Positions 1 to 64,000 of a stretch of 64,000 bases of DNA are shown here, one piece after another. The stretch comes from Saprospiraceae bacterium (GTDB lineage Bacteria; Bacteroidota; Bacteroidia; Chitinophagales; Saprospiraceae), in assembly GCA_022448945.1 (NCBI GenBank), contig JAKVCV010000012.1, positions 197,324 through 261,323 of the forward strand, written 5' to 3'. The stretch's first letter is position 1; the number at the start of each line of letters is the position of its first letter. The notes beneath the pieces were generated by a model. The model saw only the letters and a list, made by a program, of their open reading frames with translations. It did no database searches and was not told the origin of the DNA. The position numbers were made by a program, and so were the translations under genes.

Positions 1-39
1 GCAGCTGATAAATTTGATTTTAGAATAGATAAAAAATAA
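1..39 (+). CDS. C-terminal tail of a gene entering from the left
   Basis: Reading frame 1 is open from the first base and stops with TAA at 37-39, giving the last 12 residues AADKFDFRIDKK of a protein that begins before the window. The next gene starts only 4 bases later, which suggests co-transcription. The fragment is too short to name. The other two forward frames hit stops early, so this is the only frame that could be coding. Confidence 0.4.
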   Translation, partial: AADKFDFRIDKK

Positions 40-43
40 CCAC

Positions 44-778
44 ATGCAAGACAACGATGATATGCTTGGCATGCACGAAGACTATTTAGCAAGAGAATAT
101 AATTATTCAATTAGTTATACTATAGAAATACCTACAAAACTAGCTAAAGAAGTATTACCAAAAGGCTTATATCCTTCAGAAATAAGACCTCAGGTTTCTT
201 TACTAACAATTGGTGTTTTAAACTTTGACAAACTAGAAAATGGTCATCCATTTACTGAAGTATCTTTGGCTATAAATGTAATGCCTGATATATCATTAGC
301 AGGTGAATTGCCACGTTTTGCTTTATACATTCTAAATACTGGCTCAACAATTGCATCTCCAGAACTTTCGGCGGTCTCTGAACTTTACAAGCTCCCACTA
401 CATCCAGAAGCATTAATAATTGATCTTGATTCAGAAAAAGGGATTGTTAAGTGTTCTGATTCAGCTGGAAAACCAATATTTGAATTAAATGATCTGTCAA
501 CAGATATTGAAGCACGTGAATACGATTACAAAGAAAATTTCTTTCAGGTGTTCTCAACAAATAATGAAAACCTATATCATAGTACAATAACTGTTTCTGT
601 AGACATGTATGAGCACCAAAAGAAAGGGCAGGTTGGCAAATTGTACCAACATCCATTCTTTAAAAACCTAAATATTTCAGATATTACAACTGACAATTAT
701 TTACAGATAGTAACTCCTCCTGAAACTGTAGGAATGCAACTTTATTTCAGACCAGCTGATGTTGCACAAGGGGTTTAA
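44..778 (+). CDS. Acetoacetate-decarboxylase-like hypothetical protein
   Basis: This is a soluble 244-residue protein with no signal peptide or membrane segment. Its length and the pattern of beta-strands (a 'FTEVSLAINV' strand near residue 66, a 'SELYKLP' segment near 112, then a strand-rich C-terminal half) resemble the acetoacetate decarboxylase (ADC) superfamily. The classic Gly-Phe-Pro-Lys active-site context is not clearly present, so a catalytic role is not shown. It sits 4 bp after an upstream gene end and 39 bp before a KDSR-like reductase, so it probably belongs to the same transcript and may act on a lipid or keto-acid substrate. That role is inference. The family assignment itself is tentative. 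Confidence 0.45.
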   Translation: MQDNDDMLGMHEDYLAREYNYSISYTIEIPTKLAKEVLPKGLYPSEIRPQVSLLTIGVLNFDKLENGHPFTEVSLAINVMPDISLAGELPRFALYILNTGSTIASPELSAVSELYKLPLHPEALIIDLDSEKGIVKCSDSAGKPIFELNDLSTDIEAREYDYKENFFQVFSTNNENLYHSTITVSVDMYEHQKKGQVGKLYQHPFFKNLNISDITTDNYLQIVTPPETVGMQLYFRPADVAQGV

Positions 779-817
779 TATTAAATAAAGTAATTCACTT
801 ATATAAAATCAATAATC

Positions 818-1666
818 ATGGCTAGTAGTTGGTATAAAAATAAAAAAGTGCTAATCGTAGGCGGCTCAAAAGGAATTGGAGAATCTATTGCTTATCAATT
901 AGCTAGTGAAGGTGCAGATGTTGTTGTAGCTGCAAGAGGACAAAAAGACTTAGATATTTGCCTTAAGGGAATGCAGGAAAAAGGTGGGAATAATCAGATT
1001 TTTGCTGCTATTCAAATGGATGTAACTGATTTGAATTCTGTAAATAGTGGCACACAACAAGCACTTGCAGAAATGAAAGGATTGGATATTCTTATTTGTA
1101 ATTCAGGTTTTGCACAAACCGGCACTTTGAATGACCTATCACACGAGGAGATAAGAAGAATGATGGATGTAAACTTTATGGGTCATGTTAATGTTACTAA
1201 AGCCTTACTTCCGCACTTTATTGAACAAAAACATGGTAATATAGCATTAGCATCATCAATGCTAGGTTTTTTTAGCATGTATGGCTGGACTGGATATTCT
1301 GCAAGCAAATTTGCAGTATGGGGTATGGCTCAAGCTTTGAGACAAGAAATGCTTTTGCATAATGTAGATGTAAGCGTTCACTTTTTCCCTTCTACAGATA
1401 CTCCTGGCTTTGAACTTGAAAACAAGGATAAAGACCCTATTGTTTGGACAATGGAGACAGAAAGTAGCCTAAGTAAAATTTTCAAACCTTCAGAAGTAGC
1501 TTCCAAAACTTTAGATGCTATACGCAAGAAAAGATTTGAGAACGTTATAGGGTGGACAAGTAGCTTAATAAAAACAGTTGATAGACATTGGTCAGGATTA
1601 TTTCGCACGTTAGTTGATGGAGATTTAAAAAATGCCATCAAGAAAAAAGACAAACAAAAAGTATAA
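818..1666 (+). CDS. Short-chain dehydrogenase, 3-ketodihydrosphingosine reductase-like
   Basis: This is a classical SDR of 282 residues. It has the NAD(P)-binding glycine motif GGSKGIG near residue 15, an 'ICNSGFA' strand in place of NNAG near 95, and the catalytic YxxxK as YSASK near 156-160 with an upstream Ser (SSM near 143). After the active site comes 'FFPSTDTPGF', closely resembling the 'PPDTDTPG' segment of eukaryotic 3-ketodihydrosphingosine reductases (KDSR/FVT1). It therefore probably reduces 3-ketosphinganine or a related long-chain 3-keto compound with NADPH, a step in making sphingolipids, which many Bacteroidota contain. Serine palmitoyltransferase is not in the window, so another long-chain keto substrate remains possible. 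Confidence 0.85.
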   Translation: MASSWYKNKKVLIVGGSKGIGESIAYQLASEGADVVVAARGQKDLDICLKGMQEKGGNNQIFAAIQMDVTDLNSVNSGTQQALAEMKGLDILICNSGFAQTGTLNDLSHEEIRRMMDVNFMGHVNVTKALLPHFIEQKHGNIALASSMLGFFSMYGWTGYSASKFAVWGMAQALRQEMLLHNVDVSVHFFPSTDTPGFELENKDKDPIVWTMETESSLSKIFKPSEVASKTLDAIRKKRFENVIGWTSSLIKTVDRHWSGLFRTLVDGDLKNAIKKKDKQKV

Positions 1667-1829
1667 TTTCATTTGATACATTTACGCTTAAATGTTTTAC
1701 CATTCTTTATTTCATATTGTGTTGAATTACAAAATTGTTTAATACACAAAATTATTGAAAAGAGACCTTTAAAACATTAATCTAATCTTTAATTGAGAAT
1801 CTTATCTTAATTAATGCTATTGAAAAAAA

Positions 1830-2186
1830 ATGAAAATTTTTAAAAAATTCACCTTCGATTCCGCACATTTTTTACCTAATGTCCCTGATGGTCATAAATG
1901 TAAAGCAATTCATGGTCACACCTATCAACTAACGATTTTTATAGAAGGTAAATTAATTAAAGATTTAGAATGGGTTCATGATTTTGCTCAAATCAAACGT
2001 ATAATGGATCCTATCATTGGAATAGTTGATCATAAACTTCTAAATGAAATTAAAGGATTAGAAAATCCAACCTGTGAAAACATTGCTATCTGGCTTTGGA
2101 ATAAAATAAAAGTAGAAATTCCTATGCTTTCTAAAATAGAATTAAATGAAACGCCTACTTCTGGTGTCATTTATGAAGGGGAATAA
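1830..2186 (+). CDS. queD: 6-carboxy-5,6,7,8-tetrahydropterin synthase family (QueD)
   Basis: The 118-residue length is right for the PTPS/QueD family. The zinc-binding histidines are visible as 'DSAHFL' (His13) and 'HGHTY', the catalytic Cys lies just before the HxH ('HKCKAIHGH'), the catalytic 'DHKLLN' is near residue 67, and the substrate-binding Glu is in 'NETPTSG' near the C-terminus. The enzyme converts dihydroneopterin triphosphate to 6-carboxytetrahydropterin in queuosine/preQ0 synthesis. No other queuosine gene is beside it. A 6-pyruvoyl-tetrahydropterin synthase activity cannot be excluded by sequence alone. Confidence 0.93.
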   Translation: MKIFKKFTFDSAHFLPNVPDGHKCKAIHGHTYQLTIFIEGKLIKDLEWVHDFAQIKRIMDPIIGIVDHKLLNEIKGLENPTCENIAIWLWNKIKVEIPMLSKIELNETPTSGVIYEGE

Positions 2187-2313
2187 TACTCATAAAGGTA
2201 TCTTTTCTTTTAAACCCTATATTTTTTTCTCGATTAATATAAGTTTCTTTTCTATTTCTAGAATAAATAAGAGCAAAAACATTGATTATTGATTATTCTA
2301 TTTTAGATTTATA

Positions 2314-2412
2314 ATGAGAAAATGTTTTACTCTTGAATTTTTCCATTCAAATGAATTGGGTATAATGACAAAATTCTCTAAGAAGCTTATTGAGCATATT
2401 AAGAAAGAATAA
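2314..2412 (+). CDS. Possible 32-residue small ORF
   Basis: An ATG at 2314 opens 32 codons ending in TAA at 2410-2412, in the gap between queD and the GldM-C-like gene. The peptide has a mixed composition with a Lys-rich amphipathic tail (KFSKKLIEHIKKE) rather than the Phe/Ile/Asn bias expected of random AT-rich DNA. No family is recognised and no ribosome-binding context is evident. It could be a small protein, a remnant of a longer gene, or chance. Confidence 0.2.
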   Translation: MRKCFTLEFFHSNELGIMTKFSKKLIEHIKKE

Positions 2413-2445
2413 TAATTATATTTTAAATAACCCTAATTAATAAAC

Positions 2446-3096
2446 ATGAAAATCTATTATAAAATCATTCTATACACACTTATTTTTTACACTTCGCTGA
2501 ATTATGGTTTTGCTCAATTATCGATTTCAAATGATAAAATGAATGTACTTTATGTAGGTGTCGAAAACCCAATAACAATTCAAAACTGTAGTAACTTTTA
2601 CAAATCTCTAGAACTATCTGTATCAGAAGGTGCTACCTTGAAAAAAAGATTTAGCGATAATTCATATAGTGTATTAGTGAAAAGCTCTGTTAAAGAAGTA
2701 ACCATTACCGTTAAGGACTCAAGTAATAATTATTCTATGCCATTTAAATACCGAGTGAAACCAGTTCCTTTACCTGTTGTTGTTTTAGGTGATTTTTTAG
2801 GAGGTAGCATTAGTGCTAAAGAATTTAAATATCAATTAGGCCTTATTCCAATACTACGAGATTTTGATTTTGATGCAAGATGTATAATTAGAAGATATAG
2901 ACTTACGCATTTTTCAAAAAGCCAAAAGGTCAATAGCATTACACAAGAATCAGGTGGCAGGTTTTCAACAGAGGTTTTGAATCAAATTAAATTAGCACAA
3001 TCAGGAGATTACTATATTTTTGATAATATATTTGTCAGGTGCCCAGGTGATATCAAAGATAGAAAAGTAGAAAGTGTAACTTTCGAAATTGAATAA
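2446..3096 (+). CDS. Orphan GldM C-terminal-domain-like exported protein
   Basis: A signal peptide of about 23 residues (hydrophobic run, then FAQ) is followed by a protein matching the pattern of the C-terminal periplasmic part of GldM/PorM, the T9SS and gliding motor subunit: 'MNVLYVGVENPITI' near residue 28, 'FKYRVKPVPLPVVVLGD' near 102, a 'GGSI' turn, and the long final beta-domain ending in 'VESVTFEIE'. Full GldM is over 500 residues with an N-terminal transmembrane helix that couples to GldL. Here only about the last 190 residues remain and the N-terminus is a secretory signal instead. No gldKLN genes are near. It could be a periplasmic adaptor that engages T9SS ring components, or an independent use of the fold. 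Confidence 0.72.
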   Translation: MKIYYKIILYTLIFYTSLNYGFAQLSISNDKMNVLYVGVENPITIQNCSNFYKSLELSVSEGATLKKRFSDNSYSVLVKSSVKEVTITVKDSSNNYSMPFKYRVKPVPLPVVVLGDFLGGSISAKEFKYQLGLIPILRDFDFDARCIIRRYRLTHFSKSQKVNSITQESGGRFSTEVLNQIKLAQSGDYYIFDNIFVRCPGDIKDRKVESVTFEIE

Positions 3097-3127
3097 ATTG
3101 ATTCACTAGTGTTTTTAAAAAAGCGTG

Positions 3128-4909
3128 CTATATTGCCTGACATTTTTCAAATAACCATTTTTTTTCAGATTCCTCTAAATATGGAGATATCGATGCATAA
3201 ACCCGTTCATGATAATTATTTAACCAATCTTTTTCCTTGTTTGTCAAAATAGTCTTATCAATAAGTTTTGTTTCTATAGGAAATAAAGTAATTGCCTCGA
3301 ATGCAAGGAAATTTTCATTTTTATGTGAAGGAACACAAAGCATAAGATTTTCAATACGAATGCCATAGGCTCCTGTTTTATAAAAACCTGGTTCATTAGA
3401 TGTTATGGTGTTTTCTTCCAAAACCGTCGAACCACGCAAAGTAGTTGTACTTTCAGCAAATCCTTGTGGTGGTTCATGGACTCTCAAAAAGAAGCCTACC
3501 CCATGTCCTGTTCCGTGTCCATAATTTAATCCTGAATTCCACAAATGCATTCTAGCTAGAACATCTAATTGCACTCCTGTTGTTCCTTTAGGGAAATGCA
3601 CAGTTTGGAGTGCTATATTCCCTTTTAGAACTAGAGTATAGTGCTTTTTTTGATCATCAGTAGGTTCATCAAAACACATCATTCTTGTAATATCAGTCGT
3701 TCCGTTTAAATATTGTCCACCACTGTCAACAAGTAACATTCCATTATTTAATATCTTAGCACAACTTTCTTTTTCAGCTCGATAATGAACAATCGCACCA
3801 TTTGATTTATAACCTACAATTGACGCAAAACTATCACCAACATAATCCAATTGTTGAGACCTGAAAAATGTCAATTTTTCAGCCACCTCTGTTTCTCTAA
3901 TTGCTTGTTTTTCTACCGTTTCTTCTAACCATTTAAAAAAGTGAGTGAGTGCAATACCATCCTTTACCATTACATCTTTAAAATGCGCAATTTCTGTCTT
4001 ATTTTTTATAGCCATTAACGGCATAATTGCCGACTGACCAATCGTTATATTACATTTAATTATGGAATGAAAATTCCAACTTAAATGTGCTCCATCTACA
4101 TAAAGCGTATCATTTATTGAAAGATTACCCAAAAAATCTGCAATTGCGTAATAATCTAAAATCTCTACATTAGAATTTGACAAAATAACTTTCAATTGAT
4201 CTGAAACTTTAAAATCTTGTACAAACCAATAAACATTAGTTTCTGAAACCAAGAGATAAGATAAAGCTACAGGGGTGAAATCAATATCCCAAGCTCTTAT
4301 ATTCAGTAACCAGGCTATTTCATCCAATGCAGAAACAAAATAATGCTGCGCTCCAACAGATCCCATATAATGCCTTATTTTGGCAATTTTATCATCACGA
4401 GACTGACCTGTATATTTTATTTCATGTTCATAAGCAATTGAATCAGGTAATGGTGGTCGATCAATCCAAACTTTATTAGTTAATCCTTCTACATTTTTTA
4501 TTTTAATATTTTTATCTTCAAAATTAGACTGCATAAAAGCTATTTGCTTAACAGAAAACAAACTTGCTTCGACACCTACGTTTGAATTATGTTCCAATAT
4601 ACCTTCCAACCAATTTACATGTTCAGGAGCATGCTGGACCTGTTGCTTGTGTAAAGTAATTCCCGTATCTATCAATTCCGTCTCAGCTTGCAAAAAATAT
4701 CTTGAATCTGTCCATAAAGCAGCATAATTTTGTAATACCACTAAAAGGCCAGCTGAACCCGTAAACCCAGAAAAATATGTCCTATTACTCCAACAATCAG
4801 CTACATATTCGCTTTGATGTGGATCATTAGCAGGTATTATAAAAGCATCAATACCAAATGTTTTCATTTCTTTTCTTAATGTATCTAATCTTTGCTTAAT
4901 CGTCATCAT
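3128..4909 (-). CDS. pepP: Xaa-Pro aminopeptidase, M24B family
   Basis: The 593-residue length fits the long three-domain form (two creatinase-N-like domains followed by a pita-bread metallopeptidase), similar to eukaryotic XPNPEP1. Metal ligands are seen as 'LLVDSGGQY' (first Asp), 'GTTDITR' (second Asp), 'GHGTGHGVG' (His), 'SNEPGFY' (Glu) and 'IRIENL' (Glu). It removes N-terminal residues next to proline and is probably cytoplasmic, since no signal peptide is seen. The first two codons are both Met, so the start may be 3 bp later. It ends about 30 bp from the convergent GldM-C-like gene. Confidence 0.95.
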   Translation of the reverse strand: MMTIKQRLDTLRKEMKTFGIDAFIIPANDPHQSEYVADCWSNRTYFSGFTGSAGLLVVLQNYAALWTDSRYFLQAETELIDTGITLHKQQVQHAPEHVNWLEGILEHNSNVGVEASLFSVKQIAFMQSNFEDKNIKIKNVEGLTNKVWIDRPPLPDSIAYEHEIKYTGQSRDDKIAKIRHYMGSVGAQHYFVSALDEIAWLLNIRAWDIDFTPVALSYLLVSETNVYWFVQDFKVSDQLKVILSNSNVEILDYYAIADFLGNLSINDTLYVDGAHLSWNFHSIIKCNITIGQSAIMPLMAIKNKTEIAHFKDVMVKDGIALTHFFKWLEETVEKQAIRETEVAEKLTFFRSQQLDYVGDSFASIVGYKSNGAIVHYRAEKESCAKILNNGMLLVDSGGQYLNGTTDITRMMCFDEPTDDQKKHYTLVLKGNIALQTVHFPKGTTGVQLDVLARMHLWNSGLNYGHGTGHGVGFFLRVHEPPQGFAESTTTLRGSTVLEENTITSNEPGFYKTGAYGIRIENLMLCVPSHKNENFLAFEAITLFPIETKLIDKTILTNKEKDWLNNYHERVYASISPYLEESEKKWLFEKCQAI

Positions 4910-5032
4910 AATTAAGATGGGAGTTTATATGGAAATTTAAAGATCTATATAGGAATAATATAAATACAAGGACAAATTAATAATAGATCCATTTAAATTA
5001 TGAAAAATAATGTATATAATTTATAGGAAAAA

Positions 5033-7795
5033 TCAAAAAGGATAGCCAATAGCAATGATAAATTTATGTCTGTTTTCAATTTCAAAAGGATCAAAGTTCC
5101 AATATTGTATGGTCCCATCACTTCTATATCGATATCCCTCAGGCTCTCTAAGTTGAAGTGCAAAATCAAACCTAAAAATAAAGAAACTGAGGTCTACCCT
5201 TAAGCCCACACCAGTGCCTACTGCTAATTGTTCATAAAACTTGTCAGAAAAAGCCCCTGTTTTAGGTGTTTGCAGTGGAATACCAGGATCTGTATATGCA
5301 GAATTAAATAACCAAACATTTCCAATGTCAACAAAAAAAGCACCTCCTATCCATGAATTAAACATAAACCGATATTCACTATTAAATTCGAATCTTAGGT
5401 CACCTAGTTGAAATTCAGCTCCTGGTGAAGATACATTATTACCAGGCCCAAGGTATCTTAAATTCCAAGCCCTCATAGAACTTGGCCCACCTAATGTAAA
5501 ACGTTTTATAAAAGGGATATCAGTACCTTCTGAGTTGCCATATGGAACAATAACTCCTAGCATTAAACGTGAAATTACAGAATGTCTTTTGTGTAATTTA
5601 TATGAATACCTAATATCCAGTTCCGTTCTAAAATATTGCGAGTAATCTACACCTAAAAATTGTAGTTTTTTATTTGGATCAATTAATTTGTCGAGAAGAT
5701 AAACCAAGTTGCCTGAGACTTCAAAATAAGATTTAAAAAACCATGCCCCACCTTTAAGTTTATTTTCAGGTGTACTATAAGTATAACTAAAATCCATACT
5801 AGGAATTAAAAAACTGGCTTTAAGAGATTCATATAGCGGCAAATTATTTTCTTCTAAAGATTTAGCAAAATTATCATCTAAAGTAGGTTCCAAAGTTAAA
5901 TTAACAAGTGCAGGGTTCCATTTAAAAGCATGTTCATTCCCTTTAGTCCATTCATATCCAATCTTAGTATAAAAGGAACTTATTTGAAAATCACTTGATT
6001 GTTTCAATAAATGATATCCCAAAGACAATTTGGTACTTGGATTTTCCATTTTAAACATATTCCTCAAAAACTTGAAACCTAAGAATCTTGGAAAGTAAAA
6101 ACTAGTTTCAAAGTTAACATCAAGTAAATTAACAGTTTGTGCAAACAAATTATCTTTAGTAGTACTATCTGGATTCACATTAAGGTCTACCCCACCCTGA
6201 ACACTTACTTCAAATACTTCTGCACCTTTAAAAATATTCTTGTTTCTATAAAAAATATTAGTAGCAAGGCCTATAGTAGAACTATAGACAGTTGTAGCAT
6301 TATTATTAACTTCAAAATCAACTCCAAATTCTTGTTTTTTCCCAGGCTGCATTTTCACAAGACAATCCAAACATTCTTTGGGGCCATTAGGTGTTGGCAC
6401 ATATTCAATTCTTGGAAATCGAAAAACACCAAGGTTGTTTATTTCATGTACAGATTCTTGAGTTCCTTTATACATGTACAAATCACCAGCTTTAATGGAT
6501 ACAGCATCAGAAATTACTTTATCACGTATATAATACTTTTTCTTTTTTTGCTTTACATTGGCTTCTTCATCTTTCTTGTTTTTTACTATTTTCCTCAGTA
6601 TAATATGAATGACTTTATCCCCTGGAAGTATATCATTACGACTATTAAGCGTAACTTTTTTTAATCTTGGAACGCTACGTTCTACCCAACGTATTTTTTC
6701 ACCATTCTTCCTGATTTTTTCTTTCCTTATAATATCTTTAGGCTGAATAATATCATCTCCTTTAAGAACAAGAATCTTTTGCCTATCTCTTATTGTTCGT
6801 TCAACTACAAAAAATGAATCTTTTTTTATAACTCTTTTTTGATGTGCCTTTAAAATCAAATCATTCGGAGTTATATAAACATTGCAAATATTATAGATAG
6901 GGTGTGATATAGAGGTATCTGAAAAAGGCAAAACTTCTAAATAAATTTTTGCTCTTGGTTCACCTTGCTCAAAATTTTTATTAAACATACTTTTTTTATG
7001 AGCATTTACTTTAACTGCATTAGCAGTATCTGCTTGAATAACTATATAATTCCAATTAAAATTATAATAACCACGATTTCTAATAGCCAAAGTCAGGCGT
7101 TTCTTTTCAAGAGATAAATTATTAGATGAAATAGTTGCTCTTGGTTTCAGTACAGTTAGCCCTTTAATATCTTCTAAGATTTCTTTAATTAAAGTATCCT
7201 TAGATAACCAGGAAACCGTATCAATAAGCAATGGCATTCCTGTTTTAATATTATATGTGACAATTGCTCTATGCCGAACTTTTCGAATATCATAAGAAAC
7301 CTCTGCATTGAAATATGATTTCTGGTTAAGGAAACGTTGCATAGACTCTGCTGTTCGTCTGGTCAAAGCCGTATCCAAAATCATTGGACCAGAACCTACT
7401 TTGTTATATAACCATTTTTGAAGACCATTGGGTTTGCGCTCAACGGTATCAAGCATAATAGCTTTATGTTCCTTATTATATTTATATGGGTAAGATAAGG
7501 TATCATTTAAATGATATACCCATTGACGAAAGGCCCTGATTAAAGATCTATCGGGTGATTGTTGTAAGATAGAAGATAATTCATATGATAAATTATCAAA
7601 ATCTTCCTGGATTTTGTAGTTTTGTTTTAGAAAATTGAACTTATTTTTAACGACCATATACTCATCAAAAACCCGCTTTCTAGGTTTTTCTGGAGACAAT
7701 GAATGACTCCTAAGAAATTTTTGATTGCCACAACTACTTGCTATAAAACAAAACAAAATGGCAATTAGAGAAAAATGCTCGAATTTGTATTTCAT
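5033..7795 (-). CDS. tamL: TamL-type lipoprotein Omp85 (BamA/TamA family)
   Basis: This 920-residue protein starts with a lipoprotein signal (lipidated Cys22 in ASSC), followed by POTRA-type repeats with basic inserts and, from about residue 480, a 16-strand-like outer-membrane beta-barrel ending in an aromatic residue (IGYPF). A lipid-anchored TamA is the TamL variant characteristic of Bacteroidota, which with TamB helps insert or lipidate the outer membrane. The barrel loop-6 region reads 'GGPSSMRAW', so the Omp85 consensus RGF/Y is altered to RAW. tamB is not adjacent in this window. It is divergent from a SpoU methyltransferase with only 23 bp between the two starts. Confidence 0.88.
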   Translation of the reverse strand: MKYKFEHFSLIAILFCFIASSCGNQKFLRSHSLSPEKPRKRVFDEYMVVKNKFNFLKQNYKIQEDFDNLSYELSSILQQSPDRSLIRAFRQWVYHLNDTLSYPYKYNKEHKAIMLDTVERKPNGLQKWLYNKVGSGPMILDTALTRRTAESMQRFLNQKSYFNAEVSYDIRKVRHRAIVTYNIKTGMPLLIDTVSWLSKDTLIKEILEDIKGLTVLKPRATISSNNLSLEKKRLTLAIRNRGYYNFNWNYIVIQADTANAVKVNAHKKSMFNKNFEQGEPRAKIYLEVLPFSDTSISHPIYNICNVYITPNDLILKAHQKRVIKKDSFFVVERTIRDRQKILVLKGDDIIQPKDIIRKEKIRKNGEKIRWVERSVPRLKKVTLNSRNDILPGDKVIHIILRKIVKNKKDEEANVKQKKKKYYIRDKVISDAVSIKAGDLYMYKGTQESVHEINNLGVFRFPRIEYVPTPNGPKECLDCLVKMQPGKKQEFGVDFEVNNNATTVYSSTIGLATNIFYRNKNIFKGAEVFEVSVQGGVDLNVNPDSTTKDNLFAQTVNLLDVNFETSFYFPRFLGFKFLRNMFKMENPSTKLSLGYHLLKQSSDFQISSFYTKIGYEWTKGNEHAFKWNPALVNLTLEPTLDDNFAKSLEENNLPLYESLKASFLIPSMDFSYTYSTPENKLKGGAWFFKSYFEVSGNLVYLLDKLIDPNKKLQFLGVDYSQYFRTELDIRYSYKLHKRHSVISRLMLGVIVPYGNSEGTDIPFIKRFTLGGPSSMRAWNLRYLGPGNNVSSPGAEFQLGDLRFEFNSEYRFMFNSWIGGAFFVDIGNVWLFNSAYTDPGIPLQTPKTGAFSDKFYEQLAVGTGVGLRVDLSFFIFRFDFALQLREPEGYRYRSDGTIQYWNFDPFEIENRHKFIIAIGYPF

Positions 7796-7818
7796 AAAAA
7801 GACAGAATTAACCCAAAG

Positions 7819-8565
7819 ATGTTATCCAAAGCTAAAATTAAGTACATATTATCCCTTCAGAAAAAAAAAGTAAGAATTAAAGAACAAGCCTTTGTCGTCG
7901 AAGGAGAAAAAATTGCTGCCGAAGTACTTAATCAAAATTACTTCAAAGTTCATTCCATATACGCAACCGAAATATGGATTAACAATAACAAAACAATTGC
8001 TAATCAATATAAAACAAAATTAACAACTATTCTCCCAAAAGAGCTCAAAAAGATTTCTACATTAAAAAGTCCTAAAGAAATCCTATTAATTATAAAAACA
8101 CCTAATAATACACCTTTAGTAAAAAATATCCAAAATTCTTTTAACCTCGTTCTAGAAAACATACAAGACCCAGGAAATTTGGGTACAATAATTCGAATCG
8201 CTGATTGGTTTGGCATTCCTAATATTTTTTGTTCTGAAGGATGCGTAGATGTTTACAACTCAAAAGTAATTCAGGCATCAATGGGAAGTTTCTTACGTGT
8301 AAAAATCCAATATGTCCCAATAGAAAAACTATTTCTAAGAAACCCATCTATGACCATTTATGGTGCTGTATTAGGTGGCCAGAATGTTAATAAAACTGAC
8401 TTGAAAGACACAGGGTTTTTACTAATTGGGAATGAGGGCAAAGGACTTAGCAAGAATATTCAAAAACATATAAACCATCCAATAACAATACCCAAAACAG
8501 GAAGTGCAGAATCTTTAAATGCTGCAGTAGCTACTGGTATTTTATGTGCTTTTTTCAAACTATAA
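7819..8565 (+). CDS. SpoU/TrmH-family RNA 2'-O-methyltransferase
   Basis: The 248-residue protein has an N-terminal RNA-binding substrate domain (about 1-95) and a C-terminal SPOUT knot. The three SpoU motifs are seen: 'LENIQDPGNLGTIIR' near residue 110, 'LLIGNEGKGLS' near 200 and 'IPKTGSAESLNAAVA' near 228. Such enzymes methylate ribose 2'-OH groups in rRNA or tRNA with SAM. The exact target nucleotide cannot be read from the sequence. It is transcribed away from tamL, and its promoter must lie within or beside the tamL start. Confidence 0.93.
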   Translation: MLSKAKIKYILSLQKKKVRIKEQAFVVEGEKIAAEVLNQNYFKVHSIYATEIWINNNKTIANQYKTKLTTILPKELKKISTLKSPKEILLIIKTPNNTPLVKNIQNSFNLVLENIQDPGNLGTIIRIADWFGIPNIFCSEGCVDVYNSKVIQASMGSFLRVKIQYVPIEKLFLRNPSMTIYGAVLGGQNVNKTDLKDTGFLLIGNEGKGLSKNIQKHINHPITIPKTGSAESLNAAVATGILCAFFKL

Positions 8566-8604
8566 AATTCTGTTTTTATAGTGTTTTTAGCACATCACAT
8601 AAAC

Positions 8605-10263
8605 CTAAAACTTTCTAAAACCCATTACTGATTGGTATTCTCTTTCAAAATTCTCTATCTCAATTTGTTTCTCCTCTTCTGACCAACCCAAAAATTCAGC
8701 CATTTTCGTTGCTACATATGGATACCACTTTTCAAGAGATGGGCGCTCAAAATATAATCTTCCAGTTCTTCTAATTAAGAAGTCACAAAGATTATTAACC
8801 ATTTCATAATTTATTCCATACCAAATTTCTGCAGAATAAATACATGCTTCCTGATCTTTAATTGTAGCTTGAAACTCATAGGCTTTATTGATAATTCTAT
8901 CTATATTTTTGCCATATTTATATACTAAAGCCTGTACTAGTTCTTGGCTAAGTCCAATTTGTTTTGCTTCATTTGTAACCTTAAAAATAAATGCGTGAAT
9001 ATCCTCTGGGTCTTCAAAATCACCCCCTGACAATTTAAGTTCTTTAGTAATGCAAGTACTTCGTGTATGCATTGTCTTGAAAACAAAATTAAGTACCCTT
9101 TCTGCCATTTTACGATATCCTGTTAGCTTGCCACCAGCAATTGAAATCAAACCTGTATCAGAATAAAAAATTTCATCTCTTCTAGACAATTCTGATGGCG
9201 ATTTTCCTTCTTCATTTATAAGTGGCCTCAACCCGGCCCATGTTGATTCTATATCACTAACATTAAGTTTCGCCGCAGGGAACATATAGTTAATAGCATC
9301 AAGAATATACTCAACATCCTGTCTCAAAGCAATGGGTTGATTAATATTCTTATCATAAAAGGTATCTGTAGTACCTATATAAGTAATATTACCTCTAGGA
9401 ATAGCAAAGCACATTCTATTATCTTTCTCAACATCAAAATATACAGACTGTTTTATTGGTAATTTAGAAAAAGGTACCACTATATGAACACCTTTAGTCA
9501 GGTGTAATCTTTTACCTATAACACCTTCTTTGTCTTTCGCTCGAATATTATCGACCCATGGGCCTGCAGCATTTACCACTCTCCGTGATTTTATATTTAA
9601 AACGCTTCCAGAAAGATGATCTTTAACAATGGCACCTCCTACATAACCATTTGACTTATAAATGAGATCAGTAACTTCAAGATAATTTAATGCAACTGCG
9701 CCTTTGGAAACAGCAGTTTTCATAGTTTCAATAGCCAACCTGGCATCATCAGTTCGATATTCGTAATACAACCCTCCTCCCAAAAGAACATCTTTTCTAA
9801 TTAAGGGCTCTAATCCAATAACTACTTCTTTATCCAACATTTTTCTTCGCTCATCCTTATCGACATTCGCCAAGCGATCATACACCCATAAACCTATTGA
9901 GCTTAGTGTTTTACCTAAAGAACCCTCTTCGATGATTGGTAATAACATTTTTTCAGGGATAACCACATGAGGTGCATTATTATAAACAATTGCTCTTTCA
10001 ACACCTACTTCATGAACAAGTCCAAACTCAAGTTGTTTTAAATATCTTAAACCACCATGAATCAATTTTGTAGAGCGGCTAGAAGTACCCCATGCAAAAT
10101 CATTCTTTTCAACCAATGCTACTTTTAAACCACGGGTAACAGCATCAAGGGCAATTCCTGCACCAGTTATACCTCCTCCAATGACAAGCAAATCAAATTC
10201 TTCAGATATTAATTTATTACACCATAAACTGCGATCAAGCGCAGAAAAAGTACTGTCATTCAT
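8605..10263 (-). CDS. glpD: Aerobic glycerol-3-phosphate dehydrogenase
   Basis: This 552-residue FAD enzyme has the dinucleotide-binding motif 'VIGGGITGAGIALDAV' near residue 26, 'TSSRSTKLIHGGLRYL' near 61, 'VVNAAGPW' near 229 and a C-terminal helical cap. It oxidises glycerol-3-phosphate to dihydroxyacetone phosphate and passes electrons to the quinone pool at the inner membrane face. Glycerol kinase and GlpF are not next to it. A TAAATTTG-like box lies upstream at 10346-10353 on this strand, but without a -33 element at proper spacing. Confidence 0.96.
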   Translation of the reverse strand: MNDSTFSALDRSLWCNKLISEEFDLLVIGGGITGAGIALDAVTRGLKVALVEKNDFAWGTSSRSTKLIHGGLRYLKQLEFGLVHEVGVERAIVYNNAPHVVIPEKMLLPIIEEGSLGKTLSSIGLWVYDRLANVDKDERRKMLDKEVVIGLEPLIRKDVLLGGGLYYEYRTDDARLAIETMKTAVSKGAVALNYLEVTDLIYKSNGYVGGAIVKDHLSGSVLNIKSRRVVNAAGPWVDNIRAKDKEGVIGKRLHLTKGVHIVVPFSKLPIKQSVYFDVEKDNRMCFAIPRGNITYIGTTDTFYDKNINQPIALRQDVEYILDAINYMFPAAKLNVSDIESTWAGLRPLINEEGKSPSELSRRDEIFYSDTGLISIAGGKLTGYRKMAERVLNFVFKTMHTRSTCITKELKLSGGDFEDPEDIHAFIFKVTNEAKQIGLSQELVQALVYKYGKNIDRIINKAYEFQATIKDQEACIYSAEIWYGINYEMVNNLCDFLIRRTGRLYFERPSLEKWYPYVATKMAEFLGWSEEEKQIEIENFEREYQSVMGFRKF

Positions 10264-10465
10264 TTAATATATAGATTAATATTATACAAAATATCTTAAC
10301 TTCATTGTGTCTTTAAATATGCTACATATTTAAAAAAGAGAGAAGCAAATTTAATGAAAATTTTAAATAATAAAATGATTTTCAAAAGATTAAGAAGATC
10401 AATAAAAAAATCATGGAGGTTATACATATTATTGGCAGTATTTGTAAAATACAAAAAATATAATT

Positions 10466-11134
10466 CTACAAAAACATATTTAATAGCATTTTGTTGCCAG
10501 AACATGACAAACAGTGACCATCCTCAAAAACTTTCACAAATTTTGATTCAAAAAAATCTAGTGTTTTAGCTTCCAAATCATCATTATATGACAATCTATT
10601 ATACATAAGTAGCGCATTGGAGTTTAATAACTTTTGAATATTTTCCAAAAATAGAATTGATTCAAATTCTGATGGGATCAGATTATCAATAAAAATATCA
10701 ATTGCAATCAGATCAAAAGTTTGTGTGCACGAATTAACAAAATCAATAGCATCTGAACATATAACATTTAGCGGTGATACCAATCGATTTAATGTATATT
10801 TATGAGCTAAGTCTATTACCTCAGGATCAATTTCAACTAATGTATAGTTATATTGTTTTTTGAATACTTTTTCGAGCAAAAACGGGATACTACCAAGACC
10901 TAAACCTAGTACTAAAACATTTTTAATATTATATTTATCAAATTCTATCTGCTTAAAACTATCTCTAAAATTAGTGTACAAATCATCAAAAGAATAGACC
11001 GCATTAGTTGTACAAAGTAAATATCTACCTTTACGTAAAATCAATTCTAATTTGCCACTATATTTACTTATCTTTTCTTCTATTGGTATATCAATAAAAT
11101 AACTACCCATTTGAGTGAAAAAAGAATGTTTCAT
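10466..11134 (-). CDS. Spermidine-synthase-like SAM-dependent methyltransferase
   Basis: This is a cytosolic 222-residue protein. It has a short beta N-terminal part and a Rossmann domain with motif I 'VLVLGLGLGSIPFLL' near residue 68, an acidic strand end 'YTLVEIDPEV' near 95, and 'DLIAIDIF' near 140. This is the arrangement of the spermidine synthase-like class I methyltransferase fold. The aminopropyltransferase signature GGGDG is replaced by GLGLGS, so polyamine synthesis is unlikely and the substrate is unknown. It stands alone, divergent from the Nudix gene across about 205 bp of AT-rich DNA. Confidence 0.72.
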   Translation of the reverse strand: MKHSFFTQMGSYFIDIPIEEKISKYSGKLELILRKGRYLLCTTNAVYSFDDLYTNFRDSFKQIEFDKYNIKNVLVLGLGLGSIPFLLEKVFKKQYNYTLVEIDPEVIDLAHKYTLNRLVSPLNVICSDAIDFVNSCTQTFDLIAIDIFIDNLIPSEFESILFLENIQKLLNSNALLMYNRLSYNDDLEAKTLDFFESKFVKVFEDGHCLSCSGNKMLLNMFL

Positions 11135-11340
11135 AGTAAAAATGAAAAATCAATATTAGTTATATAGTTCAAAAAAATTAAAACTAATTAGGTGTTAAAT
11201 CTAATTAAGTGTACAATTATTATATTATTTTACATTATAAATCACAATTTACTAAAAAAATTAAATTCCCGTAGGCTACATCACAAACCAAAATCAGTAT
11301 TTTTTTTAGCCCCATTAAAAAAGCTATTTAATTATATTTT

Positions 11341-11979
11341 ATGCTGTTAATAACTCAATTAAAAAAGCGATTACAAAAATCTTTGCCCGGCATTAACGCT
11401 CAACTTAAAATGATGAATTCGGTAATGAAAAAAAGGGATCCAGGTGCTTATTTTAATGCCCCTGAGAATGCAAAAAAGGCTTGTGTAATGGTGTTGTTAT
11501 TCAAGAAAAAAAGCAAATGGTATACTTTATTAATGCAGCGGCCAGAATCACCTTATCCACATAGTAGACAAATAAGTTTACCTGGAGGCAAATTAGAAGC
11601 TATTGATGCTAGTCTTGAAGCAGGAGCATTAAGAGAAACAGAAGAAGAGTTTGGAATTCCTGCTAATGATATTGAAACTATTGGAAGACTTAGTAAATTA
11701 TATATTCCTGTAAGTGACTTTTTGGTGCATCCCTTTGTTGGTTTTATAGAAAAAGTGCCAAAATATATTATTGATTATAAAGAGGTAGCAGAAATTATTG
11801 AAGTCAAACTAGAAGATCTAATAAACCCATCAATACGAAAAGAAACTAACATTAAAACTTATGGTGGTTATACACTTAAAAACACACCGTATTTTGATAT
11901 AAATGGGAAAGTTGTTTGGGGGGCTACTGCTATGATATTAAGTGAATTTGTAGATATTCTACGATCTTTGGATTTTTGA
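11341..11979 (+). CDS. Nudix hydrolase, CoA pyrophosphatase-type
   Basis: The 212-residue protein has a Nudix box running from 'GGKLEA' near residue 80 to 'RETEEEFGI' near 99. Immediately before it is 'HSRQISLPGG', which fits the NuCoA motif found in CoA diphosphatases. The usual Glu of the x5 position is Asp, as in known peroxisomal CoA Nudix enzymes. It is expected to cleave CoA or acyl-CoA to 3',5'-ADP and phosphopantetheine. The N-terminal 50 residues are basic and helical. No operon partner is seen. Confidence 0.88.
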   Translation: MLLITQLKKRLQKSLPGINAQLKMMNSVMKKRDPGAYFNAPENAKKACVMVLLFKKKSKWYTLLMQRPESPYPHSRQISLPGGKLEAIDASLEAGALRETEEEFGIPANDIETIGRLSKLYIPVSDFLVHPFVGFIEKVPKYIIDYKEVAEIIEVKLEDLINPSIRKETNIKTYGGYTLKNTPYFDINGKVVWGATAMILSEFVDILRSLDF

Positions 11980-11995
11980 GGCTTGTTGAGATGGA

Positions 11996-12442
11996 TTAGA
12001 TCGCTTCTTGGAGTGTTGAATTATGGGGAGCATTAGGATTAAGATCATCCTTTATAACTACTTTGTATCCAACTGGAGTATTAATTTCAAATGTATAACT
12101 TTCAACTAAAGCAACACCCTTTACGGTTACAAAATGAGCAATATCTGGCATTTTAACAACGATCATTTTACCATATTTATCTTCTTTGACTTCAATATTA
12201 TATCGCCCAACAATAACTAATTGCTTTACAATATTTTCACTCATGTTCTCTACTGTCACATTTGTAGTCAAACGGATATAGTTTTCATTCCATTCATTTA
12301 CAGTTACATCACCTGGTAACATTACAAAAGCCATCTGTGATTGATTAACTGCAAATGATTTTGTTATAGTTTTTTCTGTTTGAGCAGTAATAAAGTTTGT
12401 TATTCCAATAACTAAAAACAAAGTTGTCAGTAAATTTTTCAT
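11996..12442 (-). CDS. Exported 'AGRY-family' protein, short paralogue
   Basis: The preferred start is 12442 (MKNLLTT), which gives a normal signal peptide cut after 'ITAQ'. A longer frame reaches 12526, but a good promoter lies at 12484-12515, inside that extension, so the longer start is unlikely. The mature protein of about 128 residues is all-beta. It shares 'WNENYIRL', '(V)GRY' and a following 'K-P-D' strand with the tandem genes at 45187-45798 and 45957-46703, where the same spots read 'WDAGTIRL...AGRY...APN'. The pattern resembles DUF4097/adhesin-like beta-sheet proteins, but the function is unknown. It ends 16 bp from the convergent Nudix gene. Confidence 0.75.
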   Translation of the reverse strand: MKNLLTTLFLVIGITNFITAQTEKTITKSFAVNQSQMAFVMLPGDVTVNEWNENYIRLTTNVTVENMSENIVKQLVIVGRYNIEVKEDKYGKMIVVKMPDIAHFVTVKGVALVESYTFEINTPVGYKVVIKDDLNPNAPHNSTLQEAI

Positions 12443-12755
12443 GATACAAATATTAGGTGGTACGATTATTACTATTGACAATACAAATATAAAGCAGTCC
12501 ACTCTAATAAACAAACATTTTAACAAAATATAATTTTGTGATTTTTATTTTAAAGGGAATTTAAAATAATTATATTTTGAATAAATCCAATATGTAAAAA
12601 TTTAAATTAAGTTTGGTCGGTCTTTCAAAATTTTCTTCTTTCTCCTTTTTTATAATCCAAATTAAAAAAAATAGTACTTTTTTTCTCTTTTATTCGTTCT
12701 TAAATTTAAGTTACTAAAACAAAAATTATCCTTTTAATAGTTTTCATGCAAAATC
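12443..12755. other. 313-bp AT-rich intergenic region
   Basis: This gap holds the promoter of the exported protein gene on its left side (12484-12515). The remaining sequence up to the end of the SGNH gene is AT-rich, with T tracts near 12668-12690 that could serve as loose transcription ends. No ORF or convincing hairpin was found. Confidence 0.5.
12484..12515 (-). promoter_or_regulatory. Bacteroidota-type promoter of the 11996-12442 gene
   Basis: Read on the minus strand, a TTTG -33 element (12512-12515) is separated by 20 bp from a perfect TATATTTG -7 element (12484-12491; consensus TAnnTTTG). This predicts a start of transcription near 12478 and a leader of about 36 nt before the ATG at 12442. 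Confidence 0.75.
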
Positions 12756-14027
12756 TCAATTTGCCTTATTTTGTAAATAATATTTTGCATCAATATAAAG
12801 CATAGAATCAACTGAAATGCTTCTTAAAATTGCTTTTTCTTGTATTCTCTTAAACCATGTAGGATTAGAAATAATTGTTTGCTTAACTGCATCAATTGCT
12901 TCCTTTGAAATAGACTGATAATAATTATATAAATCATCAATAAAACCCCAAAATAAACCATCCAGTCCAGAAGGGTTTATATATATACAAATAGCATCTA
13001 ACGCTTTTAGTTCTTTAGATAGTTCATATGTTTTACGAGTTTTTTTCCCTGGATAAACCTCCCTATTATAGTATAAGAATTCGCTATTATTATATACTTT
13101 TGATAATCCGCCCCATCTATAAAAACGCCAGAAATAACTATCCCCAACAGTCAAAATATTAGGTTTATATTTCCCGGTTTCATTTATTTGAATTTTTGGA
13201 TAAGCCATTGCTTTATTTGGTATTTGCCAAATAAGATTCATTGCCCATTCCATATCTTTATCTTCATCCCTTAAAACATTTGACCATTCAACTTCATTCC
13301 AAAATAAATCAGGAATATCTTTATCCATAGTATTGCCCAAATAACGTAGCATAGAATCAGCAACTATAGCCGCGCCATAACTACTATAATGTATACCAGT
13401 TTTAGGATATAGAGGAAATTTAATAGTATCTTTTAAAGCTAAAAACCATGAATTCATGTCTATAAAAGGAATAGAGTCTTTCTTAAAGCCTTTAAGAAAT
13501 CCCTTATAATTTGTTGGGACATTAGGTTCAGGCAGATATGATTCAGGAATGTATTCAGGGTAAAAAAGTGTCTTACTAGGAGAAATTAAAATGAAAAGAT
13601 GGATCCCTTCTGATGCTAATTTTTGATTAACTATTTTAGTTTTTTTTATCGTAGATTGTATTAAAGAATCTCCAATAAAATCCAATCCTCTGTCAGCATT
13701 TGAATAGAATGTCTGGAATAAATAATTATCCTTACCAATAAAACAAGCATTTAATCTAGACATGGAATACATATCAAACAGCCATTGATACCATAAAGGA
13801 AGAAGTGATTGCCTAAAGCCAAAATTACTTTTTAGATAAGCTTCTTTCTTTTTTTGGTAAACACCATCCATCCAAAAAGAAATTGAAAAATTGATGGGAT
13901 CTACTGGCTTAAAATACCCATTGAGTTTTTTTTCTTTGAACAACTTGAAATTAGACTGTATTAGTGGTATAAACAAGAAAAATAGAATAGAATAAGAAAG
14001 TATTTTTATGAGTTTCTTTTGTTGCAT
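12756..14027 (-). CDS. AlgJ/AlgX-like SGNH O-acetyltransferase-associated protein (copy 2)
   Basis: The 423-residue protein has one N-terminal membrane or signal segment (about residues 7-24) and a periplasmic SGNH-type domain. Visible family marks are 'LISPSKTLFYPEYIP' near residue 148, the 'TGIHYSSYGA' block near 212 with the catalytic-type His, and 'ILTVGDSYFW' near 288 with a GDS serine motif. It is a paralogue of the gene directly upstream (14091-15383), and both follow an MBOAT gene. Together they match AlgI/AlgJ/AlgX-like machines that carry acetyl groups to an exported polysaccharide. Having two SGNH partners suggests different acceptor positions or a relay. Confidence 0.85.
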   Translation of the reverse strand: MQQKKLIKILSYSILFFLFIPLIQSNFKLFKEKKLNGYFKPVDPINFSISFWMDGVYQKKKEAYLKSNFGFRQSLLPLWYQWLFDMYSMSRLNACFIGKDNYLFQTFYSNADRGLDFIGDSLIQSTIKKTKIVNQKLASEGIHLFILISPSKTLFYPEYIPESYLPEPNVPTNYKGFLKGFKKDSIPFIDMNSWFLALKDTIKFPLYPKTGIHYSSYGAAIVADSMLRYLGNTMDKDIPDLFWNEVEWSNVLRDEDKDMEWAMNLIWQIPNKAMAYPKIQINETGKYKPNILTVGDSYFWRFYRWGGLSKVYNNSEFLYYNREVYPGKKTRKTYELSKELKALDAICIYINPSGLDGLFWGFIDDLYNYYQSISKEAIDAVKQTIISNPTWFKRIQEKAILRSISVDSMLYIDAKYYLQNKAN

Positions 14028-14090
14028 AAATAAAAGATTAAAAGTTTACACCATCCCTCTTAATGATATTTATAAAGTCAATCATATATT

Positions 14091-15383
14091 TTAAGATTCT
14101 TTATCAACCATATATTTTGCATCTAAATAGATCATCCTATCCAAGGAGATATTTTGCTCGATTGCTTTGTTTTTTACTACTTCCAACCAATTTTTATCAG
14201 CTTTAATTTCCTGAATTTTAGCTTGAATTTTTTGTTTATACACTAAATTTAAATTATCTGAATCAAAATAAAAATTGTATAAATTGTCAACAAATTCCTT
14301 CAAATATTTTTTCATGTTTGGGGGAGTAAGGATAATAAAGACGACTTCTGCTTCGTCTAATTGTCCTTTCATATCAATGGCTCCAAAATCAATTTTTCCA
14401 GGATAAACTTCCTTGTTATAATACCAGAATTTCCCATTGTCAAATACCCGCTCTGGCATACTCAACTGTACAAGTTGCCAATAAAAACTATCGCCTATTA
14501 CTATAGCTTTAGGCTTATACTTTCCATCCTCATTTATCCCAACCTGGGGATAAGCATATTGCCTATTAGGGATTTTAAAAACCAAATTTAAAGCTTTTTC
14601 AAGGTCATCATCACTCCCTTTAAGTTCACTTTCCCAATAGACTTCATCCCAATGTAGTTCAGGTAAATCTTTTAACAATTGTTTCTCAGCAACATTAATT
14701 ATTCGCTTAGCTGATAATGCGGCACCATAGGTACTATAATGAATCCCAGTTTTAGTATATAAAGGAAAAGAAGTCGTATCCTTCATGGCTAAAAACCAAT
14801 CATTTAAATCCAAATGATTAACACCATTGTTTTTCAATTCAGCTGAAAAGACCTTATAATTGGTTTGTTTTATATTATCGACTGTTTTATATTCCTTGGG
14901 AAGAAATTCAGGATAATAGTCAGTTTTACTCGGGGCGGTAACAAAGAAAAATGTTTTACCCATAGAATTAAAGGTATCTTGTACTTGTTTTACCTTTTTT
15001 GATAATTCCTTTAAAACTTCCTCTCCAAGAAAGTCAAGACCTTTTGATGCATTTATATAAGCAATTTCATAGAGATAGTTTTCTTTGCCAATAATTAGCC
15101 CCCCTACTCTGGACATACCAAAAGCCGAGAAAGCCCATTGATGTTCAGCGCGAATCAACCAATTACAAAAGCCAAAATTATATTTAATATATTTTTCTTT
15201 ATTATTTTGATAAACTCCATCTAGCCAATTTTTTATAGTAACTGAAATATCCTCTGGGTATACACTATACCCTCCCAACTTTTTAACATCAACAAATTTA
15301 AATTTTGCCTGAAGCATTGGGATAAAAAGCAATACTAAGATTACTTGAAATAATTTTTTTGATATATTATTCCTATTTTTCAT
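14091..15383 (-). CDS. AlgJ/AlgX-like SGNH O-acetyltransferase-associated protein (copy 1)
   Basis: The 430-residue protein has an N-terminal hydrophobic segment (about residues 10-25) and the same domain order as its neighbour: 'FVTAPSKTDYYPEFLP' near residue 148, 'TGIHYSTYGA' near 213 and 'IVIGDSFYW' near 293. The Ser of GDS and the His of the IHYS block are the expected SGNH catalytic residues. It starts 7 bp after the MBOAT stop codon, so the two are surely co-transcribed and probably translationally coupled. It is expected to act in the periplasm, taking acetyl groups supplied by the membrane MBOAT protein. The polymer is unknown. Confidence 0.87.
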   Translation of the reverse strand: MKNRNNISKKLFQVILVLLFIPMLQAKFKFVDVKKLGGYSVYPEDISVTIKNWLDGVYQNNKEKYIKYNFGFCNWLIRAEHQWAFSAFGMSRVGGLIIGKENYLYEIAYINASKGLDFLGEEVLKELSKKVKQVQDTFNSMGKTFFFVTAPSKTDYYPEFLPKEYKTVDNIKQTNYKVFSAELKNNGVNHLDLNDWFLAMKDTTSFPLYTKTGIHYSTYGAALSAKRIINVAEKQLLKDLPELHWDEVYWESELKGSDDDLEKALNLVFKIPNRQYAYPQVGINEDGKYKPKAIVIGDSFYWQLVQLSMPERVFDNGKFWYYNKEVYPGKIDFGAIDMKGQLDEAEVVFIILTPPNMKKYLKEFVDNLYNFYFDSDNLNLVYKQKIQAKIQEIKADKNWLEVVKNKAIEQNISLDRMIYLDAKYMVDKES

Positions 15384-15390
15384 TTATGTA

Positions 15391-16845
15391 TCAAAAACGG
15401 TAATATATAAAAGGATTAAAGCTACTAGCTGCAATTGAAGCTACAGAAAAAGCAAATAAGGATAAAGTAATTACAAACATTAAAATAATTTGCCAGGAAT
15501 TATATTCTCCAAAATAAATCAGATCGTGTATTTTTTGAATTGGTTTTAACAGTGTACAAAAAGCAAAGAATATTGCAACAGAAAGTATAAAGAAGAACTC
15601 ATTGGTATAAGGTGAAGATACATGTGAAAAGTCAAAAGCAAACAATTTAGAATAGAAGGTTCCAACAGAACTCAGATCCTCGATAAAAAATAAAACCCAT
15701 CCCATCATAACAACAAAAAAGCAATAAAGTAAGCCAATTATACTACCTGATTTGCCCATCTTTTTAAATAAATCCAGTAAAAATACTCTTTCAAGAATTA
15801 AAAACACACCATGAAAGGCACCCCATAATACAAAGTTCCAGGAAGCACCATGCCACAACCCAGACATTAAAAACACAAACCATAGATTAAAATAAATTCT
15901 AGATCTTGATTTAATTTTTGACCCTCCTAAAGGAAAGTATAAATATTCCCTCATGAAAGCACCAAGTGTAATATGCCACCTTCTCCAAAATTCTGTAATA
16001 CTTCTAGAAGTGTAAGGATTGTCAAAGTTTTCAGGAAACTTAAATCCTAACATTCTACCCAAACCAATTGCCATATCAGAATACCCAGAAAAATCAAAAT
16101 AAATTTGGAAAGTATATGCTAAAATACACCACCAAGCAATGGCACTATTAACCATACCCCAGTCGACCTGCAAAACCGCTTCAGGACTTTCACCAATAAC
16201 TGATGCTACAGCAGCACCAAGAACATTAGCAATAAGTACCTTTTTTGCTAATCCTATACAAAAGCGATAAAATCCTAGTAACCTATCATTATCTGTTTCA
16301 TTTCTATCTTCTATCTGATCTGCAATAGTATTAAACCTTACAATTGGTCCTGCAATCAACTGCGGGAACATCATAATATATAAAATATAATCCCAAACCT
16401 TTTTCAAAGGTTTGTGTACCTTACGGTACACATCAATTGAATATGTGAGAGTTTGAAAAGTATAGAATGAAATTCCTATTGGCAAAGCAATTTTTGTCCA
16501 TTGTATTGCATCACCACCAAAATTGGACAAAAATGAATTGACATTTTCTACAAAGAAATTTGCGTATTTAAAAAAAGCAAGAAGGCCAAGATTAATTGCA
16601 ATAGAAAATCCCAATAATAGTTTCTTTTTCTTTTTTTCATCAGTTTGATGCATCCATCTTACCAGATAAAAATCAACAAAAGTTGAAGCTAATAGGATAA
16701 ATACAAATTTGGGTGCACCCCAACTATAAAAGAAAATACTTGCAGCAAGTATAACCCAGTTTTTATGCTTTTTAGCACTTAAATAATACAGAAACAAAAA
16801 AATCGGTAAGAAATATAGCAAAAAGCTAATACTACTAAAAACCAT
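15391..16845 (-). CDS. MBOAT-family O-acyltransferase (AlgI/DltB-like)
   Basis: This is a polytopic 484-residue membrane protein with about ten hydrophobic segments. It begins with 'MVFSSISFLLYFLPIF' as in AlgI and carries the conserved 'GFKFPENFDNPY', 'FWRRWHITL' and 'GLWHGASWNFVLWG' blocks; the His in the last is the invariant MBOAT histidine. It should move acyl (usually acetyl) groups from a cytoplasmic donor across the membrane to the SGNH partners encoded next. The gene leads the MBOAT-SGNH-SGNH run and lies 93 bp downstream of parA, so it may share its transcript. Confidence 0.93.
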   Translation of the reverse strand: MVFSSISFLLYFLPIFLFLYYLSAKKHKNWVILAASIFFYSWGAPKFVFILLASTFVDFYLVRWMHQTDEKKKKKLLLGFSIAINLGLLAFFKYANFFVENVNSFLSNFGGDAIQWTKIALPIGISFYTFQTLTYSIDVYRKVHKPLKKVWDYILYIMMFPQLIAGPIVRFNTIADQIEDRNETDNDRLLGFYRFCIGLAKKVLIANVLGAAVASVIGESPEAVLQVDWGMVNSAIAWWCILAYTFQIYFDFSGYSDMAIGLGRMLGFKFPENFDNPYTSRSITEFWRRWHITLGAFMREYLYFPLGGSKIKSRSRIYFNLWFVFLMSGLWHGASWNFVLWGAFHGVFLILERVFLLDLFKKMGKSGSIIGLLYCFFVVMMGWVLFFIEDLSSVGTFYSKLFAFDFSHVSSPYTNEFFFILSVAIFFAFCTLLKPIQKIHDLIYFGEYNSWQIILMFVITLSLFAFSVASIAASSFNPFIYYRF

Positions 16846-16938
16846 TATAAAAGTTTGATTTTATGTTCATTTAAATGATACCAAGAAATGAGACTACTCA
16901 TATCTAGAAAAAAAATTACATTAGGATTGAAAAAATAG

Positions 16939-17769
16939 TTATTTACCTTTTTTTGAAGCAGCAGATTTTTTCTTCTTAAAAGTTGACTTTTTTCGCTTAA
17001 CTTTCATTTTATTCTTTTTGAGCAGTTCTTGAGCAAGGTTTAAAAAATTAGTCGCTCCCTTACAACTTGCATCATACATTGCAACAGGTAATCCCTCTCC
17101 TGGCGCTTCAGCAATTCTAGAGTTTCTATGAATAATAGTGTTAAAAACACGATCTTCAAAATATCTTCTTGCTTCAAGCACAACCTCTTTCGCCAATCTT
17201 AAACGCGCATCATACATTGAAAGTAAAATACCCTCTACATCTAAAAAAGGATTCAATTGAGATTTTACTTGACGAATAGTATTCATCAACTTACCTAATC
17301 CTTCTAGAGCAAAATATTCACATTGTACTGGCACCAATACAGAATCAGCAGCGGTAAGAGCATTAACTGTAATAAGTCCAAGAGAAGGAAGACAATCAAT
17401 AAAAATAAAATCATAATCATCCTTAACTTCTTTTAATAAATCTTTAAGAACAAATTCTCTTCGAAAACGATTTATTAATTCAATTTCAGCCCCAACAAGA
17501 TTTATATGGGCAGGAAGCAAAAAAAGCCCGGGTGTTTGGGTAGAAATAATAGCATCATTTATGGAAACCTCATTAATAAGACAGTCGTAAAGATTGTATT
17601 CCTCATCATCATTAGTTATTCCTATTCCTGTAGAAGAATTAGCCTGAGGATCGGCATCAATAAGGAGGATTTTGTACTCTAAAAGTGCTAGACTTGCAGC
17701 TAAGTTAATAGAAGTCGTTGTTTTACCTACACCTCCTTTTTGATTTGCTATGGCTATTACTTTTCCCAT
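16939..17769 (-). CDS. parA: ParA/Soj-family ATPase
   Basis: The start at 17769 gives the usual '[19 protein letters not shown]' N-terminus; a Met three codons earlier (17778) is also in frame. The deviant Walker A KGGVGKTT, 'LLIDADPQ' (A') and '[14 protein letters not shown]' (Walker B) motifs are present. The C-terminus is a Lys-rich tail (about 25 residues) that may bind DNA. ParA proteins segregate chromosomes or plasmids or position cargo. parB normally follows parA, but here the downstream gene is an MBOAT acyltransferase, so ParB must be elsewhere or this is a cargo-positioning ParA. Confidence 0.93.
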
Positions 17770-17951
17770 CTTAATCAATGATAAATTTTAAAGTTGATTT
17801 TGAAGATATTATGTTTGTATTTTTCTCTTAATAAGATCGGTAAATTAGTGAAATACAACAGCACAAAATATAAACAAATAGTGAACAAACCTAATAGTAT
17901 AGTCTTAAAATCCTGATGAGAACTTTATTTAAAATAAATGTAAAATTAAGA

Positions 17952-18629
17952 TTAAAGATTTTCCCTATGTTTCAGATCTATTGTTTCATTTGTGTTTGCT
18001 TCAAGAATAGCCAAAAAATCTGTTCGTGGAATAAATTTTGCGCCCATTGAAGCCAAATGATTAGTCTGAGATTGACAATCAATTAGACTGAAATCTTTTT
18101 TTTCCAATGTTTTGGCTAAATGAATCAATGCAGTTTTTGAAGCATTAGAGACTTTAGTGAACATCGACTCCCCAAAAAAACATTTACCTATTGATAAACC
18201 ATAAAGTCCCCCTACTAATTTCCCGTCTTTCCAACTCTCTACAGAATGAGCATATCCGAGTTGATACAACTGTATATAAGAATCAATCATTTCATCGGTT
18301 AACCATGAGCCTGTCTGACCTTTTCTGGGAGCAATAGAACAATTGAGTATTACTTTTTCAAAAGCCTTATCAAAAGTGACAGTAAATTCATTTTTTTTAA
18401 GCACCTGTCGCATGCTCTTTGACACCTTAATTTCAGAAGGTAAGAGAATAAATCTCGGGTCAGGACACCACCATAGAATTGGCTCATCCTTATTAAACCA
18501 TGGGAAAATACCCTTGTTATAAGCATATAAGATTCTTTCAATTGACAAATCACCCCCTATTGCCAACAAGCCATCTTCTGAAGCAGTTTGAGGGGGTGGG
18601 AAAGATATTTCTTTAGTCAACCAATGCAT
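17952..18629 (-). CDS. aat: Leucyl/phenylalanyl-tRNA--protein transferase
   Basis: The 225-residue length is typical. Family blocks are 'FPPPQTASEDGLLAIGGDLS' near residue 10, 'GIFPWFNKDEPILWWCPDPR' near 40, 'GQTGSWLTDEMI' near 104, 'GYAHSVESW' near 124, and 'GGLYGLSIGKCFFGESMF' near 140. The enzyme adds Leu or Phe to N-terminal Lys/Arg of proteins in the cytoplasm, marking them for ClpS/ClpAP-style degradation. The gene lies 182 bp upstream of parA in the same direction. Confidence 0.96.
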   Translation of the reverse strand: MHWLTKEISFPPPQTASEDGLLAIGGDLSIERILYAYNKGIFPWFNKDEPILWWCPDPRFILLPSEIKVSKSMRQVLKKNEFTVTFDKAFEKVILNCSIAPRKGQTGSWLTDEMIDSYIQLYQLGYAHSVESWKDGKLVGGLYGLSIGKCFFGESMFTKVSNASKTALIHLAKTLEKKDFSLIDCQSQTNHLASMGAKFIPRTDFLAILEANTNETIDLKHRENL

Positions 18630-18963
18630 ATTTATTAAAATAACTAAAACAATTATTTAGAAGAATTAACAATTATACCCGTTTTATATACTTTAATCTT
18701 TAGAATATTTAACACAAAAGGTATAATAACTTTAAAAACATTTTGTTCAATACTTTTAGAAAACATTAAATTTCCCATGTTTTCAATAGAAAAACCATTA
18801 ATAACAAAATACAATTTTTTGATACTAATAAAAAAATATACGCTCAATTTAATATGCTGGAATACAAAAAGTTTTCTGTGAAAATTGACAATAAAAATTT
18901 TAGACAGTGTAACAATGAATACGTTATGAAACATGGAAAAAACATCCAGAAACCTTCAGATGA
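18630..18963. other. 334-bp intergenic region with a doubtful 93-codon ORF
   Basis: Between aat and the CHAT gene the only sizeable frame is a minus-strand ORF from 18934 to 18653. Its translation is dominated by Phe, Ile, Val, Lys and Asn, as expected of chance reading in AT-rich DNA. It matches no family I recognise, although beta-strand-like stretches could be imagined. I treat it as probably non-coding. No terminator hairpin stands out. Confidence 0.35.
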
Positions 18964-21900
18964 TTATCTAAATTTACGATAACCAATGAAAAATAGTATT
19001 ATAACAAATGGCAAAGTTACCAAACCTATTTGCCACCAATACCAATGTTTGTAAAGGGATATGTGTTGAAAATCTCCAAGATTAATAAAGCTTGCCCAAA
19101 AAAATGGGTGAGCAGCCAGTCCCATAGCATTTTTAAGATATGATAATTTTGCCATACGCATGGCTTCATCTTTATCGAAACCTGAAGCCAAATAATTATA
19201 AAAACTACTAATCAATACTGAAGTTGCTGCATCATTAATGGGCCAGAGTGTCATTACCATAGATGGAGCTCCAGCATACATAAATCCTCGTCCCAAACTA
19301 ACAACACCTTCACCTCTTTCGTATTTACCATATCCAGTTTCACAAGCAGACAAAACAACTAAATCCGTATTAATGTCTAATAGGTTTAACTCATAAGCAT
19401 GCAAAAGATTATCCTCCTTATTTTTAGTATAAGTAAATACTAAACTAGAATATTCTGGTTGTTTTTTATCAACAATACCATGCATTGCCAAATGGATAAT
19501 ACTATAATCCTCCTTTTGAGTTAACAATTTAAATTCTGCTTCATTGGCTTGTTCACCATAAAGAAATTTGCCAGAAAAAATATTGGATAAATAAGCAACT
19601 TCCTTCTTCGCACCAGGCAAATCACCGACAGATAATCTTATTGTGTGATGCCTTGATTCTAATTCATTGTTGTTTATGAAATTTGCATTATTATAAGAGG
19701 ATGCCATTGCCAACATCTGACCATTTGTTTTAGGGGATTCCCGACTAAATAACATCAAAGTTGCAGAATAATGATAATTGATATTAAATTGTTTAATCAG
19801 GTAGGATAATTGATTAAAATTGGTTTTTTTTAAGTTTGGTTCACTTGTAAGGAGCACACCAAAAGGTATATAATTTAGTAAACCATCCGGGATAAAAATT
19901 AATCGTTCAATTCCATTAAGTCTTAGAGCTGGTTCAACATATTCTGTATAAATTGAACGAGCGTTTGGAGCAAATAAAAGAAATGCAGAATCTAAATTCT
20001 GAGTTATCAAATTAACATCCGTTAAAGATCTCCGAAGGTCTTTAATTAAATCTTCGAAATTATCGTTAACTGGAATAGATGTCAACATTATAGTATCCTT
20101 ATAAACACTAAATATATATATATATTCATTTCCTATAAAAAATTCAACCAAAGCTGTTTTTTCATTCAAATTATTTTGCACCTGTTCTAAAGAAGCAATT
20201 TTAGTATCATATTTTAGCTCATGGTATTTAGGATAATCCTTTTCTAGCACACTTTGAAGTTTCTCTGAAGCACGTTTAAGGTTGAGCAAGGCTTTTTGAT
20301 TTCTATTGATTCCTTTTTCATTGGCAGAAGATTTAGCTTCAAATAGCAACTTTTCATAACGCCCCCGTTCTCTTACAAGTCTCCTTTCCTCATCAAGTAA
20401 ATCCTTTGGAACATTTCCAAAATGACGTGCTTCTTCAGTTTTTAGCGCATCAAGTAACAACATTGCCTTACTCTTTTCTACCAACTGAAATGCTGCGTGT
20501 ATATACCTTACTTCATTTGTCTTTAAATACAAATCATGTGCAAGTCTTATTGATAATTCATAGATAGGAATCATTTTCTGAAGAATAAAAAGTTTGGAAC
20601 CTTCTTCTTTGAATCCATTACGCATTTTTTCAAGGACCATAACAGCAGTCAACGTTGTATTATAAGCTTCATTTACTTTGCCTAATGCAAGCAATAAATG
20701 GGCTTGGGCTTCCAAAACTTTTAAAAGAACAGTTTTATCAGATACATTTAGAGAATCATTTTCTATAAATCCCTTTCCACTATTCCCAGGAAATTGCACG
20801 GCTAATTGCGCACTATCATAATATTGAGATGCTTTTGTAATATTTTTTTCTTTGAATGAAGCTTGCCCTAAGTCATAATAAATAGATGCTATTTTAGGAT
20901 GATAATTACCATGCAATTCTAACAGTATTTTTAGTGCTTTATTATAATATTCAACTGCTTTATTGTAGTTGCCTATAGTTCTGAAATAACTCCCCAAAAC
21001 ATAATAAGTCTCATCTCTTTTTGATTCTTCTGACTTATGAATATAAAGACTTTTTTTCAAAGCATTATAGGCCTCTGGATATCTACCAAGTTGAGTTGCT
21101 ACATCCCCTATTCCATTATACATAGTTATATAGGATTTATCAAGTTTGTGTTTGGGGATATTTCTAGATTTATTTAAAGATCCAATTCCTTCTTTATAAA
21201 AATTAAGGGCATCTTTTAAATTACCTTGTTGTGAAAAAAATTCACCTAAATTCAGATATGTAGTAGCTGCTTCAAAATGATTACCCATCTTTTTATATAA
21301 ATAAAGTGCACTATTACAATAATCTTCTGCTTTATATATATCCCCAAGTTCTATATAGAACAAACCAATGTTATTATAGCTACGTGCGACAAAAACGGTA
21401 TCCGATCGTGACCGCATATCAGACAGGGCGATTTCAAGCCCAAGAGTTGTCTTTTTTAATGCCTGCTCATAATTACCCGTTTTATAATATAATGCACCAT
21501 AAAGTCGCATGATTTCCTGAAGTGTTTTGTTTTTATCTTTCTGATACTTTCGATAGGCACTAAAAGATTTATCTATATACCGCTCCATCCCTTCGAAGTT
21601 CTGTTTATAATATTCAACAAGAGCCAAATGATTCATATCTCTTATATAGTATTTCCAAGCACCATAAGTTTCATGTATTTTTTTAGCTTTAAGACCATAA
21701 ACCAGCGCAGAATCTAATTGTTTAACGCTCAGATACATATTGGATTTAAGCAATAATATTCGACCATGATAAATTGCATAATCTGTGGAAGAATCTGAAT
21801 TATTTTTTTTAACAATTTTATTAAAAAAAGAATTAAAAGCCTCTACGTCTCCAAGTGTTAGATATACTTTCAGAATATTTCTATTCATCCTGAATACTTG

Positions 21901-22113
21901 ATTAACACAACCTATTTCTTTGTATGCACTTTTAGCATTTTTGAAAAGGGATACTGATTCTTTAAAATTACCTTTTCGATATAAATTTTGAGCTTCTATA
22001 AAAAATGATCTCGCATTCAGAGAATCTGAAGTATCGCAAAAATTTTCCTGCCCCTGAATTGAGGTGAAAAAAATCAGATTAAAAAACAAAAAGAAAAAAA
22101 ACTTAAGATTCAT
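18964..22113 (-). CDS. Exported TPR-CHAT domain protein (caspase-like protease)
   Basis: The 1049-residue protein starts with a signal peptide (about residues 1-21, ending IQGQ) and continues with some ten tetratricopeptide repeats (roughly 30-560), a coiled-coil linker (about 565-645), and a CHAT peptidase domain (about 740-1010). The catalytic pair is His878 in 'HLAMHG' and Cys924 in 'LSACETG'. The C-terminus has one transmembrane helix ('WWQIGLVTLPFVIILFFIGY') and a basic tail, so the protein is probably anchored with the bulk in the periplasm. CHAT proteases are clan CD enzymes known from separase, Craspase and gasdermin systems. This exported multi-TPR type is common in Bacteroidota, but its substrates are unknown. 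It is divergent from a secreted C1 peptidase. Confidence 0.9.
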   Translation of the reverse strand: MNLKFFFFLFFNLIFFTSIQGQENFCDTSDSLNARSFFIEAQNLYRKGNFKESVSLFKNAKSAYKEIGCVNQVFRMNRNILKVYLTLGDVEAFNSFFNKIVKKNNSDSSTDYAIYHGRILLLKSNMYLSVKQLDSALVYGLKAKKIHETYGAWKYYIRDMNHLALVEYYKQNFEGMERYIDKSFSAYRKYQKDKNKTLQEIMRLYGALYYKTGNYEQALKKTTLGLEIALSDMRSRSDTVFVARSYNNIGLFYIELGDIYKAEDYCNSALYLYKKMGNHFEAATTYLNLGEFFSQQGNLKDALNFYKEGIGSLNKSRNIPKHKLDKSYITMYNGIGDVATQLGRYPEAYNALKKSLYIHKSEESKRDETYYVLGSYFRTIGNYNKAVEYYNKALKILLELHGNYHPKIASIYYDLGQASFKEKNITKASQYYDSAQLAVQFPGNSGKGFIENDSLNVSDKTVLLKVLEAQAHLLLALGKVNEAYNTTLTAVMVLEKMRNGFKEEGSKLFILQKMIPIYELSIRLAHDLYLKTNEVRYIHAAFQLVEKSKAMLLLDALKTEEARHFGNVPKDLLDEERRLVRERGRYEKLLFEAKSSANEKGINRNQKALLNLKRASEKLQSVLEKDYPKYHELKYDTKIASLEQVQNNLNEKTALVEFFIGNEYIYIFSVYKDTIMLTSIPVNDNFEDLIKDLRRSLTDVNLITQNLDSAFLLFAPNARSIYTEYVEPALRLNGIERLIFIPDGLLNYIPFGVLLTSEPNLKKTNFNQLSYLIKQFNINYHYSATLMLFSRESPKTNGQMLAMASSYNNANFINNNELESRHHTIRLSVGDLPGAKKEVAYLSNIFSGKFLYGEQANEAEFKLLTQKEDYSIIHLAMHGIVDKKQPEYSSLVFTYTKNKEDNLLHAYELNLLDINTDLVVLSACETGYGKYERGEGVVSLGRGFMYAGAPSMVMTLWPINDAATSVLISSFYNYLASGFDKDEAMRMAKLSYLKNAMGLAAHPFFWASFINLGDFQHISLYKHWYWWQIGLVTLPFVIILFFIGYRKFR

Positions 22114-22443
22114 AATTGTAAAAACGATTAACGAAAAAGACCTTAGATAAGAATAAGATTAATAATCAAAAAATAATTATCTATAACCATAGCAACATCT
22201 TAAACAGTCTAAACAAAATAAAGAATTTATACTAACATAATAGACAAAACCTATGAATTCAAACGCTAAATTTAATTTAAATGCTCGTCCGGTCTCAAAA
22301 ATATAAGAATATTCTATATTGTGTTTTACTTTCACTTAAAATATCAAAGAGAAGTACTTTATTTTTATATTTTAAGGGTAGTTGACATTATGCTTAAACT
22401 AATAAATGATTTTTCAGAATCCATACTTAAAAACTACTAATAT
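22114..22443. other. 330-bp divergent regulatory gap
   Basis: This region separates the divergent CHAT and C1-peptidase genes and must contain both promoters. I found no full TTTG-N20-TAnnTTTG match in it. A TTGACA hexamer at 22382-22387 looks like a sigma70 -35 box but is not expected to function as such in Bacteroidota. No ORF or RNA structure was seen. Confidence 0.4.
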
Positions 22444-23538
22444 ATGAAAACCTCTTTTTTTGTTTTCCTACTTATAACGCTTAATAACTTGTTATATGGA
22501 CAATATAAACTCACCCCTAAATTTGCTATTGAATGTACTAACGTGAAAAATCAGCAAAGAACAGGAACTTGCTGGAGTTTTGCTACCTCGTCGTTTCTAG
22601 AATCAGAAGTAAAACGACTCAAAAATATAGATGTTGACCTATCTGAAATGTTTAGTGTTCGCACAACTTATATTGATAAAGCTCAAAACTATATTCTTCG
22701 CCAGGGCAAAGCTAATTTCAGTGAAGGAAGTTTGTCGCATGATGTTATTAATGCTGTCCAACGAGTAGGACTAGTTCCTGAATCTGTTTTTTCAGGAAAA
22801 ACAGATGGTGAAACTATACACAATCATAGTGAAATGGTAGCAGCATGTAAAGGAATGCTTAATGGATTACAAAAACAAAAAACCCTTAGTCCAAAATGGA
22901 AAAAAGCTTTAACATCGATTCTAGATGTATATTTAGGGAAAGCCCCTGATAAATTTAACTATGAAGGCAAAGAATATTCCCCTAAAAGTTTTGCTGCTTT
23001 TTTGGATATTAAACCTAAAAATTACACCTCATATACCTCTTACACTCATCATCCTTTCTATGAAAAATTCGTTCTTGAAATTCCTGATAATTATTCTAAT
23101 GGTATTTATCAGAATATTCCAATAGATGAATTAGAGGCTGTATTAGATTATGCAATTGCAAATGGATATTCAGTTGCATGGGATGGTGATGTAAGTGAAA
23201 AGACCTTTAACCATTCAGAGGGCCTAGCAATTTTACCTGCCGATAAAGAAAGAAATGACTTATGGGATAGACCAGGTGCGGAAATAAAAGTTACACAAAA
23301 CCTACGTCAAGAAACCTTTGAAAGTAAATCAACCACTGATGACCATTTAATGCATATTGTGGGCATTGCTTTTGACAATAAAGGAACAAAATATTATAAA
23401 GTGAAAAATTCCTGGGGAACTTCGAATGTTTTTAAAGGTTATCTATATATGTCTGAGGCATATTTCAAGCTCAAAACTGTAGCCATTTTATTACATAATG
23501 ATGCTATTCCAAAGAAAATCGCTAAAAAATTAAAGTAA
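22444..23538 (+). CDS. Secreted papain-like (C1B, bleomycin-hydrolase-type) cysteine peptidase
   Basis: The 364-residue protein has a signal peptide (cut near residue 20) followed directly by the catalytic domain. Cys43 lies in 'QQRTGTCWSFA', the His in 'DDHLMHIVGIA' near 304, and the Asn in 'KVKNSWG' near 324, completing the triad. Length and motif spacing match the bleomycin hydrolase/PepC branch rather than papain, but the N-terminus has no arm and no propeptide. Cytoplasmic PepC is an aminopeptidase; the signal here places this enzyme in the periplasm or outside. The gene ends 5 bp from the convergent VTC gene. Confidence 0.9.
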   Translation: MKTSFFVFLLITLNNLLYGQYKLTPKFAIECTNVKNQQRTGTCWSFATSSFLESEVKRLKNIDVDLSEMFSVRTTYIDKAQNYILRQGKANFSEGSLSHDVINAVQRVGLVPESVFSGKTDGETIHNHSEMVAACKGMLNGLQKQKTLSPKWKKALTSILDVYLGKAPDKFNYEGKEYSPKSFAAFLDIKPKNYTSYTSYTHHPFYEKFVLEIPDNYSNGIYQNIPIDELEAVLDYAIANGYSVAWDGDVSEKTFNHSEGLAILPADKERNDLWDRPGAEIKVTQNLRQETFESKSTTDDHLMHIVGIAFDNKGTKYYKVKNSWGTSNVFKGYLYMSEAYFKLKTVAILLHNDAIPKKIAKKLK

Positions 23539-23543
23539 ATAAA

Positions 23544-24179
23544 TTACAAACATATTTCTACCCCAGTCACATATTTGGAATTCTTTGTAGAACGAAATGG
23601 GAAAAACTGTGAAATACGATCAGCCTCATGTTCAATATCCTGTTCATATTTCACTTCTAGAATATTTACATTTGGCTCAAACTGTTGATGTTTTCTAAAC
23701 TGTCTGCAGCTTCTTAGTGACGCATATGCTAAGTTCCAATCTATTGTTATTCTAAACTTTTTATCTCTAGTTCCATAATAAGCACGTGTGTAAGAATTTT
23801 GAAGTACTGGCTGCAAATGAGCAAAAGTCCCACTTAAGTTATTTACCTGAACAGAAATGGGTTTTAAGTTATCAAATGAAAAGGAATCTACATTAAAAAT
23901 TGATTTTGAACCAACATTATTTCTTCTATGCTTAATTTCAAGCTTAGGTTTTCTTACAACAAGTGGATCTGCACCATACCAACGAACTCTATATTTATCT
24001 CTAAATGCAAGCCCCATAACATTTTCCTTGTAAGTAGTCAAAGCAGGTGTATCAAAATAAATATTATTAATTTGGCGGTCGGGAAATATCTTGTTTAAGC
24101 CTGCTGGATGCAATTTAATTGTTTGCAATATCACATCAAGGCTTACACCTTCAATTCTATATTTTCTTTCATAACGCAT
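23544..24179 (-). CDS. VTC-domain (polyphosphate polymerase-like) protein
   Basis: The 211-residue protein consists of one tunnel-fold domain of the CYTH-like VTC family. Marks are 'RYERKYRI' at the N-terminus, 'IYFDTP' near residue 44, 'FRDKYRVRWYG' near 60, 'KLEIKHR' near 78 and 'LEVKYEQ' near 174, giving the ring of Glu/Lys/Arg residues that binds nucleotide and metal. Eukaryotic Vtc4 makes polyphosphate from ATP with this domain. Bacterial versions are called polyphosphate polymerase domain proteins, but few have been tested. It follows the DUF4956 gene by 40 bp, a pairing I know from other bacteria that also carry CotH. Confidence 0.88.
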   Translation of the reverse strand: MRYERKYRIEGVSLDVILQTIKLHPAGLNKIFPDRQINNIYFDTPALTTYKENVMGLAFRDKYRVRWYGADPLVVRKPKLEIKHRRNNVGSKSIFNVDSFSFDNLKPISVQVNNLSGTFAHLQPVLQNSYTRAYYGTRDKKFRITIDWNLAYASLRSCRQFRKHQQFEPNVNILEVKYEQDIEHEADRISQFFPFRSTKNSKYVTGVEICL

Positions 24180-24219
24180 TTACATAAGTTACTCTTAGCT
24201 CTAGAAATAAAATTAGAGA

Positions 24220-24924
24220 TTAAACAATCAAGTCAGGCTGATCAATAATAGAGAGTTGTGTCTTTTCTGACAAAGCCAAAATGGCGTCTTTAGCTTCTTG
24301 AATTTTATGGACTGAAACCGTCTTACAAATATAACTTAAATCAAGGCCTTCAGGAATAGTATCCATACGTTTTAATTCTACAAGAGAGAAGGATTTATTA
24401 AGGACTTCGTCTATACTTACTATATTTGTCAAATCTGTAGTAATATTAACATAAAAACGATCTTGTTCTTTGAAAGAAGGACTATTACCCATTCGTTTAC
24501 TAAGATAAAGAAACAATAGTATAAAAGATACTACAATTATGGCGATAACAGGCTGATCTGCACCTGTAGCAAGACCAACACCAATGGTCAAAAATAAATA
24601 TGTCAATTCCTCTGGGTCTTTAATAGCAGCACGAAACCTAACAATAGACAATGCACCTACCAACCCTAGTGATAATGCTACTGAAGGTTTTACGATTACC
24701 ATAATCGACATTGTCGTCAAAGCCAAGGGTACGAAGTTAGCAGCAAATCGAGCACGATTTGAGACTGCATTCCCATAAGTGATATAAAATTTGGCAACGA
24801 ACATCGCCAATAGCGTACAAACAATAAGATTAATAACGAAACTAAGGGGATGTATAATATCACGAAGGTTGATAAAATATCCCCACAAATGATTTAAAAA
24901 TTCCTCCATAATTAGTTTTAACAA
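24220..24924 (-). CDS. DUF4956 integral membrane protein
   Basis: The 234-residue protein has four hydrophobic segments (about residues 24-44, 60-78, 82-98 and 118-142) and the strongly conserved 'GALSIVRFRAAIKDPEELTY' block near residue 88, followed by a cytoplasmic ferredoxin-like C-terminal domain (about 150-234). This is the pattern of DUF4956. Members are usually encoded beside a VTC-domain gene, as here, so it is likely a membrane partner of that enzyme, perhaps guiding its product. The function has not been shown. Confidence 0.88.
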   Translation of the reverse strand: MLKLIMEEFLNHLWGYFINLRDIIHPLSFVINLIVCTLLAMFVAKFYITYGNAVSNRARFAANFVPLALTTMSIMVIVKPSVALSLGLVGALSIVRFRAAIKDPEELTYLFLTIGVGLATGADQPVIAIIVVSFILLFLYLSKRMGNSPSFKEQDRFYVNITTDLTNIVSIDEVLNKSFSLVELKRMDTIPEGLDLSYICKTVSVHKIQEAKDAILALSEKTQLSIIDQPDLIV

Positions 24925-25079
24925 TCAATAAAATTAAGAAAATTGGAATCTAAGAAAGTTCAATGTAATAATTTTTTTGGTAATTGAAACACAATTGCAA
25001 ATTAGAAATACTAAAATGCTATATCATATTTTATATAATATTGATTCGTTATTCACAATTTCTTATATCATAATAATAG

Positions 25080-26324
25080 CTAGTGAATTATAAAACTACT
25101 GATTTCATTGTCAATTCTTATAAAATAAAAGCCAGGCTCCAAACCATTTAATGGAAGTCTAAATTCAATTTCATAACCAGCTACATTTAATTGAGAAATT
25201 AGCTGCATCGAAACTGAATATATAGACACATCTCTATACGCAGCTGTTGCAGAGTTATCAAATTGAACATTTAAGAAATCGGAAGCAGGATTTGGAAAGA
25301 TTTTAAATGGAACTTCATTATGCTGAATATCAATTAGAGAATTAGGCAAACTAGATATTTTTGAAACTCCATTACTTGTTACAACCCACACATTATCTTG
25401 GCTATCGATATCTAATTGTCTAATTACAGGACTTACAAGACCATCACTAACATCATAATCGATCCATTGAGTTCCATCATACATAGAAACACCTCCTACA
25501 GTAACCAAATAGTCAACATATATCCCTACCCAAATGCGTCCTTGTCCATCCATATCAATGTCTTCAACAGGATTCAATGTATCAGGGGGTGGCATTATAT
25601 ACATTCTTGTATGATGTTCAAAAACTTGGCCTGCATTATTAATCACTGAAACACCTGAAGCTGTGCCAACCCATTTATTATTTTGATTATCAATAACCAA
25701 AGAATTAGCTACGTTATGTAATAATCCCTGTGGAGTACTTATAGTAGTAAATGTAGTACCATCATATTTTACAACTCCTCCAAGAGCCGTTGCAAACCAT
25801 GCATCATTATTAGAATCAAAACCAATATGTTTGACTCCTCCAAAAGGCAGACCATCTGAGATACTATAAGCAGTAAACGTAGTACCATCATATTTCGTTA
25901 CACCACTAAATTCACCAAACCAAATAACCCCATTAATATCTTCTGCAATATGATTAACTCTATTATTTCCGAGACCATCAGCACTAGTAAAAGAAGTGAA
26001 AGAAGTTCCATTAAAAACACTAATCCCAAAATCCGTTCCTACCCATACCCTATCATCGCTAGCAACCAGGATTGTATTAATATTATTATCGATCAATCCG
26101 GGATAAGTATTTTGAGTAAAAGATGTCCAGGAAGTACCATCAAATTTTGAAATACCATTCTGTGTGCCAAACCAAACATTATCTGCTGTATCAATATCTA
26201 AACAAATGACATTATCATCAAGTAAACCATCACTTGTAGTATAATTAGTAAAGATCTGTGCGTAAACAGAATGTGTAATCAAAATTGAAAAGAGAAATCC
26301 AAAATAAAGGAATATTTGTTTCAT
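25080..26324 (-). CDS. Secreted Reg_prop beta-propeller protein with T9SS sorting domain
   Basis: Start 26324 (MKQIFLYFG) gives a proper signal peptide cut after 'VYAQ'; the frame extends to 26369 but adds a non-signal leader. The mature protein is built of about seven repeats of the two-component-regulator propeller type ('VWFGTQNGISKFDG' and variants) over residues 25-330, forming a beta-propeller. The last about 75 residues are a type A C-terminal domain ('FKIFPNPASDFLNV' to the end) that directs export by the T9SS. It is not joined to a kinase, so it is an extracellular binding propeller rather than a sensor. It lies between CotH and DUF4956. Confidence 0.9.
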   Translation of the reverse strand: MKQIFLYFGFLFSILITHSVYAQIFTNYTTSDGLLDDNVICLDIDTADNVWFGTQNGISKFDGTSWTSFTQNTYPGLIDNNINTILVASDDRVWVGTDFGISVFNGTSFTSFTSADGLGNNRVNHIAEDINGVIWFGEFSGVTKYDGTTFTAYSISDGLPFGGVKHIGFDSNNDAWFATALGGVVKYDGTTFTTISTPQGLLHNVANSLVIDNQNNKWVGTASGVSVINNAGQVFEHHTRMYIMPPPDTLNPVEDIDMDGQGRIWVGIYVDYLVTVGGVSMYDGTQWIDYDVSDGLVSPVIRQLDIDSQDNVWVVTSNGVSKISSLPNSLIDIQHNEVPFKIFPNPASDFLNVQFDNSATAAYRDVSIYSVSMQLISQLNVAGYEIEFRLPLNGLEPGFYFIRIDNEISSFIIH

Positions 26325-26393
26325 GTTATTTAATTTATTAATAAAGAAAGGTAATGAAATCAGGTTCAAAAAATTTCATACCATTTACTTTCT

Positions 26394-28664
26394 CTAATAT
26401 ATGACTAATTTTTTTGTAGTAACATTGTTTTGCATAGTGACCCTTACAAAATATAAACCTTGTGAATATTGTGATATATCAAAACTACCAGCTGTCGAAT
26501 TATCATTCGTGATATGTGATAACAGCAATTTGCCATTGATATCAAATAGCTCCAAAATACATGTTGCTTGGCCATATTCTAGTTCATAGTACACTTGATT
26601 AGCTGCTGGGTTAGGATATAAATTCAATTGAGGCTCCTGATCAATTTCTTCTATACTTGTATAATCATTATTTGCATTAAAAGTAGGAATTCTGGGTATA
26701 AAAGCACCAGTGCCATTTGGAAATCTAGCCATAGCAACATCTGTATTCTGAGGAGGATAATGAACAGAATCAATTATAGTAGTATCAGCATATGACAAAA
26801 CGATTTGTTCACCACCACTAGAAATCTTAAAATTTGCATGGAAAGGACCATCAAGGGTATCTGAGTCAGCCCAAATAATTAAATAACCTCCTGCGGGTAT
26901 TACAACAGAAGGTAATGCCCATTGATTCAAAAATGTATCTTTATCAGAAAGATACATCCCAAAAGTAGAAATATCATATGGAGAATTATTATAAAGTTCA
27001 ATCCAGTCATCATAATCACCACTTTCATCAGCTACAATAGAATTATTAGATGCCATAAATTCATTAATAACCAAATTTCCAGGTTGAATAGTTGACACAA
27101 TAGTATAATACTCATAGGCAGCTCTTTCGGGAGAAAACATTCCTGCAGAATCGTTTTCAGCATAAATATAATATTGTACTTCGTTGCCAATGCCTGACAA
27201 CTGAAAACCAAAAACACCATCTCCTGCAGAGCCATCATTTTGGGTTCCATCATCCAACATCATAACTTTTTCAAACAAAGCATTTTCACCATAACGATAT
27301 GCTAAAATAACAGTATCAGCATCAACTACTTCAGCGGTTATTGTTAAATTACCACCAATGGAAATCAATTGGGGCGAAAAATTAATATTTGAAATTGATG
27401 GAGCACCTTGAAAACCAGGATATGTATTAAGATAAATAGTCCTTGCATCCATCAAATCTGTAATCCCTGGATAATCTACAAGATCTGAAACAGTAACATT
27501 TAAATTGTCTATAAAATCATTATAAGAGTAAAATTTATTGGTATCATTTGCTACACATATATCAATTAACCCTTGCATATATTGTGCCCGTGCTTTGTAA
27601 CTTTGATTATTAAAGTTTTCTTGCATAATTGTTCTCATATGAGCAATATACATTTTACGATATCGATTGTTTGTAAACAAATTACGCATAAGAGGCCTTG
27701 GATATACAGAAACATTATTGTAATGCAATAAAGGGTCCATTTCTTTAGCCTCCTGAATATTAAACCCACTAAAATGAATAGATGCGTCAGCTAGACGATA
27801 TGAAGCAAAAGACATATTTAAATCCCAAATAATTGGATTAAACCGACCATTGTCATCCTGGTATAAATAATAATTCTGAGCATAACCTACATAACTATCA
27901 AAATTGATCAGACTATAGTTAATAGCATGCATCCAAAGGGTTCTATCAACATTAAGAATCTTTTCAATATTATTAGGTGAATTATTGAGCGTGTCAATCA
28001 AATTATACAAATCTGTCCATCCAAAATCAGATTTGATATCATAATACGGGTAATAAGAAGTTGAATCTGTACCAGGGCTATTGCCTAGATTAGCATTTTC
28101 TCCATATAAGTCCAAGTTGTCAGGATTACATTTAAAAAAAGTATTTTCCTTAGAACCAAAGTGTTTATTTAAAAAAGATTTATTTACAGATTCAACATTA
28201 GTATAAAGGCCCCAATAAACATCATTAATAAATACTTTTGCATAATTCGCTTTAGAAGCTGGCATGTATTTCCTACTAATTTCATAAGATAAAACCTCTC
28301 TTACAAAAGAAGGATCCTGAATAACATTACCCAATTTTATTTTTTCTATACCATTGTGATTTTGATTTCGAATATAATCCAATTTAATATTGAAAGGATT
28401 TTTTACCCTGGTAACACTAACGGAACTAAATCCCTTATACCTTATTCCAACACTATCATAAGCACTGCCATCTAAAATTACATTAGCTAGCATTCTATCT
28501 TCTTGACCAGCAACATAAAGGCTATCTAATATATGATCCCAATTTGATTGAGAAAAATAAATCTTGATTTCCCTTATGGAATCAACAGCAAAATAATCTG
28601 TCTGCGCCAGAAGACATTTTTGATTGCCTATAAAGAGAATAATAATCAAAAAAAGAAATTTCAT
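26394..28664 (-). CDS. Secreted CotH-kinase protein with lamin-tail domain and T9SS signal
   Basis: The 756-residue protein has a signal peptide (to about residue 20) and an N-terminal CotH kinase-like domain (about 30-400, with 'RYKGFSS', 'INDVYWGLYTNVE' and 'PIIWDLNMSFASY'). A beta-sandwich follows (about 420-520), then a lamin-tail domain (about 530-640, 'LVINEFMASN...DWIELYN'), and finally a T9SS type A sorting domain ('NLYPNPAANQVYYELEYG' to the end). CotH proteins are atypical kinases that phosphorylate secreted proteins. Here the enzyme is itself exported to the surface. CotH, VTC and DUF4956 genes recur together, which suggests a shared pathway. ATP would be scarce outside, so the phosphoryl donor is a question. 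Confidence 0.9.
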   Translation of the reverse strand: MKFLFLIIILFIGNQKCLLAQTDYFAVDSIREIKIYFSQSNWDHILDSLYVAGQEDRMLANVILDGSAYDSVGIRYKGFSSVSVTRVKNPFNIKLDYIRNQNHNGIEKIKLGNVIQDPSFVREVLSYEISRKYMPASKANYAKVFINDVYWGLYTNVESVNKSFLNKHFGSKENTFFKCNPDNLDLYGENANLGNSPGTDSTSYYPYYDIKSDFGWTDLYNLIDTLNNSPNNIEKILNVDRTLWMHAINYSLINFDSYVGYAQNYYLYQDDNGRFNPIIWDLNMSFASYRLADASIHFSGFNIQEAKEMDPLLHYNNVSVYPRPLMRNLFTNNRYRKMYIAHMRTIMQENFNNQSYKARAQYMQGLIDICVANDTNKFYSYNDFIDNLNVTVSDLVDYPGITDLMDARTIYLNTYPGFQGAPSISNINFSPQLISIGGNLTITAEVVDADTVILAYRYGENALFEKVMMLDDGTQNDGSAGDGVFGFQLSGIGNEVQYYIYAENDSAGMFSPERAAYEYYTIVSTIQPGNLVINEFMASNNSIVADESGDYDDWIELYNNSPYDISTFGMYLSDKDTFLNQWALPSVVIPAGGYLIIWADSDTLDGPFHANFKISSGGEQIVLSYADTTIIDSVHYPPQNTDVAMARFPNGTGAFIPRIPTFNANNDYTSIEEIDQEPQLNLYPNPAANQVYYELEYGQATCILELFDINGKLLLSHITNDNSTAGSFDISQYSQGLYFVRVTMQNNVTTKKLVIY

Positions 28665-28732
28665 TTTCTCAAAATCTAAGATTCAGAATCACTAAATTTT
28701 AATTCATGCAATCCGGAATTAGCACAAATCAA

Positions 28733-30271
28733 TTATTTAATTAGCGTTACTTTTTTATTAATAAGATTTGTGTCTCCCTGTTTGATTGAAACATAATACA
28801 TGCCTGAAGGATATGCAGACAAATCAAAACTACTTTGATTTAAATATTCAGATATTAATCTTCCATAAAGATCAAAAACAGCAATGCTCAAATTAATCTC
28901 AGAGACACCATCAAGTGTAACAACACCAGTTGATGGATTAGGATATAAAGTTATACCAGTATCATCAATTTCGTTTACGCCTGTAGGCAAACCACAAGGA
29001 TTTGCACCAAGTAAAACAGCCAAACCTGGATGATCACATTCATAACGGAATGCTTTTGCAGGATCATCTGGATATGCCCATACCTGAGTTCCATTAGAAT
29101 CAACTTCGTACATATATTGATTTGAAAGTGCAACAAAAGTATTGCCATTAGACATTCTATCTGAAGCTGATTGTCCACTTGAATTTGCTAAACAGTCGTG
29201 CCTCCAATCTTGTGTAGAAGGACTATAAGCTTGTCCAGACGTAAGCGTATAAGTATAACCATTAAGGGGTGGGTTTATAGCATCTACTACAGAGCTTCCA
29301 CCACTTCCTCCAGAATTATTAAAAAATTGAATATACCCTTCGTTTGGTCTACCTGGAAGGATCCATCTTGGATCATGGACAGCATTAGTAATTGTTTGTG
29401 TTCCTGATGCTCCGTAATTAGAAGGATTACCCCATCTATATAACAAATCACCTCCTTTTCCTGAATTTCCACCTGTATGCCCAGCGGCTTCAACTGTTGT
29501 AGTGCTATGATCTATAACATATATTTCGTGTGCGTGACGGGCACTAAATACAATTTGATCTAAAGTAGGATTATAATCAATACCATTTACATGAAACCAA
29601 TCACCATTGCCTCCACCCGGGCCTCCTCCTCCACCTCCTGGGCCGCCACCGCCGCCGCCAGAAGTTATTGCATTAATATCCATTAATTGTGGGTTATTGG
29701 CAACAACACCATAATTATCCTTTGATGGATCATGATCCTGAATCATATGGTCCCACATATGCCATTCCCATACAATTTGACCGCCAGTACCATTTTGCTG
29801 AACTTCAATAATGTGAGGTGGCCATTTATCAGAGGTTGCATTTGCATAACCAGCCTGTGTAAGTTCAGTAGGAGTTTTTACTTCCCATGCAATAAGTAAA
29901 ACATTACCATTAGGCATTGCACATATATCATGATGAGTACAGTATGTAGATGAAGAATAGACAAACTCCCATACTGTAGCTCCTGTAGGGTCAACTTCCT
30001 GTACTTTACCTGCTATAGCAGCGCCATTTAATGCATTACCATTATTCCTAACGCCACGAATAATATTACCATTATCTTTAAGGGCAACAGCATAATTTGA
30101 TGATCCAGAGCAAGACCATGTTTTTGCGATACTAGCATTTTCATCTATTAAATAGACCGTACTTGAACTTTGTTTAGCATATAAAGTATAACCATTAAAT
30201 GATTGAGCAAAAGATTCTATCGCTAAAAAAAATAGAGATATGAAAAACGTAATTTGAAAAATAATTTTCAT
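28733..30271 (-). CDS. Secreted arylsulfotransferase (ASST)-like protein with T9SS signal
   Basis: Start 30271 (MKIIFQITF) gives a signal peptide cut after 'SFAQ'; the longer frame to 30346 is not needed. Repeated propeller blades match the ASST family: 'GKVQEVDPTGATVWEF', 'HHDICAMPNGNVLLIAWE', 'VNGIDYNPTLDQIVFSAR', 'HEIYVIDHST' and 'LLYRWGNP'. Such proteins use a histidine to transfer sulfate between phenolic compounds, but many Bacteroidota members are untested. A polyglycine insert (about residues 206-220) interrupts the propeller before the 'WFHVNGIDYN' blade. The C-terminus is a T9SS type A domain ('TLYPNPSTGVVTLDGV' to the end). Confidence 0.87.
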   Translation of the reverse strand: MKIIFQITFFISLFFLAIESFAQSFNGYTLYAKQSSSTVYLIDENASIAKTWSCSGSSNYAVALKDNGNIIRGVRNNGNALNGAAIAGKVQEVDPTGATVWEFVYSSSTYCTHHDICAMPNGNVLLIAWEVKTPTELTQAGYANATSDKWPPHIIEVQQNGTGGQIVWEWHMWDHMIQDHDPSKDNYGVVANNPQLMDINAITSGGGGGGPGGGGGGPGGGNGDWFHVNGIDYNPTLDQIVFSARHAHEIYVIDHSTTTVEAAGHTGGNSGKGGDLLYRWGNPSNYGASGTQTITNAVHDPRWILPGRPNEGYIQFFNNSGGSGGSSVVDAINPPLNGYTYTLTSGQAYSPSTQDWRHDCLANSSGQSASDRMSNGNTFVALSNQYMYEVDSNGTQVWAYPDDPAKAFRYECDHPGLAVLLGANPCGLPTGVNEIDDTGITLYPNPSTGVVTLDGVSEINLSIAVFDLYGRLISEYLNQSSFDLSAYPSGMYYVSIKQGDTNLINKKVTLIK

Positions 30272-30699
30272 AAGATAAGTTTTATATGTAAGTGAATTTT
30301 TCGTGCAAAAAAAGAAAAGTAACGTATCAATTTTTTGATTTAACACATATATATTAATAAGACGAAGTATAAAAAAGTATTCCTTCAGTTTACAGAATAA
30401 TTTTGCAAATTTTTTACACTTTATTTACCAAATTCAAATATTGAATATAGATCAATCTTTGTAAGAAAATGAAAAAAGTTTATTTATTTAAACCTCTTGA
30501 TAAATTTTGACTTACCCAATATAGTGTTATTTATTGAATTATATTATACTTCTGAATCAATCAACTAAAAAATTATATTCACTATATTAGTAACCCAATA
30601 AAAGAAATACATGATTGTTTAAAATTAAAAACGTCTAAAAAATGAAAAACGTCAGAATTTTAAAAAGATGTTTGTATAACCGTAATAAATAAATTGAAA
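30272..30699. other. 428-bp AT-rich intergenic region
   Basis: This gap lies between mscS (which ends here) and the arylsulfotransferase gene (which starts here), both on minus, so it should hold the arylsulfotransferase promoter. No perfect TAnnTTTG box was found. An AAAAACGTC direct repeat occurs twice near 30627-30652. No gene or structured RNA was seen. Confidence 0.4.
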
Positions 30700-31524
30700 T
30701 TATTTTTGAATATGCACATCCATTTGTGGAAAAGGAATAGAAATGTTTTCACGATCAAAAGCTTTTTTTACATATTCCTGCATAAAATAAAAGGCATCCC
30801 AATAATCAGTTCCTTTTGCCCAAACCCAAACTGCAAGATCAACAGAACTATCATTTAGTTTTTCTACCAGGATTTGATGTTCCTGACCTTCTTGATGGAC
30901 AAGAAAAGGGCAACCCTTAATAACAGACCATAGTATTTCCCGGGCTTTATCAATATCATCATCATAACCAATGCAGAAAGTAAGATCGACACGAATTACT
31001 CCAGCACCAGTTATGTTTTCAACAATTTCACTTGTTAAAGTAGAATTAGGGATAACTATCAACCTTTGATGAATGGTTATTAATACTGTATTAAAAATTT
31101 GTATCTCCTTAACTTTTCCAATATAATTCCCAACACTTATCATATCTCCTGTACGAAAAGGCTTAAAAAACAAAATAAGAATCCCACTTGCAAAGTTACT
31201 TAAAGAGCCCTGTAGTGCAAGGCCAACAGCAAAACCAGCTGCCGCCAACATTGCTACAAAGGAAGTGGTTTCTATACCCAAAATATCAATAGCGCTAATT
31301 GATACTATTAATTTTAGAAGAAGACCAGTAAGGGTAATAATAAATGGCCTTAGGTCTTCATCAAAATTATTGGCACGCATCATTTTTTCGAGAAGAAGCA
31401 ATCCTTTATTTATAATTTTAAAGCCAAAATAAAAAACCACCAATCCTAAAAAGAATTTAGGAGCATACTCCATTAGCATATGAAGTATTTTATTTACTAG
31501 TTCATCTGTATTGATATCAAACAT
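30700..31524 (-). CDS. mscS: Small-conductance mechanosensitive channel (MscS family)
   Basis: The 274-residue length matches E. coli MscS (286). There are three membrane segments (about 18-38, 58-78 and 85-115). The third is the pore helix, with alternating Gly and Ala ('AAAGFAVGLALQGSLSNFASG'-type, residues about 95-115), followed by 'FKPFRTGDMI' and the cytoplasmic beta and alpha/beta domains ('IPNSTLTSEIVEN' near 160). The channel opens on membrane tension to release solutes during osmotic downshock. It is 102 bp downstream of the Wzz-like gene in the same direction. Confidence 0.95.
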   Translation of the reverse strand: MFDINTDELVNKILHMLMEYAPKFFLGLVVFYFGFKIINKGLLLLEKMMRANNFDEDLRPFIITLTGLLLKLIVSISAIDILGIETTSFVAMLAAAGFAVGLALQGSLSNFASGILILFFKPFRTGDMISVGNYIGKVKEIQIFNTVLITIHQRLIVIPNSTLTSEIVENITGAGVIRVDLTFCIGYDDDIDKAREILWSVIKGCPFLVHQEGQEHQILVEKLNDSSVDLAVWVWAKGTDYWDAFYFMQEYVKKAFDRENISIPFPQMDVHIQK

Positions 31525-31626
31525 AAAGAAATATTAAATTATATAGAACAAAATCTGTATAGCACAAATACTTAATTAAACATATTTAAAACAAGTTAAA
31601 TAATAATTTTAAATTAATTTAATCAA

Positions 31627-32751
31627 TTAAACTAGTTCCTGAATTTCTTGGCTATCTAAATATTCTTGTTCTTTAATTTCATATTGGATATAATCTCGTA
31701 AAAACTTGCGACCTACTACAATAATTAAAACAAGTAAACCTCCTAAAATAAAACCAAAAATCATATGTAAAAATGGATTAGGCACTACAACCGCCAAAGG
31801 AAAAAGAGGAGGATCAATAACAGAAAAGGGAGGTGTTTGTTTTTGACTTTCATAAGCAATATACGCCGCATCTCTACTACTAAGAGCGAAAAAATACGAT
31901 TCTGTTGCTTTTTTAAGTTCAGTGGATAAATACTGAGTTTCTATTAATGTATTATTACGACCATCTGCTTCTGCACTGTTAGTATTAACATACTCTATAT
32001 ATTTAGCTTCTGCCTTACTTAATTTATCTCTAAGTTTCTTTGTTTGTTGCTCAGCCATATCAAAGAATCTTCGCTTTTGTTCAGTCGTTTTATCTTTGTA
32101 GTAAATTGATAATTCATTAAATAGAGCAGTTACCAATTCATAAGAGAAATCTTCAGAGGTAGATTCTACCTTTATAGTCATCATAGAACCTAAAGGATCA
32201 ATAATCAATTGATTTTTTACTATACTATTATGAATATACTTCAATAAATAATTTGATTTCCTATCATAGGGATCTACAGAATCTGTTTTAAAGTAAAAAT
32301 CTTGATCAGTAGGGTTCGTATAATAAAAAGTTCTTAAGTAATGGTTGACAATGAAATCTGAAACACCTGGATTGTCATTTTTTAATATTGTTCGATGAAA
32401 TAAAACTTTAAGAAAAATCTTTCTAGTAACAATTATCTGTTGCAATTCTTTAAGATCAGAAAGATAGTCATTGGAATAATTCAATTGAGTTCCCTGATCA
32501 AATAAGCTAGAGATACTATGGTGCTTTTCATTTATTATTTCATTAAATTTAAATGAAAAGTCGGCAGTATATAGAGTTGGAGTACTTGATTTTCTATAAT
32601 GCATATACTTTCCAAAAAGTAATGCAACAATCACAATCAACCAAGAATACTTTATTACTTCCATCAAGTAATCTTTGGCAATTGATAAAAGATCTCTAAT
32701 AGAAATGCTATATACTTCTTTACGAGAAGAATTGCCTTTAAACTGATCCAT
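31627..32751 (-). CDS. Wzz/PCP-family chain-length or export co-polymerase
   Basis: The 374-residue inner-membrane protein has transmembrane segments at about residues 34-50 and 326-350. Between them is a periplasmic alpha-rich domain with a long coiled coil (about 215-275), the plan of polysaccharide co-polymerases. No tyrosine kinase domain is fused, and the C-terminal tail is short. It starts 16 bp after the SLBB exporter gene, so the two form an export pair that sets polymer length and links the inner membrane to the outer membrane channel. Confidence 0.85.
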   Translation of the reverse strand: MDQFKGNSSRKEVYSISIRDLLSIAKDYLMEVIKYSWLIVIVALLFGKYMHYRKSSTPTLYTADFSFKFNEIINEKHHSISSLFDQGTQLNYSNDYLSDLKELQQIIVTRKIFLKVLFHRTILKNDNPGVSDFIVNHYLRTFYYTNPTDQDFYFKTDSVDPYDRKSNYLLKYIHNSIVKNQLIIDPLGSMMTIKVESTSEDFSYELVTALFNELSIYYKDKTTEQKRRFFDMAEQQTKKLRDKLSKAEAKYIEYVNTNSAEADGRNNTLIETQYLSTELKKATESYFFALSSRDAAYIAYESQKQTPPFSVIDPPLFPLAVVVPNPFLHMIFGFILGGLLVLIIVVGRKFLRDYIQYEIKEQEYLDSQEIQELV

Positions 32752-32767
32752 TATATTGCAGGTTTAA

Positions 32768-35212
32768 TTAAAGTGCTCTTATTAATGCATAAACAGTAAG
32801 TCCTGAAACAAAAATTGCAAATGTATCTTTTATAACAGCATACCAATTTATAGGTTTACGTTCTTTTTTTATCTTTCTTTCTTTAGTTCCAACATAAACC
32901 ATTGCACCCTTCTCTACTATAGGATATACTTTAAAAAACAATATATTTTTTGTTTTCTTGACAAGGCCATTAGCATAACGAACATATACCAAACGCTTAC
33001 GCCCTCCCAATTTTCTATCTATACCAGCACCATACTCATTAATATAAAAATTCGCCCTTTTACCTTCATGAAAAGGGACATTCACCTTAAGTGGGTTGTT
33101 TTTTTCAGTCTTAAATTGAGCTAACGAAATTTCTTTTTTTTCTATTTCTGTTTCAGCTTTTTCTATTTCCAACTCTAATTCTTTTTCCGCAATTTCAGCA
33201 CGTTCTTTTACAATAGGATGATTAATGCGGCCAGCAATAGATATTAAATCTTTTAATTTAGGTATTATAATAAGATCTCCATCACGAAGAACATAATTAA
33301 ATCTGGAATCAATTCCTTCCTTCTGTAATTTATCCAAATCCAACAGGACTAAACCTTCCCCTATCCGAATCAACTTTGTTCCCTTAAGAAAAGCAACATC
33401 CGTACATCCACCAGCCCGTTTAAGAATATCAATTACACGCTCATTTTCTTTAACAAGAGTATATACACCAGGCCATATGATTTCTCCCTTCAATCGAATA
33501 TTTTTAGGTTTTTCAAAATCCCTGGATGTTCTCACAAAAATCTGATCATAAGGTTCAAGCAAATAAGTATCTGCACCTTTAACTTCAAGATTGTCATTAT
33601 ATGATCCAATATCAAACTTTTTAATCACAATATAGGTTTCATTGCCATTTGTATCTAATGCCAAACGTGATATTTCAATATAACTGTTTGATGCTTCTCT
33701 TTTAATCCCATTTGCCAAATAAAGAACATCCATTAAAACCAAACTATCGCTATAATCATATACACCCTGATTACGAACAGCACCATATACCTTAACTTTA
33801 TAATCATCAATAAAGTCAGATTTATATTTTACCTCAATTTCATCAAATGGATTCAAAATTTGATTTTCTGGAGCAGTTGGATTATCAAGTATTTTGTGTA
33901 CGTTTACAGCAATATAATCTAAAGACAAATCTTCCCTTAAGCGTTTAATATAAATACGATCCATAATAGCAGAACGTATTACACCTGCTTTCATCAATAC
34001 ATCATAAACTGTAGTATTATCTACTAGCTCATAAGTTCCTGGAAGTTTAACAGCACCTTTAACAGTAATATAATTAACATAAGCTTGTTTTATAGGCGTA
34101 ATATTTATTCTATCTCCGTTCTTTAATTCAAAATTAATCTCTTGCCTTAGCAATTCAGTTAAATTTACATCAATAAGGGTTTCCTGATCATTTTCATACC
34201 GTAATATCTGAATATTTCTCCTGTATGCATCTGGACGTAGACCTCCAGCATAATCTATCAATTCAATGAGGTTTTCATCTTCAATTAATTCATAGAAAAA
34301 AGGGCGTTGAACAGCTCCCTGAATCTCAACAACTCGCTGAGCCAATGGTACATATATATAATCATTATTGAGTAGAAAAAATTCATCCGCAACATTTGGA
34401 TTATTCATAAATTTATATACATCCAATATCCTAGTTTTCTTTTCTGAAGAAACTACTTTTATTGAACGAACACTCCCTATCTGAGAAGGTCCGCCAGCAG
34501 CAACCAAAGCATTAAAAGCTGTATTTACAGCCGGAATTGTATAAGATCCTGGGTTAAAAATTTCACCAGTAATATTTATGGTCAAAGACCTGGAATAATT
34601 TAACTCTATTGAAATTTGTGAATTAATCATATTAACATGATTATTCAATCTTTCTTTAATAACATTTTTTGCTTCAGAAAATTTCATTTCCTTAATATAG
34701 AGACGTGGAATATGAAGTCCTTTTCTTGGATCAGTCAAATTAATAAAGCCATCTTCATCAATAGCTACACTAACACTATAATCTGTAGCGCCCCAAATCG
34801 TAATTGCTAATTCATCGCCTATACCAAGCAAATAACTATCAATCGCCTTTATATCTCTTGACCTGGTAAAAAGTGAAATACTTTGGTCTCTAAAAAATTG
34901 CTGCCCCCAGATTTTAGCTTCTGGAAGTTCCGATTGACGTTTATCGAACTTAATTTTACGTTGTTCATCCTCTCTATCTTCTGAATTCAGTTTTTCACCA
35001 TCTTCATTTATTTCATTTTCTTCTAAAAGAACAGAGCTATTCCCTTTCTTATCTTTAGCTTCAAACTTGTTATTAATTTTTTCAAGTTTTTTTGCAACAA
35101 TTGGATCTATCTCTGGAATAACTTCAGGAAAGTTAGGGATTTGTGCCCAACCAATTTGAGCGCAAAAGATCATTATAAAAACAAACATTAACTTTATGTA
35201 TTGAAATTTCAT
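32768..35212 (-). CDS. Polysaccharide export protein with multiple SLBB domains (Wza-like)
   Basis: The 814-residue exported protein has a signal peptide (to about residue 23, 'GWAQ') and an acidic/basic linker (about 40-95). A poly-export domain follows ('YLLGIGDELAITIWGATDYS' near 127), then about six SLBB repeats ('GAVKLPGTYELV', 'GAVRNQGVYDYS', 'GEIIWPGVYTLV' and others, about 210-650), a coiled coil (about 675-710) and one C-terminal membrane helix ('FAIFVSGLTVYALI'). This size and plan are usual for Bacteroidota Wza-like outer-membrane exporters. A separate promoter just upstream suggests it can be transcribed apart from the sugar-nucleotide genes. Confidence 0.92.
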   Translation of the reverse strand: MKFQYIKLMFVFIMIFCAQIGWAQIPNFPEVIPEIDPIVAKKLEKINNKFEAKDKKGNSSVLLEENEINEDGEKLNSEDREDEQRKIKFDKRQSELPEAKIWGQQFFRDQSISLFTRSRDIKAIDSYLLGIGDELAITIWGATDYSVSVAIDEDGFINLTDPRKGLHIPRLYIKEMKFSEAKNVIKERLNNHVNMINSQISIELNYSRSLTINITGEIFNPGSYTIPAVNTAFNALVAAGGPSQIGSVRSIKVVSSEKKTRILDVYKFMNNPNVADEFFLLNNDYIYVPLAQRVVEIQGAVQRPFFYELIEDENLIELIDYAGGLRPDAYRRNIQILRYENDQETLIDVNLTELLRQEINFELKNGDRINITPIKQAYVNYITVKGAVKLPGTYELVDNTTVYDVLMKAGVIRSAIMDRIYIKRLREDLSLDYIAVNVHKILDNPTAPENQILNPFDEIEVKYKSDFIDDYKVKVYGAVRNQGVYDYSDSLVLMDVLYLANGIKREASNSYIEISRLALDTNGNETYIVIKKFDIGSYNDNLEVKGADTYLLEPYDQIFVRTSRDFEKPKNIRLKGEIIWPGVYTLVKENERVIDILKRAGGCTDVAFLKGTKLIRIGEGLVLLDLDKLQKEGIDSRFNYVLRDGDLIIIPKLKDLISIAGRINHPIVKERAEIAEKELELEIEKAETEIEKKEISLAQFKTEKNNPLKVNVPFHEGKRANFYINEYGAGIDRKLGGRKRLVYVRYANGLVKKTKNILFFKVYPIVEKGAMVYVGTKERKIKKERKPINWYAVIKDTFAIFVSGLTVYALIRAL

Positions 35213-35262
35213 TTTTCAAATCTTTTGTGAATCATATGGTGCGTTTAATTTCAAATAATATA

Positions 35263-35296
35263 CAAATGTATATTATGCAGAAACAACAACCCCAAA
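35263..35296 (-). promoter_or_regulatory. Bacteroidota-type promoter of the SLBB/Wzz pair
   Basis: On the minus strand a TTTG -33 element (35293-35296) precedes a perfect TACATTTG -7 element (35263-35270) by 22 bp. Transcription would begin near 35257 and leave a leader of about 45 nt before the ATG at 35212. The 22-bp spacer is at the long end of the accepted range. Confidence 0.55.
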
Positions 35297-35321
35297 TAAT
35301 AATCAAATAACATTTTTAGCG

Positions 35322-36374
35322 CTAATCTTTATATTGAGCTTCATAATATTTTTGATAAGAACCAGAAGTTACATTATTAAGCCATTCATGATTTCCAAGA
35401 TACCATCTAACAGATTCCCTTAATCCTTCTTGAAAAGTAACAGAAGGTTCCCAACCCAAGTCTTTTGCAATTTTAGAAGCATCAATAGCATAACGTCGAT
35501 CATGACCTTGGCGATCTTTTACAAATCTTATTAGCTGACGTGAATCACCTTTTGGACGACCCAACTCTTCATCCATTATATCACAAAGCAATTCTACTAA
35601 ATCTATATTTTTCCATTCATTATGCCCGCCTATATTATAAGTTTCACCTATTACGCCAGTAAAATATATAGTTTCTATCGCACGCGCATGATCATTTACC
35701 CATAACCAATCCCTTGTATACTTACCGTCGCCATAAATTGGTAATGTTTTTTTATGAAATATATTATTTATACACAATGGAATTAATTTTTCAGGAAATT
35801 GATGCGATCCATAATTATTCGAACAATTAGAAAGAACTATTGGCAAATCATAGGTATGGTAATATGCACGGACTAAATGATCCGAACTAGCCTTTGATGC
35901 AGAATAGGGAGATCGAGGATCATAAGAAGTTTCTTCCGTAAAAAGACCAGTTTGGCCTAAAGTCCCATATACTTCATCAGTAGAAATATGATAAAATCTT
36001 TTTCCGTTCATATTATTTTTCCATATTGAACGAGCAGCATTTAATAAATTTACTGTGCCTAAGATATTAGTTTCTACAAATTCTAAAGGATTACTTATTG
36101 AGCGATCTACATGTGATTCAGCAGCGAGATGAATAACACCATCAAAATTGTACATATTAAAAAGTTCATTAATGAAATCTTTATCAACAACATCCCCTCT
36201 AACAAAAGTATAATTTGATTTTAACTCAATATCCGATAAATTTTCTAAATTACCTGCATAAGTTAATTTGTCCAAATTAACTACTTGTAATTCAGGATAT
36301 TTCTGAACAAATAAACGAACAACATGAGACCCTATAAAACCTGCACCTCCTGTAATTAATATTGTTTGTTTCAT
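35322..36374 (-). CDS. rfbB: dTDP-glucose 4,6-dehydratase
   Basis: The 350-residue extended SDR has 'ITGGAGFIGSHVV' at the N-terminus, 'HLAAESHVDRSI' near residue 83, 'ISTDEVYG' near 131 with the dehydratase Asp-Glu pair, YSASK near 158-162, and 'NNYGSHQFPEKLIPL' near 187. These are specific to RmlB/RfbB. It turns dTDP-glucose into dTDP-4-keto-6-deoxyglucose for deoxysugars. The partner genes rmlA, rmlC and rmlD are not in the window. Confidence 0.95.
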   Translation of the reverse strand: MKQTILITGGAGFIGSHVVRLFVQKYPELQVVNLDKLTYAGNLENLSDIELKSNYTFVRGDVVDKDFINELFNMYNFDGVIHLAAESHVDRSISNPLEFVETNILGTVNLLNAARSIWKNNMNGKRFYHISTDEVYGTLGQTGLFTEETSYDPRSPYSASKASSDHLVRAYYHTYDLPIVLSNCSNNYGSHQFPEKLIPLCINNIFHKKTLPIYGDGKYTRDWLWVNDHARAIETIYFTGVIGETYNIGGHNEWKNIDLVELLCDIMDEELGRPKGDSRQLIRFVKDRQGHDRRYAIDASKIAKDLGWEPSVTFQEGLRESVRWYLGNHEWLNNVTSGSYQKYYEAQYKD

Positions 36375-36436
36375 TCTCTAAAAAAACTTAAAAATATAAA
36401 TAAAAGCTATAAAATTTTTTAATATTGATAGTAAAG

Positions 36437-37387
36437 CTATGAATTTTTAATAACCTCAGGTACAACTTTTTTAAAATATTCATATGTCATTTTCACCCCT
36501 TCAGCCCTACTTATTTTCGGTTCCCAATCTAACACTTCCTTAGCAAGAGTGATATCGGGCCTACGTCTTTGGGGATCATTTTCAGGTAAAGGATGAAAAG
36601 ATAATTTCCCTTTACCGACCATTTCCAAAACTTCATTAGCAAAATCTCCTATAGTAATTTCATCTGGATTTCCAATATTAACAGGCATATGATAATCACT
36701 CATTAATAAACGATAGATGCCTTCAACCAAATCATCAACATAACAAAAAGAACGCGTTTGAGAACCATCACCAAAAATCGTCAATTCCTTATCTTGAATT
36801 GCCTGGGAGAAAAAAGCAGGTAAAACCCTACCATCGTCTACTCTCATACGTGGCCCATAAGTATTAAAAATTCTTATAATTCGAGTCTCTAAGCCATGAT
36901 AAGTATGGTATGCCATTGTAATAGCCTCCTGAAACCTTTTTGCTTCATCATAAACTCCACGAGGACCAATAGGATTTACATTTCCCCAATAACTTTCAGT
37001 TTGCGGATGGACAAGCGGATCACCATAAACCTCAGAAGTAGAAGCCACCAAAATCCTGGCATTTTTAGCCCTAGCCAAACCCAAAAGATTGTGTGTTCCT
37101 AATGAACCTACCTTTAATGTCTGAATTGGAATTCGTAAATAATCAATAGGACTTGCAGGAGAAGCAAAATGTAAGATATAATCTAGATTCCCGGGGACAT
37201 GAACATATTTACTTACATCATGATGATAAAACTCAAATTGCTTCAATTTGAATAAATGTTCGATATTAGCCAAGTTTCCTGTGATCAAATTATCCATCCC
37301 AATAACATAAAAACCCTCTGAGATAAATCTATCACACAAATGAGATCCCAAAAAACCAGCTGCACCCGTAATTAATACTCGTTTCAT
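36437..37387 (-). CDS. uxs: UDP-glucuronate decarboxylase (UDP-xylose synthase)
   Basis: The 316-residue extended SDR closely resembles eukaryotic UXS. It has '[15 protein letters not shown]' at the N-terminus, '[12 protein letters not shown]' near residue 72, '[10 protein letters not shown]' near 115, '[14 protein letters not shown]' near 136 with the catalytic Tyr/Lys, and '[10 protein letters not shown]' near 170. It decarboxylates UDP-glucuronate to UDP-xylose. It follows ugd by 48 bp, so the two make consecutive steps UDP-glucose to UDP-glucuronate to UDP-xylose. Confidence 0.93.
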
Positions 37388-37435
37388 TAGAATTAATTAT
37401 TCTTAATATTAGTTATTATTAATAATTTTGAGATA

Positions 37436-38782
37436 CTATTTAGACATCCCATTAAGTTGTCCTTTGTTATAATTGACGACAGAACGTCCAATACTCATAT
37501 AAATCAAACCTGCATCTTCAATAATTTTTAAATCATAAAGATTACGACCATCAAAAATAACATTATCATTTAACTGCTGTTTCAACTCACCAAAATCAGG
37601 TGTTCTAAATTCATTCCATTCAGTCATAATTGCTAGACAATCAGCGTTTCTTGTAGCTTCATACTTAGAAGTACAGAAAATTATTTTATCACCATAAATT
37701 TCTTTTACATTATCCATCGCTTCAGGATCAAAAGCCTGTACAATAGCACCAGCTTCCAATAAGACATTAATAGCTTCTAAAGCAGGAGCTTCACGTATAT
37801 CATCAGTATTAGGTTTAAATGCTAGTCCCCATATGGCTATTACTTTACCTTTTAAATTGCCATTATAAAAATCCAACATCTTATCTCCCATACGTAATTT
37901 TTGTTTTTTATTTACAGCCATTACAGATTCTAATATTTGAAAATCATACCCAAAATCAGCAGATGTTTTTGCCAATGCTTTTACATCCTTAGGAAAACAA
38001 CTACCACCGTAACCAATTCCAGCAAAAAGAAAACGTTTACCTATTCTTCTATCCGACCCCATTCCTTTCCTAACATAGTCAACATTAGCACCTACTAATT
38101 CACAAAGGTTAGCAATCTCATTCATAAAAGAAATTCGTGTAGCAAGGTATGAATTTGCTGCATATTTGGTAACTTCTGCTGATCGTTCATCCATAAAATA
38201 AATAGGATTACCCTGTAACACAAATGGTCTATATAAAGTCTCCATAACCTTTTTTGCTCTATTGGAACTTGTACCTATTACAACTCTATCTGGTTTCATA
38301 AAATCAGCAACTGCTACTCCTTCTCTAAGAAATTCTGGATTTGAGACAACATCATAAAGATCACTATTAAGTTTTTGTGCTAAAAGTGCATCAACTTTTT
38401 CAGCTGTACCTACAGGAACAGTACTCTTATCTACAATTACCGTGTATTTAGTTATAAGAGAACTTAAGTCTTTAGCAACACCTAAAACATAAGATAAATC
38501 GGCCTCTCCATTTTCACCTGGAGGCGTTGGAAGAGCCAGAAAAATAATTTCAGCTGATTTTATAGAAGCAGCTAAATCAGTTGTAAATTTAAGTCTGTTA
38601 TTTTTTGAATTGCGTTCAAAAAGAACTTCTAATCCTGGTTCAAAAATGGGAACTACACCAGCATTTAATTTATCAATTTTTTCCTGATTGATATCTACAC
38701 AAATAACATTATTACCTGTCTCGGCAAAACATGTTCCTGTAACCAAGCCTACATATCCTGTACCTATTATTGCTATATTCAT
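37436..38782 (-). CDS. ugd: UDP-glucose 6-dehydrogenase
   Basis: The 448-residue protein has 'MNIAIIGTGYVGLVTG' at the N-terminus, 'STVPVGTAEK' near residue 121, 'NPEFLREGVAV' near 148 and 'GIGYGGSCFPKDV' near 255 with the catalytic Cys. It oxidises UDP-glucose to UDP-glucuronate with two NAD+. It is the first gene of a probable ugd-uxs-rfbB unit feeding the exopolysaccharide export genes that follow. Confidence 0.96.
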   Translation of the reverse strand: MNIAIIGTGYVGLVTGTCFAETGNNVICVDINQEKIDKLNAGVVPIFEPGLEVLFERNSKNNRLKFTTDLAASIKSAEIIFLALPTPPGENGEADLSYVLGVAKDLSSLITKYTVIVDKSTVPVGTAEKVDALLAQKLNSDLYDVVSNPEFLREGVAVADFMKPDRVVIGTSSNRAKKVMETLYRPFVLQGNPIYFMDERSAEVTKYAANSYLATRISFMNEIANLCELVGANVDYVRKGMGSDRRIGKRFLFAGIGYGGSCFPKDVKALAKTSADFGYDFQILESVMAVNKKQKLRMGDKMLDFYNGNLKGKVIAIWGLAFKPNTDDIREAPALEAINVLLEAGAIVQAFDPEAMDNVKEIYGDKIIFCTSKYEATRNADCLAIMTEWNEFRTPDFGELKQQLNDNVIFDGRNLYDLKIIEDAGLIYMSIGRSVVNYNKGQLNGMSK

Positions 38783-39351
38783 TTGGTGAATTAATTAAAA
38801 AAATTATAAAATTAACATAAAATAAACTTAGAAAATAAAGCCGTTATATTTTTTCATCACAACAATATATTAACAATACAATTAATCTAGAAAAAAAAAT
38901 ATAATAGTTTTCTACTTATCTAAATTTGATCAATGTTGTGTAATGATCTTATTTAATAAAAAAATGAGTCAAAAAATTTTATATTGCAAACTAACAACCC
39001 AATTTAATACTAAAAGGTACAAGGTACAGTAAATAAACGTTTTTACACAAACAAAACCTTAAAACAATACATATAAATAAATAGAATAATTAGAAATCAA
39101 CAAAAAACCATATTAAAAAGTACTTTGAGTTACAAAGTAAGTCTATTCGCCTCAAAAAAACAACTTTTTGAACAATTATTATCCGTTTAATTCTTAATTA
39201 GGCCTAATAAAACACCTAAAATGATTATAGCTTTCTTTTAATCGCTATAATTAAATTGTCATATTCAATCATTTTTACTACTTTTCTGTTATTAAAAAAA
39301 AATAGGTTTAATTATTATATAATAATGAAGTTTTCATTATAAAAATTTTCT
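38783..39351. other. 569-bp AT-rich divergent intergenic region
   Basis: This is the largest gap in the window, lying between divergent ugd and msrA. It holds the probable msrA promoter (39256-39286). A TAAATTTG box at 38921-38928 on + has no matching -33 element and is far from any start. No ORF over 30 codons with coding character, hairpin terminator or known riboswitch was recognised. Confidence 0.5.
39256..39286 (+). promoter_or_regulatory. Probable promoter of msrA
   Basis: A TTG -33 element (39256-39258) is followed 20 bp later by TACTTTTC (39279-39286), one mismatch from TAnnTTTG. Transcription would start near 39292, about 60 nt before the msrA ATG. Confidence 0.45.
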
Positions 39352-39885
39352 ATGAAGAAATTTGAATTAACTACTTTCGGCGCTGGTTGCTTTTGGTGTA
39401 TAGAAGCAGTTTTTCAAGACTTAATCGGCGTTAATAAAACAATTTCAGGTTATTCAGGGGGACATACAATAAACCCAACTTACCGATCAGTTTGTACTGG
39501 CACCACAGGACACATAGAAGTAGTACAAATACAGTATGACCCATCATTAATTTCATATGAAATTCTTTTAGAAGCGCTATGGCATGCACATGATCCAACC
39601 CAATTAAACCGTCAAGGGAATGATATTGGCACTCAATATCGCTCAGCTATTTTATACCACAATGAGCAACAAAAAATAGCGGCTGAAAAATCTATAAAAG
39701 AAGCTTCTGTCCTTTTTAAAGATAAGATTGTTACAGAAATTATTCCTTTTAATAAATTCTATCCTGCAGAAAACTACCATAATGACTTCTTTAAATTAAA
39801 TGGATCAAACCCGTACTGTAGTTCTGTAATTGCACCAAAGATCAAAAAGTTTAGAAAAAAATTTGCCCACATACTCAAGGATTAA
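39352..39885 (+). CDS. msrA: Peptide-methionine (S)-S-oxide reductase
   Basis: The 177-residue enzyme has the catalytic motif 'GAGCFWCIE' (nucleophilic Cys near residue 13), 'GYSGGHT' near 33, 'HDPTQLNRQGNDIGTQYRS' near 80, and a C-terminal 'NPYCSSVIAPK' with a possible resolving Cys. It reduces methionine-S-sulfoxide in proteins and free Met. No MsrB domain is fused. It is 24 bp upstream of a PLP decarboxylase in the same direction. Confidence 0.96.
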   Translation: MKKFELTTFGAGCFWCIEAVFQDLIGVNKTISGYSGGHTINPTYRSVCTGTTGHIEVVQIQYDPSLISYEILLEALWHAHDPTQLNRQGNDIGTQYRSAILYHNEQQKIAAEKSIKEASVLFKDKIVTEIIPFNKFYPAENYHNDFFKLNGSNPYCSSVIAPKIKKFRKKFAHILKD

Positions 39886-39909
39886 TAGGGGTTTTTATAA
39901 AATTATCTG

Positions 39910-41337
39910 ATGATTGATAAGATAAAACAATTGGAAAAAATTTCCAGACAATTAGAACCTATAGCTGAGGAGAGGCTAAAATTACGTGAAACAGTAATTG
40001 ATTATTCTGAATCTTTTATCAATGATATTGAAAAAAGTAAAGCCTATAATATTACAACTGACAAAGGAAGTCAATTGTTAGATTACCCAATAAAAGAAAC
40101 AGGGCTTTCTATAGAAAAAATCATAGAACTTTTAAGATTCAATGTCGATCGTCCAGGTTTAAATCCTGCTTCTGGTGGACATATTGCTTATGTACCTGGA
40201 GGAGGTATTTATCCTTCATCTCTGGGCGATTTCCTTGCTGACATTACCAATAGGTATTCAGGTGTTTTTTATGCAAATCCAGGAGCTGTACGAATTGAAA
40301 ATATTCTTATCCGTTGGCTATGTGACATTTTTGGTTTTCCTTCTGAAGCAAGTGGTAACCTAACATCAGGTGGATCTATAGCTAATTTAATTGCCATTGT
40401 AGCAGCAAGAGATCACAAAAAACTATCAGCAAAAAACTTTCACAAATTAGTCATCTATTCAACTTCTCAGGCGCACCACTGCACTAGAAAATCAATTAAA
40501 ATAAGTGGTCTTTATGAAACGATTCAGAAAGATGTCCCGATGGATGATCATTTTAGAATGGATACTGTAGTACTTACAGAATTGATTTCAAATGACTTAA
40601 AAAATGGATTAATCCCTTTTATGGTTATTGCTTCTGCTGGAACTACAGACACAGGTGCTATCGATCCTCTAAAAGAAATAGCAATAATTTGCAAATCATA
40701 TGATTTATGGTTCCACATAGATGCCGCTTATGGTGGTTTTTTTATTTTATCAGAATTAGTAAAAGAAAAACTAAATGGAATTGAACTTGCTGATTCAGTA
40801 GTTATAGATCCTCATAAAGGATTATTTTTACCTTATGGTAGTGGTGCAGTTCTAATTAGAAATGCAAAATGGCTTTATGATTCACAGCATATGCAAGCCA
40901 ATTATATGCAGGACACTTTTGACGATATTGACGAGCTCTCCCCTGCTGATCTGTCACCTGAACTTACTAAGCCATTTCGAGGATTGAGAATGTGGTTACC
41001 TTTACAATTATTTGGCTTAGCACCATTTAGAGCTGCATTAAGTGAAAAAATATGGCTATGTCGATATTTTTATAGAGAAATTCAGAAAATTGATGGCTTT
41101 GAAGTTGGCCCTTATCCTGAATTATCAATAATGACTTATCGCTATATGCCTAAAACAGGCAATGCCGATGAATATAATCTCGACTTGATAAAAAGAGTAA
41201 AAGAAGAAGGTTCTGTTTTTTTATCTTCAACGACAATAGATGGATCTGTTTACCTTAGGTTGGCCGTATTATCATTTCGTACTCATCTTAGTACTATCAA
41301 TAAATGTTTAGAGATATTAAGGGAGCTGACTAAATAA
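39910..41337 (+). CDS. Group II PLP-dependent amino acid decarboxylase
   Basis: The 475-residue protein belongs to the glutamate/aromatic-amino-acid decarboxylase family. It has 'TSGGSIANLIAIVAARDHK' near residue 152, 'HIDAAYGGF' near 269 and the PLP lysine in 'VVIDPHKGLFLPYGSG' near 303. Substrate cannot be read from the motifs: aromatic L-amino acids, glutamate, aspartate or diaminobutyrate are all possible. It is probably co-transcribed with msrA. The end faces the convergent smc gene across about 70 bp without a strong terminator. Confidence 0.9.
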   Translation: MIDKIKQLEKISRQLEPIAEERLKLRETVIDYSESFINDIEKSKAYNITTDKGSQLLDYPIKETGLSIEKIIELLRFNVDRPGLNPASGGHIAYVPGGGIYPSSLGDFLADITNRYSGVFYANPGAVRIENILIRWLCDIFGFPSEASGNLTSGGSIANLIAIVAARDHKKLSAKNFHKLVIYSTSQAHHCTRKSIKISGLYETIQKDVPMDDHFRMDTVVLTELISNDLKNGLIPFMVIASAGTTDTGAIDPLKEIAIICKSYDLWFHIDAAYGGFFILSELVKEKLNGIELADSVVIDPHKGLFLPYGSGAVLIRNAKWLYDSQHMQANYMQDTFDDIDELSPADLSPELTKPFRGLRMWLPLQLFGLAPFRAALSEKIWLCRYFYREIQKIDGFEVGPYPELSIMTYRYMPKTGNADEYNLDLIKRVKEEGSVFLSSTTIDGSVYLRLAVLSFRTHLSTINKCLEILRELTK

Positions 41338-41405
41338 TTATTATTAAGCTGGAATTATAGATTTTCTAATTAAAGAATATATAAAAAATTATTCCCATTT
41401 TAGCT

Positions 41406-44400
41406 CTAAGTAACCGTAGCCAATGCTCTAAAATCAACTGGAACAACTCTGGAAATGCCCTTAACCATAGTTACTCCATACATGATATCAACAGATTCCA
41501 TTGTTTTTTTGTTGTGGGTAACAATCACGAATTGAGAATTAGAAGAAAAGTTTTTAACTATATTATTGAATTTTGCAATATTGTCATCATCTAAAGGAGC
41601 ATCTACTTCATCAAAAATACAAAATGGAGCAGGTTTAAGTAAGTATAAAGAAAAAAGCAAAGCAATTGCAGTAAGCGTCTTCTCTCCTCCGGACAACTGA
41701 TTAATAGATAATGGACGCTTCCCTTTGGGTTTAGCAATAATTTCAATTTTAGATTCAAGTGGGTGATCTGGATCAGATAGTTTTAGATCACAATTGTCAT
41801 CTTCGTGAAATAAACTGCGAAATACTTCTACAAAATATTTTCTAACCTTGTTAAAAGCAATCATAAATTGTTCTGTTGCTTTACGCTCTATCTCTGCGAT
41901 TGTTGCCAATAGATTTTCTTTAGCGTCAATTAAATCATTTCTTTGTTCTTCTATTAATGTATTGCGTTCCTGAATTTCATCATAGGCCTCAATTGCCATA
42001 GGATTAATCGGTCCATAATTTTGTAGTCGCTCTCGTAACTGTTCTACATTTGATTCCAATACTGCTTCTTCAAACTCTGGATTTGGACTTTCATCAACAA
42101 GATCATTAATTTTAATTTCAAATTCGACATTTAAACGCTCTGCAATAGAAGTTAGCTTTAATTTTACATTATTAAATTGATTATCCAATGATCCAATAAG
42201 CTCTACAATTTGAGTATAATTCCTTTGTTTTTCTCTTAGCTCTTTTTCTGTTTCAGAAACATTTCCTCTGGCATCAAAATAAACTTTCTCTGCTACATTT
42301 AATTTTTCCTGATCTTCTTTTTTAATAATATACAATTCCTCTAATTGACTAGAAAGACTATTTATTTCTTCTTCAGTAGCTTTCAGATCTCCTCCAGACT
42401 CCAACAATATTTCCTCATCTCTTTTCTGTTGATCTTCAATCTCTTTAACTTGCCAATTACAAAAATCCAATTCTTTCTCGATAGCAGATATTTCATTTTG
42501 TTGTCTAACTTGGTCTATATGTTTATTATTGTAATTTAGGGATGCTTCAGCCATACTTTCAGAAAAATTCTTTACATAAGCATCTTTTTCAGAAACAGCT
42601 TCTTTAAGCTCTATTGCTTCTTTTTGTAGCTCCAATAGCTTTTTTCTCAATTGTTCTTCTTGTTCAGTATATTTCTGATTTTTTTGATTAAGTTCTTTTT
42701 TTTGTTGAATAGTTTCATCATTAACTTTATCAAAATTTTCCAACTTGCTCTTTACCTTTACTAGTTGCCTATCGGTTACATTACATTGTTGCTCTAGGTT
42801 TTGGATTGCATTTTGTTGATTTCCATTTTTTAATTCCTGCTGTTCAATTCTCAAATCATTTACCAAATTCTGATTTTTTTCAGATTCAATTTTTAGCTTT
42901 TTAATTTGAGATTCCAATAATTCAAGATTCTTTTTACGTCCTATTTTTTTCCCTTCAAAGGCACCAACAGAACCACCACGAACAGCAAAACTACTTTGAA
43001 TAAATTTACCATCTAATGTTAACCATATCTTATTCTTCCCAAGGTCTTTCTGCTTAACTTTTTCATCAACGATATACACATTACCTAGTAAGTATTCTGC
43101 TAATTGTTGATATTTTTTATCAAAAGATAATACATCTAGAGCCGATACAGCATCTGTATTTTCTTTTTTTATTTCAGACTTTGAAGGAAATTGATCCAAT
43201 AAGAAAAAATTTGCTTTGCCTTTTTGATGTTCTTCTAGCAAATCAATTGCAAGTAATGCTTCTGTGAAATCCTGAACGACATAATAACTTAAATAATTCT
43301 CGAGATAATTTTCTACTGTTGTTCTATATGTAGGCTCACAATAAAAAATATCTGATAGCAAAGGAGCATTCTCAGACCAGGATTTATTTTTATTTAAAAA
43401 CTTAATAGACTCTGAGAATCCTTCCATATTCTCAACTAAACTCTTCAAAAGATTATATTCATTCCCTTTTGCATCTAATTTTCTATTCTTAGCATTTAAA
43501 GATTCGGTCGCAGCTACAAGTTCCAATTCGTTATTTTCGAGTTTCTTTTTTCGTAATTCCTCATTTTTTGACAATTTAAGCAATTCTTCTTCCTGTTCTT
43601 TATGTAATTCTTGAAGCTGCTTTGATTGTTCTAATACTTCTTGGACTTCTAATGAACGTTGTTCCATAAGTATATCCAATTGTTTAATATTTATAGCGTA
43701 AGAATCTTTTTGGTTTTGGATTACTGCCAAATGTTTTTCATTTTCAAAAATCTTATTATTTAAGCTATCCTTTTTATTCAGGAAATCTTCCAATTCTTTT
43801 TTTGTATTACTATGCTGATTACGGATATGATCAAGAACTTCTTTAACTTTAAGAAGTTCAGAACTAATTTTTTTGCCAAGAAGAAAAGCATTATCCAATT
43901 TTCCACTTAGAAGTTCCACTTTTTTTTCTGTCTCAATATGTTTATTTTGATTTGCAACTATTCTGTCATCAAGTTTCTTATTATTTTGCTCTAAGAATAA
44001 TGTCTTTTGAGTAAGTATTTTTTGATCGTTTTCTTTAGTTTTAATCTTACCTATGATCTGATTAAGCTTTTTTTGACAGGATGATAATTGTTGCTCTTTT
44101 TCAAGATTACTATCTTGGAAGACTTCTGTTTGTTTTTCAAGATCTTGAATATCTCTTTCTAAGTTTTTTTTGTTTTTACGTTCAACTTCCAGCTTTAGAT
44201 TGAGATCCTTATAGGATTGCTTGCATTCTGCAATTTTAAAAAAACTCAACTCTAAACTCAACCTCTTGTATTCATCCTTAAGTTCAAAATACCGTTTAGC
44301 ACGTTTAGCTTGCCTTTCTAAACTTTTTAGATTTTTTTTAATCTCAAATAATATATCCTCTACCCTTGCTAAATCAGATTCTGTTCCTTTAAGTTTATTA

Positions 44401-44933
44401 AAGGTTTCTTTTTTCCTGTTTTTATATTTAGAAATGCCTGCTGCTTGCTCAAAAAGCTTGAGTCGTGAATTGTCTTTATCGTTTAAAAGATCATCTACCA
44501 TTCCTAAGGCAATAATAGCATAAGAATCCGATCCCATACCAGTATCAACCAACAAGTTAGAAATATCTTTTAATCTACATTTGATTCCATTTAACTGATA
44601 CTCAGAGGTTCCATCCTTATACAAAGATCTTTTAATGGATACCTCTCTGTACTCAACGGGTAAGACGCCTTTATCATTTATAAAAACAAGCGTTACTTCT
44701 GCCATGCCAGAAGACTTTCGGCCTTTAGTGCCATTAAAAATAACACTTGTCATGCTTTCAGAACGTAATTGACTCGTTTTCTGCTCACCTAAAACCCATC
44801 TAATAGCATCAACTATATTCGATTTACCACAACCATTCGAACCAACAATTCCAATAACATCTTCATTGAAATGGATAATAGTATTATCTGCAAAACTTTT
44901 AAAACCTTTTATTACTATACTCTTAAGACGCAT
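41406..44933 (-). CDS. smc: Chromosome segregation protein SMC
   Basis: The 1175-residue protein has the classical layout: an N-terminal ATPase half with Walker A 'GSNGCGKSNIVDA' near residue 32, a first coiled coil (about 165-500), a hinge (about 505-670), a second coiled coil (about 675-1000), and a C-terminal half with signature 'LSGGEKTLTAIALL' near 1080 and Walker B 'FCIFDEVDAPLDD' near 1103. It forms the condensin core with ScpA and ScpB, which are not in the window. A TATCTTTA box lies about 100 bp upstream (45032-45039, minus) but lacks a clear -33 element. Confidence 0.97.
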   Translation of the reverse strand: MRLKSIVIKGFKSFADNTIIHFNEDVIGIVGSNGCGKSNIVDAIRWVLGEQKTSQLRSESMTSVIFNGTKGRKSSGMAEVTLVFINDKGVLPVEYREVSIKRSLYKDGTSEYQLNGIKCRLKDISNLLVDTGMGSDSYAIIALGMVDDLLNDKDNSRLKLFEQAAGISKYKNRKKETFNKLKGTESDLARVEDILFEIKKNLKSLERQAKRAKRYFELKDEYKRLSLELSFFKIAECKQSYKDLNLKLEVERKNKKNLERDIQDLEKQTEVFQDSNLEKEQQLSSCQKKLNQIIGKIKTKENDQKILTQKTLFLEQNNKKLDDRIVANQNKHIETEKKVELLSGKLDNAFLLGKKISSELLKVKEVLDHIRNQHSNTKKELEDFLNKKDSLNNKIFENEKHLAVIQNQKDSYAINIKQLDILMEQRSLEVQEVLEQSKQLQELHKEQEEELLKLSKNEELRKKKLENNELELVAATESLNAKNRKLDAKGNEYNLLKSLVENMEGFSESIKFLNKNKSWSENAPLLSDIFYCEPTYRTTVENYLENYLSYYVVQDFTEALLAIDLLEEHQKGKANFFLLDQFPSKSEIKKENTDAVSALDVLSFDKKYQQLAEYLLGNVYIVDEKVKQKDLGKNKIWLTLDGKFIQSSFAVRGGSVGAFEGKKIGRKKNLELLESQIKKLKIESEKNQNLVNDLRIEQQELKNGNQQNAIQNLEQQCNVTDRQLVKVKSKLENFDKVNDETIQQKKELNQKNQKYTEQEEQLRKKLLELQKEAIELKEAVSEKDAYVKNFSESMAEASLNYNNKHIDQVRQQNEISAIEKELDFCNWQVKEIEDQQKRDEEILLESGGDLKATEEEINSLSSQLEELYIIKKEDQEKLNVAEKVYFDARGNVSETEKELREKQRNYTQIVELIGSLDNQFNNVKLKLTSIAERLNVEFEIKINDLVDESPNPEFEEAVLESNVEQLRERLQNYGPINPMAIEAYDEIQERNTLIEEQRNDLIDAKENLLATIAEIERKATEQFMIAFNKVRKYFVEVFRSLFHEDDNCDLKLSDPDHPLESKIEIIAKPKGKRPLSINQLSGGEKTLTAIALLFSLYLLKPAPFCIFDEVDAPLDDDNIAKFNNIVKNFSSNSQFVIVTHNKKTMESVDIMYGVTMVKGISRVVPVDFRALATVT

Positions 44934-45186
44934 GAAATTACTTTACAATTAATTTTAGGGTATTGCTAATTACTATCAAAGAGAAAAAGTAGTTTAAAAA
45001 ACTATATTCCCTATTAAATTTTAGCGGCATGTAAAGATAATGAGCGGATTGCAATTAATTACATAAATCAGGACAAAATAATTATTTGACATTATAATAA
45101 CAAAAAAATCATGGAGATCTAATCCTTTGATATATTATAAATTTGGGTCGTTAAATAATTATACTATTAATTCAAACTTATAAAAG

Positions 45187-45798
45187 TCAGAATGAAATTT
45201 GATCCGCAGTGATTTCTTTACCATCAATTACTAATTTATATTTGGATAAATCTACTGCTCCATTATAATTAGAAGAAGAATTAATATTTACATGTAAGGT
45301 AAGGTTTTCTGTAATAGCTTTCATCTTCATAATTAATGCTGCAACCACTTCAGCATTATTAGATCGTCCAGCAATACTCGTTTCATCTATGTCTCTCGAT
45401 AACATATCACCTTCCAGTTCAAAATATCCTGGCGTTAAAACTTTAATATTAATTGCTTCTTCAATCTCTTTTCCTCCAACCAAAATTTCTTTATATAGAT
45501 TGGGTGCTGTAACAATGTAGACTTCACCATCTTTACCCCCATCTAAAGAGTAACGGCCTGCTTTAATAAGTTGATCCAATACAGCTAAAGGAATATTTGC
45601 TGTAATATCTAACTGTAATCTAATTGTACCAGCATCCCAAATATCAACATCAAGATTATTATTTTTAATATCTATTTTAATATTTGGGCATTGCTCTGGA
45701 TTTAACGTTTTTACAAGCGATTTATTTGATTCAAGCTCTTGAGAGAATAGAACATTAGTCAAAACAAAAAAGAAGAAGAATAAAGTAATTGATTTCAT
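45187..45798 (-). CDS. Exported 'AGRY-family' protein, tandem copy B
   Basis: The 203-residue protein has a signal peptide (to about residue 20, 'LFSQ') and a beta-rich domain. It is clearly related to its neighbour at 45957-46703: 'WDAGTIRLQL', 'NIPLAVLDQLIKAGRY', 'GEVYIVTAPN', '(V)GGKEI' and 'TPGYFEL' align throughout. It is also related, more weakly, to the gene at 11996-12442. The resemblance to DUF4097/adhesin-like folds is only a guess. It has no lipobox and no T9SS domain, so it is expected to be periplasmic. The function is unknown. Confidence 0.8.
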   Translation of the reverse strand: MKSITLFFFFFVLTNVLFSQELESNKSLVKTLNPEQCPNIKIDIKNNNLDVDIWDAGTIRLQLDITANIPLAVLDQLIKAGRYSLDGGKDGEVYIVTAPNLYKEILVGGKEIEEAINIKVLTPGYFELEGDMLSRDIDETSIAGRSNNAEVVAALIMKMKAITENLTLHVNINSSSNYNGAVDLSKYKLVIDGKEITADQISF

Positions 45799-45956
45799 TA
45801 GTTTAAGTTAATAACAATTAGAAAAAAAAACATCGAATTAATCTAGGCTTAAATACCTATTTTTCAATATAAACTATAACTCAAAATAATCAAAAAAAAG
45901 GATTGAATATTTTAATATATGAAAGTAGTAAGATAAACACTAAAAGACACCCTAGC

Positions 45957-46703
45957 CTAATCATTGAAATCATCAAGAGGCATCCCTCCCATAATTATAT
46001 CGCCAAATTTTGACTCTACATCCTTAAGTGAAGAATTTGAATCTAACGATTTCTTGTCACCCATAATGAATCCAGAATTAATTTCTTCATCCTTATTATC
46101 CTCTTTGTCTTCATTTAATATAGATGATACTTTATTAATTCTACGATCGCCATCAATTAAAGCCTTCTCCTTGTCATAAACAAACCGTATAGTAAAATTA
46201 AGTTGCTCCTTAATTTTACTCATTTCGTTTAACGCTAAACTAGCCGAATCTTTATTCTGCGAATTATTTACAACTTGGCGCACTACTTCACTAGGAAAAT
46301 GTTTTTGAAATAAACTATCATTTAACCCAAAAACCCCTGGAGTTCGTATAATGAGGCGAACATGATCAACCAGATCTTCACCACCAATTGTAACAGCTTT
46401 ATCTAAGTTCGGAGCAATAATATTAAACACTTCACCATCTACGGAAGACAAAAGGTTGTATCTGCCTGCCTTTAATAATTGAGATAAAACAACATCTGGG
46501 AAATTAGCAACGACTTCAAGTTCTACACGAATAAAATCTTTTTCCCAAGAAAAGGATTCAAGACCTTTATTTCTAAAATCAAATTTAATTGCCGAAGTTT
46601 CTTCGACATCCATCGAGTCCACAAGAACCTTTGAAGAATCAGATTGCGAAAAAGTATAATTGGCAATTATCAATAAAACAAAGAGACAAAATGCTCTATT
46701 CAT
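45957..46703 (-). CDS. Exported 'AGRY-family' protein, tandem copy A with acidic tail
   Basis: The 248-residue protein has a signal peptide (to about residue 19, 'TFSQ'). The conserved domain includes 'WEKDFIRVEL', 'NFPDVVLSQLLKAGRYNL', 'GEVFNIIAPN', 'GGEDL' and 'TPGVFGL'. After about residue 185 it carries an acidic, low-complexity tail ('NEDKEDNKDEE') missing from copy B. It lies 158 bp upstream of copy B in the same direction, so the pair looks like a tandem duplication that has diverged. The function is unknown. Confidence 0.8.
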   Translation of the reverse strand: MNRAFCLFVLLIIANYTFSQSDSSKVLVDSMDVEETSAIKFDFRNKGLESFSWEKDFIRVELEVVANFPDVVLSQLLKAGRYNLLSSVDGEVFNIIAPNLDKAVTIGGEDLVDHVRLIIRTPGVFGLNDSLFQKHFPSEVVRQVVNNSQNKDSASLALNEMSKIKEQLNFTIRFVYDKEKALIDGDRRINKVSSILNEDKEDNKDEEINSGFIMGDKKSLDSNSSLKDVESKFGDIIMGGMPLDDFND

Positions 46704-46897
46704 TATAAATTATATTTATTAAAGTAAAAGTATAAAGGCTAAAATTAAAAGTATTGCTAGATTAGTTTTCTTAAGGTTTTAAAACGAATAAAAGTGCAAT
46801 TTATTATAAAACAAAAAAGGTATAATATACTAAAAAAGAGAACAAAAAACATTCAAAAATGATTCCTTCACTACGATTTCTTTAGTTTATAATATAC

Positions 46898-48172
46898 TTA
46901 CAAATGCTCATCTTTATCCATAACCAACTGAATGTTAGACCTAATTTTTTCTTCCAAATATATTTTTCGTTCACCATAAATCCTTTCAAAAACTTCATTA
47001 GAACCATGTCTAATAGTGATTAACTTAAGATCACCTATTTTATCTACATTATAATCACTAGCCAAATCATCTATCAATCTATTTATTTTATCAGGAGAAT
47101 CATTTACACAAACAGAAAAGGCTAAAGCCGTATTTTGAGTCATATTCACCTTAATACGATGTTTTGAAATCGCTGCAAATAACTTTGAAAATTTTGCTTC
47201 ATCAACAAAGAAAAAATCTTTTGATACTATTTTAAGTAAGGCTTGGTTTTTCTTTACAACTATCATAGGTTTGTATTCAACAGCATCGAATTCACCAATT
47301 ATTGTTCCTGTCCCCTCCGGATTGATAAAAGATTTTACACACAGGGGTATATTTTTATTTTGAAGAGGACGAATAGTTTTAGGATGAATAACCTGAGCAC
47401 CGTAATAAGTCATTTCAATGGCTTCTGCATAAGACAACCTATCAATTAAACTCGGATTTTCAAACAATCTTGGATCAGCAGTTAATACCCCAGGCACATC
47501 TTTCCATATAGACATATCCTCTGCATTTATACAATAAGAAAATATAGCAGCTGTAAAATCCGAACCTTCCCTACCAAGGGTTGTAGTATGATTTTCACTA
47601 GTCCCTCCCAAAAAACCCTGTGTTATCACTAATCCTCTGTCTAATAATGGTGTAACTTTTTCAACAATAGCTTTATTGGTTGCTGGCCAATTGATATTAG
47701 CATCCCTATAAGTATTATCAGTCAAAATACAATCTCTAACATCCAACCATGTTGTTGTTAAGCCAACAAGGTTAAAATAAGCAGATACAATTTTTGTTGA
47801 AAGCAACTCACCAACACTAACTATCTGATCATACAGATAATCAAATGAATCTTGAGGTCCATCTTCAAGTAGCCATTCTAGATCAACAAACGTATCATGA
47901 ATGTCATTATACACAGAATGTTCTCTATTTTGAAAGAGATTATCCATAATCATCATATGATTGTCTTTAACCTTCTGCAAGTGTTCTGTAACCATACTTT
48001 TCTGGTTATCCCAAAAAGATGTTAATACAAGTTCCATTGCATTTGTAGTTTTCCCTGAAGCAGAAATTACTATTATTAATTGTTCATTCTGGTATTGACG
48101 AACAATATTTGCAACATTTTTGATAGAATCTGCATCTTTAATAGATGCCCCACCGAACTTAAATACACGCAT
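46898..48172 (-). CDS. lysC: Aspartate kinase (monofunctional)
   Basis: The 424-residue protein has 'MRVFKFGGASIKDADSI' at the N-terminus (KFGGxS phosphate loop), 'GFLGGTSENHTTTLGREGSD' near residue 191, 'KDVPGVLTADPR' near 238 and tandem ACT domains (about 300-415) for feedback control. It phosphorylates aspartate, the first step to Lys, Thr and Met. No homoserine dehydrogenase is fused. A strong promoter lies about 100 bp upstream. Confidence 0.95.
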   Translation of the reverse strand: MRVFKFGGASIKDADSIKNVANIVRQYQNEQLIIVISASGKTTNAMELVLTSFWDNQKSMVTEHLQKVKDNHMMIMDNLFQNREHSVYNDIHDTFVDLEWLLEDGPQDSFDYLYDQIVSVGELLSTKIVSAYFNLVGLTTTWLDVRDCILTDNTYRDANINWPATNKAIVEKVTPLLDRGLVITQGFLGGTSENHTTTLGREGSDFTAAIFSYCINAEDMSIWKDVPGVLTADPRLFENPSLIDRLSYAEAIEMTYYGAQVIHPKTIRPLQNKNIPLCVKSFINPEGTGTIIGEFDAVEYKPMIVVKKNQALLKIVSKDFFFVDEAKFSKLFAAISKHRIKVNMTQNTALAFSVCVNDSPDKINRLIDDLASDYNVDKIGDLKLITIRHGSNEVFERIYGERKIYLEEKIRSNIQLVMDKDEHL

Positions 48173-48270
48173 TATTATATAATTAAATTAATGAATGATG
48201 TTTGATTTCAAATTATAAACGAAACATCATAATACATGACAAGATATATCTATAATATTATAAATGGCTG

Positions 48271-48302
48271 CAAATATAAAAGTTTAAGAATTTAGGGGCA
48301 AA
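48271..48302 (-). promoter_or_regulatory. Bacteroidota-type promoter of the aspartate kinase gene
   Basis: On the minus strand TTTG (48299-48302) is separated by 20 bp from TATATTTG (48271-48278), a perfect match to the -33/-7 consensus. The leader to the ATG at 48172 would be about 93 nt, longer than for other genes here. No riboswitch fold was recognised in it. Confidence 0.78.
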
Positions 48303-48426
48303 TAAAAAGTGAAATTTAATCATCTTATGAAAATCAAACATAAATTGTAAATCTATAGTTTTATACAAAACAAAAATTATTAACAAATTTTTAAACTATT
48401 ATTAAGTATAATAGTGTTCAATTTTA

Positions 48427-48457
48427 TTGTAAAAATAATTAGAAATATTGTATTTTG
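48427..48457 (+). promoter_or_regulatory. Probable promoter of the OmpA-family gene
   Basis: TTG (48427-48429) precedes TATTTTG (48451-48457) by 21 bp, close to the -33/-7 consensus although the -7 element is one base short. Transcription would start near 48463, which excludes the upstream in-frame ATG at 48455 as start. Confidence 0.5.
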
Positions 48458-48475
48458 CCGCCTAAATTCAACCGA

Positions 48476-49672
48476 ATGAAAAAGATAATTAAATTATTAC
48501 CAATAGTTATCTTGATGTCTGGCATAGTGAATATTCATGCCCAGCAATCAGAAGTGATTTATTTAAAAAATCCATCTTTTGAGGGCTTTCCACGTCCGGG
48601 AACCACCCCTGATTCATGGGCCGATTGTGGACATAGTCAAGAATCACCTCCCGATATACAACCTCATGGTGGTTTTAGTGTTACCCGACTTGCATATGAT
48701 GGTAGAACTTATGTAGGTTTAGTTAGCCGTGAAAACAAAACATGGGAAGCCATTGCTCAGCGGTTATCAAAAAACTTAAAAAAAGGAACATGTTATAAGT
48801 TTTCACTTTATGCATGTAAATCGCCAATTTATATTAGCCCAACTAAAAAAAATCAAAATCAACCGACTAACTTTAATAAAGGACTTATAATACGTATTTG
48901 GGGTGGAAATAATTTCTGTGACCGTTCAGAATTACTAGATGAAATAAAAAAACCAATAGAACACTTAGATTGGAAAAACTACAAATTTGAATTTACACCG
49001 AAAAAAGATGATTATTCTTTTATTTGTATTGAAGCCTACTATAAAACGCCTACTTTTAATTATTACAACGGTAATGTATTAATAGATAATGCTTCTGAAA
49101 TATTTTCTTGTGAAATTCCAACTGATATAATTCTAGAAGATAATGTTAAGGATACCATTAAAAAAACAAATGATACTTTATTAGTTAATAATATAAATCC
49201 TGAAGAACTTAGTAAAAGTAATGAACCAAATCCCAATATATCAACTAATAACATCACAATCATTGATAAAGGTAACTTTAATGCAAATTTGATAGTTGTA
49301 AAAGATCTGAAAATAGGATATAAGTTCCGTTTAGATAATTTGAATTTTCAGGCCGATTCATCTTCTATTTCATTGAATGGCAAAAAAGCCCTTTCAGAAT
49401 TATACCAGTTCCTTAAAGCAAACCCAAACATAGCGCTTGAAATTGGTGGGCACACGAATGGTCTACCCAAAGATGCTTTTTGTGATGAATTATCTACCAA
49501 ACGTGCCAAAAATGTGGTAAATTTTTTACAAGAAGAAGGTATAGATCCTAAAAGAATGAGCTACCATGGCTACGGAAAAAGAAAACCAATAGGTGATAAT
49601 GCTACAAAAGAAGGACAAAAAAAGAACCAAAGAGTAGAATTTATAATAACGGATCTAAAAAATAACGATTAA
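48476..49672 (+). CDS. OmpA-family protein with N-terminal galactose-binding-like domain
   Basis: The start at 48476 (MKKIIKLLPIVIL) gives a signal peptide cut near 'IHAQ'; the frame opens 7 codons earlier at 48455 but that Met lies inside the probable promoter. The mature protein of about 375 residues begins with a jelly-roll domain ('NPSFEGFPRPGTTPDSWADC' near 33 to about 210) like carbohydrate-binding or Bacteroidota gliding-associated modules. A Ser/Asn-rich linker follows, then an OmpA C-terminal peptidoglycan-binding domain ('IGGHTNGLP', 'LSTKRAKNVVNFL', 'GYGKRKPIGDNATKEG'). It would tie the cell wall to an outer-membrane or periplasmic ligand. Confidence 0.88.
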   Translation: MKKIIKLLPIVILMSGIVNIHAQQSEVIYLKNPSFEGFPRPGTTPDSWADCGHSQESPPDIQPHGGFSVTRLAYDGRTYVGLVSRENKTWEAIAQRLSKNLKKGTCYKFSLYACKSPIYISPTKKNQNQPTNFNKGLIIRIWGGNNFCDRSELLDEIKKPIEHLDWKNYKFEFTPKKDDYSFICIEAYYKTPTFNYYNGNVLIDNASEIFSCEIPTDIILEDNVKDTIKKTNDTLLVNNINPEELSKSNEPNPNISTNNITIIDKGNFNANLIVVKDLKIGYKFRLDNLNFQADSSSISLNGKKALSELYQFLKANPNIALEIGGHTNGLPKDAFCDELSTKRAKNVVNFLQEEGIDPKRMSYHGYGKRKPIGDNATKEGQKKNQRVEFIITDLKNND

Positions 49673-49687
49673 ATTTAAACCCTTATA

Positions 49688-50353
49688 TTATTGCTCAAAA
49701 GCAAATTGAACAATATTTGCTCCCATGCGAAGTGCTTTGGTGCGCATCTCATCACTATCATTATGTACTTCCTGATCTTCCCAACCATCACCTAAATCTG
49801 TTTCATAACTATAAAAACACACTACTCTCCCTTCCCAAATCAAAGCAAAACCCTGGGCAGGTTTGCCATCATGCTTATGAATTTTGGGCAAACCGGTACT
49901 AAATTCAAAAGTTTTATGGTAAATCTCATGAGAAAAGGGAAGCTCAACCCAATCTAAATCAGGAAAAACTTTCTTCATTGCGATACGAACAAAAGGATCC
50001 ATTCCGTAATTATCATCTATATGTAGAAACCCACCAGATTGAAGATAAAGACGTAGATTCTCAGCTTCAACATCAGAAAAAACGACATTACCATGACCTG
50101 TCATATGTATAAATGAAAAATTAAATATCTCAGAACTTCCGACATCTACTGTTTCGTAATTAGGATTTATATTTGTGTGTAGTTTTTTATTACAAAACCT
50201 TGCCAAATTCGGCAATGCTGTTGGGTTTGAATACCAATCACCACCACCACTATATTTGAGTAAACCAAATTTTAGTGCAGGTGAATAATCAGAAGGCATA
50301 AACGCAAAAGAAAGTATGCCCAAAGAAAATATTAATAAAATTTCTTTAATCAT
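49688..50353 (-). CDS. DUF4159 domain exported protein
   Basis: The 221-residue protein has a signal peptide (about 1-18) and the DUF4159 pattern: 'LLKYSGGGDWYSNPTALPNL' near residue 32, 'HMTGHGNVVFSD' near 82, 'LQSGGFLHIDDNYG' near 107, 'HEIYHKTF' near 141 and a C-terminal 'MGANIVQFAFEQ'. The fold is thought to be glutamine-amidotransferase-like, but no function is established. It is 26 bp downstream of def and belongs to the nhaD-ruvX-def run. Confidence 0.9.
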   Translation of the reverse strand: MIKEILLIFSLGILSFAFMPSDYSPALKFGLLKYSGGGDWYSNPTALPNLARFCNKKLHTNINPNYETVDVGSSEIFNFSFIHMTGHGNVVFSDVEAENLRLYLQSGGFLHIDDNYGMDPFVRIAMKKVFPDLDWVELPFSHEIYHKTFEFSTGLPKIHKHDGKPAQGFALIWEGRVVCFYSYETDLGDGWEDQEVHNDSDEMRTKALRMGANIVQFAFEQ

Positions 50354-50379
50354 GAATTATTAGTTTTTCTGATTTTGAT

Positions 50380-50940
50380 TTATTTAAAAATCAATCTATA
50401 ACTAGCATCAGTAATTCCTTTTTGAATTTTATCAAGACGCTTTTTGAGAAATCTCTTTTTTAATGGTTTCAGTAGATCTACAAAAAGAATTCCTTCAAGG
50501 TGATCATACTCATGCTGGATAACTCGTGCTGTGATTCCATCAAAAACTTTATCTATAAGTTTAAAATCAGAATTATAATACTCAATTCTAATTTGAGGTG
50601 GTCTTATCACATTTCCACGAACATCAGGAATACTAAGGCAACCCTCTTCATATTCCCATTTATCTCCAGACTCCTCAATAACAATAGGATTTATAAAAAC
50701 CTCTTTAATAAATTCACTTGCAGTTTCATCTCTATCGTCTGCATCTAATTGCAGTGTGTCAACAACAAAAATACGTATGTTTCGACCAATTTGAGGGGCA
50801 GCTAATCCCATCCCTTTAGAATGATACATTGTTTCAAACATATCATCCAACAATTTTTTTAGCTCCGGATAATCATCTTCAATCTCTTCGGTTTCTTTTC
50901 TTAAAATAGGATGACCAAAAGCGTATATAGGTAATATCAT
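50380..50940 (-). CDS. def: Peptide deformylase
   Basis: The 186-residue enzyme shows all three motifs: 'GMGLAAPQIG' near residue 43, 'EEGCLSIPD' near 101 and 'QHEYDHLEG' near 146, with Cys and two His as metal ligands. It removes the formyl group from nascent proteins. The gene follows ruvX by 60 bp, a common order in Bacteroidota. Confidence 0.97.
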   Translation of the reverse strand: MILPIYAFGHPILRKETEEIEDDYPELKKLLDDMFETMYHSKGMGLAAPQIGRNIRIFVVDTLQLDADDRDETASEFIKEVFINPIVIEESGDKWEYEEGCLSIPDVRGNVIRPPQIRIEYYNSDFKLIDKVFDGITARVIQHEYDHLEGILFVDLLKPLKKRFLKKRLDKIQKGITDASYRLIFK

Positions 50941-51000
50941 AAAATAATAATTAAATTATAAATTAGTCTTCAATAAAACTTTAATTCATAATTCATAATT

Positions 51001-51411
51001 CTAAAAGAAGCCCATATATTCCTGAAGAATAATACAGGCACTAATCTGATCTACAAGTCCTTTATCTTGTCTGTTCTTTTTCTTTTTTACTGTTTTCCTA
51101 ATAACTTCTTCAGCCATTTTAGAAGTATATGCTTCGTCCTGTCTTTCTATTTTAATCAGAGGATAAAGCTGGCTGAACTTCTTTATAAACCCTCTTATAT
51201 AATCTTCAAGAAATGTTGGTGTACCATCTTTATGCGTTGGCTGACCAATAACAATGCATTCTACATCTTCTCTATTAAGATATTCTTCAAAGAACAAAAA
51301 CAACTGTGCAGTTTCAACAGTATCCAAAGGAGTTGCAATAATTTGTAATACATCAGTCGTTGCTATTCCCGTTCTTTTTATACCATAGTCTATTGCCATT
51401 ATTCTTGCCAT
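51001..51411 (-). CDS. ruvX: Putative pre-16S rRNA nuclease (YqgF/RuvX)
   Basis: The 136-residue RNase H-fold protein has 'MAIDYGIKRTGIA' at the N-terminus with the catalytic Asp, 'CIVIGQPTHKDGT' near residue 55, 'RQDEAYTSKMA' near 94 and 'KGLVDQISACIILQEY' near 117 with the last acidic residue. It trims the 5' end of 16S rRNA precursors. It starts 24 bp after the nhaD stop codon. Confidence 0.95.
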   Translation of the reverse strand: MARIMAIDYGIKRTGIATTDVLQIIATPLDTVETAQLFLFFEEYLNREDVECIVIGQPTHKDGTPTFLEDYIRGFIKKFSQLYPLIKIERQDEAYTSKMAEEVIRKTVKKKKNRQDKGLVDQISACIILQEYMGFF

Positions 51412-51435
51412 AGCAAAGTATCGATAAATTTAATT

Positions 51436-52869
51436 TTAATGTGGATCTTCGATAATAATGTCCATATGTTTAAGCAGATGCTCAGGTTCTGGTAAAAATC
51501 CTTCAATCACCGGATATAACATTAAAAACACAATAGCACCTGCAATAAAACCAATTAGTGCCAACCAGGCTATATTTTTAAGATACCACATAAAATCTAT
51601 TTTTTCCATTCCCATTGCAGCAACACCTGCAGCAGAACCAATTATTAACATTGAGCCACCTGTGCCAGCAGAAAAGGCTAGAAATTGCCATAGCTGACTA
51701 TCAGCAGGATTATCAATGGGGCTATACATTCCCATTGCAGCAGCAACAAGTGGAACATTATCAATTAATGCAGAAAAAATACCCAATAGCACTACGACTA
51801 CAGAACGATTTGGAACAGGTTTGCCATTCACGACAGTACCATCATCATAAGCAAATACACCATCCAAATAACTAGCAAGATTCATGAGAATCCCCATAGA
51901 CTCCAATGCAGCTACTGCCATCAAAATACCGAGAAAGAATAAAATTGAGGACATCTCAATTCTGGACAGAGCATTATGAGCAGAATAATGATGTTTATCT
52001 TCAAACTCTTCATCAGGATGTAAATATTCTGAAACCAACCATACCATACCAAGAGAAAGCATCATTCCAACATATGGTGGAAGATGTGTAAAGGTTTTGA
52101 AAATCGGGACAAAAACCAAACCAGCTAATCCTACAAAAAGCATTAATTTTGACCCTTTAACTTCCGTTGTATCTTTCTCTATATATCCTGTTTCTGGGAG
52201 GGTTAATGTGCCCCTCATATAGGGCATTTTAGACATAATAAATGTTGGTATAACTGCACAAACAATAGAGGGTATTACAAGTGACAGGATCAGGCCTTGT
52301 GTCGTTATACGCTCGCCAATCCATAACATTGTAGTTGTTACATCTCCAATTGGAGACCAGGCACCACCTGCATTGGCGGTAATGACAGCTAAAGACACAA
52401 AATAGAGTCTTTCAGTCCTATCAGGAACCATTCTTCTAAGAAGTGATACAATTACAATTGTACAGGCCAAATTGTCCAAAGTGGCTGAAAGGAAAAAAGA
52501 TAATGGACAAAGTAACCACAACATAGTTGACTTCTTAGTTGTTGTGATCTTATCTGTAATAACTCTGAATCCTTTATGCAAATCAATAAGTTCAACAATT
52601 GTCATTGCACCTATCAAAAAGATAAGTATCTCAGCCGTTTTACCAACATGGTGTAAAAGAAGCTCATGAAGGAGATGATCATGTTCTGGGCCTGCCAAAT
52701 CTACTTGATTCATATGGTGGTCCATCAATGACAGCTCACCCATAGAAATAAAAGCCCAACATAATGCAGCCATTACAAGAGCAGGGACAGTTTTATCTAA
52801 TTTTATTGGGTGCTCAAAAACTATAGCTAAATAGCCTATAACAAAGGTGAAGATTACTATTGCAGACAT
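51436..52869 (-). CDS. nhaD: NhaD-type Na+/H+ antiporter
   Basis: The 477-residue protein has about 12 membrane helices and the ion-transporter superfamily blocks 'LSATLDNLACTIVIVSLLRR' near residue 127, 'GGAWSPIGDVTTTMLW' near 167 and 'ALIDNVPLVAAAMGMY' near 371. These include the paired 'DN' aspartates and TT motifs expected of NhaD. It expels Na+ in exchange for H+, helpful in saline habitats. The gene is the first of a likely nhaD-ruvX-def-DUF4159 operon. Confidence 0.94.
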   Translation of the reverse strand: MSAIVIFTFVIGYLAIVFEHPIKLDKTVPALVMAALCWAFISMGELSLMDHHMNQVDLAGPEHDHLLHELLLHHVGKTAEILIFLIGAMTIVELIDLHKGFRVITDKITTTKKSTMLWLLCPLSFFLSATLDNLACTIVIVSLLRRMVPDRTERLYFVSLAVITANAGGAWSPIGDVTTTMLWIGERITTQGLILSLVIPSIVCAVIPTFIMSKMPYMRGTLTLPETGYIEKDTTEVKGSKLMLFVGLAGLVFVPIFKTFTHLPPYVGMMLSLGMVWLVSEYLHPDEEFEDKHHYSAHNALSRIEMSSILFFLGILMAVAALESMGILMNLASYLDGVFAYDDGTVVNGKPVPNRSVVVVLLGIFSALIDNVPLVAAAMGMYSPIDNPADSQLWQFLAFSAGTGGSMLIIGSAAGVAAMGMEKIDFMWYLKNIAWLALIGFIAGAIVFLMLYPVIEGFLPEPEHLLKHMDIIIEDPH

Positions 52870-53204
52870 AATTTCTAATTAAGTTAGGTGTTATTAAGCG
52901 TCTTTTGTAAATTCTATAATAAGGAATCTAATAAAATAATCTAAGTTGTATTTTTTAACTATTTACTAGAATAAAATCATTTGTAATAAAATGATGTCTC
53001 GGGACTTTTGCCATTAATCCAAAACGTGTTAAAATTACACAAATTGATGGGTTTAGCAAATAACTTAAACACCTTTTTCTTAACAAAGTAAATATTGAAC
53101 ATATATTACAACTAAAAAACAATTTAAAAATGGACTAAAAACAAAAAAAAGCAAAACTCTCTAATAGAAAGTTTAGCTTTTAATAATTTATATATCGAGT
53201 AATA
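52870..53204. other. 335-bp intergenic region upstream of nhaD
   Basis: The region holds a rho-independent terminator for the DUF4412 gene (53139-53182) and, to the left, the presumed nhaD promoter area, where I see no clear TAnnTTTG box. A short ATCATTT/AAATGAT inverted repeat at about 52977-52996 is present. No ORF was found. Confidence 0.5.
53139..53182 (-). terminator. Rho-independent terminator of the DUF4412 gene
   Basis: On the minus strand, AAAGCTAAACT (53170-53180) pairs with AGTTTTGCTTT (53148-53158) with a single mismatch, and an inner TCT/AGA pair closes the loop. A run of eight T residues follows (A run at 53143-53150 on +). It is 23 bp past the stop codon of the DUF4412 gene. 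Confidence 0.78.
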
Positions 53205-53828
53205 TTATTGAAAATAAGAATCTGAAATTTCTTTTCTAGTTACTTTTTTCAAAGTAGTTTTTGTGAGGAGATTTCCATCCTTGTCCAGGGTGGTACTATT
53301 AAGGGGGAATCCATGTTCACCAGATTCTACCAAAGCACAAATTCCATAATCAGATTTAAAGAACTCTTTATATTCAGAAAAATTAATATCAACATCGTGT
53401 GTGACATCAATATTAGAAACAATATCTTCAGTTGAAATTTGCCAATTATACACTTTTTTGAAATCAGAGTTTTTAACCTTGCCATTATTTAATAGTTTGG
53501 CTCCTTCCATAGAAAAGCCGTCGGGAGTAGAAATTTCACTTGATGGAATTTCTATTTTTGAATCTCCAGTAATCATAAGAATAGAATTAGAAGATTTCTG
53601 CGGAACAAAACGCATTTCTACGTGACCCCTTGCAGATTCAAATGATAATTCATATGATAATTTACCCTTTTTAATATACCACTTCATATTATATTCTATT
53701 CCTGACGGAGTAACTTGTAACATCTCTATTGTTCCCTCAAAAGATTGAGAAAAAATTAGACCTGAACAGCTCAGAAAAATAATCAAAAGCAGACTTAGTT
53801 TATTAAAACAGTGAATTTTTGATTTCAT
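53205..53828 (-). CDS. DUF4412-like exported protein
   Basis: Start 53828 (MKSKIHCF) gives a signal peptide (cut near 'IFSQ'). The ORF extends to 53861, but a good promoter at 53850-53880 overlaps that extension. The mature protein of about 180 residues has the DUF4412 pattern of a beta-rich, LolA/LppX-like body: 'FEGTIEMLQVTPSGIEYNMK' at the start, 'YIKKGKLSYE' and then strands to 'LTKTTLKKVT'. Such proteins may bind lipids in the periplasm, but this is untested. A strong terminator follows. Confidence 0.8.
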   Translation of the reverse strand: MKSKIHCFNKLSLLLIIFLSCSGLIFSQSFEGTIEMLQVTPSGIEYNMKWYIKKGKLSYELSFESARGHVEMRFVPQKSSNSILMITGDSKIEIPSSEISTPDGFSMEGAKLLNNGKVKNSDFKKVYNWQISTEDIVSNIDVTHDVDINFSEYKEFFKSDYGICALVESGEHGFPLNSTTLDKDGNLLTKTTLKKVTRKEISDSYFQ

Positions 53829-53849
53829 AATAGATTGATTGTTATTATG

Positions 53850-53880
53850 TAAAGATAACACATAAACAGATAAAAAACAA
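53850..53880 (-). promoter_or_regulatory. Promoter of the DUF4412 gene
   Basis: On the minus strand TTG (53878-53880) is 20 bp upstream of TATCTTTA (53850-53857), one base off TAnnTTTG. The start of transcription near 53844 leaves a leader of about 16 nt to the ATG at 53828. Confidence 0.65.
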
Positions 53881-53949
53881 TTATATTCAAATCTGCTAAG
53901 CTAATGTTTTTAAAAAAAATGCTGGTTTAGTAATTTTTAGACTAAACCC

Positions 53950-55398
53950 TTAATTGCCAACCGGCCCTTTTATAGTTAGCGTCTGATAATTACCATCAAC
54001 AATTCCCAAAAGTGTATTATTGTTACGTTTTATAGCTTTTCCAGCTTGACCACCAGAGGGAAAAACTGAAAGAGGTGGATCAGGAAAATTCTGATTAAAA
54101 ATACTAACATTTCCAACAAAAGGGATATTTATTGTAACATCTAAATTAAACGTCAGACTACCTTCCAGACCTTGCAACCCATAGTTGCCTCCATCCCCAC
54201 CAAAAACAGCAGGAGTAATTGTAAATTGAGCAACAGAAACAGTAAATGAAATAGGAGCCGTCAACACCCCTCCCGTTCCAGGAATAGCCAAAACACCACC
54301 AGTTGCATCAGTACCTACTTCATAGTAGCCAAATCCAGTACCAAGATTACCTCCAACACCGAATTGACATCCACCACCACCACCAGCACCAATACCTAAA
54401 TTAAAGTTACCTATAGGTGGAGGTATTGGTATTGTTGCTATAAAACCAACAGATCCACCACCACCACCACCACTATAAATACGTCCAGTATTTACTATAT
54501 GTGTGTGTGTTGTCAAGTTTATAGCATCTGCACCTGGTTCTCCTTCTCCTGATTGTCCTTGCAAACCAGCTCCAACTCCACCATTACCACCACTGGCCAA
54601 AAGAAAACCTTCATTCCATATACCTACCCTAGATTGTGTGTGTAAATTACCTGTATTGTATACAGGAGTACCTGAATTGCTATTAGTCAATTCTAGTCCC
54701 GGAGGAATACGAAGAACAACGCAAACAGGTGTATTTGTAGGCAAACTATTTGCAGCTTGTAAATCATAATCCACTTGTGGACTAATGAGATTTACTTCTA
54801 TACAGGGCTCAACAGTTACAACATAAACCTGACTTTTAATTGTTCCATCACATCCAGCCTGAACTACTATTGGGTAAGTTCCCGCTGGCGCAAAAATATC
54901 TGCTGTAACTTTAAGAGATACTGTATCTGTTCCTGTTACTACTGAACTATCAATTATAACATTAATACCATCAGGCAAATTCGCAATCACATAAATACCA
55001 ATTGAAGAAACTCCATTGATTTGATTAACAAATAATCGTGTAGAATCTTCATTAGCAACTATCCTATCGATTGTTCCCGATTGATTTTCAATAAAAAAAT
55101 CAAATACACATTCATCACAACTTTGTTGCCAAGTAGGCATCCAACATCTTCCTGTGAAATATTGTAATGTACTATCTTCGACATTAAATATCGTCAATCC
55201 ATACTTAGGCTCAAAAATACTATCACGTTGTTGTGTAGTCATTCTTGGAGGTAAAAAGCCCTTTTCTGTTGACTCAAGATGTAAAATTGCAGAAGTATCT
55301 GGTTGTAGAATATTAATCCCAACCTGTGCTTGCATATAATTAATATAAGCAAAGAAGCAGATTACTAAAAGAAGAAAACTATTATTAAATAATTTCAT
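53950..55398 (-). CDS. Secreted glycine-rich, phage-tail-fibre-like protein
   Basis: The 482-residue protein has a signal peptide (to about residue 24, 'MQAQ'). The next part, 'VGINILQPDTSAILHLESTE' and 'GFLPPRMTTQQRDSI' (about 26-80), is the N-terminal module widely seen in Bacteroidota tail-fibre-like secreted proteins. A beta-domain follows (about 85-250). From about 250 to 450 there are many poly-Gly stretches ('YSGGGGGGS', 'GIGAGGGGG') between 'IVNTGRI'-type strands, as in phage adhesins built of polyglycine-II helices. It ends 'LTIKGPVGN'. No T9SS domain is present. It could be a surface adhesin; the ligand is unknown. Confidence 0.72.
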   Translation of the reverse strand: MKLFNNSFLLLVICFFAYINYMQAQVGINILQPDTSAILHLESTEKGFLPPRMTTQQRDSIFEPKYGLTIFNVEDSTLQYFTGRCWMPTWQQSCDECVFDFFIENQSGTIDRIVANEDSTRLFVNQINGVSSIGIYVIANLPDGINVIIDSSVVTGTDTVSLKVTADIFAPAGTYPIVVQAGCDGTIKSQVYVVTVEPCIEVNLISPQVDYDLQAANSLPTNTPVCVVLRIPPGLELTNSNSGTPVYNTGNLHTQSRVGIWNEGFLLASGGNGGVGAGLQGQSGEGEPGADAINLTTHTHIVNTGRIYSGGGGGGSVGFIATIPIPPPIGNFNLGIGAGGGGGCQFGVGGNLGTGFGYYEVGTDATGGVLAIPGTGGVLTAPISFTVSVAQFTITPAVFGGDGGNYGLQGLEGSLTFNLDVTINIPFVGNVSIFNQNFPDPPLSVFPSGGQAGKAIKRNNNTLLGIVDGNYQTLTIKGPVGN

Positions 55399-55629
55399 TT
55401 ATCTTCTGAGTTATTTTTTTTATCTAAACTTGTGAATAAGTATGGATAAAATAATTGATTTAAAAAAAACAAATCGCAAAATAGGAATTTTATTGGAAAG
55501 AAGTCGCATAAATTCTAAAATACAATTTACCAGAACCTTATATTTCTTGCTTTTTACATATTGTTAAAGAATTATAATGTATTAACTTATTATCAGAAAA
55601 AATCCCAAATAACAATTAAATTGAAAACA

Positions 55630-56796
55630 ATGAAAGATTGGTCACATATTTTAACACATTTAGGAGAAAATAAAGTAGATCACTTCAATGCAATAGTACC
55701 ACCTATTGTACAATCTTCTAATTTTAAATTTCCAGATATCGCATCCTTTAAAAAAGGTTTCCAAAATGAATTGGAAAGCAATGTATATACGCGAGGCAAT
55801 AATCCGACAGTAAAAATACTTCGTGAGAAAATAGCAATGATGGAAGGCAGTGAAGATGCTTTAGTCTTCTCTAGTGGTTCAGCAGGAATATCTTCAGCAA
55901 TTATTGGGAATTTATCTGCCGGAGACCATATTATTTGTGTAGAAAATCCTTATTCCTGGACATTCAAATTAATAAGCAAGTTTCTAAAACGTTTTGGTAT
56001 AGAATACAGTTTCGTAGATGGTACCAATATCGATGAAATACAATTAGCAATTCGAGATAACACTAAAGTATTGATGCTAGAAAGCCCTAATTCGTTGACT
56101 TTTGAAATACAAGATCTTCAGGAATGCGCTGAACTTTGCAAAAAAAATAATATTATCAGTATTATTGACAATAGCTATTGCAGCCCCTACTACCAAAATC
56201 CGATAGATTTTGGTATTGATATTGTTGTACACTCAGGCACAAAATACCTAGGCGGGCATAGTGATGTTGTATTTGGTGCCTTATGTGCATCTAAATCAAT
56301 GGTCGAGAAAATTTTTCACTCTGAATTTATGACACTTGGTGCTTGTATTTCACCCCATGATGCATGGTTGGTAATACGTAGTTTAAGGACGCTCCCCATT
56401 CGTTTAGAGAAAATCAGTCAAACAACGCTCAAAGTCATAGAATATCTTAAAACTCACCCAAAGATAGATTATGTATGTTATCCGCTTGATAAAGACTTTC
56501 CACAATATCAATTAGCACAAAAACAAATGCGTGGTGCAGGTGGTTTGTTTTCCGTTAATTATAAAACAAGCAATATTCATAAAATGGAGGTCTTCTGTAA
56601 TGCTTTAGCTGAAGTTTTTCAACTTGCAGTTTCATGGGGCGGACACGAATCGTTACAGATTCCTACTTGTGTCTTTTACAATTTAAACCCTGGGGAAACA
56701 CCCAGGCTACCATTTAGTTTTGTACGATATTACATTGGACTAGAAGAAGCTGATTATTTAATTGAACACCTTGAAAAGGCCCTGACCTTATTGTAA
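55630..56796 (+). CDS. Cys/Met-metabolism PLP-dependent enzyme (trans-sulfuration family)
   Basis: The start at 55630 (MKDWSHILTHLGE) matches the usual N-terminus; the frame opens 23 codons earlier at 55561 with a non-conserved leader. The 388-residue product has 'YTRGNNPTVKILREKIAMME' near residue 53, 'ALVFSSGSAGISSAI' near 77 and the PLP lysine in 'VHSGTKYLGGHSDVV' near 199. Family members are cystathionine gamma-synthase, beta- or gamma-lyase, methionine gamma-lyase and O-acylhomoserine sulfhydrylase. The precise reaction cannot be chosen from the motifs. It is followed by alkB after a short promoter-bearing gap. Confidence 0.9.
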   Translation: MKDWSHILTHLGENKVDHFNAIVPPIVQSSNFKFPDIASFKKGFQNELESNVYTRGNNPTVKILREKIAMMEGSEDALVFSSGSAGISSAIIGNLSAGDHIICVENPYSWTFKLISKFLKRFGIEYSFVDGTNIDEIQLAIRDNTKVLMLESPNSLTFEIQDLQECAELCKKNNIISIIDNSYCSPYYQNPIDFGIDIVVHSGTKYLGGHSDVVFGALCASKSMVEKIFHSEFMTLGACISPHDAWLVIRSLRTLPIRLEKISQTTLKVIEYLKTHPKIDYVCYPLDKDFPQYQLAQKQMRGAGGLFSVNYKTSNIHKMEVFCNALAEVFQLAVSWGGHESLQIPTCVFYNLNPGETPRLPFSFVRYYIGLEEADYLIEHLEKALTLL

Positions 56797-56821
56797 TTAA
56801 GCCAATAATTTTGTATCTTTA
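56791..56821 (+). promoter_or_regulatory. Promoter of the alkane monooxygenase gene
   Basis: TTG (56791-56793) is 20 bp upstream of TATCTTTA (56814-56821), one base from TAnnTTTG; a TAATTTTG box overlaps at 56806-56813. Transcription would begin near 56827, so the ATG at 56811 cannot be the start and 56844 is favoured. The promoter overlaps the end of the upstream gene. Confidence 0.6.
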
Positions 56822-56843
56822 CGCAAACGCCATTATTATTTAT

Positions 56844-57938
56844 ATGGTTATTAATCACAGTAAATCAATTTCAATACAAATGTGGAGAGATCTTAAATAT
56901 CTTTTAGCCTATATTATACCGGCTATTGTTGCTCATGCCTTATATTTTAAAGGTTTTTGGTCTTACAATGGAATTACTGTAGCATTTATTATTATACCTA
57001 TTCTTGAATCATTTTTACCAGGCAACACCAATAATTTAACTAAAAATGAAGAAAATGACCAACTGAGCAAATCAATTTTTAATATCTTATTGTATTTGAA
57101 CGTCCCGATTATACTGGGACTGGGCTATTGGTATTTTCATACGATCACTTATTTCCCTCTTGAAACCTTCGAGACAATTGGTCTAACACTTACCGTCGGA
57201 ATTTATTTTGGCGGAGTTGGTATTAATGTTGCACATGAACTAGGGCATCGAAAAGAATGGTTTCCTCAGTTTCTAGGAAAGATTTTATTGGTCCCAAATC
57301 TTTACATGCACTTTGCTATTGAACATGTACATGGTCACCATGTAAATATTGCAACACCTAAAGACCCCGCAACTTCCAGATTCAATGAAAATATATATGC
57401 CTTCTATGTGCGGTCCGTTGTTTATAGTTATATATCTGCATGGCAATTAGAAAACAAAAGACTTAAAAATCAAGGAAGTGCATCATTCAGCATTTATAAT
57501 CAAATGATACACTTCCAACTAATTCAAGTAGCATATCTTGTTTCTATTGTATTATTTTTTGGCTGGGCAATACTTCCATTTGCTATAATTACTGCAATAT
57601 TAGGAGCAATGATGCTGGAAACTGTTAATTATATAGAGCATTATGGATTACAGCGCCGTAAATTAGAATCTGGTCGTTATGAGACGGTTCAACCCTGGCA
57701 TTCCTGGAATTGCAATCATGATATAGGTAGAATTTTACTCTATGAACTTACACGCCATTCTGATCATCACTATAAAGCAAGTAGGCAATACCAAATCCTT
57801 CGACACTTCGACAAAACTCCCCTTCTACCTTGGGGCTACCCTACTTCAATGTTAATTGCATTGGTTCCACCATTATGGTTTCATCTAATGAATCCTAAAG
57901 TGGAATTTTACAAGGAACAAATACCCGAATTAGCATAA
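56844..57938 (+). CDS. alkB: Alkane 1-monooxygenase (AlkB)
   Basis: The start is taken at 56844 (MVINHSKS) because a promoter -7 box covers the upstream in-frame ATG at 56811; the Met at 56880 is another option. The integral membrane di-iron enzyme has about six helices and the full set of His boxes: 'HELGHRKE', 'EHVHGHHVNIATPKDPA', 'NYIEHYGL' and 'LTRHSDHHYKASRQYQ'. The last two are AlkB signatures that separate it from fatty acid desaturases. It hydroxylates medium-chain alkanes at the end carbon and needs rubredoxin and a reductase, which are not in the window. Confidence 0.93.
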   Translation: MVINHSKSISIQMWRDLKYLLAYIIPAIVAHALYFKGFWSYNGITVAFIIIPILESFLPGNTNNLTKNEENDQLSKSIFNILLYLNVPIILGLGYWYFHTITYFPLETFETIGLTLTVGIYFGGVGINVAHELGHRKEWFPQFLGKILLVPNLYMHFAIEHVHGHHVNIATPKDPATSRFNENIYAFYVRSVVYSYISAWQLENKRLKNQGSASFSIYNQMIHFQLIQVAYLVSIVLFFGWAILPFAIITAILGAMMLETVNYIEHYGLQRRKLESGRYETVQPWHSWNCNHDIGRILLYELTRHSDHHYKASRQYQILRHFDKTPLLPWGYPTSMLIALVPPLWFHLMNPKVEFYKEQIPELA

Positions 57939-57956
57939 AAAAATATTTATTTAATT

Positions 57957-57996
57957 AAAAAAACACTTCAGAATTTACATACTAAAGTGTTTTAAA
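57957..57996 (+). terminator. Hairpin terminator after alkB
   Basis: An A-rich stretch leads into AAAACACTT (57960-57968), a 16-nt loop, and AAGTGTTTT (57985-57993). The 9-bp stem begins 22 bp past the alkB stop codon. The T tract is short, so efficiency may be moderate. Confidence 0.65.
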
Positions 57997-58022
57997 TTCT
58001 TTATTCCCAAACTTTTTTAACT

Positions 58023-58514
58023 ATGAAAACTACATTTAATTTATTTTGCCTGCTTTTTTGTGTGGCATTTATTTTCTCGAACTGTACAAAAGACGATCCA
58101 GCACCTACATCACACTGTAGTGATAATCTAGAAGGAACTTGGAATTTATCAACCATGACATGCTTAGACTCTTCAGGAGCTGTAATTGACATGATTGCTT
58201 TAGCAGCAGCAGTGAGCGGTTTAGACTCTTTGGTACAAACATGGACATTTTCAAAAAACGTCACTGCTAATTTCGATGGAGATGCATCATTATTCTTGTA
58301 TCAAGGAAACAGCACGAATGGTCAATTCCAAACTATATCAGAAGACTTTCATTACAATGTTATAGGCGATTGTGACTCCTTAACGCTAAGTCCAAAAGAT
58401 ACAGTTAATACACAAACTAACACTCTTGCAATATTAACGCTTAGTAGTAGCACATTTCAATACACGGTACAAGATTCGTTATTAGGCCCGGTAACCTTGA
58501 CGATGACTAAATAG
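58023..58514 (+). CDS. Lipocalin-like lipoprotein
   Basis: The 163-residue protein starts with a lipoprotein signal (lipobox 'IFSNC', Cys near residue 20). After a short acidic linker, 'LEGTWNLSTMTCLDSSG' begins a beta-barrel-like domain with a Trp in the GTW motif. This is the pattern of small Bacteroidota lipocalin-like lipoproteins anchored in the outer membrane. Four to five Cys in the mature part could form disulfides. The ligand is unknown. It lies between two terminators and is a single-gene unit. Confidence 0.8.
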   Translation: MKTTFNLFCLLFCVAFIFSNCTKDDPAPTSHCSDNLEGTWNLSTMTCLDSSGAVIDMIALAAAVSGLDSLVQTWTFSKNVTANFDGDASLFLYQGNSTNGQFQTISEDFHYNVIGDCDSLTLSPKDTVNTQTNTLAILTLSSSTFQYTVQDSLLGPVTLTMTK

Positions 58515-58524
58515 ATATATTGCC

Positions 58525-58561
58525 AAAAAAGTTCTACCCTTTTGCAGGGTAGAACTTTTTT
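58525..58561 (+). terminator. Strong rho-independent terminator
   Basis: A perfect 9-bp stem GTTCTACCC/GGGTAGAAC (58531-58539 and 58547-58555) with a 7-nt loop is flanked by A6 and T6, so the stem can extend to 15 bp. It lies 11 bp past the lipocalin-like gene stop. The A and T runs make it work in both directions, but no minus gene ends here. Confidence 0.95.
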
Positions 58562-58611
58562 ACTAATAACTATCCGATTTTAATCAGATTCAATTTATTC
58601 ATTGGAAAAAC

Positions 58612-58683
58612 GGTCCCGTAGTTCAACGGATAGAATAAGAGTTTCCTAAACTTTAGATACAGGTTCGATTCCTGTCGGGACTA
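58612..58683 (+). tRNA. tRNA-Arg (anticodon CCU)
   Basis: The cloverleaf folds fully. The acceptor is GGTCCCG/CGGGACT (one G-U at the first pair). The D stem is GTTC/GAAT with loop AACGGATA. The anticodon stem is AGAGT/ACTTT with loop TTCCTAA (anticodon CCT at 58645-58647). The variable loop has 4 nt, and the T stem ACAGG/CCTGT has loop TTCGATT. The CCA end is not encoded: the genome reads A-CAA after the acceptor. It reads AGG arginine codons and sits alone. Confidence 0.96.
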
Positions 58684-58773
58684 CAATTATAAACTAATAA
58701 GTTATTGATTTTTAAATTATTAATAGATTTTTCCTAATACAACAAAATTTAAGTCTTAAAAGACAAGTTGCTT

Positions 58774-58804
58774 TTTGGTATTATTTTAATTATTTTTACT
58801 TTAG
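58774..58804 (+). promoter_or_regulatory. Promoter of the secreted hydrolase gene
   Basis: TTTG (58774-58777) is 19 bp upstream of TACTTTAG (58797-58804), one base off TAnnTTTG. Transcription would begin near 58810, leaving a leader of about 37 nt before the ATG at 58847. Confidence 0.65.
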
Positions 58805-58846
58805 ACGCTATACCAACTATTATGTTATTAATCGAAAATAACTACA

Positions 58847-60130
58847 ATGAAAATATTATTCTTTTTAATTATACCTTTTGTCAGTTTTTCTCAATTTTCA
58901 CTAACATATGCTGACAAAAAAATTCCAACAATAGCTTATTACAAAGATGAAATTAGCATTCCAGTTGACAGTGTTAACGATATTGTGAATGACTTATGGA
59001 ATAAACATATTAATGAGCAAAAAAAAGATCTTACAAGAAAACATGAAATTGATAAATCATATGTGGAAATAGATGGTGTTAGAATGAATTTTTCATTATC
59101 CAGAAAAGGTAAAAAACCTAGCGAGGGTTATCCTTTATATATTGCCTTACATGGTGGTGGTGGAGCTCCAGGAAATGTAAATGACGAACAATGGGAACAT
59201 ATGAAATACTATTATCTAAATAGCATAGATACAGGAATTTACATTGCACCAAGAGGCATAAGCAATAACTGGAATCTACATTTTGAATCCCTATCCTACC
59301 CGCTTTATGATCGTATAATTGATAACCTAATCTTAAATAATGAAATTAATCCGAATAAAATTTTCATTCTAGGTTTTTCTGCTGGAGGAGATGGGGTATA
59401 TCAGATTGCACCAAGGATGGCAGATCGCTTAGCAGGTGCTAACATGTCTGCAGGTCATCCAAATGGAACTTCCGCAGTGAATCTATTCACCGTTCCCTTT
59501 ATGATTCAAATGGGAGAAAATGATGCAGCATATGACAGAAATAAAGAAGCCGCTGTCTATCATTTAAAATTAGAGTTTCTTAGGTCAAAACAAAACAAAG
59601 GCTATATTAATGAACTGTTTTTACATGATAATGGAACACATAATTCCCCATGGAGAGACAATAATCCTAATCCAAGTGAATACGCAGTAATAACTAATGC
59701 AAAAGAATGGTATAATGGCTTAGATAAAAAATTAAAAAAGAAAGACAGTAATGCCGTAAGGTGTCTAAATAAATTTACGAGAACCCCTCATCCGAATCAC
59801 TTGATATGGGAATCTAATACACGTGCAAATAGTAGAGGGTTAAAGGCTATAAGCCACTATTGGCTATCAAGTACAAATCCAAAAGGTACAATAGAAGTTT
59901 CTTTTGATAACAACACTTTTATTATTCATCAATCAGATGAGGATTTCACAATTTGGATAGACCCGAAACTAGTGGATATAAGTAAAAAAGTTATTATCAT
60001 TAACAATTCCAAAGAAATATATAACCAACTAGTAGCACCAAATATAAATTCGATCGCTAAAAGTATTATGATGAAAAATGATCCTGAACTTATATATATA
60101 GCGGAGATACCAATTAAAATCAACAATTAA
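58847..60130 (+). CDS. Secreted alpha/beta hydrolase (esterase-like)
   Basis: The 427-residue protein has a short signal peptide (about 1-16). An alpha/beta-hydrolase domain follows, with 'LYIALHGGGGAPGNV' near residue 100 (oxyanion hole), the nucleophile elbow 'ILGFSAGGDGV' near 180 (Ser in GxSxGG), an Asp in 'MGENDAAYD' near 223, and a His in 'DNGTHNSPWRD' near 264. The remainder (about 300-427) is a beta-rich C-terminal domain that may bind a substrate. The family is near PHB depolymerase, feruloyl esterase and peptidase S9 types. The substrate is unknown. Confidence 0.85.
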   Translation: MKILFFLIIPFVSFSQFSLTYADKKIPTIAYYKDEISIPVDSVNDIVNDLWNKHINEQKKDLTRKHEIDKSYVEIDGVRMNFSLSRKGKKPSEGYPLYIALHGGGGAPGNVNDEQWEHMKYYYLNSIDTGIYIAPRGISNNWNLHFESLSYPLYDRIIDNLILNNEINPNKIFILGFSAGGDGVYQIAPRMADRLAGANMSAGHPNGTSAVNLFTVPFMIQMGENDAAYDRNKEAAVYHLKLEFLRSKQNKGYINELFLHDNGTHNSPWRDNNPNPSEYAVITNAKEWYNGLDKKLKKKDSNAVRCLNKFTRTPHPNHLIWESNTRANSRGLKAISHYWLSSTNPKGTIEVSFDNNTFIIHQSDEDFTIWIDPKLVDISKKVIIINNSKEIYNQLVAPNINSIAKSIMMKNDPELIYIAEIPIKINN

Positions 60131-60203
60131 AATATATAAATAAAATAAGACGAGGGTTGACTGTTTAATCATTTAAAAATAATCTATAACACTTAAAAAG
60201 CAT

Positions 60204-60602
60204 TTAATCGATCAATGATTTCACAATTGGCAATTGGGATATAGTATCCCAATAGATTGATATTAACACAATACAGGCAATTATAACTACACAACCAAGA
60301 TTGGCTTTGCCTTGTTCTCTTTTCCTATATTCCTCAACACTTATACCTAGTTCTTTAGCTTTCTTTCTTTCTTCTTGTGCTTTTTGTTTCTTTATTTCCT
60401 TTTCTTTATTTTCTTCCTCTATTTTTTGTTTTTGTTCTTGTTTAATCTGGTTCATCAGATCATTCGTTGTCCGTTGAAGCTGATCATTAAATATTTCCCG
60501 ACTCCTATCCAAGCGAACTTGATCGCTACATCCACACCACTTACATTCCTCTGCTGATGTGCTTATTTCTCTTCTACAATCCGGACATTTCATTAAAGCC
60601 AT
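60204..60602 (-). CDS. Zinc-ribbon, coiled-coil, single-pass membrane protein (copy 2)
   Basis: The 132-residue protein starts with a zinc ribbon 'MKCPDCRREISTSAEECKWC' (CxxC, then CxxC, residues 4-23). It continues with a charged Glu/Lys-rich coiled coil (about 40-95) with the phrase 'KAKELGISVEEYRKRE', then one transmembrane helix (about 100-119), and ends 'QLPIVKSLID'. It is a close paralogue of the gene upstream (60653-61039). The zinc ribbon would face the cytoplasm. The function is unknown. Confidence 0.8.
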   Translation of the reverse strand: MALMKCPDCRREISTSAEECKWCGCSDQVRLDRSREIFNDQLQRTTNDLMNQIKQEQKQKIEEENKEKEIKKQKAQEERKKAKELGISVEEYRKREQGKANLGCVVIIACIVLISIYWDTISQLPIVKSLID

Positions 60603-60652
60603 AATTCAATGAATTAATATATACGAAAAAATTTATACTACTTTAACAATAT

Positions 60653-61039
60653 TTAATCGATCAATGATTTTACCAATGGCAATTCGGATATGGTTTCCCA
60701 ATAGTAAAATATTAGAAGAACACTCCAAATAACAACTATACATCCAAAAGCAGCTTTATTTCCTTGTTTATTTCTATATTCCTCAACACTTATTCCTAGT
60801 TCTTCAGCTTTTTTTCTTTCCTCTTCAGCCATTTGTTTTTTTCTTTCCTCTTCTTTCTTTTTATTTTCTGCTAAACTTTCGCCTAATCTTGCCATCTTTT
60901 CGATATAAGGAGCAAGCTCTTCAAATTCCGACTTTTTCTTTCTTTCTAATGCCCTTTCATCACTACAACCACACCATTTACATTCTTTTGCTGATGTACT
61001 AATTTCTCTTGAACAATCCGGACATTTCATTAAAGCCAT
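60653..61039 (-). CDS. Zinc-ribbon, coiled-coil, single-pass membrane protein (copy 1)
   Basis: The 128-residue protein is built like copy 2: 'MKCPDCSREISTSAKECKWC' zinc ribbon, a central helical region with 'KKAEELGISVEEYRNKQ', one membrane helix (about 97-115), and the C-terminal 'ELPLVKSLID'. The DNA is also similar in the first and last thirds and in the short spacer, so the pair arose by tandem duplication. The middle coiled coil is the part that differs. It is probably co-transcribed with copy 2 (50-bp gap). Confidence 0.82.
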   Translation of the reverse strand: MALMKCPDCSREISTSAKECKWCGCSDERALERKKKSEFEELAPYIEKMARLGESLAENKKKEEERKKQMAEEERKKAEELGISVEEYRNKQGNKAAFGCIVVIWSVLLIFYYWETISELPLVKSLID

Positions 61040-61293
61040 AATTAAATAATGTTATTGATGAAGAATTAAATGATTCTTTAGTTACCATCAATATAAGTTA
61101 TTTTTTCAATTAATTGTCTTTATATTGTTTATATTAGTCTAGAGTAACATATCAATTATTTTTTTCTATGCAAGATAAAACTTGACAGAAACAATATATA
61201 TAACAGTTCAAATTAAAGACTTAATACATTTAATATCAATATTTAGTTCGTAACATTTACACCGAAATAGTTACGTTTAATAAAAAATATAAT

Positions 61294-63141
61294 ATGCAGT
61301 CTGTTTCAAGATTATTTAATTATGCAATTATTATATGCTGCTTTTTGATTAATTCATTTATTCTAGTAGCACAAAATGATAATTGCATTGAACCAAAAAC
61401 AATTTTGACACTTCAAAATTCACAATTTGATGAGATTCGTAAATTACTCAATACAAACAATTGGTCTTTTTACGCTTCCTCAACGAATGAAAATTTTGAA
61501 TATTTTGATTTTCCAATAAATTACAATGTTGTTCATTGGGAGCATCGAAATTCATATTATGGGAGAGATCGAATAATACTTTACATAAATGACAAAGATC
61601 CTAATATGATTATTTTTCAAACTAGTTATGAGTGTTTCAATAATCTACTACAATACTACTATAAGGATCATAAAGGGCAATCTGAAATACAAGAAGATTT
61701 AATTTTAACGGTTTTTGATATTAAAGAATTAACCTACGAGTTTAGAGAATACAAAAACAATGAATCATATATACAATATTCTATTCTGGTCTATAATACA
61801 AAAGTTATTGAAGAGGAACTAAAACGTATTGCTGAAGAAGAAGAAGCCATTAGACTAGCAGAATTAGAAGCGGAAAGAAAAAAAATGGAAATGTGCATCG
61901 GTTTTATCAATAATGGTGATACTTATTTTGATGAAAAAAAATATGAATTAGCCTTAGAGAGTTATCAAAATGCAAAATCATGTGATGAATTTGACATCAG
62001 AAACAAAATTGACAAAACGAAAACAATAATTAAAGCCAATAAAATTAAACAACTAAAATCTGAAGGAGATCAATTAATTGAAAACAAAAAATATACAATT
62101 GCTTTAAGCAAGTTTGAAGCAGTTTTAAAACTTGATTACAGGAATAAATATGCAAAAGATAAAAAAAGAACATTAAATGAAATAATAAAAACACTTTCCG
62201 AAAGAAAATTAAAAACCTTCGACTACAGTTTAACCAATGAATCAAGTTATCAGGAATATCGGAATAATCTACATTCAACACTGAACGATTTTATTATATA
62301 CAACAAAAATGGCAACCTTAACTTCAAGGTTAAAATCGAATTTGACACTTTAGGTAATAATATAACTGAAGCATTGGTATATAAATCTTCAATTGAAAAA
62401 TTCGGAGACGAACTAAAAGAAAGTTTTAATAATAACATTTTAAAACCATCTAGTAAAAAAGGTTTTTATATTAACGCTAAAAAGGAATTAAGATTTAACT
62501 GCATTTGGCAAACAAATCAAATGAAATATAAAACCTGGGACAGAGGTTCAATTGCCAAAGTTATTTATGATGAAATGCCAGCATATTCTAAAAACAAAAA
62601 AGCAAATCGTTTAAGTATAGATTTTTTAAAAAACAATAATATTGAAAACTCCACATGTACCTTCGAATTAAAAGACATGAAGATAAATCAAAAAGATTTA
62701 ATTTCTCTGAAGTTATTAGACATAAAAACTCCAGGTCCTGAATGTGCTTTATATTCTGTAATTATGCCTGGACTAGGCACCTTAAAAGCAACAAATTGGA
62801 AACATGGCTGGGGTACATTTGGATTTTCAATTTTTACTGCTGGTCTAGCTATTGGAAGTAAAATCTGGTCAGATATTGAATACAATAATTACCTAAATGA
62901 AACTGACGCTTCAAAAAGAGATGATCATTATGAACAGGCAAACTGGCTCAATAAAAGTGCTATAGTCTGTGGAAGCATATCTGCAACAATTTATCTGGTT
63001 GATATTATTCTTGCATTAAACAAGGGTATTAAAAATAAAAAACGAACTAAAAAATTGAGAAATCTTTTAGATAAAGGTCCAATTGAACTTTATAAAGATG
63101 ATATTAAAATGTATGCTAAAGATGCTGATAAAGCATTTTAA
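61294..63141 (+). CDS. Exported protein with TPR repeats and a DUF5683-like C-terminus
   Basis: The 615-residue protein has a signal peptide or N-terminal helix (about 10-27). An N-terminal beta domain (about 35-170) is followed by a short charged coiled coil ('EEEEAIRLAELEAERKKM', about 178-198), then TPR-like helices ('GDTYFDEKKYELALESYQNA', 'GDQLIENKKYTIALSKFEAV', about 205-300). A beta region resembling an energy-transducing (TonB-C-like) or surface domain spans about 310-420. The C-terminal two-helix domain ('PGLGTLKATNWKHGWGTFGF' near 491) is DUF5683-like, with an 'YEQANWLNK' repeat. The function is unknown; it may be an outer-membrane or periplasmic assembly factor. Confidence 0.7.
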   Translation: MQSVSRLFNYAIIICCFLINSFILVAQNDNCIEPKTILTLQNSQFDEIRKLLNTNNWSFYASSTNENFEYFDFPINYNVVHWEHRNSYYGRDRIILYINDKDPNMIIFQTSYECFNNLLQYYYKDHKGQSEIQEDLILTVFDIKELTYEFREYKNNESYIQYSILVYNTKVIEEELKRIAEEEEAIRLAELEAERKKMEMCIGFINNGDTYFDEKKYELALESYQNAKSCDEFDIRNKIDKTKTIIKANKIKQLKSEGDQLIENKKYTIALSKFEAVLKLDYRNKYAKDKKRTLNEIIKTLSERKLKTFDYSLTNESSYQEYRNNLHSTLNDFIIYNKNGNLNFKVKIEFDTLGNNITEALVYKSSIEKFGDELKESFNNNILKPSSKKGFYINAKKELRFNCIWQTNQMKYKTWDRGSIAKVIYDEMPAYSKNKKANRLSIDFLKNNNIENSTCTFELKDMKINQKDLISLKLLDIKTPGPECALYSVIMPGLGTLKATNWKHGWGTFGFSIFTAGLAIGSKIWSDIEYNNYLNETDASKRDDHYEQANWLNKSAIVCGSISATIYLVDIILALNKGIKNKKRTKKLRNLLDKGPIELYKDDIKMYAKDADKAF

Positions 63142-63163
63142 TTCTTTAAAAAACTAAAATTAG

Positions 63164-64000
63164 ATGGTACTCCCAAGATTATTAAAGCTTTCATTAATAT
63201 TAATTTCTGTTGTTGTTCTTTTTAATTGCAATAAGGGACTTGAATGGGATCTAGAAAGGATAGACCTACCTGTGGTACTTACTGATACCACTTTAAACAT
63301 CACAATGAATTCTGCTGATATTTCTGGCAATATAACTACCCTATATGGCTCGCTTATCACTGAACATGGTCATTGTTGGTCTGATATACCTCAACCATCA
63401 GTTAATGACGATACTACAAACTTGGGTAGTATTGTTACAACTGATAAATTTAATAGTAATATAACTGGTCTTAGTCCATCTACAACGTACTATGTTAGGG
63501 CCTATGCTACCAATAGCTATGGTACATCCTATGGTAATCAGGTAGAATTTATTACTCAACCAAATAATAATAATAATAGTCCTCCAGTAGTAGTAACAAG
63601 TGCTATGACTAATATCACTGATTCTACAGCTAGTGCTTCCGGTAACATAACTAATATTGGCAGTTCCACTATTCTACAGCATGGTCATTGCTGGTCCACT
63701 ATTTCAAATCCTACAATTAGTGATTCCAAAAACACTTTAGGTAGTACTAATACCGGTAATTTTTATAGTAATCTAACTGCTTTAAATGCTAATACAACGT
63801 ATTATATTAGAGCTTATGCTACTAATAGCTCAGGGACGGCTTATGGGAATGAAATATCATTCGTTACTTCTGGCCCAATTTTAGTTTCAACAAACAACTG
63901 CAACACTTTAACAAATGTTAATTCAGATTATCAGGGGATTAATGGGACAAATGCTGATTGGGGAATTGGTTCTGCATATTCTGGAAATGGTTGGAAAGCT
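63164..64000 (+). CDS. Lipoprotein with FN3-like repeats, cut by the window end
   Basis: From ATG 63164 the frame stays open to the last base (279 codons), so the gene is partial. The N-terminus is a lipoprotein signal (lipobox 'LFNC', Cys near residue 22). Two repeats of about 90 residues follow (roughly 35-125 and 130-220). Both contain 'HGHCWS', a Thr-rich middle, 'L(S/N)(P/A)(S/N)TTYY(V/I)RAYATNS' and 'YGN', the pattern of Bacteroidota fibronectin type III-like surface modules. After them begins a new domain with 'GTNADWGIGSAYSGNGWK' at the window end. It probably works at the cell surface. It starts 22 bp after the TPR/DUF5683-like gene, so the two may share a transcript. Confidence 0.8.
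   Translation, partial: MVLPRLLKLSLILISVVVLFNCNKGLEWDLERIDLPVVLTDTTLNITMNSADISGNITTLYGSLITEHGHCWSDIPQPSVNDDTTNLGSIVTTDKFNSNITGLSPSTTYYVRAYATNSYGTSYGNQVEFITQPNNNNNSPPVVVTSAMTNITDSTASASGNITNIGSSTILQHGHCWSTISNPTISDSKNTLGSTNTGNFYSNLTALNANTTYYIRAYATNSSGTAYGNEISFVTSGPILVSTNNCNTLTNVNSDYQGINGTNADWGIGSAYSGNGWKA

Follow-up and report, generated by a model that had tools for sequence, protein, structure and literature searches.

A five-gene block beside a polysaccharide-export run

The window, i.e. the whole 64-kb stretch of DNA analysed, comes from the genome of an Aureispira, a marine bacterium, and carries a block of five co-directional genes on the minus strand at 23544-30271. In order of coordinate, these encode a 211-aa VTC-domain protein (23544..24179; Pfam VTC, 2.4e-28), a 229-aa DUF4956 membrane protein (24220..24909, ATG start at 24909; Pfam, 2.3e-15), a secreted Reg_prop propeller with a T9SS sorting tail (25080..26324, ATG start at 26324; Reg_prop 1.5e-19, Por_Secre_tail 9.2e-11), a secreted CotH kinase with a lamin-tail domain (LTD) and a T9SS tail (26394..28664; CotH 3.9e-42, LTD 1.8e-13, tail 9.5e-14), and a secreted arylsulfotransferase-like protein (ASST), also T9SS-tailed (28733..30271, ATG start at 30271; Arylsulfotrans 5.3e-24). 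All Pfam matches exceeded the gathering cut-offs, bearing out the five genes named in an earlier sequence-only reading of this DNA. The block consists of two joined modules, VTC-DUF4956 and the T9SS-secreted trio of ASST, CotH-LTD and propeller.

Polysaccharide-export genes of the same orientation precede the block. They encode an SLBB/Poly_export (Wza-like) exopolysaccharide export protein (32768..35212; SLBB 3.2e-31, Poly_export 3.1e-10; synteny in the genus), a Wzc-like protein (31627..32751) that gave no match in the Pfam scan, is named from its position and has counterparts there in other members of the genus, and an MscS-type channel (30700..31524; Pfam MS_channel_2nd and synteny in the genus). 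This upstream run had gone unmentioned in the earlier reading. A scan of ten genes around the VTC-DUF4956 pair revealed neither an adaptor nor an outer-membrane channel gene; the tripartite envelope exporter layout, with such parts beside the pair, is seen in relatives and not at this site.

Intergenic gaps of 40, 155, 24 and 68 bp, and of 353 bp to the MscS gene, were determined from the mechanically called open reading frames; with the ATG starts of DUF4956, propeller and ASST read from the sequence, DUF4956 and propeller lie 170 bp apart, and propeller and CotH 69 bp. A separate promoter may be present in the 155-170 bp that precede DUF4956, which leaves co-transcription of the block unproven. 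A promoter/terminator case for a single transcript was abandoned, as shuffled sequence gave more sites of both kinds: 42.9 promoter-like ones versus 35 counted, and 3.5 terminator-like ones versus 2.

VTC-DUF4956 is a predicted polymerase with a membrane partner

The VTC domain scored 99.8 bits against a gathering cut-off of 23 and gave a profile match to yeast Vtc4 (3g3q, 1.9e-18). In its AlphaFold2 model (pLDDT 93.8), the 13 best PDB structure matches were all VTC chains, while tripolyphosphatases and class IV cyclases were matched at weaker scores. Residues R64, R66, E81, K83, K92, R132, R143, E175, K177 and K202 were invariant in alignments A2 and A7 and matched in the Vtc4 alignment; R60 and K62 were likewise invariant, yet had no counterpart in Vtc4. 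We therefore predict that the protein is a polyphosphate polymerase with the tunnel (TTM/CYTH) fold, located in the cytoplasm, and polyphosphate would be the product of the VTC-DUF4956 pair. No experimentally tested bacterial VTC appeared among the papers listed in literature searches.

DUF4956 scored 57.2 bits (Pfam cut-off 30.6), and its MgtC score of 19.6 bits lay below that family's cut-off of 31.4. Its AlphaFold2 model (pLDDT 88.7) showed five long predicted helices, which we read as membrane helices, and a ferredoxin/PII-like C-terminal domain whose best structure match was the PII-like SbtB (E 2.7e-3). PDB sequence searches yielded no convincing identity for DUF4956 (best E 0.3). The predicted topology and the gene neighbourhood suggest that DUF4956 could be a conduit for polyphosphate.

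The two enzymes of the secreted trio keep their active-site residues

Por_Secre_tail scores of 42.3, 51.9 and 47.4 bits versus a cut-off of 27 mark the three secreted proteins as T9SS cargo, in agreement with the earlier claim. The propeller (Reg_prop 68 bits, cut-off 20.4) has, as had also been claimed, seven repeats, and carries a signal peptide, both judged by eye; PorZ was rejected as its identity, with an NCBIfam score of 39.1 bits far under the 260-bit cut-off.

CotH (145.4 bits, cut-off 23.8; LTD 51.3, cut-off 34.3) gave a profile match to Bacillus CotH 5jd9 at 3.6e-27, and in that alignment retains D256, N264, W280 and D281. D256, N264 and D281 take the places of the catalytic Asp, the Asn and the metal-binding Asp in the usual CotH assignment (D228/D251 numbering). 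Judged from its sequence, the window CotH keeps an ATP-type site: the Asp/Asn/Asp residues are all present, as is the Trp that belongs to the ATP clamp described in the accessible part of PMC12189002. It shares 12-15% identity with the membrane-type CotHs of DUF4956/VTC cassettes in relatives and stands outside that subfamily, having Asp at the catalytic site and a T9SS tail versus His and no T9SS tail. His replaced the catalytic Asp in 59 of the 60 membrane-type CotHs that could be compared (60 of 89 aligned, alongside 39 of 41 other CotHs), so membrane-type chemistry may differ.

ASST (85.4 bits, cut-off 24.2) retains H227, N229, R245, H299 and N319 in alignments to AssT 3elq and the sulfotransferase 9kf6, and the His/Asn/Arg/His residues (H356, N358, R374 and H436 in 3elq) are presumably catalytic. 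The alignments thus show VTC, CotH and ASST with their active-site residues intact, a point on which the earlier reading held good, and the window CotH and ASST are putatively active as kinase and sulfotransferase.

Distribution of the trio in the genus and family

A genus mate, G005, carries all five genes in identical order, its trio sharing 72/72/67% identity with that of the window. Of the eight genus genomes in which the site was read, two had the trio, and a decayed remnant was observed in a third among the matches listed. VTC-DUF4956 was linked to the SLBB-Wzc run in 8/8 genus genomes read, with the Wzc-like and SLBB/Poly_export flanks present in 8/8 and MscS in 7/8; according to the VTC tree, the site carries a VTC pair even where the VTC lineage differs.

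In six other Saprospiraceae genera, the trio occurred without an adjacent VTC in the stretch read, and no VTC was detected in the trio genomes G272 and G102 (86% and 96% complete), both of which hold DUF4956-HlyD-OEP-like sets. The G272 trio joins a DUF4956 of another class, with 27% identity to that of the window. Of the 80 nearest named DUF4956 loci, a single one, L207 (G005), had an ASST within the run, and one more, L212, had it on the opposite strand.

VTC neighbourhoods across Bacteroidota

VTC neighbourhoods were surveyed in a sample of relatives and in a phylum sample, with labels from HMMs built on few seeds and Pfam checks on examples. In the phylum, 43 VTC places were listed, from which the window genome's two, that of G035 and a G296 fragment were left out; places without a hit to our VTC model were dropped before counting (2/54 in relatives, 1/39 in the phylum). 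DUF4956 shared the co-directional run of VTC in 37 of the 38 phylum loci, CotH in 12, an HlyD-like adaptor in 15, a DUF2490 barrel in 12 and ASST in 3. An adaptor or barrel occurred in 27/38 phylum loci versus 15/52 in relatives. Hits of the adaptor and barrel HMMs lay next to VTC/DUF4956 in 20/27 and 21/23 cases (3,090 genes, 214 loci), a specificity that has no independent control because the seeds were VTC-adjacent and most loci were centred on VTC or DUF4956. TolC is under-counted, since the model, built from a single seed, recovered nothing but that seed. Such runs are exemplified by L080 (HlyD, VTC, DUF4956, TolC) and L323 (CotH, DUF4956, HlyD, OEP, VTC, LTD; gaps 123, 1, 2, -26, -26). 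In Bacteroides thetaiotaomicron, the gene pair BT3498-BT3499 bears DUF4956 and DUF2490 annotations (PMC10434189).

The idea that a VTC-linked CotH is always of membrane type, which would put the window CotH out of place, was dropped: membrane-type CotH accounted for 17/18 CotH-bearing VTC loci in relatives versus 1/12 in the phylum sample, in which 6/12 had a T9SS-type CotH-LTD in the VTC run (4 proteins checked by Pfam, plus L317). The L317 run reads CotH-LTD, ASST, BNR propeller, HlyD-like, VTC, DUF4956, with gaps of -4, 3, 43, 1 and -4; its ASST was the only one found in that genome, its adaptor lay under the Pfam cut-off (19.5 versus 30 bits), and its propeller is of BNR type with a T9SS-type tail at 26.8 bits, just under the cut-off of 27. 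In L329, the run is VTC, DUF4956, DUF2490 barrel, ASST, X25 tail protein, CotH-LTD.

Less than 5 kb separated ASST from VTC in three phylum genomes of three families, one being the window's family, i.e. for 3/14 ASST genes versus 0.043 expected (P 1.3e-5). In relatives outside the genus, 0/108 ASST genes of VTC genomes lay near VTC (0.28 expected), a count read by hand off tables in which contig breaks can hide neighbours; with both samples pooled without the genus, P was 0.0044 rather than 1e-5. The expected recurrence of ASST and propeller genes beside VTC/CotH was therefore found for ASST, together with CotH, in three genomes of three families, and for a propeller once, of BNR type.

In the ASST tree, eight trio ASSTs, L194, L329 and L317 formed one clade with support of 100/100; since L317, L329 and L325 were located via VTC, this placement is no unbiased test, and the 3/14 proximity count is the fairer one. 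The VTC tree, built on 36 hand-picked rows and carrying a long-branch warning, showed that ASST had joined three groups, i.e. the DUF2490 group (L329, L325), the HlyD group (L317, support just 88/77) and the window's group.

A proposed two-module system and its alternatives

Given the observed gene content, recurrence, lineage pattern, residue conservation and predicted folds, we tentatively favour, at somewhat less than an even chance, a two-module system in which polyphosphate would be made inside and extruded, and the secreted kinase, sulfotransferase and propeller would act on a surface target. VTC would polymerise phosphate from ATP at the cytoplasmic face, and DUF4956 would be the inner-membrane partner that lets the chain out, like the coupling of synthesis and translocation in the yeast VTC complex. 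In related runs, the onward path may lead through the HlyD-like adaptor, the DUF2490 barrel and sometimes TolC; in Aureispira, where it is not encoded beside the pair, we would guess that the neighbouring Wza-like export run serves instead. T9SS would deliver CotH-LTD, ASST and propeller to the outside, where the two enzymes might add phosphate and sulfate to a matrix polymer or surface protein that the propeller would hold or recognise; that ASST acts on the same target as CotH is a guess.

The frequent travelling of VTC-DUF4956 with envelope-spanning parts is new and hints at polyphosphate extrusion. A fuller version, possible but rather doubtful, makes VTC-DUF4956 the synthase/translocase of an undescribed envelope-spanning polyphosphate exporter, with an HlyD-like adaptor and a TolC/DUF2490 barrel, feeding a surface where T9SS-secreted CotH-LTD and a dedicated ASST clade modify a common target. 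If true, it would assign roles to DUF4956 and DUF2490 and unite secreted kinases and sulfotransferases in a single system, and the DUF4956-HlyD-OEP-like sets of the VTC-less G272 and G102 would make DUF4956 the conduit proper. Candidate parts are herewith named for a whole extracellular polyphosphate route, from the polymerase and its inner-membrane partner through adaptor and outer-membrane channel to the enzymes at the surface. This bears on the means by which bacteria externalise polyphosphate and on the energy source of extracellular phosphorylation.

The trio could instead be a self-contained T9SS module that came to lie between MscS and DUF4956 by chance in a single Aureispira lineage, with VTC-DUF4956 serving, e.g., the polysaccharide run; its VTC-free occurrence in six genera, its patchy presence and decay at the genus site among the matches listed, and the 0/108 count in relatives speak for this. 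The six-genera result had favoured the trio as merely a chance neighbour, and the phylum sample reversed this, with ASST and CotH in VTC runs of three families and CotH-LTD in six loci; the G272 trio joined to a DUF4956 of another class argues likewise. With G005 in the same order and similar part lists in other families, the five-gene arrangement is more than chance, and we consider a chance landing quite unlikely. The earlier interpretation is supported in part: the recurrence in other families speaks for the joint system, and the trio also occurs as a module of its own.

ATP is scarce outside cells, and the earlier reading had proposed that polyphosphate could be the donor from which CotH draws its phosphoryl groups at the surface. 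Runs combining polymerase, envelope-spanning parts and CotH, six times of the T9SS CotH-LTD type, fit that proposal, as may the His-for-Asp exchange in membrane-type CotHs; it is nevertheless unsupported and very improbable, because D256, N264, W280 and D281 of the window CotH make up an ATP-type site and no VTC was detected in two trio genomes. It also appears improbable that the VTC protein is a triphosphatase or other TTM enzyme and no polymerase: the weaker fold matches and the unmatched R60 and K62 would allow it, while 13/13 best structural matches to VTC chains and the agreement of most conserved basic/acidic positions with Vtc4 oppose it. Alternatively, VTC-DUF4956-CotH modules might assist exopolysaccharide machines: CotH and ASST would here put phosphate and sulfate on the polymer exported by the Wza/Wzc-like run, with VTC-DUF4956 supplying or sensing phosphate without chain export. 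The invariable SLBB-Wzc linkage in the genus genomes read, the VTC pair kept there across lineages, L264 as an individual example with Wzy_C, MBOAT and glycosyltransferase genes, and Gram-positive Pel clusters (PMC7112168, in its accessible part) are in line with this; the adaptor or barrel in 27/38 phylum runs points away from it, and we regard it as unlikely.

Comparison with known systems

In the accessible part of PMC10657179, the yeast VTC complex couples polyphosphate synthesis to translocation. The window pair resembles this complex (Vtc4/Vtc3/Vtc1) in its tunnel-domain polymerase with most of the same basic/acidic residues and in its membrane partner, and differs in that the 211-aa VTC leaves no room for SPX or membrane segments, that DUF4956 has no convincing PDB sequence match and has a PII/ferredoxin-like domain, and that a bacterial envelope takes the place of the vacuole.

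The same families are grouped in Gram-positive cassettes: Pel clusters have accessory CotH, poly-P polymerase and DUF4956 genes beside the Pel exopolysaccharide genes (PMC7112168), and C. perfringens NELoc-2 has VTC-domain and CotH genes (PMC2879425), where the gene beside VTC, named a tubulin/FtsZ GTPase, is at a guess DUF4956. The accessible portions of both sources name no T9SS tail, ASST, propeller, adaptor or outer-membrane part, and, compared by gene content alone, the window differs from the CotH-PPP-DUF4956 cassette in the propeller gene between CotH and DUF4956. A Zetaproteobacterial stalk cluster was discarded as a parallel, its accessible text mentioning CotH and not VTC.

Among the secreted enzymes, ASST matches E. 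coli AssT (3elq) in H227, N229, R245 and H299 (H356, N358, R374 and H436 there), and is unlike it in being distant (profile E 1.1e-7), T9SS-sorted and equipped with a Gly-rich loop. CotH keeps the kinase core and active-site residues of the Bacillus spore-coat kinase (5jd9), and adds an LTD and a T9SS tail at a Gram-negative cell surface. Compared with HlyD-TolC tripartite exporters, no adaptor or channel part adjoins the window pair, whereas related VTC runs hold HlyD-like adaptors and sometimes OEP/TolC proteins, and the inner-membrane part would be VTC-DUF4956 instead of an ABC, MFS or RND pump.

The five-gene block and its site across Aureispira

The block (23544-30271) was confirmed as the sequence-only reading had described it, with five minus-strand genes giving clear Pfam matches for VTC (a predicted polyphosphate polymerase), DUF4956, a Reg_prop propeller, a CotH kinase with a lamin-tail domain (CotH-LTD) and an arylsulfotransferase (ASST), the last three carrying T9SS tails, and with inter-ORF gaps of 24-155 bp for the ORFs as listed. 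SLBB/Poly_export, Wzc-like and MscS genes lie directly ahead on the same strand, and a papain-type peptidase gene on the opposite strand and a CHAT-TPR gene follow. Elsewhere in the window, a 482-aa protein (53950-55398) gave no Pfam match at E 0.05.

The site could be read in eight of the nine genomes of the genus Aureispira, Saprospiraceae (window, G001-G005, G007 and G008); in G006 the other VTC locus alone was found. SLBB, Wzc-like and the VTC/DUF4956 pair were each present in 8/8, MscS in 7/8 (missing in G002) and the CHAT gene in 7/8 (not seen in G007), and G004 and G008 have two extra genes between Wzc and MscS. Among these eight, the secreted trio of ASST, CotH-LTD and propeller is restricted to the window genome and G005; between MscS and DUF4956, G007 holds a decayed CotH with stops (L044 11012-12220) and, judged by eye, a propeller remnant. 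The pair of G001, G004 and G008 belongs to a different VTC lineage and has reversed gene order, and therefore the site keeps a VTC-DUF4956 pair across two lineages. The shared position was seen on comparing L034, L039 and L046 with window 23544-24924.

In 8/9 genus genomes, DUF4956 and VTC also occur at a second locus, together with a CotH of ~974 aa that a contig end interrupts in G007. The window genome's copy (G000:C7, L032 6137-16341) reads DUF4956, CotH, VTC, CotH, CotH, with no T9SS tails.

The trio recurs as a unit in other Saprospiraceae

An ASST family search in 248 genomes, with six candidates scored per genome, yielded, beyond the genus, nine close orthologues with E <=2.6e-128. In six of them (G011, G102, G272, G121, G119 and G198) ASST, CotH-LTD and Reg_prop stand in identical order and strand; G263 and G127 have a contig edge beside ASST, and in G211 a different tail protein adjoins it. 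VTC was not seen in the stretch read around the trio in any of the six, the G198 contig stopping just past the propeller; of the nine genomes with a close ASST orthologue, 7 have VTC and 9 DUF4956. The G272 trio continues, with gaps of 16 and 1 bp, into DUF4956, an HlyD-like adaptor (PF13437, 23.4 bits versus a cut-off of 22.2) and an OEP-like protein (weak match, E 0.015). G102 has an orthologous set away from its trio (47, 43 and 30% identity), for whose third gene Pfam returned nothing meaningful. The DUF4956-HlyD-OEP-like set at L343 2674-7337 may be plasmid-borne, because a Rep3 replication initiator gene adjoins it.

In an ASST tree of 43 sequences, 30 of which were the first above a score limit and hence a non-random draw, one clade (support 100/100) united eight trio ASSTs with those of L194, L329 and L317; L325, L195 and the 30 other ASSTs fell outside. 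The L194 ASST adjoins a CotH-LTD with no VTC within the stretch read, and that of L195 neighbours a CotH in which the LTD comes first. H114, H227, N229, H299 and N319 are invariant (43/43) and H113 is kept in 42/43; R245 occurs in 8/8 trio rows and is substituted in the remaining five named rows. A Gly-rich loop with Gly/Pro runs inside the window ASST (29660-29604) is shared with the G005 and G011 orthologues.

VTC neighbourhoods across Bacteroidota

VTC was found in 37 of 198 Bacteroidota genomes at least 90% complete, the window genome counted. The VTC model built for this analysis matched 38 of 39 newly fetched loci of this phylum sample and 52 of 54 loci of the relatives sample. Co-directional runs at the 38 phylum loci contained DUF4956 in 37, an HlyD-like adaptor in 15, a DUF2490 barrel in 12, CotH in 12 and ASST in 3, and extra adaptors in L320 and L323 were detected by Pfam alone; the 52 relatives' loci gave DUF4956 in 43, CotH in 18, DUF2490 in 10, adaptor in 5 and ASST in 1 (G005). 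Among individual runs, L317 comprises CotH-LTD, ASST, a BNR propeller with a T9SS-type tail, adaptor, VTC and DUF4956; L329, VTC, DUF4956, DUF2490, ASST, an X25-type tail protein and CotH-LTD; L325, DUF2490, CotH, VTC, DUF4956, a 145-aa protein and ASST; and L323, CotH, DUF4956, HlyD, OEP, VTC and LTD.

Apart from the window genome, 36 genomes in the phylum sample have VTC; eight of them carry 14 ASST genes in total, and three of the 14, in G293, G465 and G199 (the last from the window's family), lie within 5 kb of VTC versus 0.043 expected (P 1.3e-5, simple Poisson, few events). Recurrence of ASST beside VTC, which the sequence-only reading had set as a check, was seen in these three genomes, once together with a propeller (the BNR type of L317). 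Against it, 0/108 ASSTs lay near VTC in relatives outside the genus (0.28 expected); pooled, P was 0.0044 (simple Poisson, few events). Among the 80 named loci closest in DUF4956, ASST joined the run in L207 alone (the G005 locus), and in L212 it stood on the opposite strand.

Two further neighbourhoods were observed. L264 (4915-19100) has VTC, DUF4956 and two CotHs within a polysaccharide cluster (MBOAT, Wzy_C, glycosyltransferase), partially resembled by L266, L275, L276 and L281; L264 is the one locus of these five scanned with Pfam. In a 12-locus cluster (L055 3765-4664 and 11 alike) a ~299-aa protein adjoins DUF4956 and CotH, and the single such protein scanned carries a CYTH (tunnel) domain.

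CotH types, VTC lineages and predicted structures

Loss of CotH catalytic residues had been named as a concern; in the alignment D256, N264 and D281 are intact in the window CotH, as is W280, and 12 of the 13 aligned or attempted rows share the set; the exception, L195, has another domain order and does not align. The CotH ATP clamp is described as Tyr142/Trp245 in a passage of PMC12189002, and the window CotH has an aromatic residue, F176 or F177, near the clamp Tyr position. Membrane-type CotH, with no T9SS tail and His at the catalytic position, accounts for 17/18 CotH-bearing loci of the relatives, the remaining one being G005. The 12 CotH-bearing phylum loci comprise one His-type (L330), six T9SS-tailed CotH-LTDs (L308, L309, L316, L317, L318 and L329) and five CotHs without LTD; the L316 copy beside the adaptor deviates from the standard residue set, and L308 and L318 less so. 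His replaces the catalytic Asp in 59/60 aligned membrane-type CotHs (e.g. L032 6814-9735) versus Asp in 37/39 of the others, and the His-type proteins linked to DUF4956/VTC possibly use a different phosphotransfer chemistry.

In a VTC tree of 36 chosen sequences, which carried a long-branch warning, starred branches split two groups, one linked to DUF2490 and including locus A of G001, G004 and G008, the other formed by the window and locus B, and HlyD-linked rows grouped at 88/77 only; ASST neighbours are present in all three groups. The predicted VTC structure (pLDDT 93.8) had VTC chains as top PDB matches. DUF4956 was modelled (pLDDT 88.7) as a long-helix bundle, five helices being of membrane length, with a C-terminal ferredoxin-like domain on which the listed PDB matches fall, the best being PII-like SbtB (E 2.7e-3) and none reaching E <=1e-3.

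Overall reading and comparison with known systems

The block is a genuine junction of two recurrent modules, and the evidence for a functional link is stronger than the sequence-only reading had. The VTC-DUF4956 pair appears to form the inner portion of a route that spans the envelope; it would make polyphosphate and may export it, and the chemistry at the cell surface is likewise putative. Among the papers listed by searches of an open-access library, none described a VTC or polyphosphate polymerase combined with HlyD, CotH, DUF2490 or arylsulfotransferase, nor arylsulfotransferase combined with T9SS and CotH. Parts of such neighbourhoods appear in excerpts of three reports: DUF4956 and DUF2490 are listed as neighbours in B. 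thetaiotaomicron (PMC10434189), the C. perfringens NELoc-2 locus contains VTC-domain and CotH genes (PMC2879425), and CotH, a polyphosphate polymerase and DUF4956 adjoin the Pel genes of Gram-positive bacteria (PMC7112168).
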